From positions 10,850,001 through 10,914,000 of the forward strand of contig NZ_CP107853.1 of the NCBI RefSeq assembly GCF_036013525.1: a stretch of DNA of 64,000 nucleotides, given 5' to 3'. The stretch comes from Nonomuraea sp. NBC_00507. Its GTDB lineage: Bacteria; Actinomycetota; Actinomycetes; Streptosporangiales; Streptosporangiaceae. Shown here in pieces: positions 1 through 64,000 of the stretch. The position numbers and the translations under genes are program-made. The notes under the pieces were generated by a model that did not search any database, had not been told where the DNA came from, and worked only from the letters and a program-made list of their open reading frames with translations. The stretch's first letter is position 1. Each line of letters begins with the position of its first letter.

Positions 1-2
1 TG

Positions 3-3000
3 TCCCAGGCCCTGGTCGAGCGGACGGGCCTGGCCCCGGCCAACCTCACCGTGCTGCTGGACCCGGCGACCCCGGCCAACCTGGGCGAGGCGCTGGAGCG
101 GGCCGCGCGGGAGGCCACGTCGGTCCTGGTGTTCTACTACGTGGGTCACGGCGTCTTCACCCCGGACGGCGAGCTGCACCTGGCCACCCGCGCCACCGTG
201 GACCTCGGCCAGGGCATGCCCGGCTACCAGGCGCTCCCCTACGGCATGGTGCGCACCATCCTGTCGTCGTCGCCGGCCGAGCTGGTCGTCGTGGTGCTGG
301 ACTGCTGCTTCACCGGCGGCGGGCGGCCAGCGCCGGCCAAAGCCGCCGACCGCATCTTCGAGGGCATGGGGCGCAGCGCTTACGTGCTGGCCTCCGCCAG
401 CAGGGACGACAACGCCTGGGCGCTGCCCGGCGTCCGGCACACCGCGCTCAGCGGGGCGCTGCTCAGGCTGCTCAACGAGGGCGAGGCGGACGGGCCGCCG
501 GCGTTCACGCTGGACCACGTCTACCACCGGCTGACCCACACCCTGCCCGGCGCCGGATTCCCCCGGCCGCGGCGGCAGGCCACGGACGTGGGCGACCGGG
601 CGCCGCTGGCCGCCAACCCCGCCCATGCGGGGCAGCCCAACCGCTCGGGCCCGCCGATGGGCTCGCCCGGCGACCTGTCCAGCCCCTATCGCGGACTGGC
701 CGCCTACGGTCCCGAGCACGCCGAGCTGTTCTTCGGGCGCGAGGAGCTGACCAGGTCGCTGACCACGCGGGTACGCCAGGCGCTCAGGGCGGACGGCAAG
801 CCCGTCGTCATCGGCTCGCAGGCGTTCGCGGCCGGCGGACCACTCATCCTCACGGGCCCGTCGGGCGGCGGGAAGTCGTCGGTGCTGCGGGCCGGGCTCA
901 TTCCCGCCCTGCGGCAGGACGACGACGTGTCCTGCATCATGCTGGCGCCCGGCGCCGATCCGCTGGGCGCGCTGGCCCGCGAGCTGGCCGAGCTCTGCGG
1001 CGGCGACCCCGCGCGGCTGCGTGCGATCATCGAGTCCGATCCGAGCGGGGCGCGGCGCGGCCTACCCGGGCGGTTACTGCTGGTGGTGGACCAGTTCGAG
1101 GAGGTGTTCACGGCCTGTCCCGACGGGGCGGCGAGGGCGCGGTTCGTCGAGGCGCTCGCCGAGCTGTCCCGTGCGGCGGCCGTGGTGATCGCGGTACGCG
1201 CGGAGTTCTTCGGGCGCTGCGCGGCGTACCCCGGGCTGGTGGAGTCGATGCGGCGGCCGGAGGTGGTCTCGCCCATGACCGCGGCCGAGTTGCGCGCGGT
1301 GATCGAGCAGCCGGCCGTCCGGTCCGGCCTCAGCGTGGAGGCCGGCCTCGCCGACCTGATCCTGGAGGACCTGCGGGCCAACGAGGCGGCGCTGGAGCGG
1401 TCGGGCGGGCCGCTGCCCCTGCTCTCCCACGCCCTGCTGGCCACGTGGCAGCGGCGGTCCGGCGGCGTGCTGACCATGGCGGGCTACCGATCGGCCGGCG
1501 GCGTCACCGGGGCGGCGGCCATGAGCGCGGAGGACACACTCCGGGGGCTCGGCGCGGAGTTCGAGCCGGTGGCCCGCGACCTGCTGGTCCGGCTCGTACG
1601 CGTGGACGACCAGATCGGCGGCACGACGCGGCGGGTCCCGCTGGCCGAGCTGGCTCCCGACGCGCCTTCGGTCGGCGGGCAGGTGCTGGCCGAGCTCGCC
1701 AGGGCGCGGCTGGTCACGGTGGCCGGGGGCGAGGCGGAGCTCGCCCATGAGGCGCTCATCCGCGCCTGGCCCCGGCTGGGCGGCTGGATCGACGCCGAAC
1801 GCGCCACCTTGCTCGTGCGCCGCCGCCTGTCGGAGGACGCGGCGACGTGGCACCGGGAAGGCCAGGACCCGGCCTACCTTTACACCGACAACCGCCTGCC
1901 GGCCGCCCAGGCCCTGGCCGCCACGACGCCGGGTCCGGCGGCGGGCGGCCAGGCGGCGCCGGGTGGGCCGCTGACCCCCCATGAACAGGCGTTCCTCCAG
2001 GCGTCGGTGCGGCGGCACAGCCGCCGGGCGCTGATCGGCCGGGCCGTCATCGCCGCGCTCTCCGTGCTCCTCCTCCTGGCCGCGACCGGCAGCGTGCTGG
2101 CCCTGCTCCAGTCCAGCCAGGCCTCGACCCAGGCCAAGCAGGCGACCGGCCAGCGCGACCAGGCACTCTCCCGTCAGCTCGCCGCCACCGCCAACAGCCT
2201 GCCCGACACCTCGCTCGCCGCCCAGCTGGCTCTGAGCGCCTACCGCGTCTCTGCCACCCCCGAGGCCCGCGGGGCGCTGCTCGGCACGCTGTCCCGCCCG
2301 CTCCCGGCCCGCATGATCGGCCACACCGCTCCCGTCGAGCGGGTGGCGTACCGCCCCGACGGGCGCGTGCTCGCCACCGTCTCCGGCGACTACACCGCCC
2401 GGCTGTGGAACGTCGCCGACCCCCTCCGTCCCAAGAGCGCGGGCATCGTGAAGGGCCACACGAGGGGCCTGACGGCGGCGGCGTTCAGCGCGAACGGCAA
2501 GATCCTCGCGACCGGTTCGGCGGACGAGACCGCCCGCCTGTGGGAGGTCTCCGACACCGCCCGCCCGCGCGCCCTGGCCACGATCACGGGCCACGGCGAG
2601 CCGGTGGTCTCGGTGGCGCTCAACCCGAAGGGCGACCTGCTGGCCACCGCAGGCGCCGACAAGTCCGTACGGTTGTGGAACATCGCCGACCCCGCCAAAC
2701 CGCAAGCAGTGTCCGTGCTCAAGCAGACCACCGACCCCACCGAGGTGGCCTTCAGCCCCGACGGACGCATGATCGCGGTCACCTCGTCCACCGGCGTCAC
2801 GCTCCTGGACGTGCTCACCCCCGCCAAGCCGAGCAGCCTGGCCGCGCTGACGGCGCCGGACGGCGGCGGCGTCAGGAGCGTGGCGTTCAGCCCGAACGGC
2901 CAGCACCTCGCCACCGCCTCCAGCACCGGCACGCTGCACCTGTGGAACATCACCACGGCCAAGCTCGCCGGCACCGCGACCGGGCACACGCAGGCGGCCG

Positions 3001-4271
3001 GCGACGTGGCCTTCAGCGCCGACGGAAACGTCCTGGCCAGCTCCTCCGCCGACGGCACCGCCCGCCTCTGGGACGTCTCGACTCCGACCGACCCGCAGCC
3101 GGCGGCCACGCTGACCGGCTTCGCCGGTGTCGTGACGGGGGTGGCGTTCAGCCCGAACGGCCAAAACCTCGCCACCTCGTCCGCCGACGGCGCCGCCCGC
3201 GTGTGGAACGTCGCCGACCCCGCCCGGGTCGCCGCCCGCGCCCGGCTGGCCCGGCACACCGCGCCGGTCAACGGGGTGGCCATCGCCAAGGGCGGCCGTA
3301 CGCTGGCCAGCGTCTCCGACGACAAGACCGTCAAGCTGTGGGACGTCTCCGACCCGGCGTCGGCCACTCCCGTGTCCACGCTGCGCGGGCACACCGACGC
3401 CGTCGTGGCGGTGGCCTTCAGCCCGGACGGCCGCTACGTGGTGTCGGCGTCCCTCGATCGCACGGCCAGGCTGTGGCAGGTCGAGCGGCCGGCCAACCCG
3501 AAGTTCGTGGCGACGCTCCAGGGGCATACGGCAGGGTTGCGGTCGGCGGCGTACAGTCCTGACGGCAAGGTCGTGGTGACGACCGGGCGGGACGGCCGGA
3601 CGATCGTGTGGGACGTGTCCACGCCCGCCACCCCCAAGCGGGTGGCGACGCCGGGCGCCGCCGACGACCGGCTCGACGTGGCCGCGTTCCGGCCCAGCGG
3701 AAGCGTCCTCGCGACCGGCTCGGGCACCGCCGCCGTGCGGCTGTGGGACCTGTCCAAGCCGGCCCAGCCGCGCCGGCTGGCCGACTTCGCCGCCGCCCCG
3801 GGTAGCGTGCTCGACCTTCAGTTCAGCCGGGACGGCAAGACCCTGGCCGCGGCGGCGTCGGACGGGACGACGCGGTTGTGGGACGTCACCCGCCCCGAGC
3901 AGCCCAAGCGGGTGTCCACCCTGCCAGGGCACGTCGCGGACGTGTCCGCGGTGGCCTTCAGCGCGGACGGCCGCATGCTCGCCTCGGCCTCCCGTGACCG
4001 CACGATCCGGGTGTGGAACGTCGCCGACCGCGCCCGGCCGGCACTGTGGGCGGTGCTCGGGGGCGCGAACGCGGTCGACGACGTGGAGTTCGGCCCGGAC
4101 GGCACCGTCCTGGCCGGCACGTCCGACCTGGCCACTCAGCTGTGGGGGCTGAGCGTGGAGCAGGCGAGCGAGAGCGTCTGCCAGTCGTCGGGCATGTCGA
4201 TCACCCGGGAGGAGTGGGCGCAGCACCTCCCCGGCCGGCCCTACACCCTCCCCTGCCAGGCCCAGAACTGA
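3..4271 (+). CDS. Caspase-like / nSTAND NTPase / WD40-repeat protein (5' end outside window)
   Basis: The frame is open to the left edge, so the true start lies outside; the first GTG in view is at 51. Residues are counted from that GTG. Residues 1-185 are a caspase-like (C14) fold with the dyad visible: H33 in YVGHG and C85/C86 in LDCC. Residues 211-640 are an nSTAND1-type ATPase: SPYRGLAAY start, Walker A GPSGGGKSS (269-277), Walker B LLLVVDQFEE (D347). A transmembrane helix follows near 660-685, and about 13 WD40 blades (SPDG..LA..S.D.TARLW) fill 750-1380. Known family behaviour: ligand binding by the WD40 sensor drives NTPase assembly, which activates the effector protease; such proteins are linked to conflict or programmed death. 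The target is not evident here. It converges with the GH43 gene, whose stop codon begins one base after its own. Confidence 0.9.
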   Translation, partial: SQALVERTGLAPANLTVLLDPATPANLGEALERAAREATSVLVFYYVGHGVFTPDGELHLATRATVDLGQGMPGYQALPYGMVRTILSSSPAELVVVVLDCCFTGGGRPAPAKAADRIFEGMGRSAYVLASASRDDNAWALPGVRHTALSGALLRLLNEGEADGPPAFTLDHVYHRLTHTLPGAGFPRPRRQATDVGDRAPLAANPAHAGQPNRSGPPMGSPGDLSSPYRGLAAYGPEHAELFFGREELTRSLTTRVRQALRADGKPVVIGSQAFAAGGPLILTGPSGGGKSSVLRAGLIPALRQDDDVSCIMLAPGADPLGALARELAELCGGDPARLRAIIESDPSGARRGLPGRLLLVVDQFEEVFTACPDGAARARFVEALAELSRAAAVVIAVRAEFFGRCAAYPGLVESMRRPEVVSPMTAAELRAVIEQPAVRSGLSVEAGLADLILEDLRANEAALERSGGPLPLLSHALLATWQRRSGGVLTMAGYRSAGGVTGAAAMSAEDTLRGLGAEFEPVARDLLVRLVRVDDQIGGTTRRVPLAELAPDAPSVGGQVLAELARARLVTVAGGEAELAHEALIRAWPRLGGWIDAERATLLVRRRLSEDAATWHREGQDPAYLYTDNRLPAAQALAATTPGPAAGGQAAPGGPLTPHEQAFLQASVRRHSRRALIGRAVIAALSVLLLLAATGSVLALLQSSQASTQAKQATGQRDQALSRQLAATANSLPDTSLAAQLALSAYRVSATPEARGALLGTLSRPLPARMIGHTAPVERVAYRPDGRVLATVSGDYTARLWNVADPLRPKSAGIVKGHTRGLTAAAFSANGKILATGSADETARLWEVSDTARPRALATITGHGEPVVSVALNPKGDLLATAGADKSVRLWNIADPAKPQAVSVLKQTTDPTEVAFSPDGRMIAVTSSTGVTLLDVLTPAKPSSLAALTAPDGGGVRSVAFSPNGQHLATASSTGTLHLWNITTAKLAGTATGHTQAAGDVAFSADGNVLASSSADGTARLWDVSTPTDPQPAATLTGFAGVVTGVAFSPNGQNLATSSADGAARVWNVADPARVAARARLARHTAPVNGVAIAKGGRTLASVSDDKTVKLWDVSDPASATPVSTLRGHTDAVVAVAFSPDGRYVVSASLDRTARLWQVERPANPKFVATLQGHTAGLRSAAYSPDGKVVVTTGRDGRTIVWDVSTPATPKRVATPGAADDRLDVAAFRPSGSVLATGSGTAAVRLWDLSKPAQPRRLADFAAAPGSVLDLQFSRDGKTLAAAASDGTTRLWDVTRPEQPKRVSTLPGHVADVSAVAFSADGRMLASASRDRTIRVWNVADRARPALWAVLGGANAVDDVEFGPDGTVLAGTSDLATQLWGLSVEQASESVCQSSGMSITREEWAQHLPGRPYTLPCQAQN

Positions 4272-5780
4272 TCAGGCCTGGTAGGTCACGTCGGAGAAGG
4301 TGGCTCGGCACCCTTCGCCCGCCAGGTCCTGCACCCACAGGCCGACGAACGCGCCGGTGAACCCAAAGGACCGGATCTGGCCGTCGATGATCTCGTCGGC
4401 GTTCTCGTCGGACAGGGTCGTGGCGTCCAGCTCCACGGGGATGGGCCGGCCGTCGGCGGAGAAGCGCAGCACCGGGCCGTCGAACTCGAGGCCGAGCCGG
4501 GCCGCGGGCTCCCCGGTGAAGTGCACGGTCCGCGTGCCCCGATCGCTGCCGGTCAGGATCAGGCCGTCGGTGGTGAGCGCGAGGTGGTACCAGTTGCGGG
4601 AGTTGTAGTAGGCGGTGATGCCGGCGGACTGGTGCACGCTGTCGGGCTCGAACGTCAGGCTCGCCTGGAACGTGCATGTCGCGCTGGTGACCCGGCGGGC
4701 GAGGAGGCTGGGGGCACGCAGCCCGTACGGGGACTGCCCGCCCGTGATCGTCACCAGGTCGCCGTCGAAGCTCACCCAGTCGGGCGAGGCGGGACGGCGC
4801 AGGGTGCTCCAGTGGTGCTCGGCCGGCTCGAGGTCCACGGGCTGCCACGGATGCGGCGGCAGGGCGGGCGCGGGCACCTCGACGGCGGGCACCGCTCCGG
4901 CCACGCGCGGCCAGCCGTCCACCCACGCGACCCGCTGGATCGCGGACTCCCTGCCCAGCACGCAGCGGCCCCGCTGCGTGTGGGGGCGGGCGGCCAGGTG
5001 CGCGACGTACCACTCGCCGTCCTGGGTCCGCACCAGGCAGCCGTGCCCGGCCTTCTGCAGCTCCAGGGTGGGATCGTGGCGGGAGGTGAACATCGGTCCC
5101 GCCGGGTCCGGCTCGTACGGCCCGTCCAGCGTGCGGGACCTCAGCACGCTGGCGCCGTGCTCGTAGCCGGTGCCGCCCTCGGCCACCATCAGGTAGTACC
5201 AGCCGTCGATCTTGTAGATGTGCGGTCCCTCGGTGACGCTCCGGTTCTCGAGAATGATCCGCGGCTTGCCTGCTCCCGCGCCGCCGTTGAGCTCCTGGAG
5301 CTCGATGCCGGCGAAGCCGTGTCCCGGGCGCGAGTCGAAGACCATGTTGAGCAGGTAGGTGGCGCCGTCGTCATCGTGGAAGAGCGCGGCGTCGAACCCG
5401 CGTCCGGGCAGCCTGACCGGGTCCGACCACGGGCCCTCGATGGACGGGGCGGTGATCAGGTAGTTGGCGATGTCCTTGTAGCCGTGGGCGTAGTTGTCCA
5501 TGACGCCGTAGACCAGGTGGAACAGGCCGTTGGCATACGTGAGGTCGGGCGCCCAGATGCCGCCGGAGTCCGGCACGCCCGCCAGGTCGAGCAGCCGGTG
5601 GTCGGTGAGGACGCCGCCCAGCGGCCGCCAGTTGACCAGGTCGCGGGAGTGGTGGACGCGTACGCCCGGATACCACTCGAACGTTGACGTGGCCAGGTAG
5701 TAGTCGGCGCCGACCCGCAGGATGGACGGGTCCGGGTGGAAGCCGGGCAGGACGGGGTTGCGGATGGCCGTCCGTGTCAT
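4272..5780 (-). CDS. GH43 beta-xylosidase / alpha-L-arabinofuranosidase (intracellular)
   Basis: About 502 residues. The N-terminus (NPVLPGFHPDPSILRVG, then YYLATSTFEWYPGV) is the classic start of GH43 beta-xylosidases, with the catalytic base Asp in HPDPS. The acid Glu is in SVTEGPH. The C-terminal half is the beta-sandwich (GH43 C2) that closes the active site. There is no signal peptide, so it should act in the cytoplasm on imported xylo-oligosaccharides. ATG at 5778-5780 is chosen because GGAGG lies 5 nt upstream; an upstream in-frame ATG at 5792 lacks this. The promoter region holds several palindromes and the divergent LacI-family regulator follows, so substrate-dependent derepression is likely. 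Exact xylosidase versus arabinofuranosidase preference cannot be read from sequence. Confidence 0.92.
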   Translation of the reverse strand: MTRTAIRNPVLPGFHPDPSILRVGADYYLATSTFEWYPGVRVHHSRDLVNWRPLGGVLTDHRLLDLAGVPDSGGIWAPDLTYANGLFHLVYGVMDNYAHGYKDIANYLITAPSIEGPWSDPVRLPGRGFDAALFHDDDGATYLLNMVFDSRPGHGFAGIELQELNGGAGAGKPRIILENRSVTEGPHIYKIDGWYYLMVAEGGTGYEHGASVLRSRTLDGPYEPDPAGPMFTSRHDPTLELQKAGHGCLVRTQDGEWYVAHLAARPHTQRGRCVLGRESAIQRVAWVDGWPRVAGAVPAVEVPAPALPPHPWQPVDLEPAEHHWSTLRRPASPDWVSFDGDLVTITGGQSPYGLRAPSLLARRVTSATCTFQASLTFEPDSVHQSAGITAYYNSRNWYHLALTTDGLILTGSDRGTRTVHFTGEPAARLGLEFDGPVLRFSADGRPIPVELDATTLSDENADEIIDGQIRSFGFTGAFVGLWVQDLAGEGCRATFSDVTYQA

Positions 5781-5794
5781 GGCTGCCTCCATTG

Positions 5795-5971
5795 GATAGA
5801 AACCGGTCGCCGCGAACGCTACGGCGATGAGTTACGGACCACAATAACGCGTTACGGACACGTTACCTTTGAATCATCTGACTCCGGGCTTCGCCTGCCA
5901 GGACACCCCTTGCCAAACCTCCCATTGACCGCAACCCCTCTCGCCCCTTACCGTAGGTACCGGTTTCTATC
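5795..5971. promoter_or_regulatory. 13-bp inverted repeat pair flanking the GH43/LacI intergenic region
   Basis: GATAGAAACCGGT at 5795-5807 recurs as its exact reverse complement ACCGGTTTCTATC at 5959-5971. Each copy contains a half of a GAAACC-GGTTTC style dyad with the central CG typical of LacI-family operators. The left copy sits just upstream of the GH43 ribosome binding site. Two copies 164 bp apart could allow looping by a tetrameric LacI-type repressor; that is inference. Confidence 0.55.
5831..5866. promoter_or_regulatory. TAACGCGTTA palindrome inside phased GTTACGGAC repeats
   Basis: TAACGCGTTA (5845-5854) is a perfect palindrome with a central CG, the shape of LacI-family operators. 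GTTACGGAC occurs at 5831-5839 and again at 5851-5859, 20 bp apart (about two helical turns), and CGTTAC follows at 5861. It lies between the GH43 gene and the LacI gene and is the best candidate for the regulator's main operator. Confidence 0.5.
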
Positions 5972-6195
5972 GCTGGAATGGAGGCACGTCCCTGTGCGCC
6001 CCCGCCCGAAGGCGTCTTCCATCGCGCCCGGAACAGCTCGCGATGCTTTCTACGCCACCGCTCTTGAGACGGGCGGTCTTGCGGATCGAGCGTACTCTCG
6101 GGGGGATGCCGAGCGGATCACTCCCGCCATAGACTGCGTTGAGGTCGCGGACCTCCGATGCTCAGCCTGTCGTCAACGACCATGAAGGGCCGGCC

Positions 6196-7269
6196 TTGTC
6201 GCGAAAAGTAAGCCCCAAGGAAGTGGGCGCGACGGACGAGCGCGTCACCGTCCGTGACGTGGCCGCGCGGGCCGGGGTGTCGGCCACCACGGTCTCCCGC
6301 GTGATCAAGGGCGACTACCCGGTCGCCCAGGCCACCAGGGCACGAGTGCTGCGGGCCATGCGCGACCTCGACTACGTGCTCAACGTGCACGCCCGAGCCC
6401 TGTCGGGGGCCAGCACGAAGATGGTGGCGTTCATCCTCGACGACGTCACCGGCCCCTCTTTCGCCCACGTCGCCAAAGGCGTCGAACAGCAGGCCACCGC
6501 CGAGGGCCGGCTCTGCATGGTGTGCACCACCCACGGCGACCCTGCCCGCGAGCTGGCCATCGTCGAGGCCATGCGCGAGCAGCGGGCCGACGCGGTCATC
6601 CTGGTCGGCGGCGGCACGATGGACGACACCTACCGCGAGCGCATGTCGCACTTCGCCCACGCCCTCGACAAGGCAGGCTCCCGCCTCGTGCTGTGCGGCC
6701 GCCCGCCCCTCGGCGTGGACGTGCCCACCACGGTGGTGGAGTACGACAACGAGGGCGGCGCGTACGCCATGGCCAGCCACCTGCTGTCGCAGGGACACCG
6801 GCGCATCGCGCTGGTAGGCGCCACCGCCGACGACCTCAGCACCACCAGGCTCGACCGGGTGCGCGGCTTCATGCGCGCCCACGAGTCCTTCGGTGTGCCC
6901 CACGACCCGGACCTGGTCGTCCCGGCGGGCTTCGACCGCACCGACGGCTACGACGCCGCCCGCCGCCTGATCGCGCTGGGCGCCGAGTTCAGCGCCGTCT
7001 TCGCCGCCACCGACATGGTGGCCATCGGCGTCCTGGCCGCCCTCCGCGAGGCGGGACTGCGCGTGCCGGAGGACGTCTCCCTCGCCGGCTACGACGACAT
7101 CCCCTTCGCCGCCGACCTGACCCCCGGCCTGACCACCGTGCACATTCCCACGGAGGAGCTGGGTCGGACGGCGGTCCGCCTGGCCCTGAACCGCCAGGAC
7201 CGCCAGCACGTCGTCCTCGGCACCCACATCGTCGTCCGCGACTCGGTCCGCCCCCCGTCCCGCCGGTAG
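6196..7269 (+). CDS. LacI-family transcriptional regulator
   Basis: About 357 residues. The N-terminus carries the LacI helix-turn-helix and hinge helix (VTVRDVAARAGVSATTVSRV, then a hinge near VLRAMRDLDYVLN), followed by a periplasmic-binding-protein-like sugar domain ending in the usual SLAGYDDIPFA and ELGRTAVRLAL motifs. The frame is open from a TTG at 6139; TTG at 6196 is preferred because GAAGGG lies 6 nt upstream and the extra 19 residues do not match the family. It is divergent from the GH43 beta-xylosidase and most likely represses that gene, and possibly the other glycosidase genes to the right, in response to a xylan or arabinan sugar. The exact start is uncertain. Confidence 0.88.
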   Translation: MSRKVSPKEVGATDERVTVRDVAARAGVSATTVSRVIKGDYPVAQATRARVLRAMRDLDYVLNVHARALSGASTKMVAFILDDVTGPSFAHVAKGVEQQATAEGRLCMVCTTHGDPARELAIVEAMREQRADAVILVGGGTMDDTYRERMSHFAHALDKAGSRLVLCGRPPLGVDVPTTVVEYDNEGGAYAMASHLLSQGHRRIALVGATADDLSTTRLDRVRGFMRAHESFGVPHDPDLVVPAGFDRTDGYDAARRLIALGAEFSAVFAATDMVAIGVLAALREAGLRVPEDVSLAGYDDIPFAADLTPGLTTVHIPTEELGRTAVRLALNRQDRQHVVLGTHIVVRDSVRPPSRR

Positions 7270-7319
7270 GTATAGACCTCGTGAGCCGATCAGCAAGCCG
7301 CTATCGAAGGTGTTGTGGA

Positions 7320-7745
7320 TCAGACGCCTTCAGCCCAGTACTTCTGTAGCCTCGCAACGGCGTCCTCCTTGCTCATCGCTGCGACCTCGGCCTCGTCCAG
7401 ACCCACTCTGGAGATCAGCAGATGAACAAGATCGGCGGGCAATGCGTTTGACGGCGGCGTGGGCGCTCCGCGATCGGGCAAGGCACCGTCCTTGACGCAC
7501 GCCCAGAACGTTGCCTCGTCCACCTGCAGCTGATCGCGCAGTATGTGACCCCATATGCTCCGGCCGTAAGCGCTTCGATCGACCGGATGGGAGATCCGCG
7601 TTCTCAGGATCCGGCCATCGGGAAGGTTCAACTCGTAGGTGACATAGTGGGTCCCCGTTCGGCCGCGGGCGTTCCGCACCGGACGCCAGCCTTCGAGCTG
7701 ACAGAACCGATCGTGGTCCTCGCGTGTGGGCTGGGGCCAGGTCAT
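7320..7745 (-). CDS. Putative toxin of a type II toxin-antitoxin pair
   Basis: 141 residues starting MTWPQPTREDHDRFCQLEGW. Proteins of this type in actinomycetes are annotated as cytotoxic translational repressors of toxin-antitoxin systems; it resembles those by pattern (GTHYVTYELNLPDGR, RTRISHP, IWGHILRDQL) but I see no catalytic motif that fixes an activity. Its ATG overlaps the stop of the upstream antitoxin gene (TGATG), which argues for translational coupling and sets the start at 7745 rather than the longer open frame. The C-terminal 50 residues (ALPADLVHLLISRVGLDEAEVAAMS) look like a small helical domain. Activity is inferred from pairing only. Confidence 0.65.
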   Translation of the reverse strand: MTWPQPTREDHDRFCQLEGWRPVRNARGRTGTHYVTYELNLPDGRILRTRISHPVDRSAYGRSIWGHILRDQLQVDEATFWACVKDGALPDRGAPTPPSNALPADLVHLLISRVGLDEAEVAAMSKEDAVARLQKYWAEGV

Positions 7746-8158
7746 CAGGCCTTCCCCACCAGCCATTCGCGCAGCTGATCGTCATCGCTGAGGCTGATCA
7801 ACTGCACCAGCCCCCAGTTCTCGCGGTGGTTTGGGGTATCGAGCAAGTGGTCTTGCCAGTCTTCCGCGTATTCGCGGAGCGCATCAACCATTTCCGCAAC
7901 GGCCTCATTGAAGGTGCGGCCGTCGGCTGCGATCGGCAACCCAGGAATGAAGATCGACCAACCGTCGGCCTCGGGAACCGCCTGGGCGCGAGACGGAGTG
8001 ACCACGGCGAGATAGTGACGCAGTCTGTCGACGTCCACGAGGGCGGTCGTAGAGGACTCTCGACGAACCGTGGCCACACGGCCGCGTTCCGCCGCGTCCA
8101 AGAGCGCTTTGAGATGCGCACGGGCATCTGTATAGCTGTCGAAATGAACGGCGGTCAT
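7745..8158 (-). CDS. Antitoxin, Phd/YefM-like
   Basis: 137 residues. The N-terminus (MTAVHFDSYTDARAHLKALLDAAERGRVATVRRESSTTALVDVDRL, seen at 1-46) is the prevent-host-death fold: a DNA-binding dimer domain with the pattern of arginine/alanine then a valine-rich strand. The C-terminal half (FNEAVAEMVDALREYAEDW) resembles a HicB-like or toxin-binding helix. ATG at 8156-8158 is chosen because GGAGG lies 8 nt upstream; an ORF start 5 codons earlier has none. It is first in a two-gene unit with the toxin. Autoregulation is likely given the inverted repeat just upstream. Confidence 0.72.
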   Translation of the reverse strand: MTAVHFDSYTDARAHLKALLDAAERGRVATVRRESSTTALVDVDRLRHYLAVVTPSRAQAVPEADGWSIFIPGLPIAADGRTFNEAVAEMVDALREYAEDWQDHLLDTPNHRENWGLVQLISLSDDDQLREWLVGKA

Positions 8159-8206
8159 GCGGGACACCTCCACTGAAGTGTGCCTCCAGGATGCCTCCCC
8201 GAAGTA

Positions 8207-8230
8207 AGTACGTCAAGTACGCCACGTACT
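8207..8230. promoter_or_regulatory. Inverted repeat upstream of the toxin-antitoxin operon
   Basis: AGTACGT (8207-8213) and ACGTACT (8224-8230) form a perfect 7-bp dyad; the spacer contains a third AGTACG. It lies about 50 bp upstream of the antitoxin start, where an autoregulatory operator is expected for Phd-type antitoxins. Confidence 0.5.
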
Positions 8231-8243
8231 GACGGACAGTAGC

Positions 8244-9248
8244 TCAGAGCCGGATGACGATCTTTCCCAGCGCCTTGCCGGAGGCGTAGTACTGGTAGGC
8301 ATCGGGCGCCTCGTCGAAGTCGAAGACGCGGTCTACGACGGGGCGGATCCGGTTGGCCTCGATCGCGCGGTTCATCGTGAGGAACTGCGCGCGGCTGCCG
8401 ACGGCGATGGTGCGTACGGTGGCGCCGGAGGCGAACAGCACCCGCGGGTCGATGGGCGGTGCGGCGTTGGAGACGAAGCCGACGCAAGCGACATGACCCT
8501 CGATCGTCACCGCCTTGAGCGACTGCTCCAGCAGGCCGGCGACGTCCACGACGCGGTCGGCGCCCCGGCCGCCGGTCAGCTCCCGGACCTCGGCGGGCCA
8601 GTCCGGTGTGGCCCGGTAGTCGATGACCTCGTCGGCGCCCAGTTCGGCCAGACGTTGCGCTTTCGCCGGGCTGCTCGTGGTGGCGATCACCCGCGCGCCG
8701 AGGGCCTTGGCGAATTGAAGCGCGAACAGCGACACCCCGCCCGATCCCTGTGTCACCAGGGTTTGGCCTGGTCGCAGGCCGATGCCGTCGCCGGTGAGCG
8801 CGTTCCAGGCGGTGACGGCGGCGCAGGGAAGCGTCGCGGCCTCCTCGTACGACAAGTGATCAGGGATGGGGACGAGCCCGCTCTCCTCGATCACCGCGAG
8901 CTCGGTGAGCATGCCGTCCAGCGAACCGCCGCGCTGCGGCAGGTGCTGGACGCCGAACGGTCCGTCCTGCCAACTAGGGAAGAGCGTGGCGGCGACGCGG
9001 TCACCGACGCGGAACCCGGCGACGCCCGGTCCGACTGCGACGACTTCGCCCGCCCCGTCGGACACCGGGACGACGTCGGGTTTCACCGGCAGCACGTAGT
9101 CGCCGCGCAGCACCATCAGCTCTCGGTAGCTCAGAGAGGTGGCGTGCACGGCCACCACGACCTGCCCGGCCTCCGGTACGGGGTCTTCGTGCTTCCTGAT
9201 CGACAGACCGTCGATCCCGGCACCGCTGTCGACGTGATAACTACGCAC
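8244..9248 (-). CDS. Medium-chain alcohol dehydrogenase / quinone-oxidoreductase-like enzyme
   Basis: 334 residues of the zinc-type MDR family. Visible are the GroES-like N-terminal half (SYRELMVLRGDY, VVPVSDGAGEVVAVGPGV, FRVGDRVAA) and a Rossmann half with QGSGGVSLFALQFAKALGARVIATTSS and a shared substrate end (GKALGKIVIRL). It should reduce or oxidise an aldehyde, ketone or quinone with NAD(P)H; the substrate is unknown. The open frame runs 63 codons further upstream, but GTG at 9246-9248 has GGGGAGG 7 nt before it and the upstream part overlaps a different reading frame that is a SnoaL-like gene start. The pair is divergent from a TetR regulator, which likely controls it. Confidence 0.88.
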   Translation of the reverse strand: MRSYHVDSGAGIDGLSIRKHEDPVPEAGQVVVAVHATSLSYRELMVLRGDYVLPVKPDVVPVSDGAGEVVAVGPGVAGFRVGDRVAATLFPSWQDGPFGVQHLPQRGGSLDGMLTELAVIEESGLVPIPDHLSYEEAATLPCAAVTAWNALTGDGIGLRPGQTLVTQGSGGVSLFALQFAKALGARVIATTSSPAKAQRLAELGADEVIDYRATPDWPAEVRELTGGRGADRVVDVAGLLEQSLKAVTIEGHVACVGFVSNAAPPIDPRVLFASGATVRTIAVGSRAQFLTMNRAIEANRIRPVVDRVFDFDEAPDAYQYYASGKALGKIVIRL

Positions 9249-9372
9249 GGGAGTCCTCCCCATCAGCGGCGGCCAGCGGGACCTCGCCTGCGGAGAGGCC
9301 GGTGAGCGCGGCGGGGTCGTGCTCGACGAAGGCGCGATTGAAGCGGTCGATGACATCGGCAGGGGTACGCAT
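9241..9372 (-). pseudogene. Truncated SnoaL-like (NTF2 fold) gene, 43 codons
   Basis: Reading from ATG 9370-9372 gives MRTPADVIDRFNRAFVEHDP, then AALTGLSAGEVPLAAADGEDSRA and TAG. The first 23 residues match the start of SnoaL-like NTF2-fold proteins, which normally run to about 120 residues; here the rest is missing. GGAG lies 5 nt before the ATG. Its stop falls inside the start of the alcohol dehydrogenase gene, so it may still serve as a leader that couples translation. Either an internal deletion remnant or a retained short leader peptide gene. Confidence 0.5.
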
Positions 9373-9385
9373 GCAGGCTCCGCGA

Positions 9386-9405
9386 GATAGAACGTTCGGT
9401 CTATC
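9386..9405. promoter_or_regulatory. Probable TetR operator between the divergent genes
   Basis: GATAGA (9386-9391) and TCTATC (9400-9405) are perfect inverted arms around ACGTTCGG. The site is 14 bp upstream of the SnoaL-like start and about 52 bp upstream of the divergent TetR gene, the usual place for a TetR autoregulatory site. Confidence 0.55.
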
Positions 9406-9457
9406 GAACCATATCGACCGGTTGATCTACTCGTCAACGGATGGCAGGCTGTGAACC

Positions 9458-10027
9458 ATGAGCACGCGCGCCACGCCCGGCCCCCGGGAACGCCTCCTGG
9501 AGGCCGCCCAGAAGCTGACCTACAGCCACGGCGTGGGCATCGGCGTCGACACCCTGCTCAAAACGGCAAACGTGGCCCGGCGCTCCCTGTACGAGCACTT
9601 CGGCGGCAAGGACGGACTGATCGCCGAGGTGCTCAAGCGCAGCACCGCCGAGGACGAAGCCCGCTACCAGGAGACCATGCAGGCGGCGGGCGACAACCCG
9701 CGTGACCGCCTCCTGGCCATCTTCGACAGGCTCGCCGGGATCATCGCCAAGCCGGACTTCCGCGGCTGCCGCTATCTGGCCGCCGACCTCGCCCTGGCCG
9801 ACCCCGAGCACCCCGGGCACGCCATCACGCGCGACTACCGGCGGCGCGTGCACCAACTCCTCGAGGACGAGCTCATCAAGCTAGGGCATCCGAGGCCCGC
9901 GCACGCGGCCGGCCAACTCCTCCTGCTCATCGACGGCACACTCGCGGCCGGAGCCACCCGGCCCGGCACCGACCCTGCCGCCTCCGCCCGCGAACTCGCC
10001 GAGCAGATCCTCGACACCCGGCGTTAG
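9458..10027 (+). CDS. TetR/AcrR-family regulator
   Basis: 189 residues. An N-terminal HTH is clear (RERLLEAAQKLTYSHG, VGVDTLLKTANVARRSLYEHF, then GGKDGLIAEVL) and is followed by a helical ligand domain with the family C-terminal pattern (AGQLLLLIDGTLAAGATRPG). It is divergent from the SnoaL-fragment/alcohol-dehydrogenase pair with a clean dyad between them, so it probably represses that pair and itself. The inducer is unknown but could be a reactive aldehyde or quinone substrate of the dehydrogenase. Confidence 0.87.
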   Translation: MSTRATPGPRERLLEAAQKLTYSHGVGIGVDTLLKTANVARRSLYEHFGGKDGLIAEVLKRSTAEDEARYQETMQAAGDNPRDRLLAIFDRLAGIIAKPDFRGCRYLAADLALADPEHPGHAITRDYRRRVHQLLEDELIKLGHPRPAHAAGQLLLLIDGTLAAGATRPGTDPAASARELAEQILDTRR

Positions 10028-10052
10028 CCCGGGTCCCGTAGGCGATGCCAGC

Positions 10053-10084
10053 GGCCCACCTCCTGAACGGTCAGGAGGTGGGCC
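10053..10084. terminator. Bidirectional hairpin terminator
   Basis: Perfect 14-bp arms (10053-10066 and 10071-10084) around loop ACGG. It lies between the converging TetR and xylanase genes and can serve both. There is no long T-run, as is common in high-GC actinomycetes. Confidence 0.75.
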
Positions 10085-10094
10085 ACGTTGCGCC

Positions 10095-13010
10095 CTAGTC
10101 GGCCAGGCGGAGGACGCCCCAGTGGCTGGTGTCCAGGTAGGTGCGGCCCGTAGCGTCGTTCCAGGTCACCGCACCGGTACGGGCCGCGCCCGTCGCGTCG
10201 TTCACCTGGACGTCGAAGCCCAGCAGCGTCCCTTCCGCCAGCGTGATCGTGGGCAGTTTGATGGCCGCTTCCACGACATATCCACCAGGCACTGTCTTGG
10301 CCACCGCCGTCACGTTGTCCTTGACGCCGGCCGCGTCGAACGTGCCGCCGACCGTGACGCGGCCGGTGAAGCTGACCCGGTACTGGCCGTCGTCGTCCGT
10401 GTAGCCCTTCGTCTTGCCGTTGCCGGGGTCGACGAAGATCTCGACGGAGTCCTGTTCCCAGGGGTTCGGGGACTCCTCGCTCAGGGTCGGGTCCGTGACG
10501 TGGGCCAGGACGTACAGCGTCGACCCGCTCCACAACGATCTGACGCGCGCAGTGGCGCCGGACGTGCCCTGGATCCAGGTGGCGGTGCGGATGTCCGGCG
10601 CAGCCCGCCAGACCGGCTCCGCGACGCCGTCCACGACGGGGGTGCGGTGGGCGGCGGAGGTGAGCTTGACGGCGGGCACGGCGGTCACCTTGCCCGTCCA
10701 GGAGGTGGCGGTGCTCCCGTCGCGCACGGTCACGTCCACATCGACGCCCTTCTTGACCAGCGCCTCGACGCGATAGCCGGTCGCGGTCCGCTTCACCGCC
10801 GCCTTCGGCCCGCCGGCCCGGGTCACGGTGTGCGCGGTGCCGTCCACGGTGAAGGTCACCTTGTCGCCCGCGCCGACGGTCGTGTCGTTGACCTCGGCCA
10901 GGACGTACATGCCTGTGGCGGCGGAGCGCGCCTGGAAGCCCGCGGACACGTTCCCCACCCGGTCGAGCGGGGCGTCGGGCAGCAGGTCCCACTGCAGGTC
11001 CCGCTTGCCGTCCACCGACACCGTCCCCGCGGGCGCCTCCAGCTTGCGCACCAGCGGCGGCAGCTTGGACGGGTCCGCGACGGCCCAGTACGCGGGCTTG
11101 GCCTGCAGGTCGTGGTCGAAGAGGAGCGGCGCGTTGAGCCGCGGGATCGGCCAGGTGTTCAGCCAGCTGACGTCGTCGGACTCGCCCCACACGGTGACCG
11201 AGCTGAGCTTGGAGGCCTGCCGCCGGAAGACGTCGAACAGCGCCTTGTACCGGTGGCCCTGCTCGGCCAGCAGCTCCGGCGAGATCGACGGGTAGGAGGA
11301 GACGAAGTCGGTGTAGATGCTCACGTCCAGCTCGGTGACCTGCTGGTCCACGCCGAGCGTGGCGAAGCGCTCGATGGTGTCCTCGACGTAGGAGGCGGGC
11401 GGCTGCTCGATGTTGAGATGCAGCTGGTGGCCGACGCCGTCGATCGGCACGCCCTCGGCCTTGAGCTGCTTGACCAGCGCGTAGAGGGCTTCGCGCTTGC
11501 GCGGGAACTCCGTGTTGTAGTCGTTGATGAAGAGCTTGGCGTCCGGGTCGGCCTCGTGAGCGACGCGGAAGGCGGTGCGGATGTAGTCGAGGCCGGCGAT
11601 CTCGTACCACTTGGAGCGGCGCAGCCCGTCCGGCTGGTTCTCGTCGATGACCTCGTTGACCACGTCCCAGGCCGCGATCTTGTCCTTGTAGCGGGTCACG
11701 AGCGCGCGCACGTGGTTCTCGACGCGGCGCAGCAGGGTCTCCTTGTCCGCACCCTCGAACACCCAGGCCGGGGTCTGGCTGTGCCAGACGAGCGTGTGGC
11801 CGCGCACGGTCATGCCGTGCTGGACGCCGAAGTCCACCAAATGGTCGCCGTCGGCGAAGGCGAACTCGCCCTCGCGGGGCTCGGTGGCGTCCCACTTCAG
11901 CTCGTTGCCAGGGGTGATGCCGTTGAAGTGCCTGGCCAGCAGCTCGCCGTGCACGCCGAGCGTGTCGGGCCTGGTGAGCGCCGAGCCCATGGTGAAGGGC
12001 ACCTTGTCCTTCAGCGCGGGGATGTCGGTCTGGATGGGCTTCGGCGCGATGTAGGTCATCGCGAAGTCGTCCAGGTAGAAGGGGAAGGTGCCGCTGTCGG
12101 ACTCGAGGTACACGCTAAGGAAGTCGACGTCGTACGCGAGCGTGTACGTGCCGGCGAGCTGCACCCACTGCCCCGCGGGCACGTCCGTGGGCGGCACGAT
12201 GCGCTCGTAGCTGGGCGTGCCGCCGGTGCGCCGCTCGATCGACAGGCCGAGCCGGCCCGCGGCGGTGTCGGGGCCGAGCCGCACCCACACCGACAGGGCG
12301 TACTTGTCGCCCTTGCCCATCCGGCCGAGCACGTTCATGGCGGGCCCGTCCCAGGTGGCCGACCGGCCGGTGACCGCGAGACTGCGGGCGCCGCCGTGGG
12401 CGGCGGCCGTGCTGGACTCCAGGGTGGCGGCGGCGCGCGGCGACCAGTCCTGCGCAGTGCCGTCCTCGAAGTCGGTGCTGATCGGCTCGCGCGTGGGGTC
12501 GCCCTGGGGGCTGAAGACGATGTCGTCCAGGTAGTACTGGGAAGTGGCGTCGGAGCTCTCGGCATAGAGCTGGAGGTCGGTGGAGTCGGCGGTGAAAAGA
12601 TAGGTGCCGGCCAGCCGCACCCACTCGCCGTCGGTCACGGTGGCCGCCGCGACGCGCTCGTAGGTGGTCTCCCCGCCGGTGGGGGTGCGCTGCACGGTCA
12701 GCGCGATCGTGCTGGCGGGCTGTCCGGTGACGAGCCGCGCGTACGCGGTCACGCGGTAGGTGACGCCCTTGACGAACGGCGCGGCGATCGAGGCCCCGTG
12801 CCAGGTGGCGGTCCGTCCCGTAGTGAGCAGGCTGCTCGTGCCCGCGTGAGCCGCGTCCGTGGTGACCGCGACGGAGACGTCGCCGCCGCGCGGGCCCCAG
12901 CCTTGCGTCGTGCCGTCTTCGAAGTCGTACGTGAGGTCCGCCGCGTGCGCGGGAAGCACCGGCACGAGGCATAAGAGGGCGGCGGCCACCAGGGCTCGGA
13001 GGGTGCGCAC
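10095..13010 (-). CDS. Secreted multimodular GH10 endo-1,4-beta-xylanase
   Basis: 971 residues from GTG 13008-13010, chosen because AGGAG lies 4-5 nt upstream and a clean signal peptide follows (MRTLRALVAAALLCLVPVLP, cut after AHA). Then two CBM4_9/CBM22-type modules (about 25-170 and 175-325; DFEDGT..W.PRG, ending YYLDDIV and YLDDFAM). The GH10 barrel runs about 330-665, with acid/base Glu in WDVVNEVID and nucleophile in QVTELDVSIY. Two CBM9/DOMON-type modules follow (about 680-825, 830-971). It cleaves xylan backbones outside the cell, feeding the GH43 at 4272. Upstream lies a GAAACTTTC box resembling the streptomycete XlnR operator. It is longer than most GH10 enzymes because of the four binding modules. 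Confidence 0.95.
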   Translation of the reverse strand: MRTLRALVAAALLCLVPVLPAHAADLTYDFEDGTTQGWGPRGGDVSVAVTTDAAHAGTSSLLTTGRTATWHGASIAAPFVKGVTYRVTAYARLVTGQPASTIALTVQRTPTGGETTYERVAAATVTDGEWVRLAGTYLFTADSTDLQLYAESSDATSQYYLDDIVFSPQGDPTREPISTDFEDGTAQDWSPRAAATLESSTAAAHGGARSLAVTGRSATWDGPAMNVLGRMGKGDKYALSVWVRLGPDTAAGRLGLSIERRTGGTPSYERIVPPTDVPAGQWVQLAGTYTLAYDVDFLSVYLESDSGTFPFYLDDFAMTYIAPKPIQTDIPALKDKVPFTMGSALTRPDTLGVHGELLARHFNGITPGNELKWDATEPREGEFAFADGDHLVDFGVQHGMTVRGHTLVWHSQTPAWVFEGADKETLLRRVENHVRALVTRYKDKIAAWDVVNEVIDENQPDGLRRSKWYEIAGLDYIRTAFRVAHEADPDAKLFINDYNTEFPRKREALYALVKQLKAEGVPIDGVGHQLHLNIEQPPASYVEDTIERFATLGVDQQVTELDVSIYTDFVSSYPSISPELLAEQGHRYKALFDVFRRQASKLSSVTVWGESDDVSWLNTWPIPRLNAPLLFDHDLQAKPAYWAVADPSKLPPLVRKLEAPAGTVSVDGKRDLQWDLLPDAPLDRVGNVSAGFQARSAATGMYVLAEVNDTTVGAGDKVTFTVDGTAHTVTRAGGPKAAVKRTATGYRVEALVKKGVDVDVTVRDGSTATSWTGKVTAVPAVKLTSAAHRTPVVDGVAEPVWRAAPDIRTATWIQGTSGATARVRSLWSGSTLYVLAHVTDPTLSEESPNPWEQDSVEIFVDPGNGKTKGYTDDDGQYRVSFTGRVTVGGTFDAAGVKDNVTAVAKTVPGGYVVEAAIKLPTITLAEGTLLGFDVQVNDATGAARTGAVTWNDATGRTYLDTSHWGVLRLAD

Positions 13011-13030
13011 AGTGCTCCTGCGGGGTGGGA

Positions 13031-13041
13031 TGAAAGTTTCA
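13031..13041 (-). promoter_or_regulatory. XlnR-like operator at the xylanase promoter
   Basis: Read on the minus strand the site is TGAAACTTTCA, a near match to the CGAAACTTTCG element known in actinomycete xylanase promoters. It ends about 20 bp upstream of the xylanase GTG, close to or inside the untranslated leader, where a bound repressor would block transcription. Confidence 0.6.
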
Positions 13042-13122
13042 GGGATATTCCGATAAATGTCAGGCGGACTGTAGATGCGGCGCGCGGATGCGGTCAAGAT
13101 GTGTCACAGACGCAATGGCTCC

Positions 13123-13162
13123 TGCAACCGCTTGTTGCAGCAAAAGTGCAGTTTTACTGCAC
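13123..13162. promoter_or_regulatory. Twin 17-bp palindromes in the xylanase/pectinase intergenic region
   Basis: TGCAAC-N5-GTTGCA (13123-13139) is followed by GTGCAGT-TTT-ACTGCAC (13146-13162). Both span 17 bp, share a TGCA core at each end and have centres 23 bp apart, about two helical turns, as expected for two dimers on one DNA face. TGCAACC recurs at 13199 and a CGAACGTTTCG near-dyad lies at 13188-13198. They probably control the pectinase gene that starts at 13232. Confidence 0.55.
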
Positions 13163-13231
13163 CTATTGACGTGTACACAGCATTACGCGAACGTTTCGTG
13201 CAACCGATTGCCGCACTCTGCGAGGTTGCGC

Positions 13232-15487
13232 ATGCGACTTCTGTTACTCATCCCGTTGGCAGGCCTGGCGCTGGCCATGGCGCCGCCCGCGACCGCCCAG
13301 TCCCGCACCACGATCGTGGTCGCGGCCGACGGAACCGGCGACCACACGACCGTGCAGGCGGCCGTCGACGCGGTGCCGTCCGGCAACGCCCGGCCGGTCA
13401 CCATCCTGGTCCGCAAGGGCACGTACAAGCAGCAAGTGGTCATCCCCGCCGACAAGCCGCACATCTCGCTGGTGGGCGACACCAGGGACCCGCGCGCGGT
13501 GGTGCTCACGTTCGACGCCTCGGCCTCCACCCCCAAACCGGACGGCTCGGGCACCTACGGCACTTCGGGCAGCGCCTCGTACGTGATCAGCGCCCCCGAC
13601 TTCACCGCCCGCAACCTCACCTTCGAGAACTCCTACGACGAGGCCGCCAAGGGCAACAGCCAGGCCGTGGCGGTGCGGATGACGGGCGACCGGCAGGTGT
13701 ACGAGAACGTCAGGTTCCTCGGTAACCAGGACACCCTCTACGCCAACACCCCGTCCGCCGCCACGACCGCCCGGCAGTATTTCCGCGACTGTTACGTCGA
13801 GGGCGACGTCGACTTCATCTTCGGCCGCGCCACCGCCGTCTTCGACGGCTGCGTCATCAAGGCGCTCAACCGCGGCAGCACGGACAACAACGGCTACGTC
13901 ACCGCGGCCAGCACGGAGCTGAGCAACCCGTACGGCTTCCTGATCTACCGCAGCCACCTCACCAGCAACGCCCCGGCGCGCACGTTTCATCTGGGCCGCC
14001 CGTGGCCGGCCGGCGGGTCGGCGACGGCGCGCGGGCAGGTGCTGGTGCGGGAGTCGTGGCTGGGGCAGCAGTTCAAGGACGCGCCCTGGACCGACATGTC
14101 CGGCTTGAACTGGCGGGACGCCCGGCTGTCCGAATACCGCAACCACGGCCCGGGCGCGACGGTCAATGAGAACCGGCCCCAGCTCACCCCCGAGCAGGCC
14201 GAGGCGTTCACGCCGCAGCGCTACCTCGCGGGCGCGGACGGCTGGAACCCCGTGCGCGGCCACCACGCGCACCCCGGGTATGGGATGGGCCGGGAGGCCC
14301 TCCCCCGCGACGACGGCTGGGCGGCGGCCACCACTGGCACTACGGGCGGCTCGGCGGCCAGGCCGGAGAACGTGCACGTCGTCTCGACCAGGGCGCAGTT
14401 GCGGGCCGCGCTCGGCGACCCAGCTGACAACACGCCCAAGATCATCTACGTGAGGGGCGCGATCGACGCCGACACCGACGACTCCGGCGCTCCGCTCACC
14501 TGCGCGGACTATGCGGTGAACGGCTACAGCCTGCCCGCCTACCTGGCCGCGTACGACCCGGCCGTGTGGGGCAGGACCAGCGTGCCGTCAGGACCGCTCG
14601 AGGACGCCCGCCGGGCCTCGTACAACAAAATGGCCGCGCACGTCACGGTGACGATCGGCTCCAACGTCACCCTGGTCGGTGCGGGCGGAGACGCGGCGCT
14701 GAAGAGCTTCGGCCTGCGGATCAGCAACGCGGACAACGTCATCGTCCGCAACCTGACCATCACCGACACCTCGGACTGCTTCCCGCAGTGGGACCCGACC
14801 GACGGCGCGGACGGCAACTGGAACGCCTCGTTCGACAACGTCGAGGTGTCCGGCTCCACCCACGTCTGGCTGGACCACAACACGCTCAACGACGGCGACA
14901 ACCCGGACTCCGGCCAGCCGATCCACTTCGGGCGCCCGTACCAGGTCCACGACGGACTGCTGGACGTGGTGCGCGGCTCGAACTACGTGACGCTCTCCTG
15001 GAACCACCTCAGCGGCCACGACAAGGTGACGCTGATCGGCAACACCGACAACCCGACCAGGTACGGCGAAGCCGACAAGCTGAAGGTCACGCTGCACCAC
15101 AACCACTTCGAGGGCCTCGGCCAGCGCACGCCCCGGGTGCGCTTCGGACAGGTGCACGTCTACAACAACTACTACACGGGCGGCCCCACGCACGGATACA
15201 GCATCGGCGTGGGCTTCGGCTCGAAGGTCTACGCCGAGAGCAACGCCTTCGACGGCATCGCGGCGGCGAAGGTGCTGTCGGTGTTCGGCGGCACCGCGGT
15301 CACCGCCAAGGACAACCTGGTGGACGGCGCCCCGGCCGACCTGGTCGCCGCCTACAACGCCGCCAACGGCACGGCACTCGGCACGGACGCCGGCTGGACC
15401 CCGACGCTGGTCACCCGCATCGACCCGGCCCAGGCCCTCAAGGCCCTGGTCCCGTCGGGAGCGGGCGCCGGCCGCCGCCACCTCTGA
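13232..15487 (+). CDS. Secreted pectin methylesterase (CE8) - pectate lyase (PL1) fusion
   Basis: 751 residues. ATG 13232 follows GCGAGG at 8 nt and opens a signal peptide (MRLLLLIPLAGLALAMAPPA, cut after ATAQ); the open frame extends 48 codons further upstream but that part does not fit. Residues about 25-330 are a CE8 right-handed beta-helix with GNQDTLY, the catalytic Asp motif GDVDFIFGRATAVF and LGRPW. Residues about 365-740 are a PL1 pectate lyase: VWLDHNTLNDG, YVTLSWNHLSGHDKVTLIG, LHHNHFEGLGQRTPRVRFG and VHVYNNYYTG with the catalytic Arg in RTPRVR. One chain would demethylate pectin and then cut the exposed polygalacturonate. It is divergent from the xylanase and ends at a strong terminator. 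Confidence 0.94.
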   Translation: MRLLLLIPLAGLALAMAPPATAQSRTTIVVAADGTGDHTTVQAAVDAVPSGNARPVTILVRKGTYKQQVVIPADKPHISLVGDTRDPRAVVLTFDASASTPKPDGSGTYGTSGSASYVISAPDFTARNLTFENSYDEAAKGNSQAVAVRMTGDRQVYENVRFLGNQDTLYANTPSAATTARQYFRDCYVEGDVDFIFGRATAVFDGCVIKALNRGSTDNNGYVTAASTELSNPYGFLIYRSHLTSNAPARTFHLGRPWPAGGSATARGQVLVRESWLGQQFKDAPWTDMSGLNWRDARLSEYRNHGPGATVNENRPQLTPEQAEAFTPQRYLAGADGWNPVRGHHAHPGYGMGREALPRDDGWAAATTGTTGGSAARPENVHVVSTRAQLRAALGDPADNTPKIIYVRGAIDADTDDSGAPLTCADYAVNGYSLPAYLAAYDPAVWGRTSVPSGPLEDARRASYNKMAAHVTVTIGSNVTLVGAGGDAALKSFGLRISNADNVIVRNLTITDTSDCFPQWDPTDGADGNWNASFDNVEVSGSTHVWLDHNTLNDGDNPDSGQPIHFGRPYQVHDGLLDVVRGSNYVTLSWNHLSGHDKVTLIGNTDNPTRYGEADKLKVTLHHNHFEGLGQRTPRVRFGQVHVYNNYYTGGPTHGYSIGVGFGSKVYAESNAFDGIAAAKVLSVFGGTAVTAKDNLVDGAPADLVAAYNAANGTALGTDAGWTPTLVTRIDPAQALKALVPSGAGAGRRHL

Positions 15488-15500
15488 CGACGACGGCAGG

Positions 15501-15533
15501 TGTGCCGGGGCCACCCCGCGTGGCCCCGGCACA
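15501..15533. terminator. Terminator after the pectinase gene
   Basis: Perfect 14-bp stem (15501-15514 with 15520-15533) around loop CCCGC, starting 14 bp after the pectinase stop codon. Confidence 0.8.
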
Positions 15534-15548
15534 TGCTAGAACCGTCGC

Positions 15549-15935
15549 GTGACGACCTACACCCGCATCGATTCCCCCGACGCGCCCGAGCCGCAGGGCG
15601 GCTACACGCAGGCCCTGGCGGTCGAGGGCGCGTCGAAGCTGCTGTTCGTGAGCGGCCAGATCCCCGAAACGCGGGAGGGCAAGGTGCCCGGCGGTTTCGA
15701 GGAGCAGTGCCGCCTGGTCTGGGCCCACATCCTGGCGGCTCTGCGGGCGGCGGACCTGGACGTGTCCCACCTCGTCAAGGTGACGACGTACTTGTCGGAC
15801 CGCCGCTACGCGGACGTCAACGGGGCGGTGCGCAGGGAGATCCTGGGCGACCACCGCCCCGCCTTGACCGTGATCATCGCTGATATCTATGACAGTCAGT
15901 GGTTGCTGGAGATCGAGGCGATCGCCGCCCTTTAG
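15549..15935 (+). CDS. RidA/YjgF-family protein
   Basis: 128 residues from GTG 15549. The family pattern is plain: an N-terminal YTQALAV strand, LLFVSGQIP, a middle EQCRLVWAHILAALRAADLDVSHLVKVTTYL, and a C-terminal RPALTVIIADIYDSQWLLEIEAIAA. The usual catalytic-type Arg of RidA imine deaminases (in the motif R-P-A/S near the end) is present as HRPALT. Such proteins hydrolyse reactive enamine/imine intermediates released by PLP enzymes. No strong ribosome binding site is visible before the GTG, which lies only 15 bp after the hairpin of the preceding gene, so it may be leaderless or start from read-through. Confidence 0.85.
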   Translation: MTTYTRIDSPDAPEPQGGYTQALAVEGASKLLFVSGQIPETREGKVPGGFEEQCRLVWAHILAALRAADLDVSHLVKVTTYLSDRRYADVNGAVRREILGDHRPALTVIIADIYDSQWLLEIEAIAAL

Positions 15936-16000
15936 AAGGTTCCCGTCGATTGCCCGATTCTCCTGCGCTCCGTCACGGAAAGTGAAAGAGTGGCTACAGC

Positions 16001-16034
16001 GAGCCGGAAGGGCAGGGGGTGGCCCTTCCGGCTC
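16001..16034. terminator. Bidirectional terminator
   Basis: GAGCCGGAAGGGC (16001-16013) pairs perfectly with GCCCTTCCGGCTC (16022-16034). It lies between the RidA gene and the converging glycoside hydrolase gene. Confidence 0.8.
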
Positions 16035-16040
16035 GATGCA

Positions 16041-19000
16041 TCACGCCCCGTAGGCCTTGACCTCCAGAAGGCCCACGGAGCTGCTGCCGTTGCCGGTGAG
16101 CAGCACCCGCAGCCGGGTCGTGCTCGTGGCGGTGAAGGTGACGTTGTTGTAGGCGTTCTTGGTCAGCGTGTACGCCGACGCGCCGGGCACGTCCACGTAC
16201 GCGCTGCCGTTCCAATACTGCAGCTTCCACGACGCCGGCATGTCGATGCCCTGGTCGTCGTCGAAGAAGTACACCTCGGCCCGGTTGAGCGTGCGCGCCG
16301 AGGACCACGTGAGGTCCACCCACTGCTGCCCGGTCTCCGGCCAGCAGCCCCAGCGCGGGTTCACGGTGTCGTTGGACGACGGCGGGTCGATCCCGTCGTT
16401 GACGGCCGCGACGCTCTCCCACGAGGAGGTGTACGACGCCGACGGCGTGGCCTGCAGCGCCAGGTTGGGGTTGGGTTCCGGCTGGATCCCGCCCCGGTTG
16501 TGGACCTTGATCTCGGTGAGCCCGGTCCTGGCTCCTGAGGCGGCCGTGGCCAGCACCCGCACCCGCTGGGCGGTGACGGCGGAGAACTGCACCACGTTGT
16601 AGTTCGCCCGCGGCGTGGCCGGGGTTTTGGCCTGGCTGGGCACGTCCACCCAGGCGCTGCCGTTGTGGTACTGGACGGTGTAGGAGGCCGGGGCCCGGTA
16701 GGTGGTGCTGGCCGGGCGGCTGTCCTTGAAGTAGAGCCGGACCTCGTTGAACGTGCGGGCCGCGCCGAAGTTCAGCTCGTACCAGTCCTGCCCTGCGGTG
16801 GTGCCGCCCCAGAACGGCTCGTTGATCGGGAACCCGTCCTTCGCTCCCGCCGTGGAGCTGCCCGAGGCGGTAGTGGAGGCGGTGGGGGTGGCGTCGGCGG
16901 CCAGGTTGGTGAGGTTGGCGGTCAGGTCGACGCCGGCCTTGGCGAGCAGGTCGACCATGCGGGCGCCGGTGTGGTTCACCTGCGTGGGCGACTGGAGGCT
17001 CGGGACGGCGACGTTGTGCGTGACGGTGCCGCTGGTGGTGACGGCGCCGGTGGCCGGATCCCACGTGAACGGCACCAGCGACGACACCGTGGCCGCCCGG
17101 CTGCCGTTGATGTAGATCGAGTAGCCCTCGGGCACGCCGGGGTAGCGCACCACGCCGTCGGCCGGGTCGTCCCAGACGATGGTCAGGTCGGCGTTGCGGT
17201 AACGCAGGTTGTTGACGGTGAAGTGGGTCCAGCCGATGTTGATCGGCGAGAGCTCCACCTTGGCGTCGTTACGCGGCCGCAGCCCGGCGACGTCCTCGAT
17301 GACCGTCCAGTTGCTGCTGCCCAGGATGTTGTGGTGGATCCAGGAGCGGTAGGTGATCGAGGAGCCGTTCCAGTCGGCCCAGAACTCGTTGGCGTCCGGC
17401 CACTGGGTGTTGCCGTTGACGTATTGGGCCCAGGCGTTCCAGTAGAGCAGCTTCTTGTACCAGGTCGTGTCGATCCACTCGTTGGAGTAGTTCCGCAGCA
17501 CCGAGGAGAGCAGGCGGAACTGCACGGTGGAGTTGATCGTGGAGAAGTTGTTGCTGCCGGTGCCCGAGGCCGCCTTGTCGGCCTGGTTGGCGGTGTAGAA
17601 CGGGAAGATCGGATACTGCGCCGGATCGTCGAAGAGGCGCAGGGCCTGCTTGTAGGTGGCGGTGTTGGGGATCGCGCCGACGGCGAACGGGTAGTAGTTG
17701 TTGATCTCCTTCCACGGCACGTATTCGTTGGTGGACTTCAGCCGGTGCTCGAACAGCTGCCTGCTCGGGTTCCAGAGCACGTTGACGATGGCGTTCTGGA
17801 TCTGCGTGGCGAGCGTGCGCATCTCGGTCGCCTTGGCGGTGTTGCCGATCGCCTCGTAGGCCTGCGCGGCGGCCAGCGCGCCGCTGTACTGGTAGGCGGC
17901 CTCGGCGCGGTCCATGCGGCCCGGCTTCCAGTGGAAGGACACGGCGTCGGCGTCGTTGCCGGTCAGGGCGCCCCAGTCGTACTCGATGAGCTTGTTGTTG
18001 TCGGTGTCGTAGAACGACAGCTGGCCCTTGACGTCCTGCTCGGCGTAGCGGGCCAGGTTGGCGGCGATGGCGGGCTGGCCACCGTGGATCTGGTAGCTCT
18101 TCCAGGCGGCTTCGCCGATGTACTGGGTGTAGCTATTGGACCAGTTCTCCGGGTCGCCGGGGTTGTCCAGGAAGCGGCCGTTCTTGGAGGTCTGGCCGAC
18201 GCTCAGCCAGTCACCGTAGGAGTAGATCGGGTTGCGCAGGTATTTGAGGTCGTCGATGTGCATGGGCTGGGTCAGCGCGATCGCGTTGTTGTAGCCCAGC
18301 ACACCCTCCATCGACGTGGGGAACTGGAAGGTCTGGCCGGGGATGTCCGCGTCGAGGTGGTTGTAGCGCATCAGCCACCAGCGGTAGTAGATGTTCTTCT
18401 TGATGCCGGGCTCGGGCACGTCGATGTAGGGCACGTTCTCGGCCCACCACCGGTTGTACGCGCGCACGTGGGTGGCGAACGCCGTGGCGGGCGTGTAGCC
18501 GGCGTAGGCGTCGTACTCGGTGCGGGAGGCCGCGATCTCGTTGGTGACGAAGCCCATGACGACCTTGACGGTCACTGTGGCGCCGGCGGCGACGGTGACG
18601 GACCGGTTGAGCCCGCCGCTGGAGACCGTGAACCCGTCGCCGGTGAGCCTGGGGAAGATCGTGGTGAGGTTGTTGTAGGCGTTGACCTGGCCGGTCAGCT
18701 CACTGCCGCTGCCGGACGTCGCGTACGGCGAGGTGGCCCTGACCTGCAGCGTCGTCGAGGCGGAGCCGCCGTTCGTGATGGCCAGGTTGGCGACGGCCAC
18801 GTTGTTGTCGGTGATGAACTTGGTCTGGTCGATCGTGATCGAGCCGCTGGTGTGCCGGCTCTTCCAGTGGCTGGGCGCCTGCCAGCGGGAGTTCACCTGC
18901 TCGGTGAAGGTGCCGGGGGTGACGGCGAGGGTGAAGGCGTTGTTGTTGCTGATGCTCTCCCAGTACGCCGCCTGCCCGGCGAAGCCGAGCGTGCCGGGCG

Positions 19001-19280
19001 TGTGGGTCTTCATGAACAGCGCCCGCCCGCGCGTCATGAGCCAGGTGCCGGCCGGGTCGTTGCCGGGGCGGGCCAGCAGCCGGTCCATCCAGAAGTCGGT
19101 GCCGGAGCTCTCGGCGTCGTAGATGGCCTGCATCATGTTGCCGGGCGTGTACGAGCCGGGCGGGGCGGGGACGGCCGGGCCGCCGAAGGTGGGGAAGCCG
19201 ATGGTCTGGTCGGCCGCGGCCGGCGGACCGGCGACGACCAACCCGGCGATCAGCAGCAGGGCTAACAGGGCTCGCCTCAT
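16041..19280 (-). CDS. Secreted (alpha/alpha)6-type glycoside hydrolase (MGH1-like) with two discoidin modules
   Basis: 1079 residues. ATG 19278-19280 overlaps the stop of the upstream GH43 by four bases (ATGA), has GGAGG 8 nt before it, and begins a signal peptide (MRRALLALLLIAGLVVAGPP, cut after AAA); a much longer open frame upstream belongs to the GH43 shadow. Residues about 24-300 form a beta-sandwich; about 300-700 is a helical barrel with NIYYRWWLMRYNHLDADIP, PTSMEGVLGYN, YIGEAAWKSYQIHG and EYDWGALTGNDADAVSF, resembling mannosylglycerate-hydrolase-like/GH63-related and GH78-like catalytic domains. The last 280 residues are two F5/8 type C (CBM32-like) domains. Operon position after a GH43 suggests action on arabinan or arabinoxylan side chains. 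The GH family number and linkage cannot be fixed by eye. Confidence 0.85.
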   Translation of the reverse strand: MRRALLALLLIAGLVVAGPPAAADQTIGFPTFGGPAVPAPPGSYTPGNMMQAIYDAESSGTDFWMDRLLARPGNDPAGTWLMTRGRALFMKTHTPGTLGFAGQAAYWESISNNNAFTLAVTPGTFTEQVNSRWQAPSHWKSRHTSGSITIDQTKFITDNNVAVANLAITNGGSASTTLQVRATSPYATSGSGSELTGQVNAYNNLTTIFPRLTGDGFTVSSGGLNRSVTVAAGATVTVKVVMGFVTNEIAASRTEYDAYAGYTPATAFATHVRAYNRWWAENVPYIDVPEPGIKKNIYYRWWLMRYNHLDADIPGQTFQFPTSMEGVLGYNNAIALTQPMHIDDLKYLRNPIYSYGDWLSVGQTSKNGRFLDNPGDPENWSNSYTQYIGEAAWKSYQIHGGQPAIAANLARYAEQDVKGQLSFYDTDNNKLIEYDWGALTGNDADAVSFHWKPGRMDRAEAAYQYSGALAAAQAYEAIGNTAKATEMRTLATQIQNAIVNVLWNPSRQLFEHRLKSTNEYVPWKEINNYYPFAVGAIPNTATYKQALRLFDDPAQYPIFPFYTANQADKAASGTGSNNFSTINSTVQFRLLSSVLRNYSNEWIDTTWYKKLLYWNAWAQYVNGNTQWPDANEFWADWNGSSITYRSWIHHNILGSSNWTVIEDVAGLRPRNDAKVELSPINIGWTHFTVNNLRYRNADLTIVWDDPADGVVRYPGVPEGYSIYINGSRAATVSSLVPFTWDPATGAVTTSGTVTHNVAVPSLQSPTQVNHTGARMVDLLAKAGVDLTANLTNLAADATPTASTTASGSSTAGAKDGFPINEPFWGGTTAGQDWYELNFGAARTFNEVRLYFKDSRPASTTYRAPASYTVQYHNGSAWVDVPSQAKTPATPRANYNVVQFSAVTAQRVRVLATAASGARTGLTEIKVHNRGGIQPEPNPNLALQATPSASYTSSWESVAAVNDGIDPPSSNDTVNPRWGCWPETGQQWVDLTWSSARTLNRAEVYFFDDDQGIDMPASWKLQYWNGSAYVDVPGASAYTLTKNAYNNVTFTATSTTRLRVLLTGNGSSSVGLLEVKAYGA

Positions 19281-20665
19281 GAGAAGGCCCTCCATTCGAG
19301 CACGCCGGTGGAGTAACCGGACCTCGAGGTGATGTTCAACCGCAGCCGCGTCGTGCTGACCGGGGTGAAGGTCGTGGTGTTGAAGGTGTTGGCCGCCACG
19401 CCGCAGCCGGACGCGCCGGGCACGTTGACGTAGGCGCTGCCGTTCCAGTACTGCACCTGGCACGAGGCAGGCAGGTCGATGCCGAGGTTGTCGTCGAACC
19501 AGTACACCTCGGATCTGGAGATCGTCTGCGGGGTGGGCCAGGTGTACTCGATCCACTCGGTGCCCTGGTGGTTCCAGTTGCCGTAGGCGCCGTGGCTGTG
19601 GTCGGCCGAGTTGGCGGGGGTGTAGCCGTCGTTGATCGCGCCGAGCGTCTCCCACGGCGAGACGTAGGAGGTGGAGGGGGTGGCGCTCGCCGCCAGGTTG
19701 CCCGGCGTGGTGGGGCCGCCCGTCTGGACGACCTTCTGCATGGTGCCGTCGGCGTTGAAGAAGAGCTTGTCGATCGTCACCGAGCGGCGGAAGTTGCCCC
19801 CGCCCGGGGCGGCGGCGTTGTGGTAGACCATGTACCACTGGCCCTTGTACTCGATGATCGCCGGGTGGTTCGTGGTCGAGCTGACCTGGTCGAGCACGAC
19901 GCCGCGGTGGGTCCACGGGCCCATCGGGTTGCCGGCGGTGGCGTAGCGGATGCATGCGTAGTTCGGCTGCGAGCAGCCGGAGTCGTTGGCCGCGTAGGCG
20001 AGGTAGTAGACGCCGTTGCGCTTGAACATCCAGGGCGCCTCCCAGAAGTTCGACACGCCGCTCGGGGTGACCACCGAGCCGTTGATCGACGTCATGTTGG
20101 CGTTGAGTCGGGCGGCGCGCAGGCCGTAGTAGGAGCCCCAGTACATGTAGACCTGGCCGTCGTCGTCCCTGAAGACGGTCGGGTCGATGTTGAGCGGCGA
20201 AGAGTTGGGGGTGCTGTCGCTGACCAGCGGGCCGCCGATGGCGTCACGGAACGGGCCGGTCGGGGTGTCGCCGACGGCCACGCCGATGTTCATCCAGCCG
20301 GGGCCGTTGCCGTTGATGGAGACGTACCAGTAGTACTTGCCGTCGGCGCCGCGCTCGACCTCGCCCGCCCAGGCGTCGGCGCCCGCCCACGGGAAGCTGG
20401 AGATCGACAGCTTGGCGCCCTGGTCGGTGAAGGTGGTGGCGTCGGTGGAGCTGAAGACGTGCCAGTCGCGCATGACGAAGTTCGTGCCGCCGCTCGGGGC
20501 CTCGTCGTGGCCGGTATAGACGTACAGGGTGTCGCCGACGACCAGCGCGGCCGGGTCGGCCGTGTAGATCGCGGTGGTGATCGGCGCGCCGGCGAGCGCG
20601 GGATGCGGGATGCCGAGGATGACCAGGAGTGCCGCGGCGAGGACCGCCGCCCATCGTCGTGTCAT
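19277..20665 (-). CDS. Secreted GH43 arabinanase/arabinofuranosidase-like enzyme with C-terminal discoidin module
   Basis: 462 residues. A signal peptide opens the protein (MTRRWAAVLAAALLVILGIP, cut after ALA). The five-bladed GH43 propeller spans about 28-315 with base Asp in YTADPAALVVG, a second Asp in LNIDPTVFRDDDG and acid Glu in FWEAPWMF. Residues 320-462 form an F5/8C module (TPSTSYVSPWETLGAINDG, EVYWFDDNLGIDLPASCQVQ) that closely resembles the last domain of the downstream enzyme, so the two probably target the same polymer. AAGGGG lies 9 nt before the ATG. The stop overlaps the next start (ATGA), giving a two-gene operon, and a perfect LacI-type operator sits 20 bp upstream. Confidence 0.9.
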   Translation of the reverse strand: MTRRWAAVLAAALLVILGIPHPALAGAPITTAIYTADPAALVVGDTLYVYTGHDEAPSGGTNFVMRDWHVFSSTDATTFTDQGAKLSISSFPWAGADAWAGEVERGADGKYYWYVSINGNGPGWMNIGVAVGDTPTGPFRDAIGGPLVSDSTPNSSPLNIDPTVFRDDDGQVYMYWGSYYGLRAARLNANMTSINGSVVTPSGVSNFWEAPWMFKRNGVYYLAYAANDSGCSQPNYACIRYATAGNPMGPWTHRGVVLDQVSSTTNHPAIIEYKGQWYMVYHNAAAPGGGNFRRSVTIDKLFFNADGTMQKVVQTGGPTTPGNLAASATPSTSYVSPWETLGAINDGYTPANSADHSHGAYGNWNHQGTEWIEYTWPTPQTISRSEVYWFDDNLGIDLPASCQVQYWNGSAYVNVPGASGCGVAANTFNTTTFTPVSTTRLRLNITSRSGYSTGVLEWRAFS

Positions 20666-20684
20666 GAGAGTGTGCCCCTTAGTG

Positions 20685-20698
20685 TGTTAGCGCTAACA
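20685..20698. promoter_or_regulatory. LacI-family operator upstream of the secreted GH43 operon
   Basis: TGTTAGCGCTAACA is a perfect 14-bp palindrome with central CG, 20 bp upstream of the GH43 start. It is the textbook LacI-family operator shape but differs from TAACGCGTTA near the other GH43, so the regulator may be a different LacI member not in this window. Confidence 0.75.
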
Positions 20699-20990
20699 TC
20701 ACTGACCCGGAACGACGTAGTGAACCTGAAAGGTTTTCGGGAACGTAGAACGGGTTGATAGGGGCTGTCAATCGGCGACTGCAACTGTGTGCATCCGCGC
20801 TGAGCTGGTCTTTTTTTGGCTCATGGCCGCTGATCAGCTAACGAGCGCTTGGTCACGGTTTCATATCACCGAAAAGGGTTTCGACGAGCGGACCCGAACT
20901 CATCAAAGCTTCATCTTTCCCACAGAAGTCATCAAGGGCACGCCTTCTACCTTGAGGTCCGCACCATCGGATCAGCGGAGAGGGACGACA
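20699..20990. other. Intergenic region between divergent GH43 and dioxygenase genes
   Basis: About 290 bp of clearly lower GC with no convincing gene. It must hold both promoters. TGAAAGGTTTTCGGG near 20728 and CCGAAAAGGGTTTCG near 20870 share an A-run/T-run pattern in opposite sense but are imperfect. An open frame reaching back to 20787 in phase with the dioxygenase has no ribosome binding site and no family similarity. Confidence 0.4.
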
Positions 20991-21878
20991 GTGGGACACG
21001 ATCACGAAGGTCAGCGGGTCAGCAGACGGCGGCTGATCACCGGCATCAGCTCGCTCGGGCTGGGCGGCCTGCTCGCCGCGTGCGGCAGCGACGCCGGCAC
21101 GGGAACGGCGACGGCCGTCACCACCTCCACGGGGGCAACCGTGACGCCGGAGGCCACCACCACCAACGACCTGACCTCACTTTTCAGCGAGGCGAGCACC
21201 TGCAAGCTGACCCAGACCACGACGCAGGGCCCCTACTACTTCGACGCGGACAAGATCCGCAGCGACATCCGCGAGGACAAGCAGGGCGTGCGACTGCGGG
21301 TCGCCATCAAGGTGCAGGACAGCGAGACCTGCAAGCCGCTGCCGAACGCGGTGGTGGAGATCTGGCACTGTGACGCGGCCGGTCTCTACTCCGGCGCGGA
21401 GGCGCAGTCCACCGGCGGGGGCGGCGGGAACCAGCCGAGCGGCACTCCCCCGAGCGGCGCGCCCACCGGGGCCCCGCCGAGCGGCGGCCCGGCCGCCGGC
21501 GGCGGTCAGGACGGCATGGCCGACCTGACGCCCACCGACGACAAGCGGTACCTGCGCGGCGCGCAGGTCACGAACAGCGACGGCATCGTGGAGTTCACGA
21601 CCATCTGGCCGGGCTGGTACCGGGGGCGGACGATCCACATCCACGCCATGGTGCACTTCAGCAGCGAGCGGGTGCTGACCACGCAGATGATGTTCGACGA
21701 GAAGCTCAACAGCGCGGTCATGGCGATGTCGCCGTATTCGGAGCACACGGGGCGCGACACGTTCAACGACAACGACAACATCTACGACGACAGCATGCTC
21801 ATGAAGGTCACCAAGGAGGACGACGGCTACCTCGGCGTCATCGTCTTCGCCGCCGACTCCGACAAGGACGGCTCTTAG
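20991..21878 (+). CDS. Tat-exported lipoprotein, intradiol ring-cleavage dioxygenase-like
   Basis: 295 residues from GTG 20991, which follows GGAGAGGGA and opens a twin-arginine signal (SRRRLITGISSLGLGGLL) ending in lipobox LAAC. The mature part carries the intradiol dioxygenase set of iron ligands: Tyr in GLYSG, Tyr in WPGWYRGR and two His in IHIH, together with GPYY near the start. Catechol-type aromatics are the known substrates of the family; extracellular lipoprotein members are found in actinomycetes and may act on lignin- or plant-derived phenolics. A Gly/Pro/Ser-rich insert of about 35 residues (GGNQPSGTPPSGAPTGAPPS and on) lies between the first Tyr and the rest. It converges with the ribosomal protection gene and overlaps it by four bases. 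Confidence 0.87.
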   Translation: MGHDHEGQRVSRRRLITGISSLGLGGLLAACGSDAGTGTATAVTTSTGATVTPEATTTNDLTSLFSEASTCKLTQTTTQGPYYFDADKIRSDIREDKQGVRLRVAIKVQDSETCKPLPNAVVEIWHCDAAGLYSGAEAQSTGGGGGNQPSGTPPSGAPTGAPPSGGPAAGGGQDGMADLTPTDDKRYLRGAQVTNSDGIVEFTTIWPGWYRGRTIHIHAMVHFSSERVLTTQMMFDEKLNSAVMAMSPYSEHTGRDTFNDNDNIYDDSMLMKVTKEDDGYLGVIVFAADSDKDGS

Positions 21879-23824
21879 ACACGTCTGACGACGTGCAGCA
21901 GATACTCCTTCCGGTCGAGGGGGTTGTGGTCAGTACGCGGCCGTTCCGGGGACGGGCCGCGTACCGGCCGATAGCCGTCGAAGGCGGTCTCCAGCACGCC
22001 TTCCCCGCGGGTCAAGCCGGGCAGGCGCTGCTCGAGTTCGTGCACCCTGGCCGCCGGGATCTCGCCTTCGATCAGGGACGACGCCTGCGTGCGCGGCACG
22101 GCGCCCAGCCGGGCCAGCACCGGCAGCGCCGGGCCCAGGGTGTCGGCGGGCAGTTCCAGGGTGAAACGGTGCATCGGCTCGTACACCCTGGTCCCGGCCC
22201 GCTTCAACGCGACCATCAGGACCAGCGGCGTCAGGTTGCGGAAGTCTCCCGCGGTGCTCGACATGCTCTTGTCGAAGACGCCGCCCATGTGGCTCTGCCG
22301 CGCCCAGTAGCCCGAATGCGTCAGCGTGACCACGCAGTCGATCACCTGCCAGCCGTGCAAGCCCTGCAGCAGCGTCTCGTGGACGGTCTCCTCGATGGTC
22401 TTCATGAACGAATACGGCAGCGAGCCCAGCTCCACCTCCAGCCGGAACTCCACGCCGCTGCCGGGCTCGATGCGTAGGCCGACGGTCGCCAGGAACGGGT
22501 TGGGGTCTTTACCGATGAGCTCGAATGCGGACCCGGCGCCGATCGGCCGTTCGACGCAGATCGTGGTGGTCTCCCGGAAGGTGACGTCGAGCCCGAAGTC
22601 GTTCAGCAGCGTCGCCTGGATGACCTCCTTCTGGACCTCGCCGTAGAGCGAGACCGAGACCTCCTGCCGCAGGTCGTCCTGGCGCAGGCCGATCAGCGGG
22701 TCCTGCTCGGCGAGCTGGGTCAGGGCGAGGTGGAGCGCGCCGTTGTCCGCACGCCTGGCCGGGAGGACGACGGTCTCCAGGGTCGGCGGCGCGAAGTGAC
22801 CCTCCGCGGCGCCCTTCGGCGGCTCGCCGATCGTGTCCCCGATCTGGATGTCGGTCAGGCCCCAGAGTCGGGCGATCTGTCCCGCGGCGACCTCCTGGCG
22901 GTGGGCGGCGGAGCCGTGGTCCAACACGCTGATCGCCGTGACCTTGCCCTCCTGCCCGCCGGTGAACCGCAGCCGGTCGCGGGTGCGTACCGTCCCGGAG
23001 AACATCCGGACGTACGTGATCTTCTCGCCGGCCGGGCCGCGCTCGACCTTGAAGACGGTGCCCGAGACCGGTCCCCCGGGGTCGCCCTGGGCCGCGGGCA
23101 GCAACTCGCGGACACCCGCGATCAGCGCGTCCACGCCGGCACCCGTGATGGCCGAGCCGAAGAACACCGGGTGCACCAGCGCCTGCCCGGTCTGGGCCAC
23201 GAGCTCGGCGCGGAGTCTTTTGCACGAGACCGAGTCCTCGTCCGCCACGTACGCGGCCACCAGTTCGTCGCCGTGGTCGGCCAACACGTCGAGCAACCCC
23301 GGCGCGTCCGCGAAGGGGGCGAACGAGGCGCCGCCCGTGCCGAGGCCGGTGACCGAGCCCATGGCCACGACCGGGACGGAGAGCTTGGACGCGAGGTCGT
23401 CAAGCAGGCCGTCGTATCGGGCCCCACGCCGGTCGATCTTGTTCACGAAGACCAGGGTGGGGATGCCGAGCCGGCGCAGCGTCCGCATGAGCACGCGGGT
23501 CTGCGCCTGCACGCCCTCCACGGCGGAGACGACCAGCACGGCGCCGTCGAGCACGTTCAGGACCCGCTCCACCTCGGCGATGAAATCCGGGTGGCCGGGG
23601 GTGTCGATCAGGTTGACCGAGGTGTCGCCGATGACGAAGGAGACGACGGCGGACTTGATGGTGATGCCGCGCTGTCGTTCCAGGGCGAGCGAGTCGGTCT
23701 GGGTGTTGCCGTCGTCGACGCTGCCGATCTCGTCGATGACGCCGGCGGCGTGCAGCAGCCGCTCGGTCAGGCTTGTCTTGCCGGCGTCTACATGCGCCAG
23801 GATCCCCAAGTTGAGCGTACGCAA
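21875..23824 (-). CDS. Tetracycline-resistance-type ribosomal protection GTPase (Otr(A)/Tet(M) family)
   Basis: 649 residues with full EF-G-like GTPase motifs: AHVDAGKTSL (G1), RGITIKS (G2), DTPGH (G3), NKID (G4), followed by EF-G domains II-V and the family C-terminal end. The length (about 640) and the N-terminus LNLGILAHVDAGKTSLTERL place it with ribosomal protection proteins rather than EF-G itself. Such proteins dislodge tetracycline from the ribosome. The only in-frame start is TTG at 23822-23824, with GGAGG 12 nt upstream; an ATG nearer to that GGAGG (23832-23834) is out of frame. Its short out-of-frame ORF could act as a leader, or the start is simply weak. It is divergent from the permease at 24061. 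Confidence 0.9.
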   Translation of the reverse strand: MRTLNLGILAHVDAGKTSLTERLLHAAGVIDEIGSVDDGNTQTDSLALERQRGITIKSAVVSFVIGDTSVNLIDTPGHPDFIAEVERVLNVLDGAVLVVSAVEGVQAQTRVLMRTLRRLGIPTLVFVNKIDRRGARYDGLLDDLASKLSVPVVAMGSVTGLGTGGASFAPFADAPGLLDVLADHGDELVAAYVADEDSVSCKRLRAELVAQTGQALVHPVFFGSAITGAGVDALIAGVRELLPAAQGDPGGPVSGTVFKVERGPAGEKITYVRMFSGTVRTRDRLRFTGGQEGKVTAISVLDHGSAAHRQEVAAGQIARLWGLTDIQIGDTIGEPPKGAAEGHFAPPTLETVVLPARRADNGALHLALTQLAEQDPLIGLRQDDLRQEVSVSLYGEVQKEVIQATLLNDFGLDVTFRETTTICVERPIGAGSAFELIGKDPNPFLATVGLRIEPGSGVEFRLEVELGSLPYSFMKTIEETVHETLLQGLHGWQVIDCVVTLTHSGYWARQSHMGGVFDKSMSSTAGDFRNLTPLVLMVALKRAGTRVYEPMHRFTLELPADTLGPALPVLARLGAVPRTQASSLIEGEIPAARVHELEQRLPGLTRGEGVLETAFDGYRPVRGPSPERPRTDHNPLDRKEYLLHVVRRV

Positions 23825-24060
23825 CGAACGTCATGTCCTCCGTATCGAGCTTTCCTTTCGCTGGGGGACATGAACGTTGTCAGCATCGCGTGCTCCTGGT
23901 CGGCGGTCGTCGGCTGACGCCAGCACATCAGAGCGCCCTTCGCACGGGCAACCGAATTACGGGGCGCCGGACGCGTTGCCCACAGAATCGCCCAGCCGAT
24001 CGCGGTGGTTTGGTGGAAAAGTTCTAGGGTGGTGTGCATCCCGACGAGAGGAAAGCTCCG

Positions 24061-26037
24061 GTGACCGGTGACCTGGCCGTCCCCGCGGTGGTCGACAGCC
24101 CTTCGCGCCCGGCGCCCCCGTCGAGCCCGGTGGCACGATGGTTGCTGCGTCACCAGGTCCAGCCGGTCGGCCCAGAGACGCAAGAAGGGCACGCCGTGCC
24201 GCAGGCCTGGTGGAAGGTTATGTGCCTGACCGGCGTCGACTACTTCTCCACGCTGGCCTACCTGCCGGGCATCGCCGCACTCGCGGCCGGCGCGCTGTCG
24301 CCGCTGGCCACGCTGCTCATCGTGGCGCTGACGCTGCTGGGCATGCTGCCGATGTACCGCAGGGTCGCCAAGGAGAGCCCGCACGGCCAGGGGTCGGTGG
24401 CGATGCTGGAGCGGCTGCTGCCGTTCTGGCGGGGCAAGGTGTTCGTGCTGGTGCTGCTCGGGTTCGTGGCGACGTCGTGGATCGTGACGATCACGCTGTC
24501 GGCGGCCGACGCGTCCGTGCACGTCGTGGAGAACCCGTTCTTCCCGAGTTTCCTGCACGGCCACGAGGTGGCGCTGACGGTGGTGCTGCTGCTGGTGCTG
24601 GGCGGGGTGTTCCTGATCGGCTTCACCGAGGCCGTCGGCGTGGCGATCCCGCTGGTCGCCCTGTTCCTCGGGCTCAACGCCGTCGTCGTGGCCGTCGGGA
24701 TCGCCGAGGTGCTCGCGACGCCGGACGCGATGTCGCGCTGGATCGAGGCGCTGACCAGCGGCGGGGGCGGTCTCGGCGGCGTCATCGGGCCGGCGGTGCT
24801 GGCCTTCCCGCTGCTGGTGCTGGGCCTGTCGGGATTCGAGACGGGTGTCAGCATGATGCCGCTGGTGGCCGCCCAGGGCAAGAGCCCCGAGGAGCGGCTG
24901 GCCTCGCGCATCGCCAACACGCGCAAGCTGCTGACCGCGGCGGCGCTCATCATGAGCGTCTACTTGGTCGCGACCAGCTTCGTGACCACGGTGCTGATTC
25001 CGGCCGAGGAGTTCAGGCCGGGCGGCGCGGCCAACGGCAGGGCGCTGGCGTACCTGGCGCACGGGCAGTTGGGTGACGCGTTCGGGACGGCGTACGACAT
25101 CAGCACCATCCTCATCCTCTGGTTCGCCGGGGCCTCGGCGATGGCCGGGCTGATCAACATCGTGCCGCGTTACCTGCCCGGATACGGCATGGCGCCCGAG
25201 TGGGGGCGTGCGGTGCGGCCCGTGGTGCTGGTATACACCGCGATCTGCATCGTGCTCACCATCGCGTTCGACGCGGACGTGGACGCGCAGGCGGGCGCGT
25301 ACGCCACGGGCATCCTGGCCATGATGGTGTCCGGCGCGGTGGCGGTGACGATCTCCGCCGTCCGCAAACGGCAGCGGGCCGCCATCGCCGGCTTCACCGT
25401 GCTCACCCTGGTGTTGCTGTACGCCCTGGCGGAGAACATCAGGGAGAAGCCCGACGGCATCGCCATCTCCGGGGTGTTCATCCTCGGCATCGTCGTGATC
25501 TCGCTGATCTCACGCGTGTCGCGCACGACGGAGCTGCGGGCCGACCGCATCGAGTTCGACGAGGCGGCCCGGCGGTTCATCACCGACTCCCTCGCCTACG
25601 ACGGGGCGCTCAACCTCATCGCCAACCGCCGCCAGACCGGTGACAAGGCCGAGTACGACGCCAAGGAGGCGGAGCAGCGCGGGCTCAACCCGGTGCCCGG
25701 GCGGGCCGACGTGCTCTTCCTGGAGATCGGCGTCATCGACCCGTCTGACTTCAGCGACGTGCTGCGCGTGCGCGGAGCCCAGGTGGACGGGCACCGTGTG
25801 CTGCGCGCGGAGAGCCCGGCCGTACCCAATGCCATCGCGGCCATCCTGCTCACCCTCAGGGACGCCACCGGCGTGCGGCCGCACTGCTACTTCGAGTGGT
25901 CCGAGGGCTCTCCGGTGATGCACCTGCTCCGCTACCTGATCTTGGGACGCGGGGACACGCCTCCGGTCGTCCGCGAGATCATCCGACAGCGCGAGCCCGA
26001 CCCCACTCGCCGCCCGGGCATCCACGTAGGCGGGTGA
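24061..26037 (+). CDS. APC-superfamily amino acid permease
   Basis: 658 residues, inner membrane. GTG 24061 has GAGAGGAAA 6 nt upstream; a GTG nine codons earlier (24034) lacks this. After a 60-residue cytoplasmic lead come about 12 hydrophobic helices (for example [59 protein letters not shown]). The family motif near helix 1, [13 protein letters not shown], is present. A soluble tail of about 160 residues (after [11 protein letters not shown]) has no recognised domain; long tails of this kind are typical for this actinobacterial subgroup. The substrate is unknown. It ends at a hairpin terminator. Confidence 0.88.
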
Positions 26038-26039
26038 CT

Positions 26040-26063
26040 CCGGCCCCGGCTCCGCGGGGCCGG
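26040..26063. terminator. Terminator after the permease gene
   Basis: CCGGCCCC (26040-26047) pairs with GGGGCCGG (26056-26063), starting 3 bp after the permease stop codon. Confidence 0.65.
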
Positions 26064-26132
26064 CGCGTCCAGGGCGGCCTGGTCATCGGGGGTGAGGTGG
26101 ACGTCGGCGTCGGCCACGTTCTTGGGCCAGCC
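26059..26132 (-). pseudogene. Short remnant of an aldo/keto reductase C-terminus
   Basis: In one minus-strand frame the bases read GWPKNVADADVHLTPDDQAA and then LDAPAP, very like the C-terminal ENVAAADVRLTPDELAALD stretch of aldo/keto reductases. There is no start, and nothing of the remaining 280 residues is nearby. It looks like a decayed 3' end left after a deletion. It overlaps the permease terminator. Confidence 0.35.
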
Positions 26133-26236
26133 GCCCCATCGCGTGCTCGCTCCCCCGGTTGAGTAGACGGCTGACGGCGTGTGGAGCGGCCTTTTGCCGA
26201 TAGACGGCTGACAAGCGCCGGTGGCGCGTTGTACCG

Positions 26237-26267
26237 TTTGGACAGTTGCCCAAGGCGAACGTCCAAA
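26237..26267. promoter_or_regulatory. Probable TetR operator
   Basis: TTTGGAC (26237-26243) and GTCCAAA (26261-26267) are perfect outer arms; GTTGCC and GGCGAAC form imperfect inner arms around CAA. The 31-bp dyad ends 11 bp before the TetR start codon, so it would give autorepression of the regulator and its monooxygenase partner. Confidence 0.65.
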
Positions 26268-26278
26268 GAGGTGAGCTT

Positions 26279-26863
26279 ATGGCCTCTCCTTCCGCGGCTC
26301 GCGGTCAGGAGACCCGGCAGCGGCTGCTCGACGCGGCCGTCGCACTCGTACCCGAGCTCGGATGGGGTGGCGTCACGACCAGGCTGGTCGCCGAGCGGGC
26401 GGGGGTGGCGCCGGGCGTGGTGCACTACCACTTCGCGTCGGTGACGGACCTGCTCGTCGCGGCGGGGACCGGGTTCAGCGGCGGCCTGCTCGACCAGACG
26501 GCCGGGGAGCTGACGGCGCACGCCGACATCAGTGAGGGGGTGGATTGGCTGCTGGGCGAGCTGGCGCGCTACAGCGGCGTGGATCCCGCGTCGCTGCTGG
26601 TGGTGGAGATGTTCCTGGCATCGACGCGACTGCCCGGACTGCGCCAGCGGCTGGGCGAGCAGATCATCGCATTCCGGTCGCGTGTCGCGTCGTGGCTGGC
26701 CGAGCGCGGCTACCAGGGTGACGCGCAGGCTGCGGCCGCGATGCTGGCGGCGGCCGTGGACGGAATCATGCTGCACCGCGCGCTGGATCCCGGCCTCGAC
26801 ATCGCCGCGCTGGCTGGTCCGCTGTGGGCCATGTTCGGGCTCAGGAAGGGAGGAAAGCGGTGA
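26279..26863 (+). CDS. TetR-family regulator of the adjacent monooxygenase
   Basis: 194 residues from ATG 26279, with AAAGAGG 8 nt before it. The HTH is clear: RQRLLDAAVALVPELGWGGV, TTRLVAERAGVAPGVVHYHF, then ASVTDLLVA. The C-terminal domain is helical (AAAAMLAAAVDGIMLHRALD). Its stop overlaps the start of the FAD monooxygenase gene (GTGA), so the two are one operon under the dyad at 26237-26267. It most likely senses the monooxygenase substrate, possibly an aromatic antibiotic or polyketide. Confidence 0.88.
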   Translation: MASPSAARGQETRQRLLDAAVALVPELGWGGVTTRLVAERAGVAPGVVHYHFASVTDLLVAAGTGFSGGLLDQTAGELTAHADISEGVDWLLGELARYSGVDPASLLVVEMFLASTRLPGLRQRLGEQIIAFRSRVASWLAERGYQGDAQAAAAMLAAAVDGIMLHRALDPGLDIAALAGPLWAMFGLRKGGKR

Positions 26864-28014
26864 AAGCTCTCGTCTGCGGCGCCGGCATCGCCGGGCTGAC
26901 GCTGGCCTGGCATCTGGAGCGGGCCGGCTGGGAGGTGGAGGTGGTCGAGCGTGCGGCGGCGTTCCGCGACGGCGGCTACATGATCGACTTTTACGGGCCA
27001 GGGTTACAGGTCGCCGAGCGCCTGGGGCTGCGGCAGCGGCTAATGGAGGCCCGTTACCCGGTCAACGAGCTGAGCTATGTCGACCGGACGGGCAGGCAGA
27101 CCAGCCATCTGACGATGACGTCAGGGCTGGAAGAGGTGATCAGCCTGCTCCGCGGCGACCTCGCGCGGGCCATCGCCGGCGACGTGCGGGCGCGGATCAC
27201 GTACGCAGCCAGCGTCGAGTCCATCGAGCAGGACGCCGACGGGGTGTCGCTACGCCTGACCGACGGCACGTCACGCGACGTGGACCTGCTCGTGGGCGCG
27301 GACGGGGCGCATTCGCGGGTGCGCGGGCTGGTCTTCGGCGACGTGGCTCCCCGTTATCTCGGGCACCAGGTGGCGGCGTACGTGGTGGAGGACGAGGAGC
27401 TGAGCCGCCGGGTCGGGACCCGCTATCAGATGCTCACGGAGCCGGGCCTGATGGCCGGCGCGTACGCACTGCGCGACGGCCGGCTGGCGCTGCTGTTCCT
27501 GCGTCGCGAGCCGGATCCGGCGCTGCCCGCCGATCCGGCGGCGGCGCTGGGCCGCCACTTCGGTCACCTCGGCTGGATCCTGGCGGAGGTGCTGTCGCGC
27601 TGCCCGAGCCCCCCGGAGCTGTACTACGACCAGGTGACCCAGGTCGAGATGGCCAGCTGGCACCGGGGCAGGGTCGTGCTCGTGGGGGACGCCTGCCAGG
27701 CCGTGTCACTGTTCGCCGGGCACGGGGCGTCGATGGCGATGGCAGGCGCATGGGTCCTCGCCGACGAGCTGGCCGCCGGCCGTGGGGACGTGCCGGGCGC
27801 GGCGGCGCGTTACCAGGCGCGGATGGCGCCAGCCATCGGCGAGGTCCAGCGGTTCGGGCGGCGGTTCGTGAAGTGGATGGCGCCGTCGAGCCGGTGGCGG
27901 ATCGGCGCACGCGACCTGCTGTTCCGCGTCGCCGCCCTCCCCGGAGGAAACCGCCTGTTCGTCAACTCACTCAGCCCGGGCGGCCACAACCTGATCCCCA
28001 GCCGCTCCGGCTGA
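26860..28014 (+). CDS. FAD-dependent aromatic monooxygenase (PHBH fold)
   Basis: 384 residues from GTG 26860, overlapping the TetR stop and preceded by GGGAGGAAA. The N-terminus is the FAD Rossmann motif (LVCGAGIAGLTLAWHLERAG), followed by the DG motif (LVGADGAHSRVRGLVFG) and the second FAD motif (VVLVGDACQAVSLFAGHGAS, then MAMAGAWVLADEL). The gene context of TetR plus flavin monooxygenase is the usual arrangement for self-inducible hydroxylation of aromatic compounds or antibiotics, of which Tet(X)-like enzymes are one case. The substrate cannot be read from sequence. Together with the ribosomal protection protein 3 kb away this makes tetracycline-type compounds a natural but unproven guess. 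Confidence 0.88.
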   Translation: MKALVCGAGIAGLTLAWHLERAGWEVEVVERAAAFRDGGYMIDFYGPGLQVAERLGLRQRLMEARYPVNELSYVDRTGRQTSHLTMTSGLEEVISLLRGDLARAIAGDVRARITYAASVESIEQDADGVSLRLTDGTSRDVDLLVGADGAHSRVRGLVFGDVAPRYLGHQVAAYVVEDEELSRRVGTRYQMLTEPGLMAGAYALRDGRLALLFLRREPDPALPADPAAALGRHFGHLGWILAEVLSRCPSPPELYYDQVTQVEMASWHRGRVVLVGDACQAVSLFAGHGASMAMAGAWVLADELAAGRGDVPGAAARYQARMAPAIGEVQRFGRRFVKWMAPSSRWRIGARDLLFRVAALPGGNRLFVNSLSPGGHNLIPSRSG

Positions 28015-28019
28015 CCCGA

Positions 28020-28295
28020 TCAGGCCTCTACGCGCTTCTTCAGTGCCTCGTTGAGATTGTCGAAGTTTCTCTGAGTGCCCTCGATCATCTTGCCGAGGAA
28101 GGGCACGAGCAGGCCCTTGAAGCTCTCGCTCTGCGTCAGATGCGTGCCACCTTCCGGGGTGGCCGTGAGCGTGAAGTCGTGCGTGCCGTCGAACAACCCC
28201 GGCACCATGAAGTGACCGACCCACCTGAGCACCTTGCCCGGCTCGGCGGCCAGCACCTTGGGCTTGAATGTGATCGGGTACATCCGTAACGTGAG
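28020..28295 (-). pseudogene. C-terminal two-thirds of a split SRPBCC-family gene
   Basis: In frame from CTC at 28295 the bases read LTLRMYPITFKPKVLAAEPG, then KVLRWVGHFMVPGLF, a QSESFKGLLVPFLG motif and a final helix. This is the latter part of a SRPBCC (START-like) protein. The N-terminal 43 codons are at 30734-30862, on the other side of a TnpB element. Joining the two at these points gives a contiguous family-like chain of about 134 residues. Translation could start at the internal ATG 28281-28283 (87 residues) but would lack the first strand and helices. The ligand is unknown. Confidence 0.75.
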
Positions 28296-28327
28296 CGTCT
28301 TGAATTCTCTGTAGTTCTCTGAAGGAA

Positions 28328-30310
28328 TCAGGCAATTCGAGCGGGCGTAGCCTGGCTCAAGCCGTGCCGGTGCTCGGCGAGTGCGAGCACCGGGGTGGCG
28401 TGGGCGTGGTGGAAGCCGGTCCGGTGGTGAGAATTCCTGACATGCCCTGTCCGGGACGGCGGGCGCCGTCCCGGCTGGGGTGCATGGCCCGCCGGACGCT
28501 GTCCACTCCCGGCAGGGAATGGGGCGGGCACCGTGCGCCGGTCGGGCACACGGCTGGAGGTCATCAAACTGCGTGTCGAGCTGGTGCGTGCCGGTCGTTT
28601 CGGGGTGGGACGGTCCTTGGACCTGTCCCGCGCCGCCGGCCGGGGGTGCAGGTCGGTCCGGGTATGGCGGGCGCGCCGGGCGGCCCGGGAGGGCTTACGA
28701 CGGCGGCGGGCGCGGGCGACGTTGCCCTCCACCACCGTGCCGATGGTGCGAGTGCCGGTGGTGCGGTGGGTGCGGGTGGCCTGCTGGCCGAGCAGGCCGC
28801 GGGCCAGGATGCGCTCGGCCGCCGCCCAGTCCCGGTCACACGACAGCCCGCAGACCGGACAGCACGCCCACGCCCAGCCCGGCTCGGCGAGCCGGTCCGG
28901 GGCCCGGCAATGCCGCAGCACCGACCTGCCGTCCCCGCAGCGGGGACAGTACTTGGACGTCCCTCGCGCCGGGACGGTGACCACGGCGATGGTGGACTTG
29001 GCCGCCAAGTGCCGGATCGCCTCCACCACTTGCCCGCGCACCTGCCCCGACAGCCGCGCATTGGCCCGCCCGCGCCGTCCACGCGCTTCCAGCGTGGCCA
29101 GGTCCTCCAGATAGATGACCGTCGCCCCGGCCGCGATCGCTTGATCGACCGCCCAGCGCGCCGCCGACCAGGCCAGCGCCTTGTTCAAGCGCCGGATGCG
29201 CGCGCACACCCGCTCGTGCTCGACACCGAGGGCCTCACCAGCCGCGCGAAGGTTAGCAGAGCGGGGGTCGGCGGGAGCCAGGCCGGCCAGCAGCCGTTGC
29301 ACATGCTCGTGCTTGGCGGCCAGGTGCTCACGCTCGGCCCGCAGCCGGTGCAGCTTGGCTGACACGCCGCTGGCGTCGTAGGTCAGTGGCCGCCCGTCGG
29401 AGATGACCCGGCCGTCGGCCAGGCGTCCTGTCGCACCGGTGAGGAGGGTGTTGACACCCCAGTCGAAGGCGCACGCGACCACATGTCCGGTGGCGGGCGT
29501 GAAGCCGATCGGGGTCTGGAACGGCAGATCGACACGCACCCGGCCCTTGCCCACCCGCAGGGTCGGACTGCACAGCTTCGCCTCCGCAGGGACGGTGGGT
29601 GGCAGGGTGATCGGCAGCACGTGCCAGGCCCAGTCCCTGCCGCAGGCGGGAGATGCGACCAGGGGCAGCTTCACCCGCAGCCGGGCGCTGCCCTCACCGG
29701 TGCGTTCCAGCGTGACAAGCTGTTTGTCGGCCGCGGCCAGCACGATCTGCACCGCAACGTTCGGGGGCTCTTCCAGGTCGGTCAGATCGGCTGGCAGCAC
29801 GCCATGCTCGTCCAGGCAGGCGCGGATCTGCCGGGTGCGGTTGCGGATCTCCGCCGCGCTCACCCCGTCCGGCAGCATCTTGCGCAGCGCCTCCCATTCG
29901 GCGGCGGTCCGCTTGCGCGCATCGGCCGGCCAGGTGGTCGTGATCGCCGTCACCAGTGTGCGGCGGTGCAGCGCCAGCCGCAAGGTGCGGGCGGCCTGCT
30001 CCTGGGCGCAGCGCAGCACCCGATCGCACACATGCACACCCGGGGCCGGGGGCAGGCCCCAGCCCAGCCGCCGGACCGCCATCCAGCCCTTGGCCGGCAA
30101 CGCCCGCCCGTCCAGCCCCACGCCGGACGCCAGCGTGTCCAGATCATCCGCCGTCCACCGCTCGGCGACCAGGTCGGCGGTCAAGTCCCGGGCCAGGCCG
30201 GCCAGCCACGCCACCCGCTGCACCAGCAGCGGCTGCGGGACGCTCTCCCCGGTCTGCTCCACAACCGCGCCATGAGCCGTGCAAGTCGCCGTCGCGGTGA
30301 GCTTACTCAT
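28328..30310 (-). CDS. TnpB RNA-guided nuclease / IS605-group accessory protein, long form
   Basis: 660 residues from ATG 30308-30310 (the open frame runs 27 codons further). RuvC parts are in order: Asp in CAFDWGVNTLL, Glu in IYLEDLATLEARG, the zinc ribbon KYCPRCGDG...CPVCGLSCDRDW and the last Asp in DRDWAAAERIL, so the DED triad is intact. Known TnpB proteins use an RNA made from the 3' end of the gene and the element end to guide DNA cutting, which helps the element persist. Unusual points: a 200-residue N-terminal part before the core and a 130-residue Arg/Pro/His-rich tail after the zinc ribbon; the tail region overlaps the likely guide-RNA sequence, so it may be only partly a true protein extension. 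Confidence 0.85.
   Translation of the reverse strand: MSKLTATATCTAHGAVVEQTGESVPQPLLVQRVAWLAGLARDLTADLVAERWTADDLDTLASGVGLDGRALPAKGWMAVRRLGWGLPPAPGVHVCDRVLRCAQEQAARTLRLALHRRTLVTAITTTWPADARKRTAAEWEALRKMLPDGVSAAEIRNRTRQIRACLDEHGVLPADLTDLEEPPNVAVQIVLAAADKQLVTLERTGEGSARLRVKLPLVASPACGRDWAWHVLPITLPPTVPAEAKLCSPTLRVGKGRVRVDLPFQTPIGFTPATGHVVACAFDWGVNTLLTGATGRLADGRVISDGRPLTYDASGVSAKLHRLRAEREHLAAKHEHVQRLLAGLAPADPRSANLRAAGEALGVEHERVCARIRRLNKALAWSAARWAVDQAIAAGATVIYLEDLATLEARGRRGRANARLSGQVRGQVVEAIRHLAAKSTIAVVTVPARGTSKYCPRCGDGRSVLRHCRAPDRLAEPGWAWACCPVCGLSCDRDWAAAERILARGLLGQQATRTHRTTGTRTIGTVVEGNVARARRRRKPSRAARRARHTRTDLHPRPAARDRSKDRPTPKRPARTSSTRSLMTSSRVPDRRTVPAPFPAGSGQRPAGHAPQPGRRPPSRTGHVRNSHHRTGFHHAHATPVLALAEHRHGLSQATPARIA
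28367..28393 (-). ncRNA. Candidate guide-RNA/right-end hairpin of the TnpB element
   Basis: CCGGTGCTCG (28367-28376) pairs with CGAGCACCGG (28384-28393) around a 7-nt loop. It lies within the last 20 codons of tnpB, about 70-100 bp from the inferred 3' end of the element, where omega-RNA scaffolds of IS605-group elements are found. Only this stem is visible; the full RNA span is not determined. Confidence 0.4.
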
Positions 30311-30701
30311 GAAGGCACCGCCCCGGTTGCGGAGCGGTGTCGAAGCCGACGCACCGAGTTGGAATCGGGCGCCGTGGCCCCGTGTGGCCATGCTCGACCG
30401 ACACCCCCGTGGTACCCCTACCCTACTCCGGCTTTCACTATCTGTGACCGTTAGACTACCAGTGATTGAACCCTACCGGGTAGAACATATGAACGACATG
30501 ATGCCCGCCGCGCCTGTCGGCCTGGCCAGAACCGGCCACTGCCCGTTGCGTGGCAGACGTGAAGGTTCCGTGGTGTCACGCAAGAACCAGGTCGGCGGAC
30601 CCCTCGCCGACGCATACGGGTTCGACAGGTGATCCTGCCCGGGGCTTGCCTTCGCCGCCAACCCGAAGAGCGCCACGACGAGATCAGGCCAGATGCTTAG
30701 G

Positions 30702-30722
30702 CTTTCATAGCGAACATGAAAG
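30702..30722 (-). other. Left-end hairpin of the TnpB element
   Basis: CTTTCAT and ATGAAAG form a perfect 7-bp stem with a 7-nt loop. It lies 11 bp inside the point where the SRPBCC frame breaks, matching the subterminal hairpins recognised by TnpA in IS200/IS605 elements. Confidence 0.55.
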
Positions 30723-30733
30723 GCAGTCCATAC

Positions 30734-30862
30734 CCTGCTGCCCACGACCGCCTCGCCGGAGCCCTCCCTGATGAACGGATTCCACGCCGGGTAACCGGCG
30801 AAGTCTATGAGGACCGCCCACACCTGGTCGGGAGACGCCTGGATGTCGATGGCGCATTTCAT
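30734..30862 (-). pseudogene. N-terminal 43 codons of the split SRPBCC-family gene
   Basis: Reading from ATG 30860-30862: MKCAIDIQASPDQVWAVLID, then FAGYPAWNPFIREGSGEAVV and GSR. This is the standard start of SRPBCC proteins (APPEAVWAVLTDFARYPEWNPF). After GSR the similarity stops and the frame runs into the element to a stop at 30473. The missing rest lies at 28020-28295. GGAG precedes the ATG by 2 nt, which is tight. Confidence 0.75.
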
Positions 30863-30907
30863 TGCTCCAGCGTGAACGCAGCCAGGCGAATCCTGCAGCG
30901 ATGCTGG

Positions 30908-31042
30908 CTAGGCCGCCGTGTCGGTCTCATCCTCCTCGTCCGGTTGGTCGTCGCCACGGTCCAGGGTCAGCCGGGCCGCCCGGAAGCGGGCGCAGCGTGC
31001 TTCGAGCTCGCGTTCGTCCTCGAGGATCCACTGTTCGATCAT
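30908..31042 (-). CDS. Small acidic hypothetical protein (44 aa)
   Basis: Starts MIEQWILEDERELEARCARF and ends in DEEDETDTAA, with a charged amphipathic N-terminal helix and a very acidic tail. No family is recognised. The frame is open and GC3-rich, and the gene would be co-directional with the SRPBCC gene 45 bp downstream. No clear ribosome binding site is visible, so this is tentative. Confidence 0.35.
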   Translation of the reverse strand: MIEQWILEDERELEARCARFRAARLTLDRGDDQPDEEDETDTAA

Positions 31043-31119
31043 GGCCAACCAAGGGATCACACTCTAGGGTCGGAAGCAGGGGGCTTGGCGGAGTCTTTTC
31101 TCATGCGGGCGAGCTGAGT

Positions 31120-34100
31120 TCACCCCATCTTCTCCAGGAGGAGCTCGGCCTGCGGGGCGAAGGCCGGGTCGCCGGTGTCCGCCGCCGCCTCCAGCAGCCG
31201 GCGGGCGAGCGTCAGGTCGCCGCGCTCGTACCGGATCTCCCCGAGCCTGCAGGCGGCCTCGGCCACCAGGTCGGCCTGCTCGGTCAGCCCCAGCGTCAGC
31301 TCGTAGTAACGCAGGGCGCCGTCGCGGTCGCCGAGCCAGTAACACAGCTCGCCCAGGTGCGCGGCGGCCATGCCGGACTCGCAGTCGCCGGCGTCGATCA
31401 CGCGCTGGTACCAGGTGAGCGCCTCGGGGAAATCGCGGTTCCGCTTGGCCAGCGCGCCCAGGTACATCGCGGCCAGCGCGCCGGTGTGCCCGTCGTCTGC
31501 CTCGACGGCCCGCACGTACCACTCGCGCGCCCGTTCCTCGTCCTCGTCGTGATAGGTCTGGCCGAGCGCGACCATCGCCCGCGCCGCGAGCCCGTCGTCG
31601 CCCGCGTCGAGCACCCGCAGGTACGTCTCCCGCCCCTCGTCCACCATCCCGGCGCCGATCAGCGTCTGCGCGAGCGTGGCCAGCGCGATGGGCTCACCGC
31701 CGGCGGCCGCCTCCCGCAACGTGCGCAAGGACTCGGTCGTGTCGCCCCGGTTGTCCTGCAACATGCCGAGCAGGCTTCCGAACACGCCCTTGATCGGGCT
31801 GTCGGCGTCGGCCGCGTGCCGCCGTGCGACGTCGTAGAACGCCTCGTCGTCACCCTCGCCGTCGAGCAGCTCCAGCAACCTGCCGCCGGCGACGAAGCGC
31901 ACCTCGGGCTCGCCGTGCTCGCTCAGCCGCTCGAAGATCGCCCGCGCCTCGGCCCGCTCCCCCAGGGCCGCCAGCCGGTCGGCGACATCCAGCTCGGTGA
32001 ACGGCCCCCGCCCGGCCCGCTCGAAGTACGCCCGTACGGCGGCCGGGTCCGCGCACTTCCTCCCCAGCTCCCGCGCGACCTCCGCGCCCGGCTCACCCAT
32101 CAGCTCCAGCACCTGACCGGCCACGTCGTGCGCGCCGCGCTCGAACTCCTCGTGGGCGAGGGCACGCAGGTTCCCCAGTGCCTCCTCGGCGAGCTCCGCG
32201 CCGGTGGCCGCGGCGGCGGCGAACGCCTCGGCGGCCCCGAGCACGTCGCCTTCGTCGTGCCGCCAGCAGCCGATCATGATGTGGCCGATGGCGGCGGTGT
32301 CCGGCTCCCCTGCCGCGGCGGCCGCCTCCGCCTGCTCGTACGCGCCTGCCCGCTCGCCCATGTCGTACAGGACCTTGGCCAGGTTCGTCCGCAGGCCGGG
32401 GATGAGCGGCGGGAAACCGCTGTCGATGCCCTTGCGGTACATCTGCGCCGCGCCCGCCAGGTCGCCCAGCCCCCGGCAGGCGTCGCCCCATCCCCAGTAG
32501 CCCGTGGACACGGTCCGCGGGTCGCCGGTGGCCACCGCCCATTCGGCCGCCTGGGCCGCGGCCTCGTGTTCCCGCTCGCCTACCAGATGGGTGACCAGCA
32601 GGCGCAGGCACTCCAGGTCGCCACCCGCCGCGCCGTCCGCCAGCGCCTGCCGTACGCCTGCCGCGTCGCCGCGCTCGCCCAGCATCTCGGCGAGCGCGAC
32701 GGCCGTGCCGGGCATCCCGGAACGCAGGGCCTCCACGGCGCCGACGAGGTCGCCGCGGCGCTCGCGGACGATGGCGAGGTTGTGCCAGGCGGCGTGGGCC
32801 GTCTCCGGATGCTCGGTGGCGGGCAGGAAACACAGCTCGGCTCGGCCTGGCTCGCCGGCCTCGGCCCAGCTCGCACCCAGCGAAAGGTACGCCTCCGCGG
32901 CCATCTGCCGAACCTCCGCCGCCGTCTCCCTGGCGGCCCCGGCGGTCTCCCGATCGGCCAGCTCGATCACCAGGCGGTAGAGCCGTCTGGCCGTCGCCTC
33001 GTCGTCCTTGCCCCTTGCCACACGCAGCGCGTGGACCAGGCCGTCGCGCCTGTCGTCACCGGCGAGCGCGGCCAGCAGGCGGCGGGCGTGCGGCACGTCG
33101 CCGTTGTCGAGCACGAGCACCAGCTCGGCCAGCGCCGCCGAGCCCACGACCTCGGCCAGCGCCGCGATCGCCCCTTGCCGGTCGCCGTCGGCGGCCAGCA
33201 CCCATCCCCGCTCCTCGGCCGTGCCCGTGCCCAGGCGCACCCGGGCCACGACCGCGGCCCATCCGTCCTCGTCCAGTGCGGCTGCCCGCTGGTAGGCGGC
33301 GCGGGCGTACTCGGCGTCGCCGGCCTCGCCGAGCAGCCGGGCGGCGGTCACCAGCGTGCCGCCCGCGGACTCGGACCCGGCGGCCACCGCCCGCTCGAAC
33401 GCCTCCTTCGCACCCGCCAGGTCACCGGTCCTGGCCAGCAACTCGCCGAGCAACCGCGCCTCACCCCCACCGTCCGCGCTGGAGGAGTCGTCGGCGTGCG
33501 GGGCCGTCAGGACCGTCAGGGCGGCCGTCAGGTCGCCGTGGTCGCGCAGCATGCTCGCCAAGTACAGCCGACCCTCGGCCTCGAACGCCGCCAGCAGCTC
33601 GCGGGCCTCCTCGGGCTCGCCGCTCGCCACCAGCACGTCCGCGAGCCGCACCGTCGCGTCCGCCCGGCGCCGCTCGTCGCCGTCCCGCACCACCCGCCGA
33701 CAGGCCTCGGCCGCCTCATCCAGCTGCCCCAGCTCCTGCCGCACCCGCGCGAGGTCGCTCAGCGCCATCGCGGCCAGGCCTTCGTTCTCGCCCTCCGCGG
33801 CCCGCGACCAGGCCTCGATCGCCCCCAGCTTGTCCCCGGCCTCGTTGCGCAAGGCGCCCAGGTAACAGTCCGCCTCCTGGCGGAAGCCCGGATGCCCGGC
33901 GGCGGCCACCAGTGAGAGCGCCGCGTCGGCGGCGGCCGTCTCGCCGCGCCGCTGCCAGGCGTGCGCGCTCTCCATCCCGAGCATGCTCGTCAGCAGCGCG
34001 TTGCCGCCTTCCGGCACGGCCGCGAGTGCCTCCGCCGCGCCGTCGAAGTCCCGGTCGAGCAGGCGCCTGGCGAACGTCCCCATCGCCGGTGGCTCGCCCG

Positions 34101-36135
34101 TCGCCAGCTCGAACGCGCGGCGCGCGGCGGCGAGGTCGTCGAGCCGCGCCCAGGTCAGCCCCAGCAACCAGGCGCTGCGCCCGGCCTCGTCACCGCTCTC
34201 CCCGGCGATCCGCCGCTCGTGCAGCCGGCAGGCCGCCAGCAGGTCCCCTTGCTGCTCGAACAGCGCCGCCAGCGACCCGGCCGCCTCGCTCCGCAACCCC
34301 TGGTGCGCGCTGTCCAGCGCCGTCGTGTACGCCGCCCGCGCCTCGGCAGGCTCGTCCTCCACCAGCCCGCCCAGCAGGTAGCCCACCCAGGGGGCCAGCA
34401 CCGGATGCCCCTCCGCCCGGGCCCGCCGCAGCAGCGCCACCGCCTCCTCCCGGTCCGGCAGGATCTCCTTGGCCAGCGCCGCCGCGTACGACAGGGCGAG
34501 CGGCTCCCCGGACTCGGCCGCGTCGTGGAGCAGCTTGGAGGTCTCCGACAACGCGTGGCCGAAGGAGGCCAGCACCTGGGCGAAGACCGCCGTGCCCACC
34601 GCCACCACGGCCGGGTCGGCGTGGCTCATGGTCTCGTGGTAGCGGGCCAGCCCCTCCTCGCGCCCGAGCCGCTGGTGGTCGATCACCGCGCGCAGCACCG
34701 GGTGCAGGTCCTCGCCGGAGATCCGCAGCAGGTGCAGGAGGAACGCCGCGGCGAAGCCCTGCACGACGTCCTCGCCCTCGGCCACGTACGTCAGCAGCTC
34801 GTCGGCCTGCTCCCGGTCGCCCTCCCCCAGCTCCAGCTCCGCCAGCGCCATCATGGCCCGGATCGACTGCGCGGGCGCCCCGCAGTCGCAGGCCCCGCGC
34901 AGCAGCCGCCTGGCCTCGGCCAGGTCGCCGGCGCGCAGGTGGTCCAGCGCCGCGTCGATGTCCTGGACCGCCTGCTCCTCCACCGGGTCGGCGAGCGGCT
35001 GCCGCCGGTCGTCGTGGTCGAGCAGCAGCCTGGCCTTGAACGCGGCGTCGGGGTCCACGTGCCCGGCGGCCAGCCGCGCCAGCTCCATGACGTCGTCGTA
35101 CGCCTGCGGATGCTGCACGAGCAGCAGGCCGAGCAGCGTCACGCAGACCGACGCCCACTCGCCCTCCTGCGCCTCCAGTACCGTCCGCAACGCGGCCAGC
35201 GCCTCGGAGACCTCGCCTGCCTCGGTGTGCATCTGGGCCAGGCACGTCTGGGCCTGCACGACGTACTCGCGCTGCCCGCTGGCGATCACCCGGCGGAAGA
35301 TCGCCTTCGTCTCGTCCTCGTCGCCGAGCTGGGCGGTGACCTTGGCCAGCTCGATCAGCGACGGCAGCCGGACGTCGGGGCGAGGGTCCTCGGCGGCCAC
35401 GCGGTAGGCGGCCGCGGACTCGGTGTATTCGCCCAGGTCCACCAGCACCGCGCCGAGCAGCTTGTGCGCCGTCGCCAGGTGGTCGGGGTGGCCGACGGCG
35501 ATGGCGTGCTCGCATACCGCGCGAGCGGCGTCGAAGTCCTCCTCCTCGGCGTACACCCGGTAGAGCTGGAACGCTGAGAGCGACACGACGTGGGGGTCGC
35601 CGCAGGTCAGCAACACCCGGTAGTCGTCCTCGTCCTCGGCCTGCTCGTAGAGCTCGCGGGCCGAGGCCGGGTCCTGGTGGAACTCCGGCAGCTCCAGGCG
35701 CGCGGCCAGCTCGGCCACGGCGGGGCTGTCGCACCGGCGGGCCCGCTCCAGCGCCTGCTGCGCACCCCGCGCGTCGCCCAGCTGCGTGCACACCAGCACC
35801 ATCGCCGTCTCGGCAAGGGCGGCCACCTCGAAGTCGGCGCCGTCCGAGGCGATCGTCAGCACCCGGTGCGCGGCCGGCCACTCCTTCGCCGTGACCAGCA
35901 TCATGCCCATGGCCATGGCCGAGCGCTGGCCGAACACCGGGTCGCCCGACTGGATCACCGACCGGTGCGCCGCCTCGGCGCCCTCCAGATCACCCTGCTC
36001 CTGCAGCAGACCGGCCAGCAGGTGGGACGCCTCCGGGTCGCCCGTGGCCGCGATCTGCCTGAACAGCGCGGCGGCCCGGTCGAGCTCTCCCGCCTTCCAG
36101 CACGTCATGGCCGCGTCGAGCTCTTCTGACGCCAT
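31120..36135 (-). CDS. Giant tetratricopeptide-repeat protein (1671 aa)
   Basis: The chain is built almost wholly from TPR/SEL1-like helical pairs of about 36 residues (patterns such as GD..EA...Y..A...G.......A..LG.L), from residue 1 to the last 10. By rough count there are over 40 units. No signal peptide, transmembrane helix or enzymatic domain is seen, so it should be a cytoplasmic superhelical scaffold. ATG 36133-36135 is preferred (MASEELDAAMTCWKAGELDR starts the first repeat); GGTGGAG is close upstream, and the frame extends 85 codons more without repeats. Partners are unknown and the neighbours give no hint. The composition is strongly acidic (Glu/Asp/Ala-rich). Confidence 0.88.
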   Translation of the reverse strand: MASEELDAAMTCWKAGELDRAAALFRQIAATGDPEASHLLAGLLQEQGDLEGAEAAHRSVIQSGDPVFGQRSAMAMGMMLVTAKEWPAAHRVLTIASDGADFEVAALAETAMVLVCTQLGDARGAQQALERARRCDSPAVAELAARLELPEFHQDPASARELYEQAEDEDDYRVLLTCGDPHVVSLSAFQLYRVYAEEEDFDAARAVCEHAIAVGHPDHLATAHKLLGAVLVDLGEYTESAAAYRVAAEDPRPDVRLPSLIELAKVTAQLGDEDETKAIFRRVIASGQREYVVQAQTCLAQMHTEAGEVSEALAALRTVLEAQEGEWASVCVTLLGLLLVQHPQAYDDVMELARLAAGHVDPDAAFKARLLLDHDDRRQPLADPVEEQAVQDIDAALDHLRAGDLAEARRLLRGACDCGAPAQSIRAMMALAELELGEGDREQADELLTYVAEGEDVVQGFAAAFLLHLLRISGEDLHPVLRAVIDHQRLGREEGLARYHETMSHADPAVVAVGTAVFAQVLASFGHALSETSKLLHDAAESGEPLALSYAAALAKEILPDREEAVALLRRARAEGHPVLAPWVGYLLGGLVEDEPAEARAAYTTALDSAHQGLRSEAAGSLAALFEQQGDLLAACRLHERRIAGESGDEAGRSAWLLGLTWARLDDLAAARRAFELATGEPPAMGTFARRLLDRDFDGAAEALAAVPEGGNALLTSMLGMESAHAWQRRGETAAADAALSLVAAAGHPGFRQEADCYLGALRNEAGDKLGAIEAWSRAAEGENEGLAAMALSDLARVRQELGQLDEAAEACRRVVRDGDERRRADATVRLADVLVASGEPEEARELLAAFEAEGRLYLASMLRDHGDLTAALTVLTAPHADDSSSADGGGEARLLGELLARTGDLAGAKEAFERAVAAGSESAGGTLVTAARLLGEAGDAEYARAAYQRAAALDEDGWAAVVARVRLGTGTAEERGWVLAADGDRQGAIAALAEVVGSAALAELVLVLDNGDVPHARRLLAALAGDDRRDGLVHALRVARGKDDEATARRLYRLVIELADRETAGAARETAAEVRQMAAEAYLSLGASWAEAGEPGRAELCFLPATEHPETAHAAWHNLAIVRERRGDLVGAVEALRSGMPGTAVALAEMLGERGDAAGVRQALADGAAGGDLECLRLLVTHLVGEREHEAAAQAAEWAVATGDPRTVSTGYWGWGDACRGLGDLAGAAQMYRKGIDSGFPPLIPGLRTNLAKVLYDMGERAGAYEQAEAAAAAGEPDTAAIGHIMIGCWRHDEGDVLGAAEAFAAAAATGAELAEEALGNLRALAHEEFERGAHDVAGQVLELMGEPGAEVARELGRKCADPAAVRAYFERAGRGPFTELDVADRLAALGERAEARAIFERLSEHGEPEVRFVAGGRLLELLDGEGDDEAFYDVARRHAADADSPIKGVFGSLLGMLQDNRGDTTESLRTLREAAAGGEPIALATLAQTLIGAGMVDEGRETYLRVLDAGDDGLAARAMVALGQTYHDEDEERAREWYVRAVEADDGHTGALAAMYLGALAKRNRDFPEALTWYQRVIDAGDCESGMAAAHLGELCYWLGDRDGALRYYELTLGLTEQADLVAEAACRLGEIRYERGDLTLARRLLEAAADTGDPAFAPQAELLLEKMG

Positions 36136-36257
36136 TCTCCACCCCAATGTCAGCCAATGATGTGAAAAAGCTACAGATGCGCCGCGTCGATCACAGGACA
36201 TTCCGAGATCTCCGGTCCTCGCCCTGCGGAACGCCGGAGCGCCGTAGCGTAGATCCC

Positions 36258-36806
36258 ATGGCCAAGGCGTTCTGGATCGACCAAGAGTTCGACAGGGACC
36301 GTGACGGGCGCTATGCCGTGCACGTGCGTAAGAACCTGGAGAAGTTCGAGTGGGGCGACATCGCACCCGTCCGGTTCGCCTGTGCGGCATGGCGGCTGGC
36401 CACGCCGCCGTCCCTCACACCCGGATACGTACGGTGGGACCGCCGCGTCCTGGAGGCCACCTGCCACCGCAACACCTGGGACGGGTCGCTCTACGCGCGC
36501 GTCAGGCTGGTCTCCCCGCTGCCCGAGGAGCTGACCCGCTCGCGGGCCTGGTGGCGCGATCGCGGCTGGCTGGGCTGGCAGGAGACCTTCGGCCAATTTG
36601 TCGATCCGTCGCAGCAGGACCTCGCCAGGATCCCGTTCCTGCGGGCGTCGCTGCTGGTCGAGGCGCCCGTGCCGCTCGAGGACCTGCCGCCGGAGCCGGA
36701 GGGCCCGCACGACGAGGTCGAACAGCGTGCCCACCGCGCGGTGACGGTGCTCGCCCGCGAGCTGAACGCGTTGGTGTCCCCCGTCCTCGATCAGCTCGGC
36801 GGCTGA
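36258..36806 (+). CDS. Hypothetical protein (182 aa)
   Basis: Starts MAKAFWIDQEFDRDRDGRYA. Trp-rich, with several WxxxR stretches (SRAWWRDRGWLGWQETFGQF) and a C-terminal helix (VEQRAHRAVTVLARELNAL). No known family, signal peptide or membrane segment. ATG 36258 is the likely start: a TAGCGT -10-like hexamer ends 7 nt before it, which fits a leaderless transcript, and no Shine-Dalgarno is visible. It is divergent from the giant TPR gene across about 120 bp. Confidence 0.65.
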   Translation: MAKAFWIDQEFDRDRDGRYAVHVRKNLEKFEWGDIAPVRFACAAWRLATPPSLTPGYVRWDRRVLEATCHRNTWDGSLYARVRLVSPLPEELTRSRAWWRDRGWLGWQETFGQFVDPSQQDLARIPFLRASLLVEAPVPLEDLPPEPEGPHDEVEQRAHRAVTVLARELNALVSPVLDQLGG

Positions 36807-36848
36807 CCGACCAGCATGTTTGATTAACGGCTGGGTAGCAGGGGGCCC

Positions 36849-37223
36849 ATGCGGATCCTGCTCATCGTGCTGGCGGTGGCCCTGACCGGCTGCGCCGTCG
36901 ACACGGTCTCCCCCGCGCGGGTGGCGGAGCGTTTCCACGCCCTGATCACCGCGGGCCAGGACGAGGCCGCGTGCGGGATGCTCGCCCGCAAGACCGCCGA
37001 CAAGCTGCCCCGTCGCGGCCAGTCGTGCGCCGACGCGCTGCGTGAGCTCAGGCTGGGACCCGGCGGCGTGGTCGTCTCGGTGAGCGTGTGGGGGGATGAG
37101 GCCCAGGTGCGGCTGGCCGGTGACACGATCTTCCTGCACCGCTACAGCGACGGGTGGCGGGTCAGGGCCGCGGGCTGCGAGCCGGTGCCCGACCTTCCCT
37201 ACGACTGCGAGGTGGACGACTGA
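36849..37223 (+). CDS. Small lipoprotein of unknown function
   Basis: 124 residues. A short lipoprotein signal (MRILLIVLAVALTGC) with lipobox LTGC predicts anchoring on the outer face of the membrane. The mature part (VSPARVAERFHALITAGQDE, CGMLARKTADKL, GWRVRAAGCEPV) resembles NTF2-like small lipoproteins in which two Cys near the middle and end could form a disulfide (four Cys in all after the lipid Cys). It is the first gene of an overlapping trio: its stop overlaps the start of a 27-codon membrane gene (TGATG), which overlaps the DUF6766 gene. Confidence 0.75.
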   Translation: MRILLIVLAVALTGCAVDTVSPARVAERFHALITAGQDEAACGMLARKTADKLPRRGQSCADALRELRLGPGGVVVSVSVWGDEAQVRLAGDTIFLHRYSDGWRVRAAGCEPVPDLPYDCEVDD

Positions 37224-37306
37224 TGCGCGTGATGTTCGCCCTCACCACGCTCGTGATCGTGGTGGGTCTCACGTTGTTCTTCTACGTGGGGTGGTCGAGG
37301 CTGTGA
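37223..37306 (+). CDS. 27-residue single-pass membrane peptide
   Basis: Reads MRVMFALTTLVIVVGLTLFF then YVGWSRL: a single hydrophobic helix with a basic start and end. Its ATG overlaps the lipoprotein stop (TGATG) and its stop overlaps the next start (GTGA), so all three genes are translationally linked, which is the best evidence that it is real. Confidence 0.65.
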   Translation: MRVMFALTTLVIVVGLTLFFYVGWSRL

Positions 37307-37974
37307 GGTGGGTCAAGGAGAACTCGCTCGCTCTGGCCTTCCTCATCATGTTCCTTCTGGCGGTCGCCGGCCAGGCGGTGGCCGGGACGCTGGAGTTCAA
37401 CGACCAGCAGCGGGCCGAGGGGGCCCCGCCGGTCTCGGTGCTCCATTACGTGGCGTCCTCGGCGTTCGCGGTGAACGTGGCCGAGAACTGGCAGTCGGAG
37501 TACCTGCAGTTCTTCCTGTTCGTCATGCTCACCGTGTGGCTGGTGCAGAAGGGGTCGCCCGAGTCCAAGAAGGTGGACGCGATGGGGCCGGAGTCCGACC
37601 ATCAGCAGCAGATCGGGGCGCACGCCACTCCCCAGTCCCCCTCCTGGGCCAAGGCCAAGGGGTGGCGGTTGTGGTTGTACAGCAACTCGCTCGGGCTGGT
37701 GATGGGGCTGCTCTTCCTGTTGTCGTGGCTGGCGCAGTCGGTGGCGGGGCAGGCCGCGTACAACGCCGAGCGGCTCGGGGACCTGCGGGATCCGGTCACG
37801 TGGGGCGCGTACGTCACCTCGCCGGAGTTCTGGGACCGGAGTCTGCAGAACTGGCAGTCGGAGCTGCTGGCCGTGTTGTCGATGGTGGTGTTGTCGATCT
37901 ATCTGCGCCAGCGCGGGTCGCCCGAGTCGAAGCCGGTCGGTGCGTCTCACCTGGCCACGGGGGTCGAGGGCTGA
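37303..37974 (+). CDS. DUF6766-family membrane protein
   Basis: 223 residues from GTG 37303, overlapping the preceding stop. It has four hydrophobic segments in two related halves: an N-half (RWVKENSLALAFLIMFLLAV, NWQSEYLQFFLFVMLTVWLVQKGSPESKK) and a C-half (YSNSLGLVMGLLFLLSWLAQ, NWQSELLAVLSMVVLSIYLRQRGSPESK). The repeated NWQSE and RGSPESK motifs mark an internal duplication typical of this family. Function unknown. Its last 28 bp overlap the converging PLP-enzyme gene. Confidence 0.88.
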   Translation: MRWVKENSLALAFLIMFLLAVAGQAVAGTLEFNDQQRAEGAPPVSVLHYVASSAFAVNVAENWQSEYLQFFLFVMLTVWLVQKGSPESKKVDAMGPESDHQQQIGAHATPQSPSWAKAKGWRLWLYSNSLGLVMGLLFLLSWLAQSVAGQAAYNAERLGDLRDPVTWGAYVTSPEFWDRSLQNWQSELLAVLSMVVLSIYLRQRGSPESKPVGASHLATGVEG

Positions 37975-38747
37975 CCGGTGACGACGGCGACGACGCGGGT
38001 GCCGGGGGCGAACGCGCCCTGGCGGGCGAGGTCGAGGATCCCGTAGAGCATCTTGGCGACATAGACGCCTTCGACTCGATATTTCTCGATAAATCCGTCC
38101 AAAGCTGGTGTTGTCTTGGCGTATCCGCCGAAGTGATAGTCCAGGTTGAGCGACCAGTTCGGCCACGTGCGCCCGTACGCCTCCCGCTGCAGCCTGGCCA
38201 CCTCGCCGGCGAGGAACCCCGCCCCCTTGAGCACCGCGAACCCGATCGCCCGCTTGCCCTCCGGCAGTCCCGCCGAGATCCCGGCCAGCGTCCCGCCGGT
38301 GCCGACCGGACAGCAGACGACGTCGTACGGCACAGCGATCTCCCCGGGCAGCTCGGCGCACCCGCGCACGGCGGCGGCGTTGCTGCCGCCCTCGGGCAGG
38401 ATCGCCACATCCTCGCCCCACCGCGCGCGCAGCCGCGCCTGCACCTCTTCGGTGTGCTTGAGCCGATAGGAGGCCCGGTCGAGATAGGTGAGCGTCATCC
38501 CGCAGGCCTCGGCGTAGGCCAGGGACGAGTTGAGCGGGAGGTGCTCCTCGCCCCGGATGACGCCGATCGTCTCGATCCCGTGCCGGCGCCCGGCCTCCGC
38601 GACGGCCCTGATGTGATTGGAGTAGGCGCCGCCGAAGGTCAGCAGCCGGCGATGGCCCAGGTTGTGCTTGAGTTTGCGCGGCTTGTTGTCGTCATGCATC
38701 AGGAACACCCGGACCTGACCGAGCCCTGGATCCAGGAGCTCCTCCAT
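37947..38747 (-). CDS. D-cysteine desulfhydrase / ACC deaminase-like PLP enzyme
   Basis: 266 residues. The PLP lysine region is NKPRKLKHNL, followed by LLTFGGAYSNHIRAVAEAGR (substrate Ser/Asn), LPEGGSNAAAVRGC and the phosphate-binding CPVGTGGTLAGISAG: the fold of the fold-type II ACC deaminase/D-cysteine desulfhydrase group. It is short: usual members (about 300-340 aa) have 30-40 more residues before the Lys, but here the protein starts at MEELLDPGLGQVRVFLMHDD. A TAGACT hexamer ends 6 nt before the ATG, fitting a leaderless start, so the short form is likely genuine. Known activity: alpha,beta-elimination or deamination of D-cysteine, cyclopropane or related amino acids; the substrate is unclear. 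Confidence 0.82.
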   Translation of the reverse strand: MEELLDPGLGQVRVFLMHDDNKPRKLKHNLGHRRLLTFGGAYSNHIRAVAEAGRRHGIETIGVIRGEEHLPLNSSLAYAEACGMTLTYLDRASYRLKHTEEVQARLRARWGEDVAILPEGGSNAAAVRGCAELPGEIAVPYDVVCCPVGTGGTLAGISAGLPEGKRAIGFAVLKGAGFLAGEVARLQREAYGRTWPNWSLNLDYHFGGYAKTTPALDGFIEKYRVEGVYVAKMLYGILDLARQGAFAPGTRVVAVVTGQPSTPVAR

Positions 38748-38790
38748 GGCGCTAGTCTACGGTCGGGTCTTTGTTGAGGAGTGTTTGGTT

Positions 38791-39903
38791 ATGCGCGTTG
38801 CTGAAGCTTTCCGTGCCGCCTACGGCGCGTCCCCCCAGACCGTCTGGCACGCGCCCGGCCGCGTCAACCTGATCGGGGAGCACACCGACTACAACGACGG
38901 CTTCGTGCTGCCGTTCGCGGTGCCGTGGGGCGTGACGGCCGCGGTCACCCCGCGCACGGACAAGACCATCCGCCTGCTCTCCCTCCAGTCCTCCGGCGAG
39001 CCCGTCACGATCACGAGCCGCGAGGAGTCCACGGGCTGGACCCGCTACGTCGTCGGCGTCCTGGCCATGCTGGGCGACCGCGTGGCCGGCGCCGACATCG
39101 CGATCGACGGCGACATCCCGTCGGGCGCGGGCCTGAGCTCCAGCGCCGCACTCGAGGTCTCCGTCGCCTCCGCGCTCAACGAGCTGCACGACCTGGGCAT
39201 GACGCCCATGGAGATCGCCCTGCTCAGCCAGAAGGCCGAGAACGGCTTCGTCGGCGTGCCCTCCGGCATCATGGACCAGGCCGCCTCCGCCCTGTCCGAG
39301 GAGGGGCACGCCCTGTTCCTCGACTGCCGTTCGCTCGGCTCCCGCAACATCCCGCTCGACCTGGCCTCCCACGGGCTGAGCATTCTCATCATCGACACCC
39401 AGGTCCACCACGAGCACTCGGGCGGCGAATACGCCAAGCGCCGCGCGGAGTGCGAGTCCGCTGCCCGCAAGCTCGGCGTCCCGGCCCTGCGTGACGTGAC
39501 CGATCTGGCGGCGGCCCTGGAGCTGCTGCAGGGCGACGAGCGCAAGCGCACCCAGCACGTCGTGACCGAGAACCACCGCGTGGAGGCCCTCATCGGCCTG
39601 CTGCGGGCCGGCGCCATCACCGAGATCGGCGCGCTGCTGAACGCCTCGCACCTGTCGCTCAGGGACCAGTACGAGGTGTCGTCGCCCGAACTGGACGTGG
39701 CGGTGGAGGCCGCCGTCAAGGGCGGCGCCCGGGGCGCCAGGATGACCGGCGGCGGCTTCGGCGGCTCGGCCATCGCCCTGGTGTCCGACGACCGCCTGGA
39801 GGCCGTCCAGCAGTCGGTCGTGGACGCCTACGCCGCGCACGGCTTCCAGCCTCCCCGCTTCCTCCCCGCCACCCCGGCCCCCGGCGCCCACCGCCTGGCC
39901 TGA
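38791..39903 (+). CDS. galK: Galactokinase
   Basis: 370 residues, a typical length. The galactokinase signature GRVNLIGEHTDYNDGFVLPF and the GHMP ATP motif IPSGAGLSSSAALE are present, along with the C-terminal GGARGARMTGGGFGGSAIAL. It phosphorylates galactose at C1 for the Leloir pathway. ATG 38791 follows GAGGAG at about 9 nt; an upstream in-frame ATG at 38746 overlaps the divergent PLP enzyme's start and is less likely. galT and galE are not adjacent, so it may serve galactose set free from plant polymers. Confidence 0.94.
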   Translation: MRVAEAFRAAYGASPQTVWHAPGRVNLIGEHTDYNDGFVLPFAVPWGVTAAVTPRTDKTIRLLSLQSSGEPVTITSREESTGWTRYVVGVLAMLGDRVAGADIAIDGDIPSGAGLSSSAALEVSVASALNELHDLGMTPMEIALLSQKAENGFVGVPSGIMDQAASALSEEGHALFLDCRSLGSRNIPLDLASHGLSILIIDTQVHHEHSGGEYAKRRAECESAARKLGVPALRDVTDLAAALELLQGDERKRTQHVVTENHRVEALIGLLRAGAITEIGALLNASHLSLRDQYEVSSPELDVAVEAAVKGGARGARMTGGGFGGSAIALVSDDRLEAVQQSVVDAYAAHGFQPPRFLPATPAPGAHRLA

Positions 39904-40203
39904 CCCGCCCCACCCGCCAACGGTCGCGGCGGCCTCCCGGGCACGGCACAGCTCCGAGACGGGGAGAGCCGCTTGCCACGGATCCGACACCCGACGAGCC
40001 CCAGGCACGGGCCTGGCAAGCGCCCCAGCACGCCGCACTCCGCGGTCATGCGCCTGCCGTCGCAGCGGGGCGCCCCAGCGTTACCCGCACGGAGACGCGC
40101 CACCGGGCCGGCGCGAGGCGTGTCGCCGCGCCGGGACCTGCCGGCAGCCGTCTCCGGCCCGGGGCGGCTCCGAGACCGGGAAGGGCCGACACCCGGCGGG
40201 TGG
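39904..40203. other. Intergenic region after galK
   Basis: About 300 bp of very GC-rich sequence without a convincing gene. GCTCCGAGACGGGGA at 39951 and GCTCCGAGACCGGGA at 40167 form a degenerate direct repeat, and both are followed at short distance by CCGACACCCG. Confidence 0.4.
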
Positions 40204-40977
40204 TCAGAGCGGCGGGAAGTTCGGCGGGCGGCGTTCCAGGAAGCCGGCGACGCCTTCGGCGAAGTCGGGGCGGCCGAAGGAGGCCATCATCTCCTGGACG
40301 GCCACCTTGGCGGACTCCTCGAGCGTGACGTCCCAATCCCGCCACACCTGCCGCTTGATCACCGCCATCGACGCCGGCGAGCTGTGCACGGCCAGCTCCC
40401 GCGCGTACGCCTGGGCCTCGGCCACCACCCCGTCCCCCGGCACCACCCGGTTGACCAGCCCCAGCTCGTACGCCTCCCGCCCGGTGAACACGCGCCCCGA
40501 CAACAGCACGTCCATGGCCCGCTGCTGCCCCATGATCCGGGGCAGCACCCATGACAGCCCGTACTCGGCGATCAGCCCGCGCCGCGGGAAGGCGGTGGTC
40601 CACTTGGCGGACTCGGCCGTGAAGACCAGGTCACAGACCAGGGCATGCACCATGCCGAGCCCCGCGCAGGCCCCGTTGACCGCCGCGATGATCGGCTTGC
40701 CGATGGTCGTGGGGAAGGTGGTGGGCCGCGGATCGGGGGTCTCGTCGTAGGAGCCGGTCTGGATGGCGTTCAGGGTCTTGAAGTCGGCCCCGGAGCAGAA
40801 CCCCCTGCCCGCACCCGTGACCACCACGGCCCGCACCCCGGGGTCCTTCTCCGCCTCCGCCAGCAGGTCGAAGTAGCGCCGCCCCATCGCGTCCGTCCAG
40901 GCGTTGAGCGTGTCGGGACGGTTGAAGGTCAGCGTGAGCACGCCCTGGTCGACAGCTGAAAGCACGAGTTCCGCCAT
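40204..40977 (-). CDS. Enoyl-CoA hydratase/isomerase family protein
   Basis: 257 residues, the standard crotonase length. Visible are NRPDTLNAW, the first oxyanion hole GRGFCSGADFK, the second AAVNGACAGLGM, and a Glu (RRGLIAEYGLSWVLPRIMG) in the position of one catalytic residue. The other catalytic Glu position also shows an acidic residue (AESAKWTTAF). It should hydrate or isomerise enoyl-CoA substrates in beta-oxidation or aromatic degradation. ATG 40975-40977 has GGAG 1 nt away, which is not a usable spacing; a leaderless transcript is possible. Confidence 0.85.
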   Translation of the reverse strand: MAELVLSAVDQGVLTLTFNRPDTLNAWTDAMGRRYFDLLAEAEKDPGVRAVVVTGAGRGFCSGADFKTLNAIQTGSYDETPDPRPTTFPTTIGKPIIAAVNGACAGLGMVHALVCDLVFTAESAKWTTAFPRRGLIAEYGLSWVLPRIMGQQRAMDVLLSGRVFTGREAYELGLVNRVVPGDGVVAEAQAYARELAVHSSPASMAVIKRQVWRDWDVTLEESAKVAVQEMMASFGRPDFAEGVAGFLERRPPNFPPL

Positions 40978-41026
40978 GCTCCAACCGAACCATGTTCTAG
41001 CCCGCGACGGCAAGTACCGTGTCCCC

Positions 41027-41764
41027 ATGGACCGAGACCTCGCCTGGGACGGCTGCCACAACGTCCGGGACCTGGGCGGCCTGCCGGCCGCCGGCGAGCG
41101 GCGCACCCGCTGGGGAGCCGTGGTGCGCTCCGACACGCCCGACCGGCTGACCGAGGCGGGCTGGGCGGCGGCAGCGGCTCACGGCGTACGGACCATCGTG
41201 GACCTGCGCACGCCGGGCGAGCACCGGGCGGCGGGCCAGGGCCATCGCCCGCCGTGGATGACCGTGATCGACGTGCCGCTGCACGAGCCCGGCGAGCCTC
41301 ACGAGCACGGCGGCACGCCGCTCTATCTCCGCGCCTTCCTGGAGCGTCACCCGGATCGGTGCGCCCGCGTGCTGCGGGAGGTCGCGCAGGCGCCGCCGGG
41401 CGGGGTGCTCGTGCACTGCGTGGCAGGACGCGACCGCACCGGCCTGATCGCGTTGGTGCTGCTCACGCTGGCCGGGGTCGGCGCGCCGGACATCCTGGCC
41501 GACTACGAGCGGTCGACGGCCCGCCTGCGCCCGCTCTACGCCGCACTCGGCCAGCCCGACGACGACCTGCGGGTGCAGGCGTACCTGGCAAGGACGGGCA
41601 CCACCGCACGTGAAGCCGTGCTGGCGGCGCTCGACGGCCTCCACGGCCTTGACGCCTACGTGAGCGCCGCCGACCTGGCCGCCCTGCGCGAGCGGCTCAC
41701 CGCGAGCGAGCCGCGGGCGGAGGGTGGGCGGGCGGCTAACGGTGGTGGGCGAAGGCCGGGGTAA
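41027..41764 (+). CDS. DRTG-type protein-tyrosine / dual-specificity phosphatase
   Basis: 245 residues. The P-loop VHCVAGRDRTGLIAL (Cys-X5-Arg) and the N-terminal NVRDLGGLPAAGERRTRWG, with a VVRSD motif, identify the bacterial tyrosine/serine phosphatase family (PtpB-like). The substrate could be phosphoprotein or phosphoinositide and is not determinable. A TACCGT hexamer ends 6 nt before the ATG, fitting leaderless expression. Its last 29 bp overlap the converging nos gene. Confidence 0.87.
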   Translation: MDRDLAWDGCHNVRDLGGLPAAGERRTRWGAVVRSDTPDRLTEAGWAAAAAHGVRTIVDLRTPGEHRAAGQGHRPPWMTVIDVPLHEPGEPHEHGGTPLYLRAFLERHPDRCARVLREVAQAPPGGVLVHCVAGRDRTGLIALVLLTLAGVGAPDILADYERSTARLRPLYAALGQPDDDLRVQAYLARTGTTAREAVLAALDGLHGLDAYVSAADLAALRERLTASEPRAEGGRAANGGGRRPG

Positions 41765-42872
41765 GGACGCTGGTGTCGTAGTAGCGATGGAAGACGGGCG
41801 TGGCGCTGCCCGACAGCGGCGGCACGATCCACGACCAGTCGGCCGGGCAGACGCGCCCCGCCTTCTCCTCCTTCGCCAGATGGGTGAGGAAGCGCCGCGA
41901 CTCGGTGTGGTGGTCGGTCATCGTCACCCCGGCCTGCTCGAACGAGTGCAACACCGCCACGTTCAGCTCCACCAGCGCGTGGTCGCGCCACAGCGAGCGC
42001 TCGGTGGAGGTGTCCAGGCCGAGCCGCTCGGCCACCACCGCGAGCTGGTCGTACCTGTCGGTGTCGGCGAGGTTGCGCGCGCCGATCTCGGTCCCCATGT
42101 ACCAGCCGTTGAACGGCGCACACGGGTAGCAGATGCCGCCGATCTCCAGGCACATGTCCGAGATGGCCGGTACGGCGTGCCAGCGCAGCCCCAGGTCGGC
42201 GAACCACGGGTACTCGGGATGCACCAGCGGCACCTCCAGCACGGCGTCGCCGGGCAGGTTGCACAGGAGCGGATCCCCGAACGCCGGCTGGATGATCACC
42301 GGCAGCACGTCGAACCGGCCGCCGGTGCCGCCGCGCCACCCCAGCGCCTTGGCCGTGTCGGTGAGCTCGGCGTTCTTCGGGTCGCCGACAACCTGGCCGC
42401 CACGAACCCGATGCCCGGCGTAGCGGACGAGCTGGTCGTTCAGTATGCGGGGCCCCGGCAGGGCGGGGGTGTCGGGCTGCAGGACGGTGACCGTGGGCCT
42501 GATCTTGCCGTCGCCGGTGGCCTCGCGCAGGTGGTCGACGCACTCGAGGGCCACGCCCTCGGCGGTGCTCACCTGCCTGCGGTCGCGTACCCGCAGCGAG
42601 CGCCAGTAGAGCCGGCCGATGCATCGGCTGCTGTTGCGCCAGGCCACCCGGGCGCCGAACTCAAGCTCCTCGAACGTGTGCGTGTAGGTCCCGGTACGGG
42701 CGACGTCCCTGGTGACGTCGCGCAGCCGGGCGTACAGGCCGCCCACGGAGGGGTTCTCGGCGTGGTAGAGCCTGATGAAGCGCTCCGCCTCGCGCAGGTC
42801 GGTGGTTCGCTCCAGCCATGACCGCATGGCGGGCGCGTCGAAGGGACGCAGGGACGTGATCCAGGTACGCAC
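41736..42872 (-). CDS. nos: Bacterial nitric oxide synthase, oxygenase domain
   Basis: 378 residues, the length of reductase-free bacterial NOS. The proximal heme Cys is in AWRNSSRCIGRLYW and the substrate-binding Glu in GWYMGTEIGARNL; the FNGWYMGTEI stretch is diagnostic. It oxidises arginine to citrulline and NO using an unlinked reductase. The start is uncertain: GTG 42870-42872 has no usable Shine-Dalgarno (GGAG is 16 nt away), and an ATG 15 codons later is an alternative. It is oriented against the phosphatase and divergent from nothing close; nearest upstream is a 215-bp gap. Homologues in some streptomycetes nitrate or signal, and one makes the NO for thaxtomin; no such partner P450 is seen here. 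Confidence 0.93.
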   Translation of the reverse strand: MRTWITSLRPFDAPAMRSWLERTTDLREAERFIRLYHAENPSVGGLYARLRDVTRDVARTGTYTHTFEELEFGARVAWRNSSRCIGRLYWRSLRVRDRRQVSTAEGVALECVDHLREATGDGKIRPTVTVLQPDTPALPGPRILNDQLVRYAGHRVRGGQVVGDPKNAELTDTAKALGWRGGTGGRFDVLPVIIQPAFGDPLLCNLPGDAVLEVPLVHPEYPWFADLGLRWHAVPAISDMCLEIGGICYPCAPFNGWYMGTEIGARNLADTDRYDQLAVVAERLGLDTSTERSLWRDHALVELNVAVLHSFEQAGVTMTDHHTESRRFLTHLAKEEKAGRVCPADWSWIVPPLSGSATPVFHRYYDTSVLTPAFAHHR

Positions 42873-43087
42873 GCGGCAACCAGCACTTCTCCATCAGCGG
42901 ATCGCCCCGCCGGTTCCGGGTTCGGCGGCACGTCCTTGGCGGGGGCGCCCTTTCCTCGCCTCCGTCTCGACCTTCCCGCGGCTCCGGCCCAGGGGACCGG
43001 CGCCTCCATCCTTGCCCGCCCCACCCGCCTTTGTCCCGCCAAATGAAAAATCATGTGCTCGTCGTGTCACAAAGCGTGAAAAGGCAG

Positions 43088-43114
43088 CGTGCCCCCGGAG
43101 CCTCCGGGGGCACG
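43088..43114. terminator. Terminator after the small secreted protein gene
   Basis: A perfect 12-bp stem (43088-43099 with 43103-43114) around loop GCC, just after the stop at 43120 on the minus strand, followed by a short T-rich run. Confidence 0.8.
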
Positions 43115-43119
43115 ACGCT

Positions 43120-43551
43120 CTACTTCGCCACGAAGTCGTCCCACACGCAGGTGAGGTGGAGGACGCGACGCTCGTGCCAGCGCTTGCCGACGACCTTACG
43201 CGGCAGTTCCTTGGCGGGAACGGCGATCGACACCCGGTCGGCGGGAACGAGCGTGACGCCGTCCGCGGCGGTTTCCCAGGTGTTCTCCGGTTCGATGACC
43301 TTCTCATCGATGAGCTCGGCGACCTTGGCCCTGGAGAATGTCACGGCCTTGCCGCGGCCGCTGATCCAGCACGTCAGCTTGCCGCTGACGAAGACCGGTT
43401 CGGCCGGCTCGGCGTGCACCTTGACCGAGCCGTCGTGGCCTGGCTTGGGGTGCACTCTGATCGGCTCGTCGTCGGCCAGCGCGGTCCCGGCCATGCCGGC
43501 CAGTCCCAGCACGACCGCCGTCCCGACGATCGCGAGGCGCCGCTTCAACAT
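43120..43551 (-). CDS. Small secreted protein of unknown function
   Basis: 143 residues with a signal peptide (MLKRRLAIVGTAVVLGLAGM, cut after ALA). The mature part has two Cys (in KLTCWISG and HLTCVWDDF) that can form a disulfide. GGGAGG lies 8 nt before the ATG. No family is recognised. It is a single gene, ending at a strong hairpin. The 355 bp upstream is a lower-GC gap before another small secreted protein. Confidence 0.72.
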   Translation of the reverse strand: MLKRRLAIVGTAVVLGLAGMAGTALADDEPIRVHPKPGHDGSVKVHAEPAEPVFVSGKLTCWISGRGKAVTFSRAKVAELIDEKVIEPENTWETAADGVTLVPADRVSIAVPAKELPRKVVGKRWHERRVLHLTCVWDDFVAK

Positions 43552-43906
43552 GGGATCTCCCTCCCCGAGGTGATTCGGACTCCTGGAGGGTCGTACGCGG
43601 CGCCTGAAGCGGGGCTTAAGACACCCGAAGTGATCTTCAGCGATCTATGATCCCTATAAACGCGTCAAGGTGATCCCACAAAGCAACAAACCTCTCCCGA
43701 GAGGGAAGAGGCCTTGATGGACCCCTGCCCCCTTCGATGCGAAGCTTTTGGGGTCATCTCCCGACCTTGCGTTTTTGCCTGGTCAACCCGTCCGTTCATG
43801 TGCGCGTAGGGCATTGGTAGGTTCCCGTGGGCGTCTTCGATGTCACTCGCTTTGTCACTCAGGTCGGGGGTCAGATCTGTCGTTCCTGTGGCGGAGAACC
43901 CTTTCG
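43552..43906. other. Lower-GC gap between two small secreted protein genes
   Basis: About 355 bp with visibly lower GC than the window average and no convincing gene. An open frame on the minus strand has no signal peptide or motif and overlaps the next gene's end. CCTCTCCCGAGAGG near 43685 is a small palindrome. Confidence 0.4.
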
Positions 43907-44383
43907 TCACGCCTTTAGGTGAGTCCAGCCCGCCCGCCACGCGCCGTACGTAATGCCGTATGACTGCCCGCTGCAGGTTCCGTCCCGCTTGCACGGCTGC
44001 TTCGCGAACCTCAGTCGACTGACCTTCCCGCGCTCAAGGCCGTAGTAGTCCATCCTCCACCTCCAGAGATTAGGCCCGATTCCTTTAGTACAGATTGCAA
44101 TGACTTCCGCGAGATTGTAGGCCTTTTCCCGAGTGGTGCTTTTCCCCGTAGGGAATCCATACGAGAAGCTGACGTGCTGCTCGCCGACTTTGTACCGCGA
44201 GATGCCGGTATCGTAGGTCTTTTTTGCGGTCCCCTGCTTGCATGTCGCGCCCCACTTGGTGTACAGGAATCCGGGAGACGCTGCAGCCGCTTGCGGTGTA
44301 ATCGCTACTCCGCCAATGGCGATCATGGATGTTGCAAGCCCCACAGCGAATCGCCGCATGACTGAGCTAGCCGGTTTCCTCAT
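43907..44383 (-). CDS. Secreted Cys-containing protein, AT-richer than neighbours
   Basis: 158 residues from ATG 44381-44383 (AAGGCGGAA 6 nt upstream; the frame is open 30 codons further). It has a signal peptide (SSVMRRFAVGLATSMIAIGG, cut after QAAAA) and four Cys in the mature part (ATCKQG, AICTKG, QPCKRDGTC), likely two disulfides. The product resembles no family I recognise. Codon use is less GC-biased at third positions than neighbouring genes, and the gene sits in a lower-GC patch that ends at a tRNA gene, so horizontal acquisition is plausible. Confidence 0.68.
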   Translation of the reverse strand: MRKPASSVMRRFAVGLATSMIAIGGVAITPQAAAASPGFLYTKWGATCKQGTAKKTYDTGISRYKVGEQHVSFSYGFPTGKSTTREKAYNLAEVIAICTKGIGPNLWRWRMDYYGLERGKVSRLRFAKQPCKRDGTCSGQSYGITYGAWRAGWTHLKA

Positions 44384-44600
44384 GGTTCCGCCTTTCGTCG
44401 AAAGACACCGACGATGAGATCGTACGAGTGGGCGGTATATCTGAGGTATGTCGGAGATATTGCCCGACCACAATTACTCTGCGCTGCCTGCCCGTCTGCC
44501 GTCGTCCCACCGATGAGGTTGCGGGCCAGCCGCGGGGCTGACCAGGTGCGCGCCCGGGTCACGGTGGTGATGGAGCGAAGGCGGCCCCGCGGCTGGTCTG

Positions 44601-44837
44601 CTAGGGCTTGCCCTGGGACGGCGGCAGGCTGGCTTCCACCGCAACCCCGTATGGCGGGAACGTGATCTTGGTCTCCGGCCCGGAGTCGGAGTACCCCCGC
44701 CGGAGGGGTCTGGTCTTGTCTTTACCCGCGATGACGGAACCCTGCTTGATCCCATGCGTGTTCTGCGCGGCCTGCGAGGGGCATTCGACACCCAACACCA
44801 CGCAAACCGTCTGCCGGCACCAGATCAGACCGGTCAT
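44601..44837 (-). pseudogene. Possible remnant of a secreted or lipoprotein-type gene
   Basis: A 78-residue frame whose last part (DSGPETKITFPPYGVAVEAS, then LPPSQGKP) resembles the common ending of actinobacterial lipoproteins (..VTFSDYGKPVKVTAPPAS..). There is no signal peptide or ribosome binding site at its start, so only a decayed 3' part seems to remain. Weak evidence. Confidence 0.2.
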
Positions 44838-44876
44838 CGTCCATGGATGTCGTCTTCCGGTGGCTCCCGGAACGGC

Positions 44877-44913
44877 TCAGGCCCCCTGTCCTTGATCTAG
44901 GAAGGGGGCCTGA
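44877..44913. terminator. Terminator following tRNA-Asn
   Basis: TCAGGCCCCCT (44877-44887) pairs with AGGGGGCCTGA (44903-44913), 11 bp around a 15-nt loop. It lies 28 bp past the 3' end of the tRNA in its direction of transcription. Confidence 0.6.
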
Positions 44914-44940
44914 CCTGTGTGTTCCTCAAGCTCTAAAGAG

Positions 44941-45012
44941 CTCCCGCGATAGGACTCGAACCTATAACCTGCCGGTTAACAGCCGGCTGCTCTGCCGTTG
45001 AGCTACGCGGGA
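44941..45012 (-). tRNA. tRNA-Asn (GTT)
   Basis: Read on the minus strand the gene starts TCCCGCGTAGCTCAACGGCA and ends CGCGGGA plus discriminator G. The acceptor stem (45006-45012 with 44942-44948) is perfect, the anticodon loop reads CTGTTAA with anticodon GTT, and the T-arm has GGTTCGAGTCC. CCA is not encoded. It borders a lower-GC patch on its 3' side, the usual side for integrated elements. Confidence 0.95.
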
Positions 45013-45141
45013 TCGACACCGTCTCTGCGCTGATCACCAGGGCCTTCGGCCCTTGCGTCGTGCGCAGGAATAGATTAGCGCACTCCGGGAGTGCGTGTCG
45101 CATCGTGAGCGGGGTAGGCCCGGAGACAGCGGAGGTGCGAA

Positions 45142-45471
45142 ATGCGATATCGGATGACATTCGCTGCGGGCCTGGCGATCGGCTACGTGCTGGGCAGCCG
45201 GGCCGGACGCGAACGGTACGAACAGATCAAGCGGGCGGCGCAGCGGGTCGCCGACAACCCCCGGGTCCAGGAGGCCGCGGGCGTGGTCGGCGCGCAGGCA
45301 TCGAAGTACGCGGGAATGGCCAGGTCCAGGATGGGCGACACGCTGCAGCAGCGGATCCCGTTCCTGAGCCGTGAGGCCCACAAGCACGATGGCGGCACCG
45401 GCTGGCCGGAGGAGGAGGCCCAGGGCGAGGGCGTGGAGAAGAAGGCCCGCGAGAGCGGGATCCCGTACTGA
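45142..45471 (+). CDS. YtxH-like small membrane-associated protein
   Basis: 109 residues with GGAGG 7 nt before the ATG. The N-terminus (MTFAAGLAIGYVLGSRAGRE) is a short glycine-rich membrane segment followed by a basic helical stretch (RYEQIKRAAQRVADNP), the pattern of YtxH-domain proteins linked to general stress in Firmicutes. The C-terminus is a polar tail. It is divergent from the tRNA. Function unknown. Confidence 0.75.
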   Translation: MRYRMTFAAGLAIGYVLGSRAGRERYEQIKRAAQRVADNPRVQEAAGVVGAQASKYAGMARSRMGDTLQQRIPFLSREAHKHDGGTGWPEEEAQGEGVEKKARESGIPY

Positions 45472-45495
45472 CCGAGCGCAGGGGTGTGCGCGAGG

Positions 45496-45972
45496 TCACA
45501 CGCCCATGCTGCGGCGCACTCCCTCCAGAGCCTGCTCGGCCTGTGCGCGCAGGCCGGGATCCTCGGGGTCGAGGCCCTCGTCGAAGACGAGGGTCCAGCC
45601 CAGCACCTCGCCGCCGGGCCGGCGCCTGGCCACCAGCCGCACGCCGCCCCGGCCGGGCAGCTTGACGTGCTTGTTCACCACGATCGTGGCGTTGACGCGT
45701 TCCCGGACGGTCTCGGGCAGCATGCGCGGCTCGTCGATGCGCTCGGCGTAGGACCCGCCGTCCATGGTCGTGATGATCAGCCCCTCCTCGCTCCACGATG
45801 CCTTGTCGATCGTCTCGTAGGGCACCCGCGTCCCGTCGGGCAGGTAGAGGGCGAGGTTCGTGGCGACGAGGAAGCCGCCGGCCTGACCGGGCGCGAACGT
45901 CAGCACCCGCTCCCCCGGCTCGGTGGTCAACGATTTGCGCACGTCGGCGGGCAGACGGCGGAAGATGCTCAT
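45496..45972 (-). CDS. Hypothetical PH-like domain protein (158 aa)
   Basis: Starts MSIFRRLPADVRKSLTTEPG. The core (GERVLTFAPGQAGGFLVATN, LALYLPDGTRVPYETIDKAS) reads like the beta-barrel of bacterial PH-type domains (YokE/SHOCT-like) that occur in small actinobacterial proteins. Its ATG overlaps the stop of the upstream hydrolase gene (ATGA), so they form an operon. There are no membrane segments. Function unknown. Confidence 0.72.
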   Translation of the reverse strand: MSIFRRLPADVRKSLTTEPGERVLTFAPGQAGGFLVATNLALYLPDGTRVPYETIDKASWSEEGLIITTMDGGSYAERIDEPRMLPETVRERVNATIVVNKHVKLPGRGGVRLVARRRPGGEVLGWTLVFDEGLDPEDPGLRAQAEQALEGVRRSMGV

Positions 45973-47243
45973 TCCTCAACGGTATCGGCGAGCAGGTCGA
46001 GGGTGAGCGCCGCGCTCCAGGAGAAGTCCCGGCAGCCCCGGCCGCTGCCGTCGAAGGGGTCGAAGCACTCCCGGAAACCGGCCTGCCTGACCAGGCGCAG
46101 CGTGCCGTTGGTGAGCTGCTGGGCGAGATGGTCGAGCGAATGCACGGCCGCGGCCCGGCGCAGCAGCCAGTTGGTGTTCACCCACGAGGGCCCGCGCCAG
46201 TAACGGGTGCGGTCGAACTGGGTGGCGCGGATCTCGCAACTGGGCACCGGGTAGCCGGTGGCGCCCATGAACCTGGCCGACTCCAGCATCTCGACGGCGG
46301 CGTGCAGGTGCTCGCTGGGCAGCCAGGGGTCGAGCAGCGGCCCGAACCCGCCCACTGTGGACACTCTGATCAGCCGGTCGGCCCGCAGGTCCCTGGCGTA
46401 GAAGCAGCCGTCCCACAGGCGCTCGAGCATGGCCTGCCTGATGCGCGCGGCCTGCTCGACGTGGGGTGCGGGATCGGCGTGCGCGAGCGGCGCCAGCTCC
46501 GCCATGGCCTGGCAGGAGGCCAGCCAGATCCCGTTGAACATCGGGTCCTCGACCGCGAAGGGGTGCTCGTCACGCAGGTAGCCGGGGCTGTATCCGGCGT
46601 CGCGGTAGCGCATGGCGAGCCAGACGTAGCGGTCGTGGTCGCTGTCGGGGTGGCGCTCCTCGAGCTCCACGTGGCGGTAGCCGTACCTGATGACGGGCAG
46701 CGCGGCCAGCGGCTCGTCCCAGGCGGGGCTGTCGTCCATGCCCGACTCCCACGGGTGCACGATCGCGGCGAGCCCCGCGCCGCCGAGGTCGCGGGCCGAG
46801 GCGAGGTAGTCGTGCTGGGCGACCAGCGCCGGGTACGCCTTCCTGACGAACGCCTCGTCGCCGGTGTGCTGGTAGAGCCACCACAACGCCAGCCCGTGCA
46901 GCGGCGGCGCGGTCAGTCCCGAGGTGAGCACGTGCGGCGCGGCCTCGTGCTCCTGTGAGCGCCATACGGAGGGTCCGGGAAAGTACGCCTCGCGCGTGTG
47001 GAAGACGATGTGCGGCACCATCCCCGTCGCCCACTGGCCGCGCAGCAGGCTGAGGAGCTCGTCGCGAGCCCGGTCCGGCCGGTGCCTGGCCAGGCCGATG
47101 ACGACGAAGGCGGAGTCCCAGCTCCATTGGTGCGGATAGAGGCCTGGCGCGGGCACGGTGCCAGTGCCCGTCCAGTTCGCCTCGAGCACGGCCATGGCCT
47201 CGCGCCCGAGCGCGGCATCGTCAACCGCCGGCCGCGCCTCCAT
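45969..47243 (-). CDS. MGH/GGH-like (GH63-related) glycoside hydrolase, cytoplasmic
   Basis: 424 residues. The (alpha/alpha)6 barrel motifs of mannosylglycerate/glucosylglycerate hydrolase-like GH63 proteins are clear: YPHQWSWDSAFVVIGLARH, GMVPHIVF, HPWESGMDDSPAWDEPL (with the catalytic Asp), a YRDAGYSPG region, RYWRGPSWVNTNWLLRRA and FRECFDPFDGSG. It likely hydrolyses a glucosyl- or mannosylglycerate or a related short glucoside. No signal peptide. ATG 47241-47243 is chosen; CATAGT ends 6 nt upstream, fitting leaderless expression. It is the first gene of a pair with the PH-like protein. Confidence 0.83.
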   Translation of the reverse strand: MEARPAVDDAALGREAMAVLEANWTGTGTVPAPGLYPHQWSWDSAFVVIGLARHRPDRARDELLSLLRGQWATGMVPHIVFHTREAYFPGPSVWRSQEHEAAPHVLTSGLTAPPLHGLALWWLYQHTGDEAFVRKAYPALVAQHDYLASARDLGGAGLAAIVHPWESGMDDSPAWDEPLAALPVIRYGYRHVELEERHPDSDHDRYVWLAMRYRDAGYSPGYLRDEHPFAVEDPMFNGIWLASCQAMAELAPLAHADPAPHVEQAARIRQAMLERLWDGCFYARDLRADRLIRVSTVGGFGPLLDPWLPSEHLHAAVEMLESARFMGATGYPVPSCEIRATQFDRTRYWRGPSWVNTNWLLRRAAAVHSLDHLAQQLTNGTLRLVRQAGFRECFDPFDGSGRGCRDFSWSAALTLDLLADTVEE

Positions 47244-47275
47244 CACCCAACTATGACTGGGGATCCCTCAGGAAG

Positions 47276-47449
47276 CTATGTCCCCTGCCCCGACTTCCTT
47301 TGGACCCACTTCGACACGAACATGACGCCGAGAGCGACGGCGCCGATGATGAGGCCCCACTTGAGGAGCGTGAGCGCGAACCCCACGAGCGGGCCGAGCA
47401 GTACGAGCGCGGCGACGACCGCTGCGATGATCAGAAATATGCGTCCCAT
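47276..47449 (-). CDS. Small two-helix membrane protein (57 aa)
   Basis: MGRIFLIIAAVVAALVLLGP, then LVGFALTLLKWGLIIGAVAL and a short basic tail (KWVQRKSG). Two hydrophobic helices fill nearly the whole chain. A GGAC stretch precedes the ATG but no strong Shine-Dalgarno is seen. It is divergent from the kinase cluster across 160 bp. Function unknown. Confidence 0.65.
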   Translation of the reverse strand: MGRIFLIIAAVVAALVLLGPLVGFALTLLKWGLIIGAVALGVMFVSKWVQRKSGQGT

Positions 47450-47461
47450 GTCCGTAACGCT

Positions 47462-47596
47462 AAGAGATCCTTCAAGCGGATTGCAGGCGACACAGGGTTG
47501 AATCAGGGACAAGTCAGGGGTCCCCCCGAGCCAAAGGAACTTAAGCCGTCCGACCCGCCGTTGAGCCGGTATAAACCGGGGCACGGGGGATCTCTT
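47462..47596. promoter_or_regulatory. Promoter region of the kinase cluster
   Basis: AAGAGATCC (47462-47470) returns as its exact inverse GGATCTCTT (47588-47596), and CCGGTATAAACCGG (47567-47580) is a second imperfect dyad. They lie between the small membrane protein and the cluster's first start codon (47610), so they are candidate operators for the seven-gene unit. Confidence 0.4.
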
Positions 47597-47609
47597 CACG
47601 GGGAGCGTG

Positions 47610-48797
47610 ATGAGCCTGGGACCACCTATGAGCAGGGAAGGCGTCGAGCACGCACTGCGCGCTCGGGCCGACGAACGCGACCGCATCTCCGGCGACCTGC
47701 TCGATCTCGAATCCCATACCACTTACCGGTTACTCAAGGGGGCCACCTTACGCGGCGCGACCGAACAGCGCTGGGCCACGGCGCAGGAGTCACTGGCCCG
47801 TCTCTGGCGGCTGAACGACGCCTATCGCGCCGTGTTACGCGACGCCGAGCAGATCAAGGCCGCGCGGAGCAGGCTGAGCACCGAACAACTGGCCGAGCTG
47901 ACCGAGCTGCTCGCGGGCACGTCCGTGTTGTTGCGGGCCGCCGCCAAACCCGTCGAGCAGCGCTCGCTGCTGCCCGAGGCGGACGAGCGGCTGACCCTCG
48001 ACGCCACCGTCACGCAGATGGACGCAGCGTTCCGGGACGTCACCTCCGCCCTCAACGACATCGACGCCCAGTGGAACACCCTGCTACCCCGCCTCGACAC
48101 CGCCGGCGCCGAGCTGCGGCGCATCCGCGAGCTGGAGCAGGATCTCGGCGAGAGCGCCGCCGGCCTGGACACGCTGGAAACGGAGCTGAAGCGGATGCGT
48201 GCCGCCGTCGTGGAAGACCCGCTCGGCGCGGCCGTCGAGCCCGATCTCGACCGGGTCGCCCGGCTCCTGACCGCCTCGCTGGCCGAGCTGGAGCTGGCCG
48301 TCGTCGTCAAGCAGGACTACGCCAGGCGCCGCGAGAACCTGGAGGCCGCGCTGGACCGGGTACGCGCGGCCGAGAGCGAGGCCAGGCTGGCCCACGGCGC
48401 GGTCGTGGTCAAGATCGCCCTGCCGCCCCAGGCCCAGCCCAGGAGCAGGGTCGACGCCCTGACCGGCGCGCTGGACGCCCTCGACGTCTCGGCCGACACC
48501 TGGGTGCTGCGGGCCAAGCGGCTGGCGGAGCTGGAAAGCGACGCCGACGGGGCGGCCGAGCAGGCGCAGACCACCGCGAAGGCGCTCTACGGGCTGGTCA
48601 GCAGGCGTGACGAGCTACGCGGGCGGCTCGGCGCCTGCCAGGTGATGGCGGTACGCAGGGGGATGGCGGAGGACCCGGCCGCCACCGGCCTGTTCGCACG
48701 GGCCCGCGCGTTGTTGTGGAGCGCCCCGTGCGACCTGACGAAGGCGGCGGCCGCCGTCGAGGACTATCAGCGCGCGATCCACGGAGGGACGTCATGA
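47610..48797 (+). CDS. Coiled-coil protein, first gene of the kinase cluster
   Basis: 395 residues starting MSLGPPMSREGVEHALRARA; GGGGAG lies 4 nt before the ATG, and a GTG three bases earlier and an ATG 18 bases later are alternatives. Long heptad-rich helices cover most of the chain (for example RIRELEQDLGESAAGLDTLE, ELELAVVVKQDYARRRENLE). No enzymatic motif or membrane segment is visible. Its stop overlaps the PknG-type kinase start (ATGA), so it is expected to act with it, perhaps as an adaptor or as a scaffold linking the other components. No known function. Confidence 0.75.
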   Translation: MSLGPPMSREGVEHALRARADERDRISGDLLDLESHTTYRLLKGATLRGATEQRWATAQESLARLWRLNDAYRAVLRDAEQIKAARSRLSTEQLAELTELLAGTSVLLRAAAKPVEQRSLLPEADERLTLDATVTQMDAAFRDVTSALNDIDAQWNTLLPRLDTAGAELRRIRELEQDLGESAAGLDTLETELKRMRAAVVEDPLGAAVEPDLDRVARLLTASLAELELAVVVKQDYARRRENLEAALDRVRAAESEARLAHGAVVVKIALPPQAQPRSRVDALTGALDALDVSADTWVLRAKRLAELESDADGAAEQAQTTAKALYGLVSRRDELRGRLGACQVMAVRRGMAEDPAATGLFARARALLWSAPCDLTKAAAAVEDYQRAIHGGTS

Positions 48798-50935
48798 GCC
48801 GCTGCGCGCAGCCAGGCTGCACGGGCACGATCGACGAAGGCTACTGCGACCTGTGCGGCACCGCGGAGAGCTCTCCCGCGCCTCCCGCCTCGTACCGGAC
48901 CCAGCCTTCGTCGCCGCAGACCAACCCGGTGAGCCGGCCGACCAGCGGGCCGACGAGCAGCGGCAGGTCGCGGGCCGGGGTGCTGGCCACCATCGCCGAC
49001 CTGCCGTCGGCGCCCTACCGCGACCCGGCGACCGCCGTGATGACCAACCCCGAGGTGCCCGAGGAGAAGCGGTTCTGCGCCAACCCCGACTGCGGCAAGC
49101 CCGTCGGCCGCTCCAGGGACGGCCGGCCCGGGCTCACGGACGGGTTCTGCCCCCACTGCCGCACCGCGTTCTCCTTCACCCCGAAGCTGGACAAGGACGA
49201 CCTGGTGGCCGGCCAGTACCGGGTGCTGGGCTGCCTGGCGCACGGCGGGCTCGGCTGGATCTACCTGGCCGCCGACGAGAACCTCGACGGCCGGTGGGTG
49301 GTGCTCAAGGGCCTGCTCAACACCAACGACGCCGAGGCGCTGGCGGCGGCGGAGGCCGAGCGCAAGGTGCTCACCACCGTCGATCATCCCAACATCGTCA
49401 AGGTGTTCAACTTCCAGCGTTCGGCCGGGCTCGGCTACATCGTCATGGAGTACGTCGGCGGCCAGTCCCTGCACGAGCTGCGCCGCCAGGGCCCGCTGCC
49501 GCTGCGCGAGGCCCTGATCTACGGGCGGGAGATCCTGCAGGCGTTCGGCTACCTGCACGAGGCCGGCCTGGTCTACTGCGACCTGAAGCCGGCCAACGTG
49601 ATCAGGGTCGGCAAGGGGCTCAAGCTCATCGACTTGGGCGCGGTGCAGCCCCTCGGCTCGCCGCCGGGCACGTCGTGGGCCACGCGCGGCTATCACGCCC
49701 CCGAGCTGGAGACCCATCCGTCGTCGGTGACCTCCGACCTCTACACCGTCGCCAGGACGCTGGCGGTGCTGACGATCCCGGGGTTCAGCCCGGTCGTGAA
49801 CGGCAATGCCGCCCCGCTGCCGCAGGACTGCGGGCATCCGTCGTTCACCCGATGGCTGCGCAGGGCCACCGCCGTCCATCCGGCCGACAGGTTCCAGAGC
49901 GCGTGGGAGATGGAGGAGCAGCTCCTCGGGGTGTTGCGCGAGGTCTGCGCCCAAGAGGAGGGGGTGCCGTACCCGCACCCGTCGACCCTGTTCGGGCCCG
50001 AGCGGGGCGCGGTGGGGACGGCGCTGTCGGAGACCGACGATGAGGTGTTCGGGCCGCTCGACCCCGTCGTGGTCGCGCACCGGCTGCCGGTGCCGCTGGT
50101 CGACCCGGGCGACCCGGCCGCGGGCGCGCTGGCCGGGCTGCTCGGCCGGGACGGCAAGGAGCTGCTGGACCAGCTCGCCGCGATGCCGCCGACGCCCGAG
50201 ACGAAGCTGATGCGGGCCAGGCTGCTGGCCGAGGAGGGCGCGGCGGAGACGCCCGTCGCGCTGAGCGCGCTGGCCATGGAGCTGCCCGGCGACTGGCGGG
50301 TCACGTGGTACCGCGGCGTTCTGGCGCTGGCCACGGGGCAGATGGGGCAGGCGGTGTCGATGTTCGACTCCTGCGTGTCGCTGGTGCCCGGTGAGCTGGC
50401 GCCGAAGCTGGCGCTGGCGTTCGCGCTGGAGTGCGCGGGACAACAGTCGGGCCCGTCAGGCGCGGCCTCCTGGTACGAGAGCGTCTGGCGCACCGACCAC
50501 GGCTGTGTGAGCGCGGCGTTCGGGCTGGCCAGGACCGGCAGGATGGGCGTGCTCGACGAGGTGCCCGCCACGTCGAGCCACCGGATGGCGGCGCAGGTCG
50601 CGCTGGCCGCCTCCGCGGTGCGCCGCCCCGACCCGGACGCGATCACCCCCGGCGATCTGGTGGCCGCGGCCGGCCGGCTGGCGAACCTGCCGGACCTCGA
50701 AACGCGCCGCCGCGAGTTGCTGACGGCCGAGTTGCTCCACGGCGGGCTGACCTGGCTGGAGACGAACGCACCGCCGCCGGACCTGGAGCTGGCCGGAGCC
50801 CGGTTCACCGAGCCAGGGCTGCGCAGGCGACTGGAGTCCATCTACCGCAAGCTCGCCGTCACGGCGAACTCCCGGCAGGAACGCTACGCGCTCATCGACC
50901 AGGCGAACGCCGTGCGACCGAGGACATGGCTGTGA
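48794..50935 (+). CDS. pknG: PknG-type serine/threonine kinase with zinc ribbons and TPR tail
   Basis: 713 residues. An N-terminal zinc ribbon (C4, C9, C18, C21) is followed by a Pro/Ser-rich linker, a rubredoxin-like pair of CxxxxC...CPHC (C95, C100, C119, C122), the kinase (about 141-395) and a TPR region (about 440-680). Kinase motifs are LAHGGLGWIYLA, catalytic Lys K172 in VVLKG, YCDLKPANV (D263) and LIDLGAV (D280), the last two being the PknG versions of HRDLKPEN and DFG. The mycobacterial PknG (750 aa) has the same order but no extra N-terminal ribbon. Known role: senses Glu/Asp status via GlnH/GlnX and phosphorylates the FHA protein GarA to control 2-oxoglutarate use. GGAGGG precedes the start and the gene overlaps both neighbours. 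Confidence 0.9.
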   Translation: MSRCAQPGCTGTIDEGYCDLCGTAESSPAPPASYRTQPSSPQTNPVSRPTSGPTSSGRSRAGVLATIADLPSAPYRDPATAVMTNPEVPEEKRFCANPDCGKPVGRSRDGRPGLTDGFCPHCRTAFSFTPKLDKDDLVAGQYRVLGCLAHGGLGWIYLAADENLDGRWVVLKGLLNTNDAEALAAAEAERKVLTTVDHPNIVKVFNFQRSAGLGYIVMEYVGGQSLHELRRQGPLPLREALIYGREILQAFGYLHEAGLVYCDLKPANVIRVGKGLKLIDLGAVQPLGSPPGTSWATRGYHAPELETHPSSVTSDLYTVARTLAVLTIPGFSPVVNGNAAPLPQDCGHPSFTRWLRRATAVHPADRFQSAWEMEEQLLGVLREVCAQEEGVPYPHPSTLFGPERGAVGTALSETDDEVFGPLDPVVVAHRLPVPLVDPGDPAAGALAGLLGRDGKELLDQLAAMPPTPETKLMRARLLAEEGAAETPVALSALAMELPGDWRVTWYRGVLALATGQMGQAVSMFDSCVSLVPGELAPKLALAFALECAGQQSGPSGAASWYESVWRTDHGCVSAAFGLARTGRMGVLDEVPATSSHRMAAQVALAASAVRRPDPDAITPGDLVAAAGRLANLPDLETRRRELLTAELLHGGLTWLETNAPPPDLELAGARFTEPGLRRRLESIYRKLAVTANSRQERYALIDQANAVRPRTWL

Positions 50936-51792
50936 CCGGGGACACCGCGCGCGCCGCCTGCTGCCCGGTCTGTGAAGCTCCCGTGCTCGCGGGCGACACC
51001 TACTGCGAGGCCTGCGGTCATCCGCTGGGCGCTCCCACGTGCGCGTCCTGCGGAGCGGCCGCCGTCGACGCGGAGGGCTACTGCGAGCGGTGCGGCCTGC
51101 GCCAGCCCACCGGGCGGGACCACGCGGAGACCGTGCTGGACAACGGCGCGGCGGCCCTGACGGACAGAGGGCTGCGCCGCAGCCGCAACGAGGACGCGAT
51201 GGCGCTGCTGGCCTCCGGCGACACGGTCGTGACCGTGGTGTGCGACGGAGTGGGCAGCTCGCCCAGGGCCGATGAGGCCTCCGCGGTGGCGGTGGAGACC
51301 GCGGCCGCCGGACTGGCCAGGGGGTTGTCGCAGGAGGAGGCGTTCGAGCTGGCCGGCCGGGCGGTGACCAAGCTGGCGACCTCCGTGTACGACGCTCCCG
51401 CCTGCACGTACGTCGCCGCCGTGGTCGAGCGGGACCGATTCACGCTCGGCTGGGCCGGTGACACGCGGGCCTACTGGTTGCCGGAGCCGGGCTCGGCGAT
51501 CGGATACAGCTTGCTGACCGAGGACGACGCGGTGGAGACCGGCGAGATCACCGCCTGGCTCGGGGCGGACGCCGAAGACGTCACGCTCCACGTACGGACC
51601 TTCACCCCCGCCGCGCCCGGCCTGCTGCTCGTCTGCAGCGATGGCCTGTGGCGCTACCTGGACGGCTACGCCTTTCCCCGCTCCGGTGCCCCGCTCGACA
51701 TGGCCCGCGAGATGTTGCGGCACGCACTGGACTCAGGCGGCCAGGACAACGTGACGATCGCCTTGATCCCCTTAGGAGATGCCCGTGAGTGA
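50932..51792 (+). CDS. PP2C-type phosphatase with double zinc ribbon
   Basis: 286 residues. GTG 50932 overlaps the kinase stop and has GAGG 8 nt upstream; ATG 50926 is an alternative. The first 55 residues hold two zinc ribbons (CCPVCEAPVLAGDTYCEACG, CASCGAAAVDAEGYCERCG). The rest is a PPM/PP2C phosphatase with metal-binding Asp motifs SRNEDAMALL, VVCDGVGSS, GWAGDTRAYW, CSDGLWRYLDG and GGQDNVTIAL. It should remove the phosphates added by the neighbouring kinase. Its ribbons match those of the kinase and FHA protein, which suggests a shared docking partner. Soluble. Confidence 0.9.
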   Translation: MTGDTARAACCPVCEAPVLAGDTYCEACGHPLGAPTCASCGAAAVDAEGYCERCGLRQPTGRDHAETVLDNGAAALTDRGLRRSRNEDAMALLASGDTVVTVVCDGVGSSPRADEASAVAVETAAAGLARGLSQEEAFELAGRAVTKLATSVYDAPACTYVAAVVERDRFTLGWAGDTRAYWLPEPGSAIGYSLLTEDDAVETGEITAWLGADAEDVTLHVRTFTPAAPGLLLVCSDGLWRYLDGYAFPRSGAPLDMAREMLRHALDSGGQDNVTIALIPLGDARE

Positions 51793-53071
51793 CCAGCCCA
51801 CTTTCACGTTGACCATCGACCAGAACAAGTACCTCCCCCTCGACGGCCGCGAGGTGCACGCCATCCTCACCGTCGGCTCCACAGGCGGCGTCACCACGCA
51901 GGTCGTGCCCGCCGATGCCGCCGAGGTGATCATCGTGGACACGTCGGGCTCGATGAGCGGCGGCAAGATCCGCGAGGCCCGGCAGGCCGCCGCCACGGCC
52001 GTGCGGACGCTGCGCGACGGCGTGCTCTTCGCGGTGATCGCCGGGACCGAGTCGGCCAAGATGGTCTACCCGGGCGGCAGTCCGCGCCTGGTCAAGGCCA
52101 CCGCCGCCACGAAGGCGGAGGCCGAGCGGGCGATCGGCCGGCTGCTCGCGCACGGCGGCACCGCCATGGGCGAATGGCTGAAGCTGGCCGGGCACGTGTT
52201 GTCCGCGCATCCGTCGGCCATCAAGCACGCGCTGCTGATGACCGACGGCCAGAACAACGAGAGTGCCGAGGTCTTCGGCAACGTCCTGGCGGGCTGGAGC
52301 GGCAAATTCGTGTGCGACTGCCTCGGGGTCGGCGACGACTGGGTGCCGGCCGAGCTGCGGAAGGTGGCCGAGGCGATGCTCGGCACGTTTGACTTCGTCC
52401 GTAACCAGGGGGATTTGCCGGAGTACTTCCGTCGACTCACGCAGACGTCGATGAGCAAGACCGTGGCGGAGCTGTCGCTGCGGGTCTGGGTGCCGCAGAC
52501 GGCGCAGCTCAAGTTCGTCAAGCAGGTCTCCCCCGTGCTGCTGGACCTGACCGGCAAGCGTGCCGACGTCAACCCGCTGACCGGCGACTACCCGACCGGG
52601 TCCTGGGGGGCCGAGGAGCGCGAATACCACGTGTGCGTCGAGGTGCCGCCCGGGCAGGTCGGACAGGAGATCAGGGCGGGCTGGGTCAAGCTCGTACGCC
52701 CCGACACCGGGGACGTGGTGGCCAGCGGCAACGTCCTCGCCCAGTGGACCGACGACCTGGCGCAGTCCACCCGGATCAACGGAAAGGTCGCCCACTACAC
52801 CGGCCAGGCCGAGTTGCACGACCTGATCCAGGATGGGCTGAGCGCCCGGGCGATGGGCGACGTCGACACCGCCACCGCCCGCCTGGCCAAGGCCAGGGAA
52901 CTGGCCGCCGAGTCGGGCCGCGAGGACACCGCGCGGCTGCTGGAGAAGGTGGTCGAGGTCGATCCCGCCACCGGCACGGCCAGGCTGCGCAGGAACGTCG
53001 ACAAGGCCGACGAGATCGAGCTCGACACCGGATCGGTCCGCACCAGCCGGCTGCGCAAGGAAGGAAACTGA
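51785..53071 (+). CDS. von Willebrand factor A (vWA) domain protein
   Basis: 428 residues. GTG 51785 has AGGAG 6 nt upstream; ATG 51779 is an alternative. The vWA domain spans about 45-215 with an intact MIDAS: VDTSGSMSGGK (DxSxS), then GGTAMGEWL (Thr) and LLMTDGQNNES (Asp). The C-terminal part has a beta-sandwich-like region (SLRVWVPQTAQLKFVKQVSP) and a helical tail (ATARLAKARELAAESGRED). vWA proteins of the TerY type are known partners of PP2C and kinase proteins in ter-like stress systems. No membrane segment. It overlaps its neighbour at 53071 (TGATG). Confidence 0.87.
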   Translation: MSDQPTFTLTIDQNKYLPLDGREVHAILTVGSTGGVTTQVVPADAAEVIIVDTSGSMSGGKIREARQAAATAVRTLRDGVLFAVIAGTESAKMVYPGGSPRLVKATAATKAEAERAIGRLLAHGGTAMGEWLKLAGHVLSAHPSAIKHALLMTDGQNNESAEVFGNVLAGWSGKFVCDCLGVGDDWVPAELRKVAEAMLGTFDFVRNQGDLPEYFRRLTQTSMSKTVAELSLRVWVPQTAQLKFVKQVSPVLLDLTGKRADVNPLTGDYPTGSWGAEEREYHVCVEVPPGQVGQEIRAGWVKLVRPDTGDVVASGNVLAQWTDDLAQSTRINGKVAHYTGQAELHDLIQDGLSARAMGDVDTATARLAKARELAAESGREDTARLLEKVVEVDPATGTARLRRNVDKADEIELDTGSVRTSRLRKEGN

Positions 53072-53748
53072 TGGCGACCTGCCCGCAGGGGCACGCGTCC
53101 GGCGCCGACGACTACTGCGACGTGTGCGGCGCCCAGATGGCCTCCGCGCCTCAGGCGCCCGCCCCGGCTCCCACCTCCACCCCGGCCGCCGCCGAGAGCT
53201 GCCCCATCTGCCAGACGCCGCGTGCCGGGCAGTTCTGCGAGGTGTGCGGCCACGACTACAGCAACGCTGGATCCGCAGCGCAGCGAGGAAACCCAGCGCT
53301 GCACTCCGAGCAAGGCGGCAGTGCTCCCTTCCGGGTCCCAGCGGCCAGGTGGGAGGCCGTGACCGCCGCCGACCGCGCCTACTACGAGAAGGTCATCGCC
53401 GAGGGCGGTCCCGACGCCGACGCGGTCGCGTTCCCGCCGTACTGCCCCGAGCGCTCCTTCGGCCTGTACGGCGACCAGGTGCGCATCGGGCGGCGCAGCC
53501 GGGCCAGGAACCTGGAGCCCGAGATCGACCTGACCGGGCCTCCCGAGGACCCGGGCGTCTCGCACCTGCACGCCGTGCTGCTGGCGCAGCCGGACGGCTC
53601 CTGGACGCTGGTCGACCCGGGGTCGTCCAACGGCACCCAGGTGAACGGCAAGCTCCTCAAGGTCAACGTGCCCGTTCCGATCCGCCCCGGCGACCGCATC
53701 CACCTGGGCGCGTGGACCGTCATCACCCTCAGGGAGGGCACACCATGA
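53071..53748 (+). CDS. FHA-domain protein with two zinc ribbons (GarA/OdhI-like role)
   Basis: 225 residues. Two zinc ribbons lead (CPQGHASGADDYCDVCG, CPICQTPRAGQFCEVCG), then a linker and a C-terminal FHA domain (about 130-225) with RIGRRSR, VSHLHAVLL and SSNGTQVNGK. In the FHA fold this set binds phosphothreonine; the His of the usual G-x-S-R-x-H is kept, and the Arg of that motif is replaced by Leu. It is the likely substrate or reader of the neighbouring kinase, the place that GarA/OdhI takes in mycobacteria and corynebacteria. Unlike those, it has no clear phosphorylatable N-terminal ETTS motif. Confidence 0.88.
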   Translation: MATCPQGHASGADDYCDVCGAQMASAPQAPAPAPTSTPAAAESCPICQTPRAGQFCEVCGHDYSNAGSAAQRGNPALHSEQGGSAPFRVPAARWEAVTAADRAYYEKVIAEGGPDADAVAFPPYCPERSFGLYGDQVRIGRRSRARNLEPEIDLTGPPEDPGVSHLHAVLLAQPDGSWTLVDPGSSNGTQVNGKLLKVNVPVPIRPGDRIHLGAWTVITLREGTP

Positions 53749-55130
53749 CCGTGATGGCCCCCGGCCGGGCCGTGGTGGCGCCGGGCGGGGCGGCCCCGCC
53801 GCCGGTCCGCAGGAGCGTGCCCGGCAGGATCCGGGTCATCTCCGGCATCACCGTCGCCTCGCTGGCGCTGCTGTTCGCGGCCCTCGCGGTCGGCAGCGCG
53901 AGCGCCCGCGACGGCCTGCAGGTCATCGGCCACGACGCCGGCCCTCAGGTGGTCGCCACCGCCGGGCTGCACCTCGCGCTGAGCGACATGGACGCGCAGG
54001 TCGCCAACATCCTGGTGATGGGCAACGGGTGGGCCAACCTGCGCCAGAAGGCCATGGTCCAGTACGAGCAGCGCCGGTCCGAGGCCAACCGGGCGCTGCT
54101 GAAGGCGTTCGAGTTGTCGGGCGACAACCCGGCCGAGCGGCGGACCGTGGAGTCGGTGCTCGACGGGCTCGGCGCGTACGAGCGGCTGGCCGGGCAGGCC
54201 CTGGTGCTCGACAAGCGGGCGAACCATCCTCCGGGACCGCCGCCCGAGGACGTCGTGGCGATCTACCGCCAGGCCACCGACCTGATGCGGAAGGTGCTGC
54301 TGCCGCAGGCGTACAACCTGACCCTGGAGACCGGCACGATCGTGCGCAGCACCTATGACGAGAAGGCGGTCATGGTGCCGCTCCTGCGGGTCGCGGTGGT
54401 GCTGGCCGGGCTGCTCGCGCTGGGCTGCCTGATCTGGCTCCAGGTCTTCCTGGCCACGCGCTTCCGGCGCATCCTGGGGCCGGCGCTGCTGGTGGCCACG
54501 GTGGCGACCGCGGTGGCGATGATCTCCGGGGCCGGCGCGCTCGGGCGGGATCAGGAGGCGCTGCGGCAGGCGAAGTCGGCCGGCTTCGATCCGGTGCTGA
54601 CGCTGGCCAGGGCCCGTGCGATCAGCACCAGCATGCAGGGCGACCAGAGTCGCTACCTGCTGGACAAGGAGCGGGCCGACACCTACGAGCACACCTACCT
54701 CGACAAGTCGCTGTCGCTCATCTACAGCCCGGCAGGCAACCTGAGCGCCTACCACGGCGTCGTCAGCAAGGGTTCGGCGAGCGGCTTCCTCGGCCTGCTG
54801 GGACCCGAACTGGTCGGCAAGCAGGGCCAGGAGGTGATGCGGGCGTACCAGCGGTTCCAGGCTGCCGACGAGGCATTCCGCGACCTGGTGACGAGCGGCC
54901 GCACCGCCGAGGCGGTCCCGGCGCGACTCGGCCAGGTCAGCCAGGCGTTCGGCGCCTACGACCGCTCGCTGGTGGCGCTGACCGACCGGCATCAGGACGA
55001 GTTCGAGCGCGCGATCAAGCGCGGCGAGAGCACGCTGGACAGCCTGTGGACGCTGGAGGAGTTCGCGATGGGGGCGATCGGCCTGCTGGTGATCGGCGGG
55101 GTGTGGCCACGACTCAAGGAGTACCGGTGA
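53745..55130 (+). CDS. glnX: GlnX-like membrane sensor protein
   Basis: 461 residues. One membrane helix near 30-55 (ISGITVASLALLFAALAVGS) leads to an extracytoplasmic helical region. A helix pair near 215-265 (MVPLLRVAVVLAGLLALGCL, ILGPALLVATVATAVAMISG) brings the chain back out to a second helical region, and a final helix lies at the C-terminus (AMGAIGLLVIGGV). This is the layout of GlnX, which in Mycobacterium sits with GlnH and PknG and passes ligand status to the kinase. The start overlaps the FHA stop (ATGA). No enzymatic motif. Assignment rests on topology and position more than on residue identity. Confidence 0.75.
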   Translation: MTVMAPGRAVVAPGGAAPPPVRRSVPGRIRVISGITVASLALLFAALAVGSASARDGLQVIGHDAGPQVVATAGLHLALSDMDAQVANILVMGNGWANLRQKAMVQYEQRRSEANRALLKAFELSGDNPAERRTVESVLDGLGAYERLAGQALVLDKRANHPPGPPPEDVVAIYRQATDLMRKVLLPQAYNLTLETGTIVRSTYDEKAVMVPLLRVAVVLAGLLALGCLIWLQVFLATRFRRILGPALLVATVATAVAMISGAGALGRDQEALRQAKSAGFDPVLTLARARAISTSMQGDQSRYLLDKERADTYEHTYLDKSLSLIYSPAGNLSAYHGVVSKGSASGFLGLLGPELVGKQGQEVMRAYQRFQAADEAFRDLVTSGRTAEAVPARLGQVSQAFGAYDRSLVALTDRHQDEFERAIKRGESTLDSLWTLEEFAMGAIGLLVIGGVWPRLKEYR

Positions 55131-55936
55131 AACGGGCGCTGGTGATGGTGCTGGCCCTGGCCGCGACGCTGGTCGCGGGCTGCGGGACCGGGGAGCCGGA
55201 GTCGATCGTCGATGACGACGAGGTCCTGCGCATCGCGGTGCGCGAGGATCTGCCCTCGGTCGGGTTCCTGCGGCCCGACGAGGAGTACGAAGGCTTCGAC
55301 GTGGACGTGGCCCGGTACATAGCGGGCAAGCTCGGCAAGGACTACCACCTCGTCCCCGTGCTGGCGGCGGACCGGGAGCAGGTGCTGCTCGACGGGCGGG
55401 CCGACATGGTGGTGGCGACGTACACGATCAGCCAGGACCGCAAGGCCAAGGTGCTGTTCGCGGGGCCGTACCACATCTCCTACCAGGACATCCTGACGCG
55501 GCCGGAAGAGACGATCACGAACGTGCGCGATCTCAAGGGCCGCAGGATCTGCGAGGTCCAGGGCTCGAACGCGGCCCAGCGGGTCGTCCAGGAGCGGAGT
55601 GTGGCGGCGGAGCTCGTGCCGTTCGCCGACTACGCGCAGTGCCTGGCGGCGCTGAAGGGCAAGAAGGTGGACGCGGTCACCACCAACGACGTCATCCTGG
55701 CGGGCCTGGCCAAGCAGGACGGGTCGGGGCTGCGGCTGAGCAACGCGCAGTTCAACGAGCAACGCACCGGGGTGGGCCTGCGCAGAGGGGATGTGCCGGG
55801 CTGCGAGGCGGTCAACCGGGCGATCACCGACATGTATCAGGACGGGACGGCGGCGAAGCTGCTGCACAAGTGGTTCGACGGGTCGGGGCTGGACCTGAGC
55901 ACGATCGCGGTACCGCAGTTCGAGGGCTGCTCCTGA
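55127..55936 (+). CDS. glnH: GlnH-like solute-binding lipoprotein
   Basis: 269 residues. Signal VKRALVMVLALAATLVAGCG with lipobox VAGC, then a type 3 periplasmic-binding fold: RIAVREDLPSVGFLRPDEEY, GFDVDVARYIAGKLG, DMVVATYTISQDRKAKVLFA, VRDLKGRRICEVQGSNAAQR and AVTTNDVILAGLA. Glutamate/aspartate or glutamine is the usual ligand. No permease or ATPase genes follow, so it should act as a sensor rather than a transporter part, as in the mycobacterial set. GTG 55127 overlaps the GlnX stop (GTGA) and follows AAGGAG. It is the last gene of the cluster and ends at a hairpin. Confidence 0.87.
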   Translation: MKRALVMVLALAATLVAGCGTGEPESIVDDDEVLRIAVREDLPSVGFLRPDEEYEGFDVDVARYIAGKLGKDYHLVPVLAADREQVLLDGRADMVVATYTISQDRKAKVLFAGPYHISYQDILTRPEETITNVRDLKGRRICEVQGSNAAQRVVQERSVAAELVPFADYAQCLAALKGKKVDAVTTNDVILAGLAKQDGSGLRLSNAQFNEQRTGVGLRRGDVPGCEAVNRAITDMYQDGTAAKLLHKWFDGSGLDLSTIAVPQFEGCS

Positions 55937-55944
55937 ACGTGCGA

Positions 55945-55973
55945 GCGGGCCGGGTCGTGTCGCCCCGGCCCGC
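55945..55973. terminator. Terminator between the kinase cluster and the sigma factor gene
   Basis: GCGGGCCGGG (55945-55954) pairs with CCCGGCCCGC (55964-55973) around a 9-nt loop. It can serve both converging units. Confidence 0.75.
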
Positions 55974-55985
55974 TTCGCACGGCTC

Positions 55986-57134
55986 TCAGTCCAGGTAGTC
56001 CCGCAGCATCTGGGCGCGCGTCGGGTGGCGGAGCTTGGCCAGGGTCTTCGACTCGATCTGGCGGATGCGCTCCCGCGTGACCCCGAACTCCCTGCCCACC
56101 TCCTCCAGCGTGCGCGGATGCCCGTCGGCCAGGCCGAAGCGCAGCTGGATGATGCGCTGCTCGCGGTCCGACAGCGTGGCCAGGATGTCGTCGAGCTGGT
56201 CCTGCAGCATGATGAAGGCCGCGGCCTCCATGGGCACGACAGCGTCGGCGTCCTCGATGAAGTCACCGAGGTCGGAATCCTCCTCGCCGATCGGCGACTG
56301 CAGCGACACGGGCTCCTGGGCGATGCGCTGGATCTCCACCACCCGATCGACAGGGAGATCCATCTCCTTGGCGATCTCCTCGGGAATCGGCTCGCGGCCG
56401 AGGTCCTGGTGGAGCTGGCGTTGCACTCTGACGAGCTTGTTGATCGTCTCCACCATGTGCACCGGGATGCGGATGGTCCGTGCCTGGTCGGCGATGGCCC
56501 GGGTGATCGCCTGCCGGATCCACCAGGTCGCGTAGGTGGAGAACTTGTAACCCTTGGTGTAGTCGAACTTCTCGACCGCCCGGATGAGCCCGAGGTTGCC
56601 CTCCTGGATCAGGTCCAGGAACAACATGCCGCGGCCCACGTAGCGCTTGGCGATCGACACCACGAGCCTGAGGTTGGCCTCGATGAGCCGCTGTTTGGCT
56701 CGGGTGCCCTGCCAGACGAGCTCCCTGAACTCCGGGAAGGCCAGACGCGAGACCCCGTTGGCCAGCTTGTCCTCGGCGAACAGGCCGGCTTCGATCGACT
56801 TGGCGAGCTCCACCTCCTCCTCGGCGGTCAGCAGCGGCACCCGGCCGATCTCCCGCAGGTAGATACGGACGAGATCGCTGGTCGGGGCCCGTTTGCCTAG
56901 GTCTTCCTCATCGGCGCGGGTGGATTCCTCGTCGCCCTGGGGCTCGAGGACCTCCACGCCGTTCTCGGCGAGCATCCGCACGACGCGTTCCAGCGCGTCG
57001 GACGGCAGCTCGGATCGGTCAAGCGCGGCTGCGACGTCATCGACGGTTACGCTCCCGCGCTCTCTTCCCTTCGCGACGAGGTCCGCCACCTGATCTACCG
57101 ATGGCGGACTGCTTGGCAGCACCGATGCACCCAC
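55986..57134 (-). CDS. RNA polymerase sigma-70 factor, group 1/2 (HrdB/SigB-like)
   Basis: 382 residues. Conserved regions are all present: 1.2 ([20 protein letters not shown]), 2.1-2.4 ([60 protein letters not shown]), 3 ([14 protein letters not shown]) and 4.1-4.2 ([35 protein letters not shown]). The region 1.1 part is short (about 90 residues) compared with the 160 or more of streptomycete HrdB, so it may be the principal factor of this group or a secondary one. GTG 57132-57134 has CAGACT ending 7 nt upstream, a leaderless arrangement. Confidence 0.93.
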
Positions 57135-57669
57135 GGGAGACAGTCTGCAGTATTGGTTCCATCAAATGGCAGACCCATTTTTGTCACTGAAGGTAAGGCG
57201 ATCGTGCTTACCGAATTGAGATCGAAATAAGGTTTGGCCACAGTTCGATCAGGAAAGTAAAGTCAATTACGCGATCAGGATTCACGCGCCCGGCACGACC
57301 CTCCGGTCGGACGCAACTCCTTGGCTGCCTCTATCGCGTTGTCCGTCACCTTTGTCGCATGTTGGACCGGGCCAAGTTCCCTGGTCAACCACCCTGTAAT
57401 CTCGATAACGATCGCGGCTGAACTGTTATCAACCGGCGACCGCTCCCGCCGCCTGCGTCCCAGGGGATCCGCTCAACGATCTTTTCGCCGGCGCCGTCGG
57501 CGTGGCCCGCTGATCGGCGCCGGGTCGCGCGGCGGCCGTGCTGAAGATCGTGTCATCACGCCCGGCCGTCCCGTCGGCCCGTATTTCCCCGTGCGCCGTT
57601 GAGTAGGGCCTACTCATGCGCTGGGCGGGCCGGGCGCCTAGCGTCGGCGCTGATGGCCTGGAGGTGGCG
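57135..57669. other. Regulatory gap between sigma factor and PASTA gene
   Basis: About 535 bp with AT-rich stretches, notably 57150-57290, and no convincing gene. It must contain the promoters of both divergent genes. An open frame at 57321-57602 has no ribosome binding site and an Arg-rich low-complexity end, so it is unlikely to be coding. Confidence 0.45.
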
Positions 57670-58845
57670 ATGCGGTACCGCCTTGTGGTGAAGGCGCTGG
57701 TCGCTGTGTTGATCGTGCTGTCGGCCCCGGCGACGCCGACCGGAGCGACGGCGGCCCCTGCGACTGCTGACCCGTGTTGCGAACCGACCACACAAGAAAC
57801 GCCGGACGTGCAGGAAACGCCGGGGCCGCGGCAGACCTGTCCGGCGCTGGGCGGCCGGGGCTTCTCGGTCGATACGGGACCTGTGCCCGACGTCACGGGG
57901 CAGACCTTGTAAGCCGCCACCGCCTCACTGGCTCGGAGTGGCTTCGCGACGGAGTTCCTGCCCTCCGACGCGGCGGCCCATTGGACGGTGATCGACCAGT
58001 CGCCGCCCGGCGGGACGAGCGAAATCTGCGGCTCCCGTGTGACCGTCACCCTCCAAGCGCCGCAGGTGCGGGTCCCGGACGTCGTCGGTGAGCCGGCGGA
58101 CCTGGCGAAGGACCGGATACGGGAGGTGGGGCTCGAACCGGTGGTCGCCGAAGGCGCCTTCGCCGAGCCGGCCGTGGTGGCCTCGCAGGACCCCGCCGCG
58201 GGCACCCCGGTGGCGCCTGACACCGCCGTCACCCTGCGCCTGCGCGCGCCGCCGACGTCGCCACCCGACGAGCGCATCAAAGTCCCCGACCTGAGCGGGC
58301 TCAGCGCGGACGCGGCACGGCGGCGGCTGGATGACCGGGGGCTCACGCTCGTCGTCGGCAACGGGGATTCGGGCAGGGTGAGCGCCCAGGACCCTGCTGC
58401 AGGGAGCCTCGTCGAACGAGGCGGCTCTGTCACCGTCACGCTGACCCCGGGTACCAGGCCGGTCGGCACCGGCGGCCCTGAGGCCTCTCCGGCCGAGTCT
58501 GGCGAGTCCGGCGAGGGTGAGGAGTCACCGGGGATCGACACCGAGGACAGCGTCGAGACGGGGGCGTCGAGCGGGCCGTCGTCCCTCGTGCTGCTGATCG
58601 TGATCGCGGTACTGGCCGTGCTCGGCTGGTTGCTGCGGCGCGCTCGCCGTGGCGCGGGCGGAGCCGGTGACAGCCCAGGCGGCTCCGGTGACGAGCCACA
58701 GCCGTCGCCGCCTTCCGTCGTCTGTGTGCCGTACGCGGACCCCTCGCCGCAGGTGGAGTTCCGTGACGTCGCGCCCTCGTTCAGGCTCGACCTCGTCTGC
58801 CATCACGACCAGGGCCGCCAAGAGATCAGGGAGATCGTACGGTGA
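57670..58845 (+). pseudogene. Secreted/membrane PASTA-domain protein gene with in-frame TAA
   Basis: GGAGG lies 7 nt before ATG 57670, which opens a signal peptide (VVKALVAVLIVLSAPATPTG). A first PASTA repeat starts at VPDVTGQTL and is cut by TAA at 57910-57912; the same frame then continues for 311 codons: the rest of PASTA 1 (AATASLARSGFATEFLPSDA), PASTA 2 (VPDVVGEPADLAKDRI), PASTA 3 (VPDLSGLSADAARRRL), an acidic linker, one membrane helix (SSLVLLIVIAVLAVLGWLLR) and a cytoplasmic tail. A Glu codon (GAA) at the TAA position would restore the gene. Without change only an 80-residue secreted fragment is made. PASTA domains bind peptidoglycan. Sequencing error is possible. Confidence 0.8.
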
Positions 58846-59465
58846 CCGTCAGCTTCAGCACCGACCCGAGCACCGCCGACCTGCTGCTCTACGCCAACCC
58901 GCAGAAAGCGGGCGAGGAGCTGACGCGGCGCATGGACGGGGCGCTCGACGAGATCAGGCAGCAGGTCCGGACCCCGCCCGGCGAGCTGGCGGACAAGGCG
59001 GCCACGGCGGGCGTCGAGCTGCTGCGCGGGATCAACGTGGGCTCGGTCCTGCTGAGCGGCTGGGCGACGTACCGCAACCTGCGTGCCGCCGCCCGCCGTA
59101 CCCTGGACAACCCGGGCACCGGCCAGATGGTGCCGCTGGTCGACCACGAGGTCGTCTCCCGCCACGAGCCCTCCGTCGAGGTCCAGGTCAACGGGCAGCC
59201 GGTGGGCCGGCTGCGCTTCGGCATCGAGCTGGTCCTGCACGTCACGGGGTTGCAGGCGAGCGTGCGCAACGGCCGGCTGATACGCCTGACGGGCGGCGAC
59301 TGCGTGGCCTCCGCCGTGTGCAAGGTCCAGGGCGTCGAGGTGGCTCGGCAGGACTATGTGCTGGTCACGCTGCCGATCAACCGGGACCTCGGCGAGGGTT
59401 ACCCGATCTTGCGCGAGGCGCGGGCGGCAGCGGGGACAGGAAACGACGAAAACGACTCGCCATAG
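58842..59465 (+). CDS. Hypothetical protein coupled to the PASTA gene (207 aa)
   Basis: GTG 58842 overlaps the PASTA stop (GTGA). The sequence has a helical lead (LLLYANPQKAGEELTRRMDG), a short hydrophobic stretch (VELLRGINVGSVLLSGWATY) and a beta-rich C-terminal half (VEVQVNGQPVGRLRFGIELV, LHVTGLQASVRNGRLIRLTG, SAVCKVQGVEVARQDYVLVT) with two Cys in the later part. No family is recognised. Linked translation suggests it works with the PASTA membrane protein, whose loss would leave it without its coupling gene. Confidence 0.7.
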   Translation: MTVSFSTDPSTADLLLYANPQKAGEELTRRMDGALDEIRQQVRTPPGELADKAATAGVELLRGINVGSVLLSGWATYRNLRAAARRTLDNPGTGQMVPLVDHEVVSRHEPSVEVQVNGQPVGRLRFGIELVLHVTGLQASVRNGRLIRLTGGDCVASAVCKVQGVEVARQDYVLVTLPINRDLGEGYPILREARAAAGTGNDENDSP

Positions 59466-59498
59466 CTGGACGCGCCGCCGAGGGCGATCGCGAACCCC

Positions 59499-61343
59499 TC
59501 ACGGGCTGCCTGCGGCGCGATCGCGCAGGACCCGGCGTTGCTGCTCCAGCGCCACCAGCTCACCGAACAACTTGTTGTACTCCTGCTGCTCCTCCACCGG
59601 ATTGAGCCGCTGGATCCGCGACTTCACCTGGGCAATGGCCCGATCGACCGCGATGGCCTCGATGGCGGCCAGCATCGCACCCGCATAGCGCTCCTCCGCG
59701 TGCGCGTCCGCCTGGATCGGCTCCACCGCGAACCGGGTCACCAACGCCCGAGCCCCCTCCTCATGGGCGTGCTCCAGCAACAGATCCACCCACTCCCGGC
59801 CACCGTATCCGGCCGCGACAACACCACCGGCGGCCGCGATGACCTTGTGCAGGGCGACATGGTCGGGCGCCGTGAACGCCTGCGGGTCCAGGGCGTCGAA
59901 CCGCGGCCCGAGCAGCGCGGGCCGCTGCACGGCCAGCCTGAGCAGCTCGCCCTCCACCCGGATGCTCGGATCGACGGGCGCCGCCCTTTGCGCGCGTTGC
60001 GGGCGGCCCTGCAGCGCCCCGGCGACCGCGGCGATGCGCTGCATGACGAACCGCTCGTCCATGAAGCCGAGCCACCGGTCCAGGTCGATGGCGTAGCGCT
60101 TGCGCAGCCCGACGTCCTTGATCCCGGCCACGATCGGCGCGGCCGCGTCCAGCGCGGCGATCTTGCCTTCGTTGCTGCGCAGGTCGTAGCGGGAGATCGT
60201 GCTCCTGATCGCGAACTGGAACAGCGGCTCCCGGCTGGCGACCAGATCCCGCACGGCCGCGTCCCCCTGCTTGACCCGCAGGTCGCACGGGTCGAGCCCG
60301 TCGGGCTGCACCGCGACGTAGGTCTGTGTGACGAACTTCTGCTCGTCGGCGAACGCCCGCAGCGCCGCCTTCTGCCCCGCCTCGTCACCGTCGAACGTGA
60401 AGATCACTTCGCCGCGGAACTCGGCCTGGTCCAGCAGGAACCGGCGCAGGATCTTGATGTGCTCCGCGCCGAACGACGTGCCGCACGTGGCCACCGCCGT
60501 CGGCACCCCGGCGAGATGACAGGCCATCACGTCGGTGTAGCCCTCGACGATCACCGCCTGGGACCGCTTGGAGATCTCCCGTTTCGCCAGGTCAATCCCA
60601 TAAAGCACCTGGCTCTTCTTGTAAAGCGGCGAGTCAGGCGTATTCAGATATTTCGGCCCTTCATCGGAATCAAGCAACTTGCGCGCGCCGAAACCGATCA
60701 CATCGCCCGTGGCGTCCCTGATCGGCCAGATCAGCCGCCCGCGGAACCGGTCGATCGGCCCCCGCCGCCCCTCCTTGGCCAGCCCGCCCTTGACGAGCTC
60801 CTCGGTGGTGAATCCGCGCGCCAGCAGGTGCCGCGTCAGCGCCTCCCACTCGTTGGGCGCATATCCGACCCCGAACGTCTCCGCGTCCGCCCGCTCGAAC
60901 CCCCGCTCCGACAGGAACCGCCGCCCGGGCGCCGCGTCGGGCCCGAACAACTTGCCGGAGTAGAACTCGGCCGCCGCCTTGTGCGCCTCGATCAGCCTGG
61001 CCCGCTCGCCGTGATCCCGCCGGGGAACGTAGCCGCCCTGCTCGTATTGCAGCTGGATCCCGGCCCGCTGCGCCAGCCGCTCGACCGCCTCGCCAAAGGT
61101 CAGATGCTCGATCTTCTCGACGAAGGTGATCACATCACCACCTTCGGAGCAACCGAAGCAAAAGTACATTCCGCGCTCGGGGGTGACGTTGAAGGACGGG
61201 GACTTCTCGTCGTGGAAGGGGCACAGGCCCTTGAGGTTGCCGCCTCCGGCGTTGCGCAACTGGATGTGCTCGCCGATCACGTCGGCGATGGGTGAACGCT
61301 CGCGTACGAGCGCGATGTCGACATCACGGATCCGGCCAGCCAC
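59499..61343 (-). CDS. dnaG: DNA primase
   Basis: 614 residues. The N-terminal zinc-binding domain is complete ([13 protein letters not shown] then [12 protein letters not shown]), followed by the catalytic core with Toprim motifs [16 protein letters not shown] and [16 protein letters not shown] and a C-terminal helicase-binding domain. It lays RNA primers in replication. The open frame extends 136 codons upstream, but GTG 61341-61343 ([17 protein letters not shown]) is the family start, and TAGACT ends 7 nt before it, fitting a leaderless transcript. The dgt gene lies further upstream in the same direction, a usual actinobacterial neighbourhood. Confidence 0.95.
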
Positions 61344-61350
61344 GCCGGTG

Positions 61351-61356
61351 AGTCTA
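61351..61356 (-). promoter_or_regulatory. dnaG -10-like element (leaderless)
   Basis: TAGACT on the minus strand ends 7 nt before the dnaG GTG. The same hexamer is found 6 nt before the PLP-enzyme start (38754-38759) and CAGACT 7 nt before the sigma factor start. Confidence 0.55.
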
Positions 61357-61500
61357 TTCGGACCCACCGACGTTCCCGGCACCTGCCGCCAGAATGGCCT
61401 CACCCCAGGGTTGCTATAGAGGGAAACCGGCTCTGCGCGGGTCCCCGGTCGGCTACAAAGGTAAAGGTTGTCGGTGGAAACGGTGACGCGGGTGGAGATC

Positions 61501-62370
61501 ATGCGATCGGGGCATCTCGGACGATGGGCGGCCATGGCAGGCGCGCTGCTGCTGACCGGCGCCTGCACCCAGGCCACCGGCCTGGCGGGCGTGAGCGCCC
61601 AGTCGCCCTCCACCGCCCCGGCGACGGGCACTCCTGCGGTCACGGCCACGATCCCGACGCCCAGCCCGTCGGCCGAGCACCAGGCCGCCGAACAGCCGCC
61701 GGAGGGCGAGGACCCGGTCAAGGTGCCGCCGCCGAAGTTGTCGAAATACACCTACACGTTCCCGGTCAAGGGCTGCAAGACGACCTACCAGCGCAAGCTG
61801 CTCGTGCTGCCCAAGACGACCATCTGGGCCGGCGAGGGATGCGCGTTCGTGGCGCCGATCGGCGGCGTGGTGGACGAGGTGAACACGCAGAACAAGTGGC
61901 GGCCGTCCACGGACGTGGGCGCCGACCGCGAGGGCAGGTTCGTCACGATCATCGGTGACGACGGCGTCCGCTACCTGGGCGGCCACCTGGACACGGTGGC
62001 CGACGGCGTCAAGCCGGGCGTGCGGGTGAAGGCCGGACAGCTGCTCGGGCGGGTGGGCCGGTCGGGCAACGCCCGTGACACCGGCCCCAACCTCTATTTC
62101 GCGATCTCGTGGAAGACCGGTCCGTCCTTGTGGTGGGTACGCAGGGGCATGGTCGAGCCGTGGGACTATCTGGACGCCTGGCAGTCGGGCAACCGCACGC
62201 TCTCGCCCCGCGAGGAGACGCTGGCGCTGCGCGGCAGGCTGGGGGAGACCCCGCGCTGCACCGTGCAGTGCTCATCGAAGAAGGTCGCGAACGACGGCCG
62301 GCCGGAGCCGCAGACCGGCGACGAAGAAGGCCCGGCCGCGGTCACGATTGCCCCGTCGCCAACTCCTTAG
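61501..62370 (+). CDS. M23-like (LytM) lipoprotein lacking catalytic histidines
   Basis: 289 residues from ATG 61501 (GGAG 4 nt upstream; a TTG 33 bases earlier is in frame). Signal with lipobox LTGAC, then a Ser/Thr/Pro-rich wall-spanning stretch (about 25-85), then an M23 beta-domain: CAFVAPIGGVVDEVN, GRFVTIIGDDGVRYLGGHLD, VKAGQLLGRVGRSGNA and GPNLYFAISW. Active M23 enzymes have H-x-x-x-D and G-x-H-x-H-F; here the last motif is GPNLYF and the first lacks its His, so zinc binding is lost. It probably binds peptidoglycan or activates a partner hydrolase, as EnvC/NlpD-type degenerate members do. Its 3' end overlaps the converging reductase gene by 29 bp. Confidence 0.83.
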   Translation: MRSGHLGRWAAMAGALLLTGACTQATGLAGVSAQSPSTAPATGTPAVTATIPTPSPSAEHQAAEQPPEGEDPVKVPPPKLSKYTYTFPVKGCKTTYQRKLLVLPKTTIWAGEGCAFVAPIGGVVDEVNTQNKWRPSTDVGADREGRFVTIIGDDGVRYLGGHLDTVADGVKPGVRVKAGQLLGRVGRSGNARDTGPNLYFAISWKTGPSLWWVRRGMVEPWDYLDAWQSGNRTLSPREETLALRGRLGETPRCTVQCSSKKVANDGRPEPQTGDEEGPAAVTIAPSPTP

Positions 62371-63505
62371 GGTTGACGATGGCGCGTGATCTGATCAGCT
62401 CCTGGATCTCTTCGACGACGTCCCAGACGTTGACGTTCATTCCGGCGATCACCCGGCTGTCGCGCAGCCAGTAGGCGACGAACTCCAGGCTCTCGACGTC
62501 CCCGCGGTAGACGATCTCGTCGTAGCCCTCGATGTCGCCGGAGAACTCCATGCCGAGCTCGTACTGGTCGGTGTAGAAGTACGGGATCGCGTCGTAGGCG
62601 ACCTCTTGGCCGAGCATGGAGCGGGCGGCCGCGGGGCCGCCGTGCAGGGCGTTGGCCCAGTGCTCGACGCGCAGGCGGCGGCCGTACAGGGGGTGGAAGG
62701 GCTCGGCCACGTCGCCGGCCGCGAACACGTCCGGGTGCGAGGTCCGCAGGGCCGCGTCGGTGAGGACGCCCTGTTCGACCTCGAGCCCGGCGTCGCGGGC
62801 GAGCCCGACCTCGGGCACGGCGCCGATGCCGACCACGACGAGGTCGGCGGTGAGCCGCTCGCCGGAGCTGAGCCGCACGCCGGTGTCGGTGATCTCCGCG
62901 GCGGCGGTGCCGAAGCGCAGGTCGACGCCTTTACGCGCGTGCATGCGGGCGAACACGTCGCCCAGTTCGGGGCCGAGTGCCCGGTTCAGCGCGGTGGGCT
63001 CGGGCTCGACGACGGTGACGGCACGGCCGGCGGCACGGGCGGCCGCCGCGGTCTCCAGGCCGATCCAGGAGGCGCCGACGATGAGCACGCTCTCGGCCTG
63101 CTCGAAGCGTTCTTTCAGCGTCTCGCTGTCGTCGACCGTGCGCAGGTAGTGGCCGGGCCCCGGCAGGCGCCTGGGCGTGGCGCCGGTGGCGATGAGCAGC
63201 TTGTCGTACGGCTGGCGCGACCCATTGCCGAGCCTGACCACATGGTGATCGAGCTCGATGCGGGTGACCGGAATGCCGAGCCGCAGGTCCACGCCGTTGT
63301 CCGGGTACCACTCGGGGGCGTGCACGAAGATCTTCTCTCGTTCGCTCTTGCCCTGGAGGTAGTCCTTGGACAGGGGCGGTCTCTCATAGGGCCGTTCGGT
63401 TTCCGCACCGATCAGCACGATCTCGCCGTCGAAGCCCTCCTCGCGCAGTGTCTGCGCGGCTTTGGCCCCGGCCAGCCCGGCTCCGACGATCACATATGTG
63501 GCCAT
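62342..63505 (-). CDS. FAD-dependent ferredoxin/NAD(P) reductase-like oxidoreductase
   Basis: 387 residues. The FAD Rossmann motif VIVGAGLAGAKAAQTLREEG opens the protein, followed by ERPPLSKDYLQG, the NAD-binding VLIVGASWIGLETAAAARAA and the second FAD motif VFAAGDVAEPFHP. The C-terminal domain (FYTDQYELGMEFSGDIEGYD) is that of the BphA4/putidaredoxin-reductase type. It should pass electrons from NAD(P)H to a ferredoxin for a P450 or Rieske oxygenase, none of which is adjacent. ATG 63503-63505; nothing resembling a strong Shine-Dalgarno is visible. Confidence 0.9.
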   Translation of the reverse strand: MATYVIVGAGLAGAKAAQTLREEGFDGEIVLIGAETERPYERPPLSKDYLQGKSEREKIFVHAPEWYPDNGVDLRLGIPVTRIELDHHVVRLGNGSRQPYDKLLIATGATPRRLPGPGHYLRTVDDSETLKERFEQAESVLIVGASWIGLETAAAARAAGRAVTVVEPEPTALNRALGPELGDVFARMHARKGVDLRFGTAAAEITDTGVRLSSGERLTADLVVVGIGAVPEVGLARDAGLEVEQGVLTDAALRTSHPDVFAAGDVAEPFHPLYGRRLRVEHWANALHGGPAAARSMLGQEVAYDAIPYFYTDQYELGMEFSGDIEGYDEIVYRGDVESLEFVAYWLRDSRVIAGMNVNVWDVVEEIQELIRSRAIVNPKELATGQS

Positions 63506-63595
63506 GGGCGCAGTATCCGCCCGCCGCGCAGATCCGGAAAGCGGGTTCTGTCAGGTGACCAGCCTCATTGGCAAACCTTGGTCAGCACGAGGGGG

Positions 63596-64000
63596 TCAGC
63601 GCGAGAGCCGGCGGTGCCAGGCGACGGCCGAGGTGTCGGTCAGTGAGGCGATCTGGTCGATGACCACGCGGACGCGGGCAGCGTCGTCGCGAGCCTCGGC
63701 GTACGCGGGGCGGAAGGCGGGCTCCAGCGTGCCCGGCGCGCCGAGGGTGATCAGGGACGCCAGCTCGGTGATGAGCTCGCGCTGCCTGGCCTGGTTGGCG
63801 TGGTGGTCCTCGGTGGTCATCACGTAGTGGGCGGTGACGCCTTTGAGCAGCGCGCACTCCAGCCGGGTGGCGTGCGGGACGACGAGGTCGGCGCGGTGGC
63901 GGGAGCCGTACACCCCTCTGGTGGCGGCCTGGGCGGAGCGGCAGAAGCGGCCGATGAGGCCACTGGTGAGGGCCTTGAGCCCGGCCAGGTCGGCGAGGGT
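63596..64000 (-). CDS. dgt: dGTP triphosphohydrolase, C-terminal part (cut by window edge)
   Basis: The frame is open to the right edge, so only the last 134 codons are seen. Reading starts at LADLAGLKALTSGLIGRFCR and includes RADLVVPHATRLECALLKGV, TAHYVMTTEDHHANQARQRE and the C-terminal VVIDQIASLTDTSAVAWHRR, the end of the actinobacterial Dgt family. The HD catalytic motifs lie outside. The enzyme cleaves dNTPs, mostly dGTP, to nucleoside and tripolyphosphate. It lies upstream of dnaG in the same direction, with a reductase gene and a converging M23-like gene between. Confidence 0.88.
   Translation of the reverse strand, partial: TLADLAGLKALTSGLIGRFCRSAQAATRGVYGSRHRADLVVPHATRLECALLKGVTAHYVMTTEDHHANQARQRELITELASLITLGAPGTLEPAFRPAYAEARDDAARVRVVIDQIASLTDTSAVAWHRRLSR

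Follow-up and report, generated by a model that had tools for sequence, protein, structure and literature searches.

We consider it probable (at roughly 0.6) that the seven co-directional, tightly packed genes at positions 47610 to 55936 of the window, the whole 64,000-nucleotide stretch of Nonomuraea sp. NBC_00507 DNA that was analysed, form a complete membrane-to-cytoplasm Ser/Thr phosphorylation unit, and that this unit represents the actinobacterial GlnH-GlnX-PknG pathway in a fuller, probably older form. The gene identities, the conserved active-site residues, the synteny and the C-terminal tail of GlnX are seen directly. From these, and from the published signalling model (PMC6069109, PMC8546545, PMC9769921; here and below, papers are cited for selected passages), we infer the ligand, contacts, substrate, reset and physiological output. 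The GlnH lipoprotein would bind an extracellular amino acid, probably an acidic one, and ligand-bound GlnH would act on the helical bundles that GlnX is predicted to have in the periplasm. From there the signal would reach the TPR domain of PknG by way of the little of GlnX that lies in the cytoplasm, namely an arginine-bearing loop and a C-terminal R-[LIV]-x-E-Y-R tail. PknG would phosphorylate FHA-type substrates, GarA/OdhI being one candidate and the FHA protein of the cluster another, and the PP2C phosphatase would reverse this, while the vWA, zinc-ribbon and helical proteins would hold the parts together near GlnX.

Gene layout and domain content

All seven reading frames lie on the + strand and were confirmed as real. 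Successive genes overlap by 4, 10, 14, 1, 4 and 4 bases. The third overlap depends on the start of the vWA gene: it falls to 8 bases from a GTG at 51785, which has a better-spaced Shine-Dalgarno sequence than the ATG at 51779. The first-pass annotation gave overlaps of 1 to 11 bases at every junction, which holds with the GTG start and fails with the ATG. Its naming of the seven products was borne out by Pfam and NCBIfam models, as was the presence of a GlnH-GlnX-PknG core with its own phosphatase and its own FHA protein. The cluster is flanked on one side by an MGH1-like glycoside hydrolase gene (45969-47246, - strand) and on the other by a gene for a sigma-70 factor with regions 1.1 to 4 (55986-57134, - strand).

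The kinase (48794-50935, 713 residues) has the domain order that defines PknG, with PknG_rubred at residues 68-132 (85 bits), Pkinase at 146-326 (93 bits) and PknG_TPR at 394-711 (261 bits), preceded by an extra N-terminal zinc ribbon that was read from the sequence. It matches the solved structure 2pzi with 473 bits, is linked to glnX and glnH, and carries the only PknG_TPR match in the whole 12.9 Mb genome. The motifs YCDLKPAN and LIDLGAV are present and align across homologues, and the ATP-binding Lys, the catalytic Asp and the DLG are intact. In 100 of 101 rows every key residue is in place (Lys, catalytic Asp and Asn, and both the Asp and the Gly of DLG/DMG); the exception is L162 (L denotes a fetched locus, G a genome, f a family and g a genus code). 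The earlier proposal would have been refuted by a GlnX unrelated to its namesake and a kinase unable to bind ATP; GlnX matches its family model, as described below, and with the ATP-site motifs in place the kinase is predicted to bind ATP.

The PP2C phosphatase (50926-51792, 288 residues) matches PP2C_2 with 54 bits, and its N-terminal double zinc ribbon scores 28.5 bits. Its metal motifs align across homologues, the columns (NED, DG, DG, DN) being complete in 63 of 66 rows, all except L112, L153 and the gapped L165. The vWA protein, which ends at 53071 and has 428 residues from the GTG or 430 from the ATG, matches VWA_3_C (82 bits) and VWA_3 (54 bits). Its MIDAS (DTSGSM, GGT, TDG) is present and also aligned, with the DxSxS, T and D columns complete in 70 of 72 rows (L083 and L112, both gapped, are the exceptions). 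It is homologous over residues 3-427 (438 bits) to the solved structure 4fx5, which the structure table names simply 'von Willebrand factor type A', with no function stated there. TerY-P systems contain triads of kinase, PP2C and vWA, and the adjacent vWA, PP2C and kinase genes are present here as in such a triad. Membership of TerY-P implies a TerY-type vWA protein with the TerY C-terminal domain; the cluster protein matches the VWA and VWA_3_C models alone (Pfam, E<=0.01), and the suggested TerY-P affiliation is not borne out. In a check for ter genes the two flanking genes were scanned, and these are the glycoside hydrolase and the sigma-70 factor.

The FHA protein (53071-53748, 225 residues) has zinc ribbons and an FHA domain (54 bits), and all three FHA motif patterns are found in 65 of 69 homologues. 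It has no match to the NCBIfam OdhI model NF041660 at E<=0.01. An identification of this protein as GarA was considered and rejected, because the GarA/OdhI orthologue is encoded by a separate gene 2.7 Mb away.

The first gene (from 47610, 395 residues, or from an ATG at 47628, 389 residues, to 48797) encodes a helical-bundle protein that had been called a coiled-coil protein. It has no Pfam match at E<=0.01 and a single NCBIfam match, at 14.6 bits against a cut-off of 300. It nevertheless has 539 relatives at E<=1e-3; the top match among the best 120 of these is from Nonomuraea turcica, with 97% identity. AlphaFold2 predicts a well folded protein (mean pLDDT 92.2) that is helical almost throughout. 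A Foldseek search gave no significant match, the structurally nearest protein being EzrA, also not significant.

Distribution and history of the cluster

PknG_TPR was searched for in three samples: 396 genomes of the phylum (49 matches at E<=0.001, 31 over the cut-off), 121 genomes of the order (80 with a match, 75 over the cut-off) and an even sample of 345 genomes of the class (117 at E<=1e-20). Around matches hand-picked to spread families, 100 regions of mostly about 20 kb were fetched, and synteny was scored with profiles grown from the cluster proteins at the 101 loci, including the Nonomuraea cluster, with PknG of at least 200 bits. In this sample, which is non-random and rich in Nonomuraea's own family, all seven genes occur together at 49 of 101 loci, and a further 11 have six, the helical gene alone going undetected. 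GlnX, GlnH and PknG stand alone at 14 loci, these being 12 of the 14 from f4, one from f115 and one from f1; L113 (f1) and L167 are of this kind. A second type of cluster has PknG and vWA without PP2C or FHA, and is represented by seven fetched loci (L079, L090, L092, L095, L124, L127 and L158).

The gene order is not the same everywhere. In Nonomuraea's family it runs helical-PknG-PP2C-vWA-FHA-GlnX-GlnH, and in the Streptomyces-like f3 and several other families GlnX-GlnH-helical-PknG-PP2C-vWA-FHA. At L150, in a genome of another class, GlnX-GlnH lie on the strand opposite the rest. Among named genomes, the best 80 of 529 relatives' loci in a scan with the helical protein are all Streptomycetaceae by title; all seven genes are found in one order at 65 of these 80, and at 58 of 60 when the locus is not cut short.

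The vWA protein gives an independent view. In the class sample it has 96 matches in 77 genomes, at least 76 of them on the same strand as a PknG_TPR match and within 5 kb of it, and 75 of the 77 genomes also have PknG. Among the remaining 20 are matches on contigs with no listed PknG, matches that look like paralogues, and matches from two genomes for which no PknG was listed; the phylum sample shows a PknG next to at least one of them (G193). Conversely, vWA went unmatched at E<=1e-30 in 42 of the 117 genomes with PknG (29 from f4, eight from f1, four from f92 and one from f100). These absences are soft, because just five first-look candidates were scored per genome. The grouping of the genes is more than chance. 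The first-pass annotation called for a search for conserved synteny of the seven families, and would have been refuted had they rarely occurred together; the counts above (49 of 101, at least 76 of 96, and 58 of 60) put them together often.

A quick PknG tree (68 rows, SH-aLRT support alone, with the one row of another class as root and some forks near the base left open) places the seven-gene rows of f8/f86/f111, f92 and f3 outside a group (support 94, not starred) that holds Nonomuraea's family and the three-gene f4, as well as f115 and a few second-type rows. Three-gene f4 is thus nested among seven-gene lineages, and the tree needs no more than five switches between 'core' and 'with accessory genes'. 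From gene order among other signs f4 appears to be Mycobacteriaceae-like, and f3 is presumably Streptomyces, having the same gene order as named Streptomyces loci. The first-pass annotation had proposed that two plans were fused here. Given that the set occurs in several families and a second class, with the three-gene form nested inside, loss is simpler than a local fusion. On the simplest reading of these sequences the seven-gene form would be the older, and f4, f115 and a few f1 members such as L113 would have lost genes; this suggests that the well-studied three-gene mycobacterial operon is a cut-down remnant. The route from GlnH through GlnX to PknG that had also been proposed largely stands; the 'fusion' gives way to an old and widespread arrangement. 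One f4 genome has, besides its usual PknG, an extra one with a vWA gene adjoining (G735:C144:1026-4280), perhaps a regain or a transfer.

The receptor pair, its docking tail and the output

GlnX (53745-55130, 461 residues) scores 280.2 bits against the NCBIfam 'GlnX family' model NF058618, above the cut-off of 250, and has no match in the Pfam copy scanned. Its hydropathy has three transmembrane peaks above threshold, and a fourth at the C-terminus was read by eye. The AlphaFold2 model (pLDDT 92) consists of long helices and is consistent with two bundles and little cytoplasmic part; it has a local likeness to the sensor domain 3va9, with no Foldseek match at E<=0.001. Across an alignment of 96 sequences (effective number 46.5 after weighting), two arginines never vary, R242 in a loop and R456 in the tail, and E459 and Y460 rank with the best conserved positions. 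The Nonomuraea protein ends in RLKEYR, and an exact C-terminal [ED][YF]R is found in 84 of the 96, most of the other 12 carrying a similar motif there or close by. The R-[LIV]-x-E-Y-R tail is also carried by most f4 GlnX proteins and by a second GlnX of the Nonomuraea genome. In C. glutamicum, GlnX is described as having an N-terminal region, a loop of 11 residues and a C-terminus of eight in the cytoplasm, with the TPR domain of PknG as the proposed partner (PMC9769921, PMC8546545). As a conserved peptide at the very C-terminus that may face the TPR groove, the tail is a candidate docking site; the passages on GlnX in those two papers make no mention of it.

It is worth adding that three of the seven second-type loci (the PknG-vWA-GlnX clusters L090, L092 and L127) encode a GlnX whose N-terminus carries a fused zinc ribbon resembling the one in the FHA protein; no such ribbon was seen at the other four. 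These three form one clade, and so count as one fusion event, which suggests that the FHA-type ribbon may work beside GlnX.

The GlnH-like lipoprotein (GTG start, 55127-55936, 269 residues) has a lipobox-like LVAGC, and matches SBP_bac_3 with 97 bits, GlnH of structure 6h1u with 92 bits and 5eyf with 96 bits. The residues that form the Asp/Glu pocket of GlnH are R147, T162, S164, R169, W232 and D250 (PMC6069109), and here they are R, T, T, R, Y and N: three are identical, the S164 to T change keeps the hydroxyl, and two are changed. The Tyr at W232 is also found in 5eyf, which binds Glu (PMC6069109), and the Asn at D250 is found in all seven Nonomuraea rows and in none of the 64 other rows aligned. 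An acidic amino acid is likely but not certain as the ligand, because R147, T162 and R169 are kept and W232 and D250 are changed. The GlnH proteins of L108, L110, L113, L114 and L117 have Asn in place of Arg169, the residue by which the backbone of the ligand is held in the known structure; this suggests a changed ligand.

A second GlnX-GlnH pair is located at 7.59 Mb in the same genome (L172, about 8435-10557, - strand), and the surrounding 20 kb gave no kinase match. Its GlnH2 is 51% identical to the cluster GlnH, and probably has a different ligand, because Gln replaces the Arg that binds the side chain of an acidic ligand. In the order sample, where GlnX is found at E<=1e-25 in 75 of 121 genomes, second copies away from any PknG_TPR match occur in at least four (G000, G486, G514 and G476).

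On the output side, the GarA/OdhI orthologue lies at 8.2 Mb (L175), with 147 bits to GarA and 180 bits to the OdhI model, below its cut-off of 200. The genome has one C-terminal match to 2-oxoglutarate dehydrogenase, in a frame of 1250 residues. Nonomuraea GarA has an N-terminal zinc ribbon, as do all sequences read from f1, f3, f86, f92 and f42, the reading having been confined to these families, f4 and f115; four f4 sequences and one from f115 have none. The ribbon is no marker of the pathway, because it is also found in genomes without a PknG_TPR match (G398, G411 and G424). All 59 distinct genomes queried have a GarA match; of the 59 loci fetched, 47 were read automatically and 12 were missed by the pattern, three of these, from Nonomuraea, being read separately. 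The PknG site of OdhI is Thr14 (PMC2784874). In GarA the residue at the Thr14 position may be T, S, V, Q, N or R, while the Thr that follows is almost constant among the 47. Nonomuraea, f3 and several f1 genera have Thr at the Thr14 position and other f1 genera Ser; all five g239 genomes read have Val there, and all four from f92 have Gln. As several of these g239 and f92 genomes keep full clusters, phosphorylation of GarA at the Thr14 site cannot be the universal output, and in these genomes PknG either uses the second Thr or acts mainly on a different substrate. GarA is a candidate output.

These substitutions are one reason to consider that in seven-gene lineages PknG bypasses GarA and 2-oxoglutarate dehydrogenase altogether, acting mainly on the FHA (or vWA) protein of the cluster, with an output in, for example, development or the envelope. 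Another is that an FHA protein with well kept motifs is co-encoded. We think this improbable, given that GarA is present in every genome queried, that the second Thr is nearly always kept, that the PknG-site Thr is retained in Nonomuraea and the f3 rows, and that PknG regulates OdhI in Corynebacterium (PMC9769921).

It is also unlikely, in our view, that the PP2C, vWA, FHA and helical genes are a separate stress- or conflict-type module that travels with the PknG core and acts outside GlnX-PknG signalling. TerY-P offers one precedent for such a module. Another is provided by the triads of kinase, PP2C and vWA described in actinobacterial GAP1-N2 conflict systems (PMC7159879). The genes are moreover dispensable, to judge from the three-gene f4 loci, L113 and L167, and from the PknG genomes without a vWA match. 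Against this, the cluster contains no other kinase for such a module, the vWA family is almost absent where PknG is absent, the genes overlap, and in one clade the ribbon is fused to GlnX.

Returning to the single phosphorylation unit, a wider version of it is possible, and we put it forward tentatively. The seven genes would encode one membrane-anchored complex: interchangeable GlnH-GlnX receptor pairs would share one PknG, docking in its TPR groove by means of the conserved C-terminal R-[LIV]-x-E-Y-R, and a resident phosphatase and a scaffold of vWA, FHA and zinc-ribbon parts would complete it. The second, kinase-less pair, with its different pocket, would feed the same kinase, and the tuberculosis-type three-gene operon would be what remained after loss of scaffold and phosphatase. 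If the seven-gene form is indeed older, laboratory strains of Streptomyces offer a tractable complete system with a candidate phosphatase, scaffold and docking motif, and the question of how GlnX switches PknG on becomes directly testable. The lineages concerned include antibiotic producers, and the 2-oxoglutarate/glutamate node may affect yields.

Comparison with known systems

With the TerY-P triads, the cluster shares a zinc-ribbon kinase, a PP2C and a standalone vWA protein that are encoded together. The same is true of the GAP1-N2 systems (PMC7159879), and the triad as such is therefore a known theme. Unlike either, Nonomuraea has a PknG-type kinase with TPR, a GlnX-GlnH receptor pair, an FHA protein and VWA_3_C; the word PknG is absent from the main text of PMC7159879. 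No description of the seven-gene form was found in the literature, as judged by titles, the starts of abstracts and passages.

The cluster is also close to the GlnX-GlnH-PknG-GarA/OdhI pathway of Mycobacterium and Corynebacterium (PMC6069109, PMC9769921, PMC8546545), as far as the cited passages describe it. Both have adjacent genes, a PknG with rubredoxin, kinase and TPR domains, a GlnH-type solute-binding lipoprotein, and GarA and 2-oxoglutarate dehydrogenase encoded at other places in the genome. The Nonomuraea GlnX is above the family cut-off, and its hydropathy and model are consistent with the published four-transmembrane plan. The differences are the pocket changes in GlnH (W232 to Y and D250 to N), the second GlnX-GlnH pair, beside which no kinase was found, and the extra N-terminal zinc ribbon on both PknG and GarA. 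Finally, the literature on mycobacteria and corynebacteria describes, in the same passages, an operon of three genes, none of them for a phosphatase, whereas Nonomuraea has four extra genes, for the helical, PP2C, vWA and FHA proteins.
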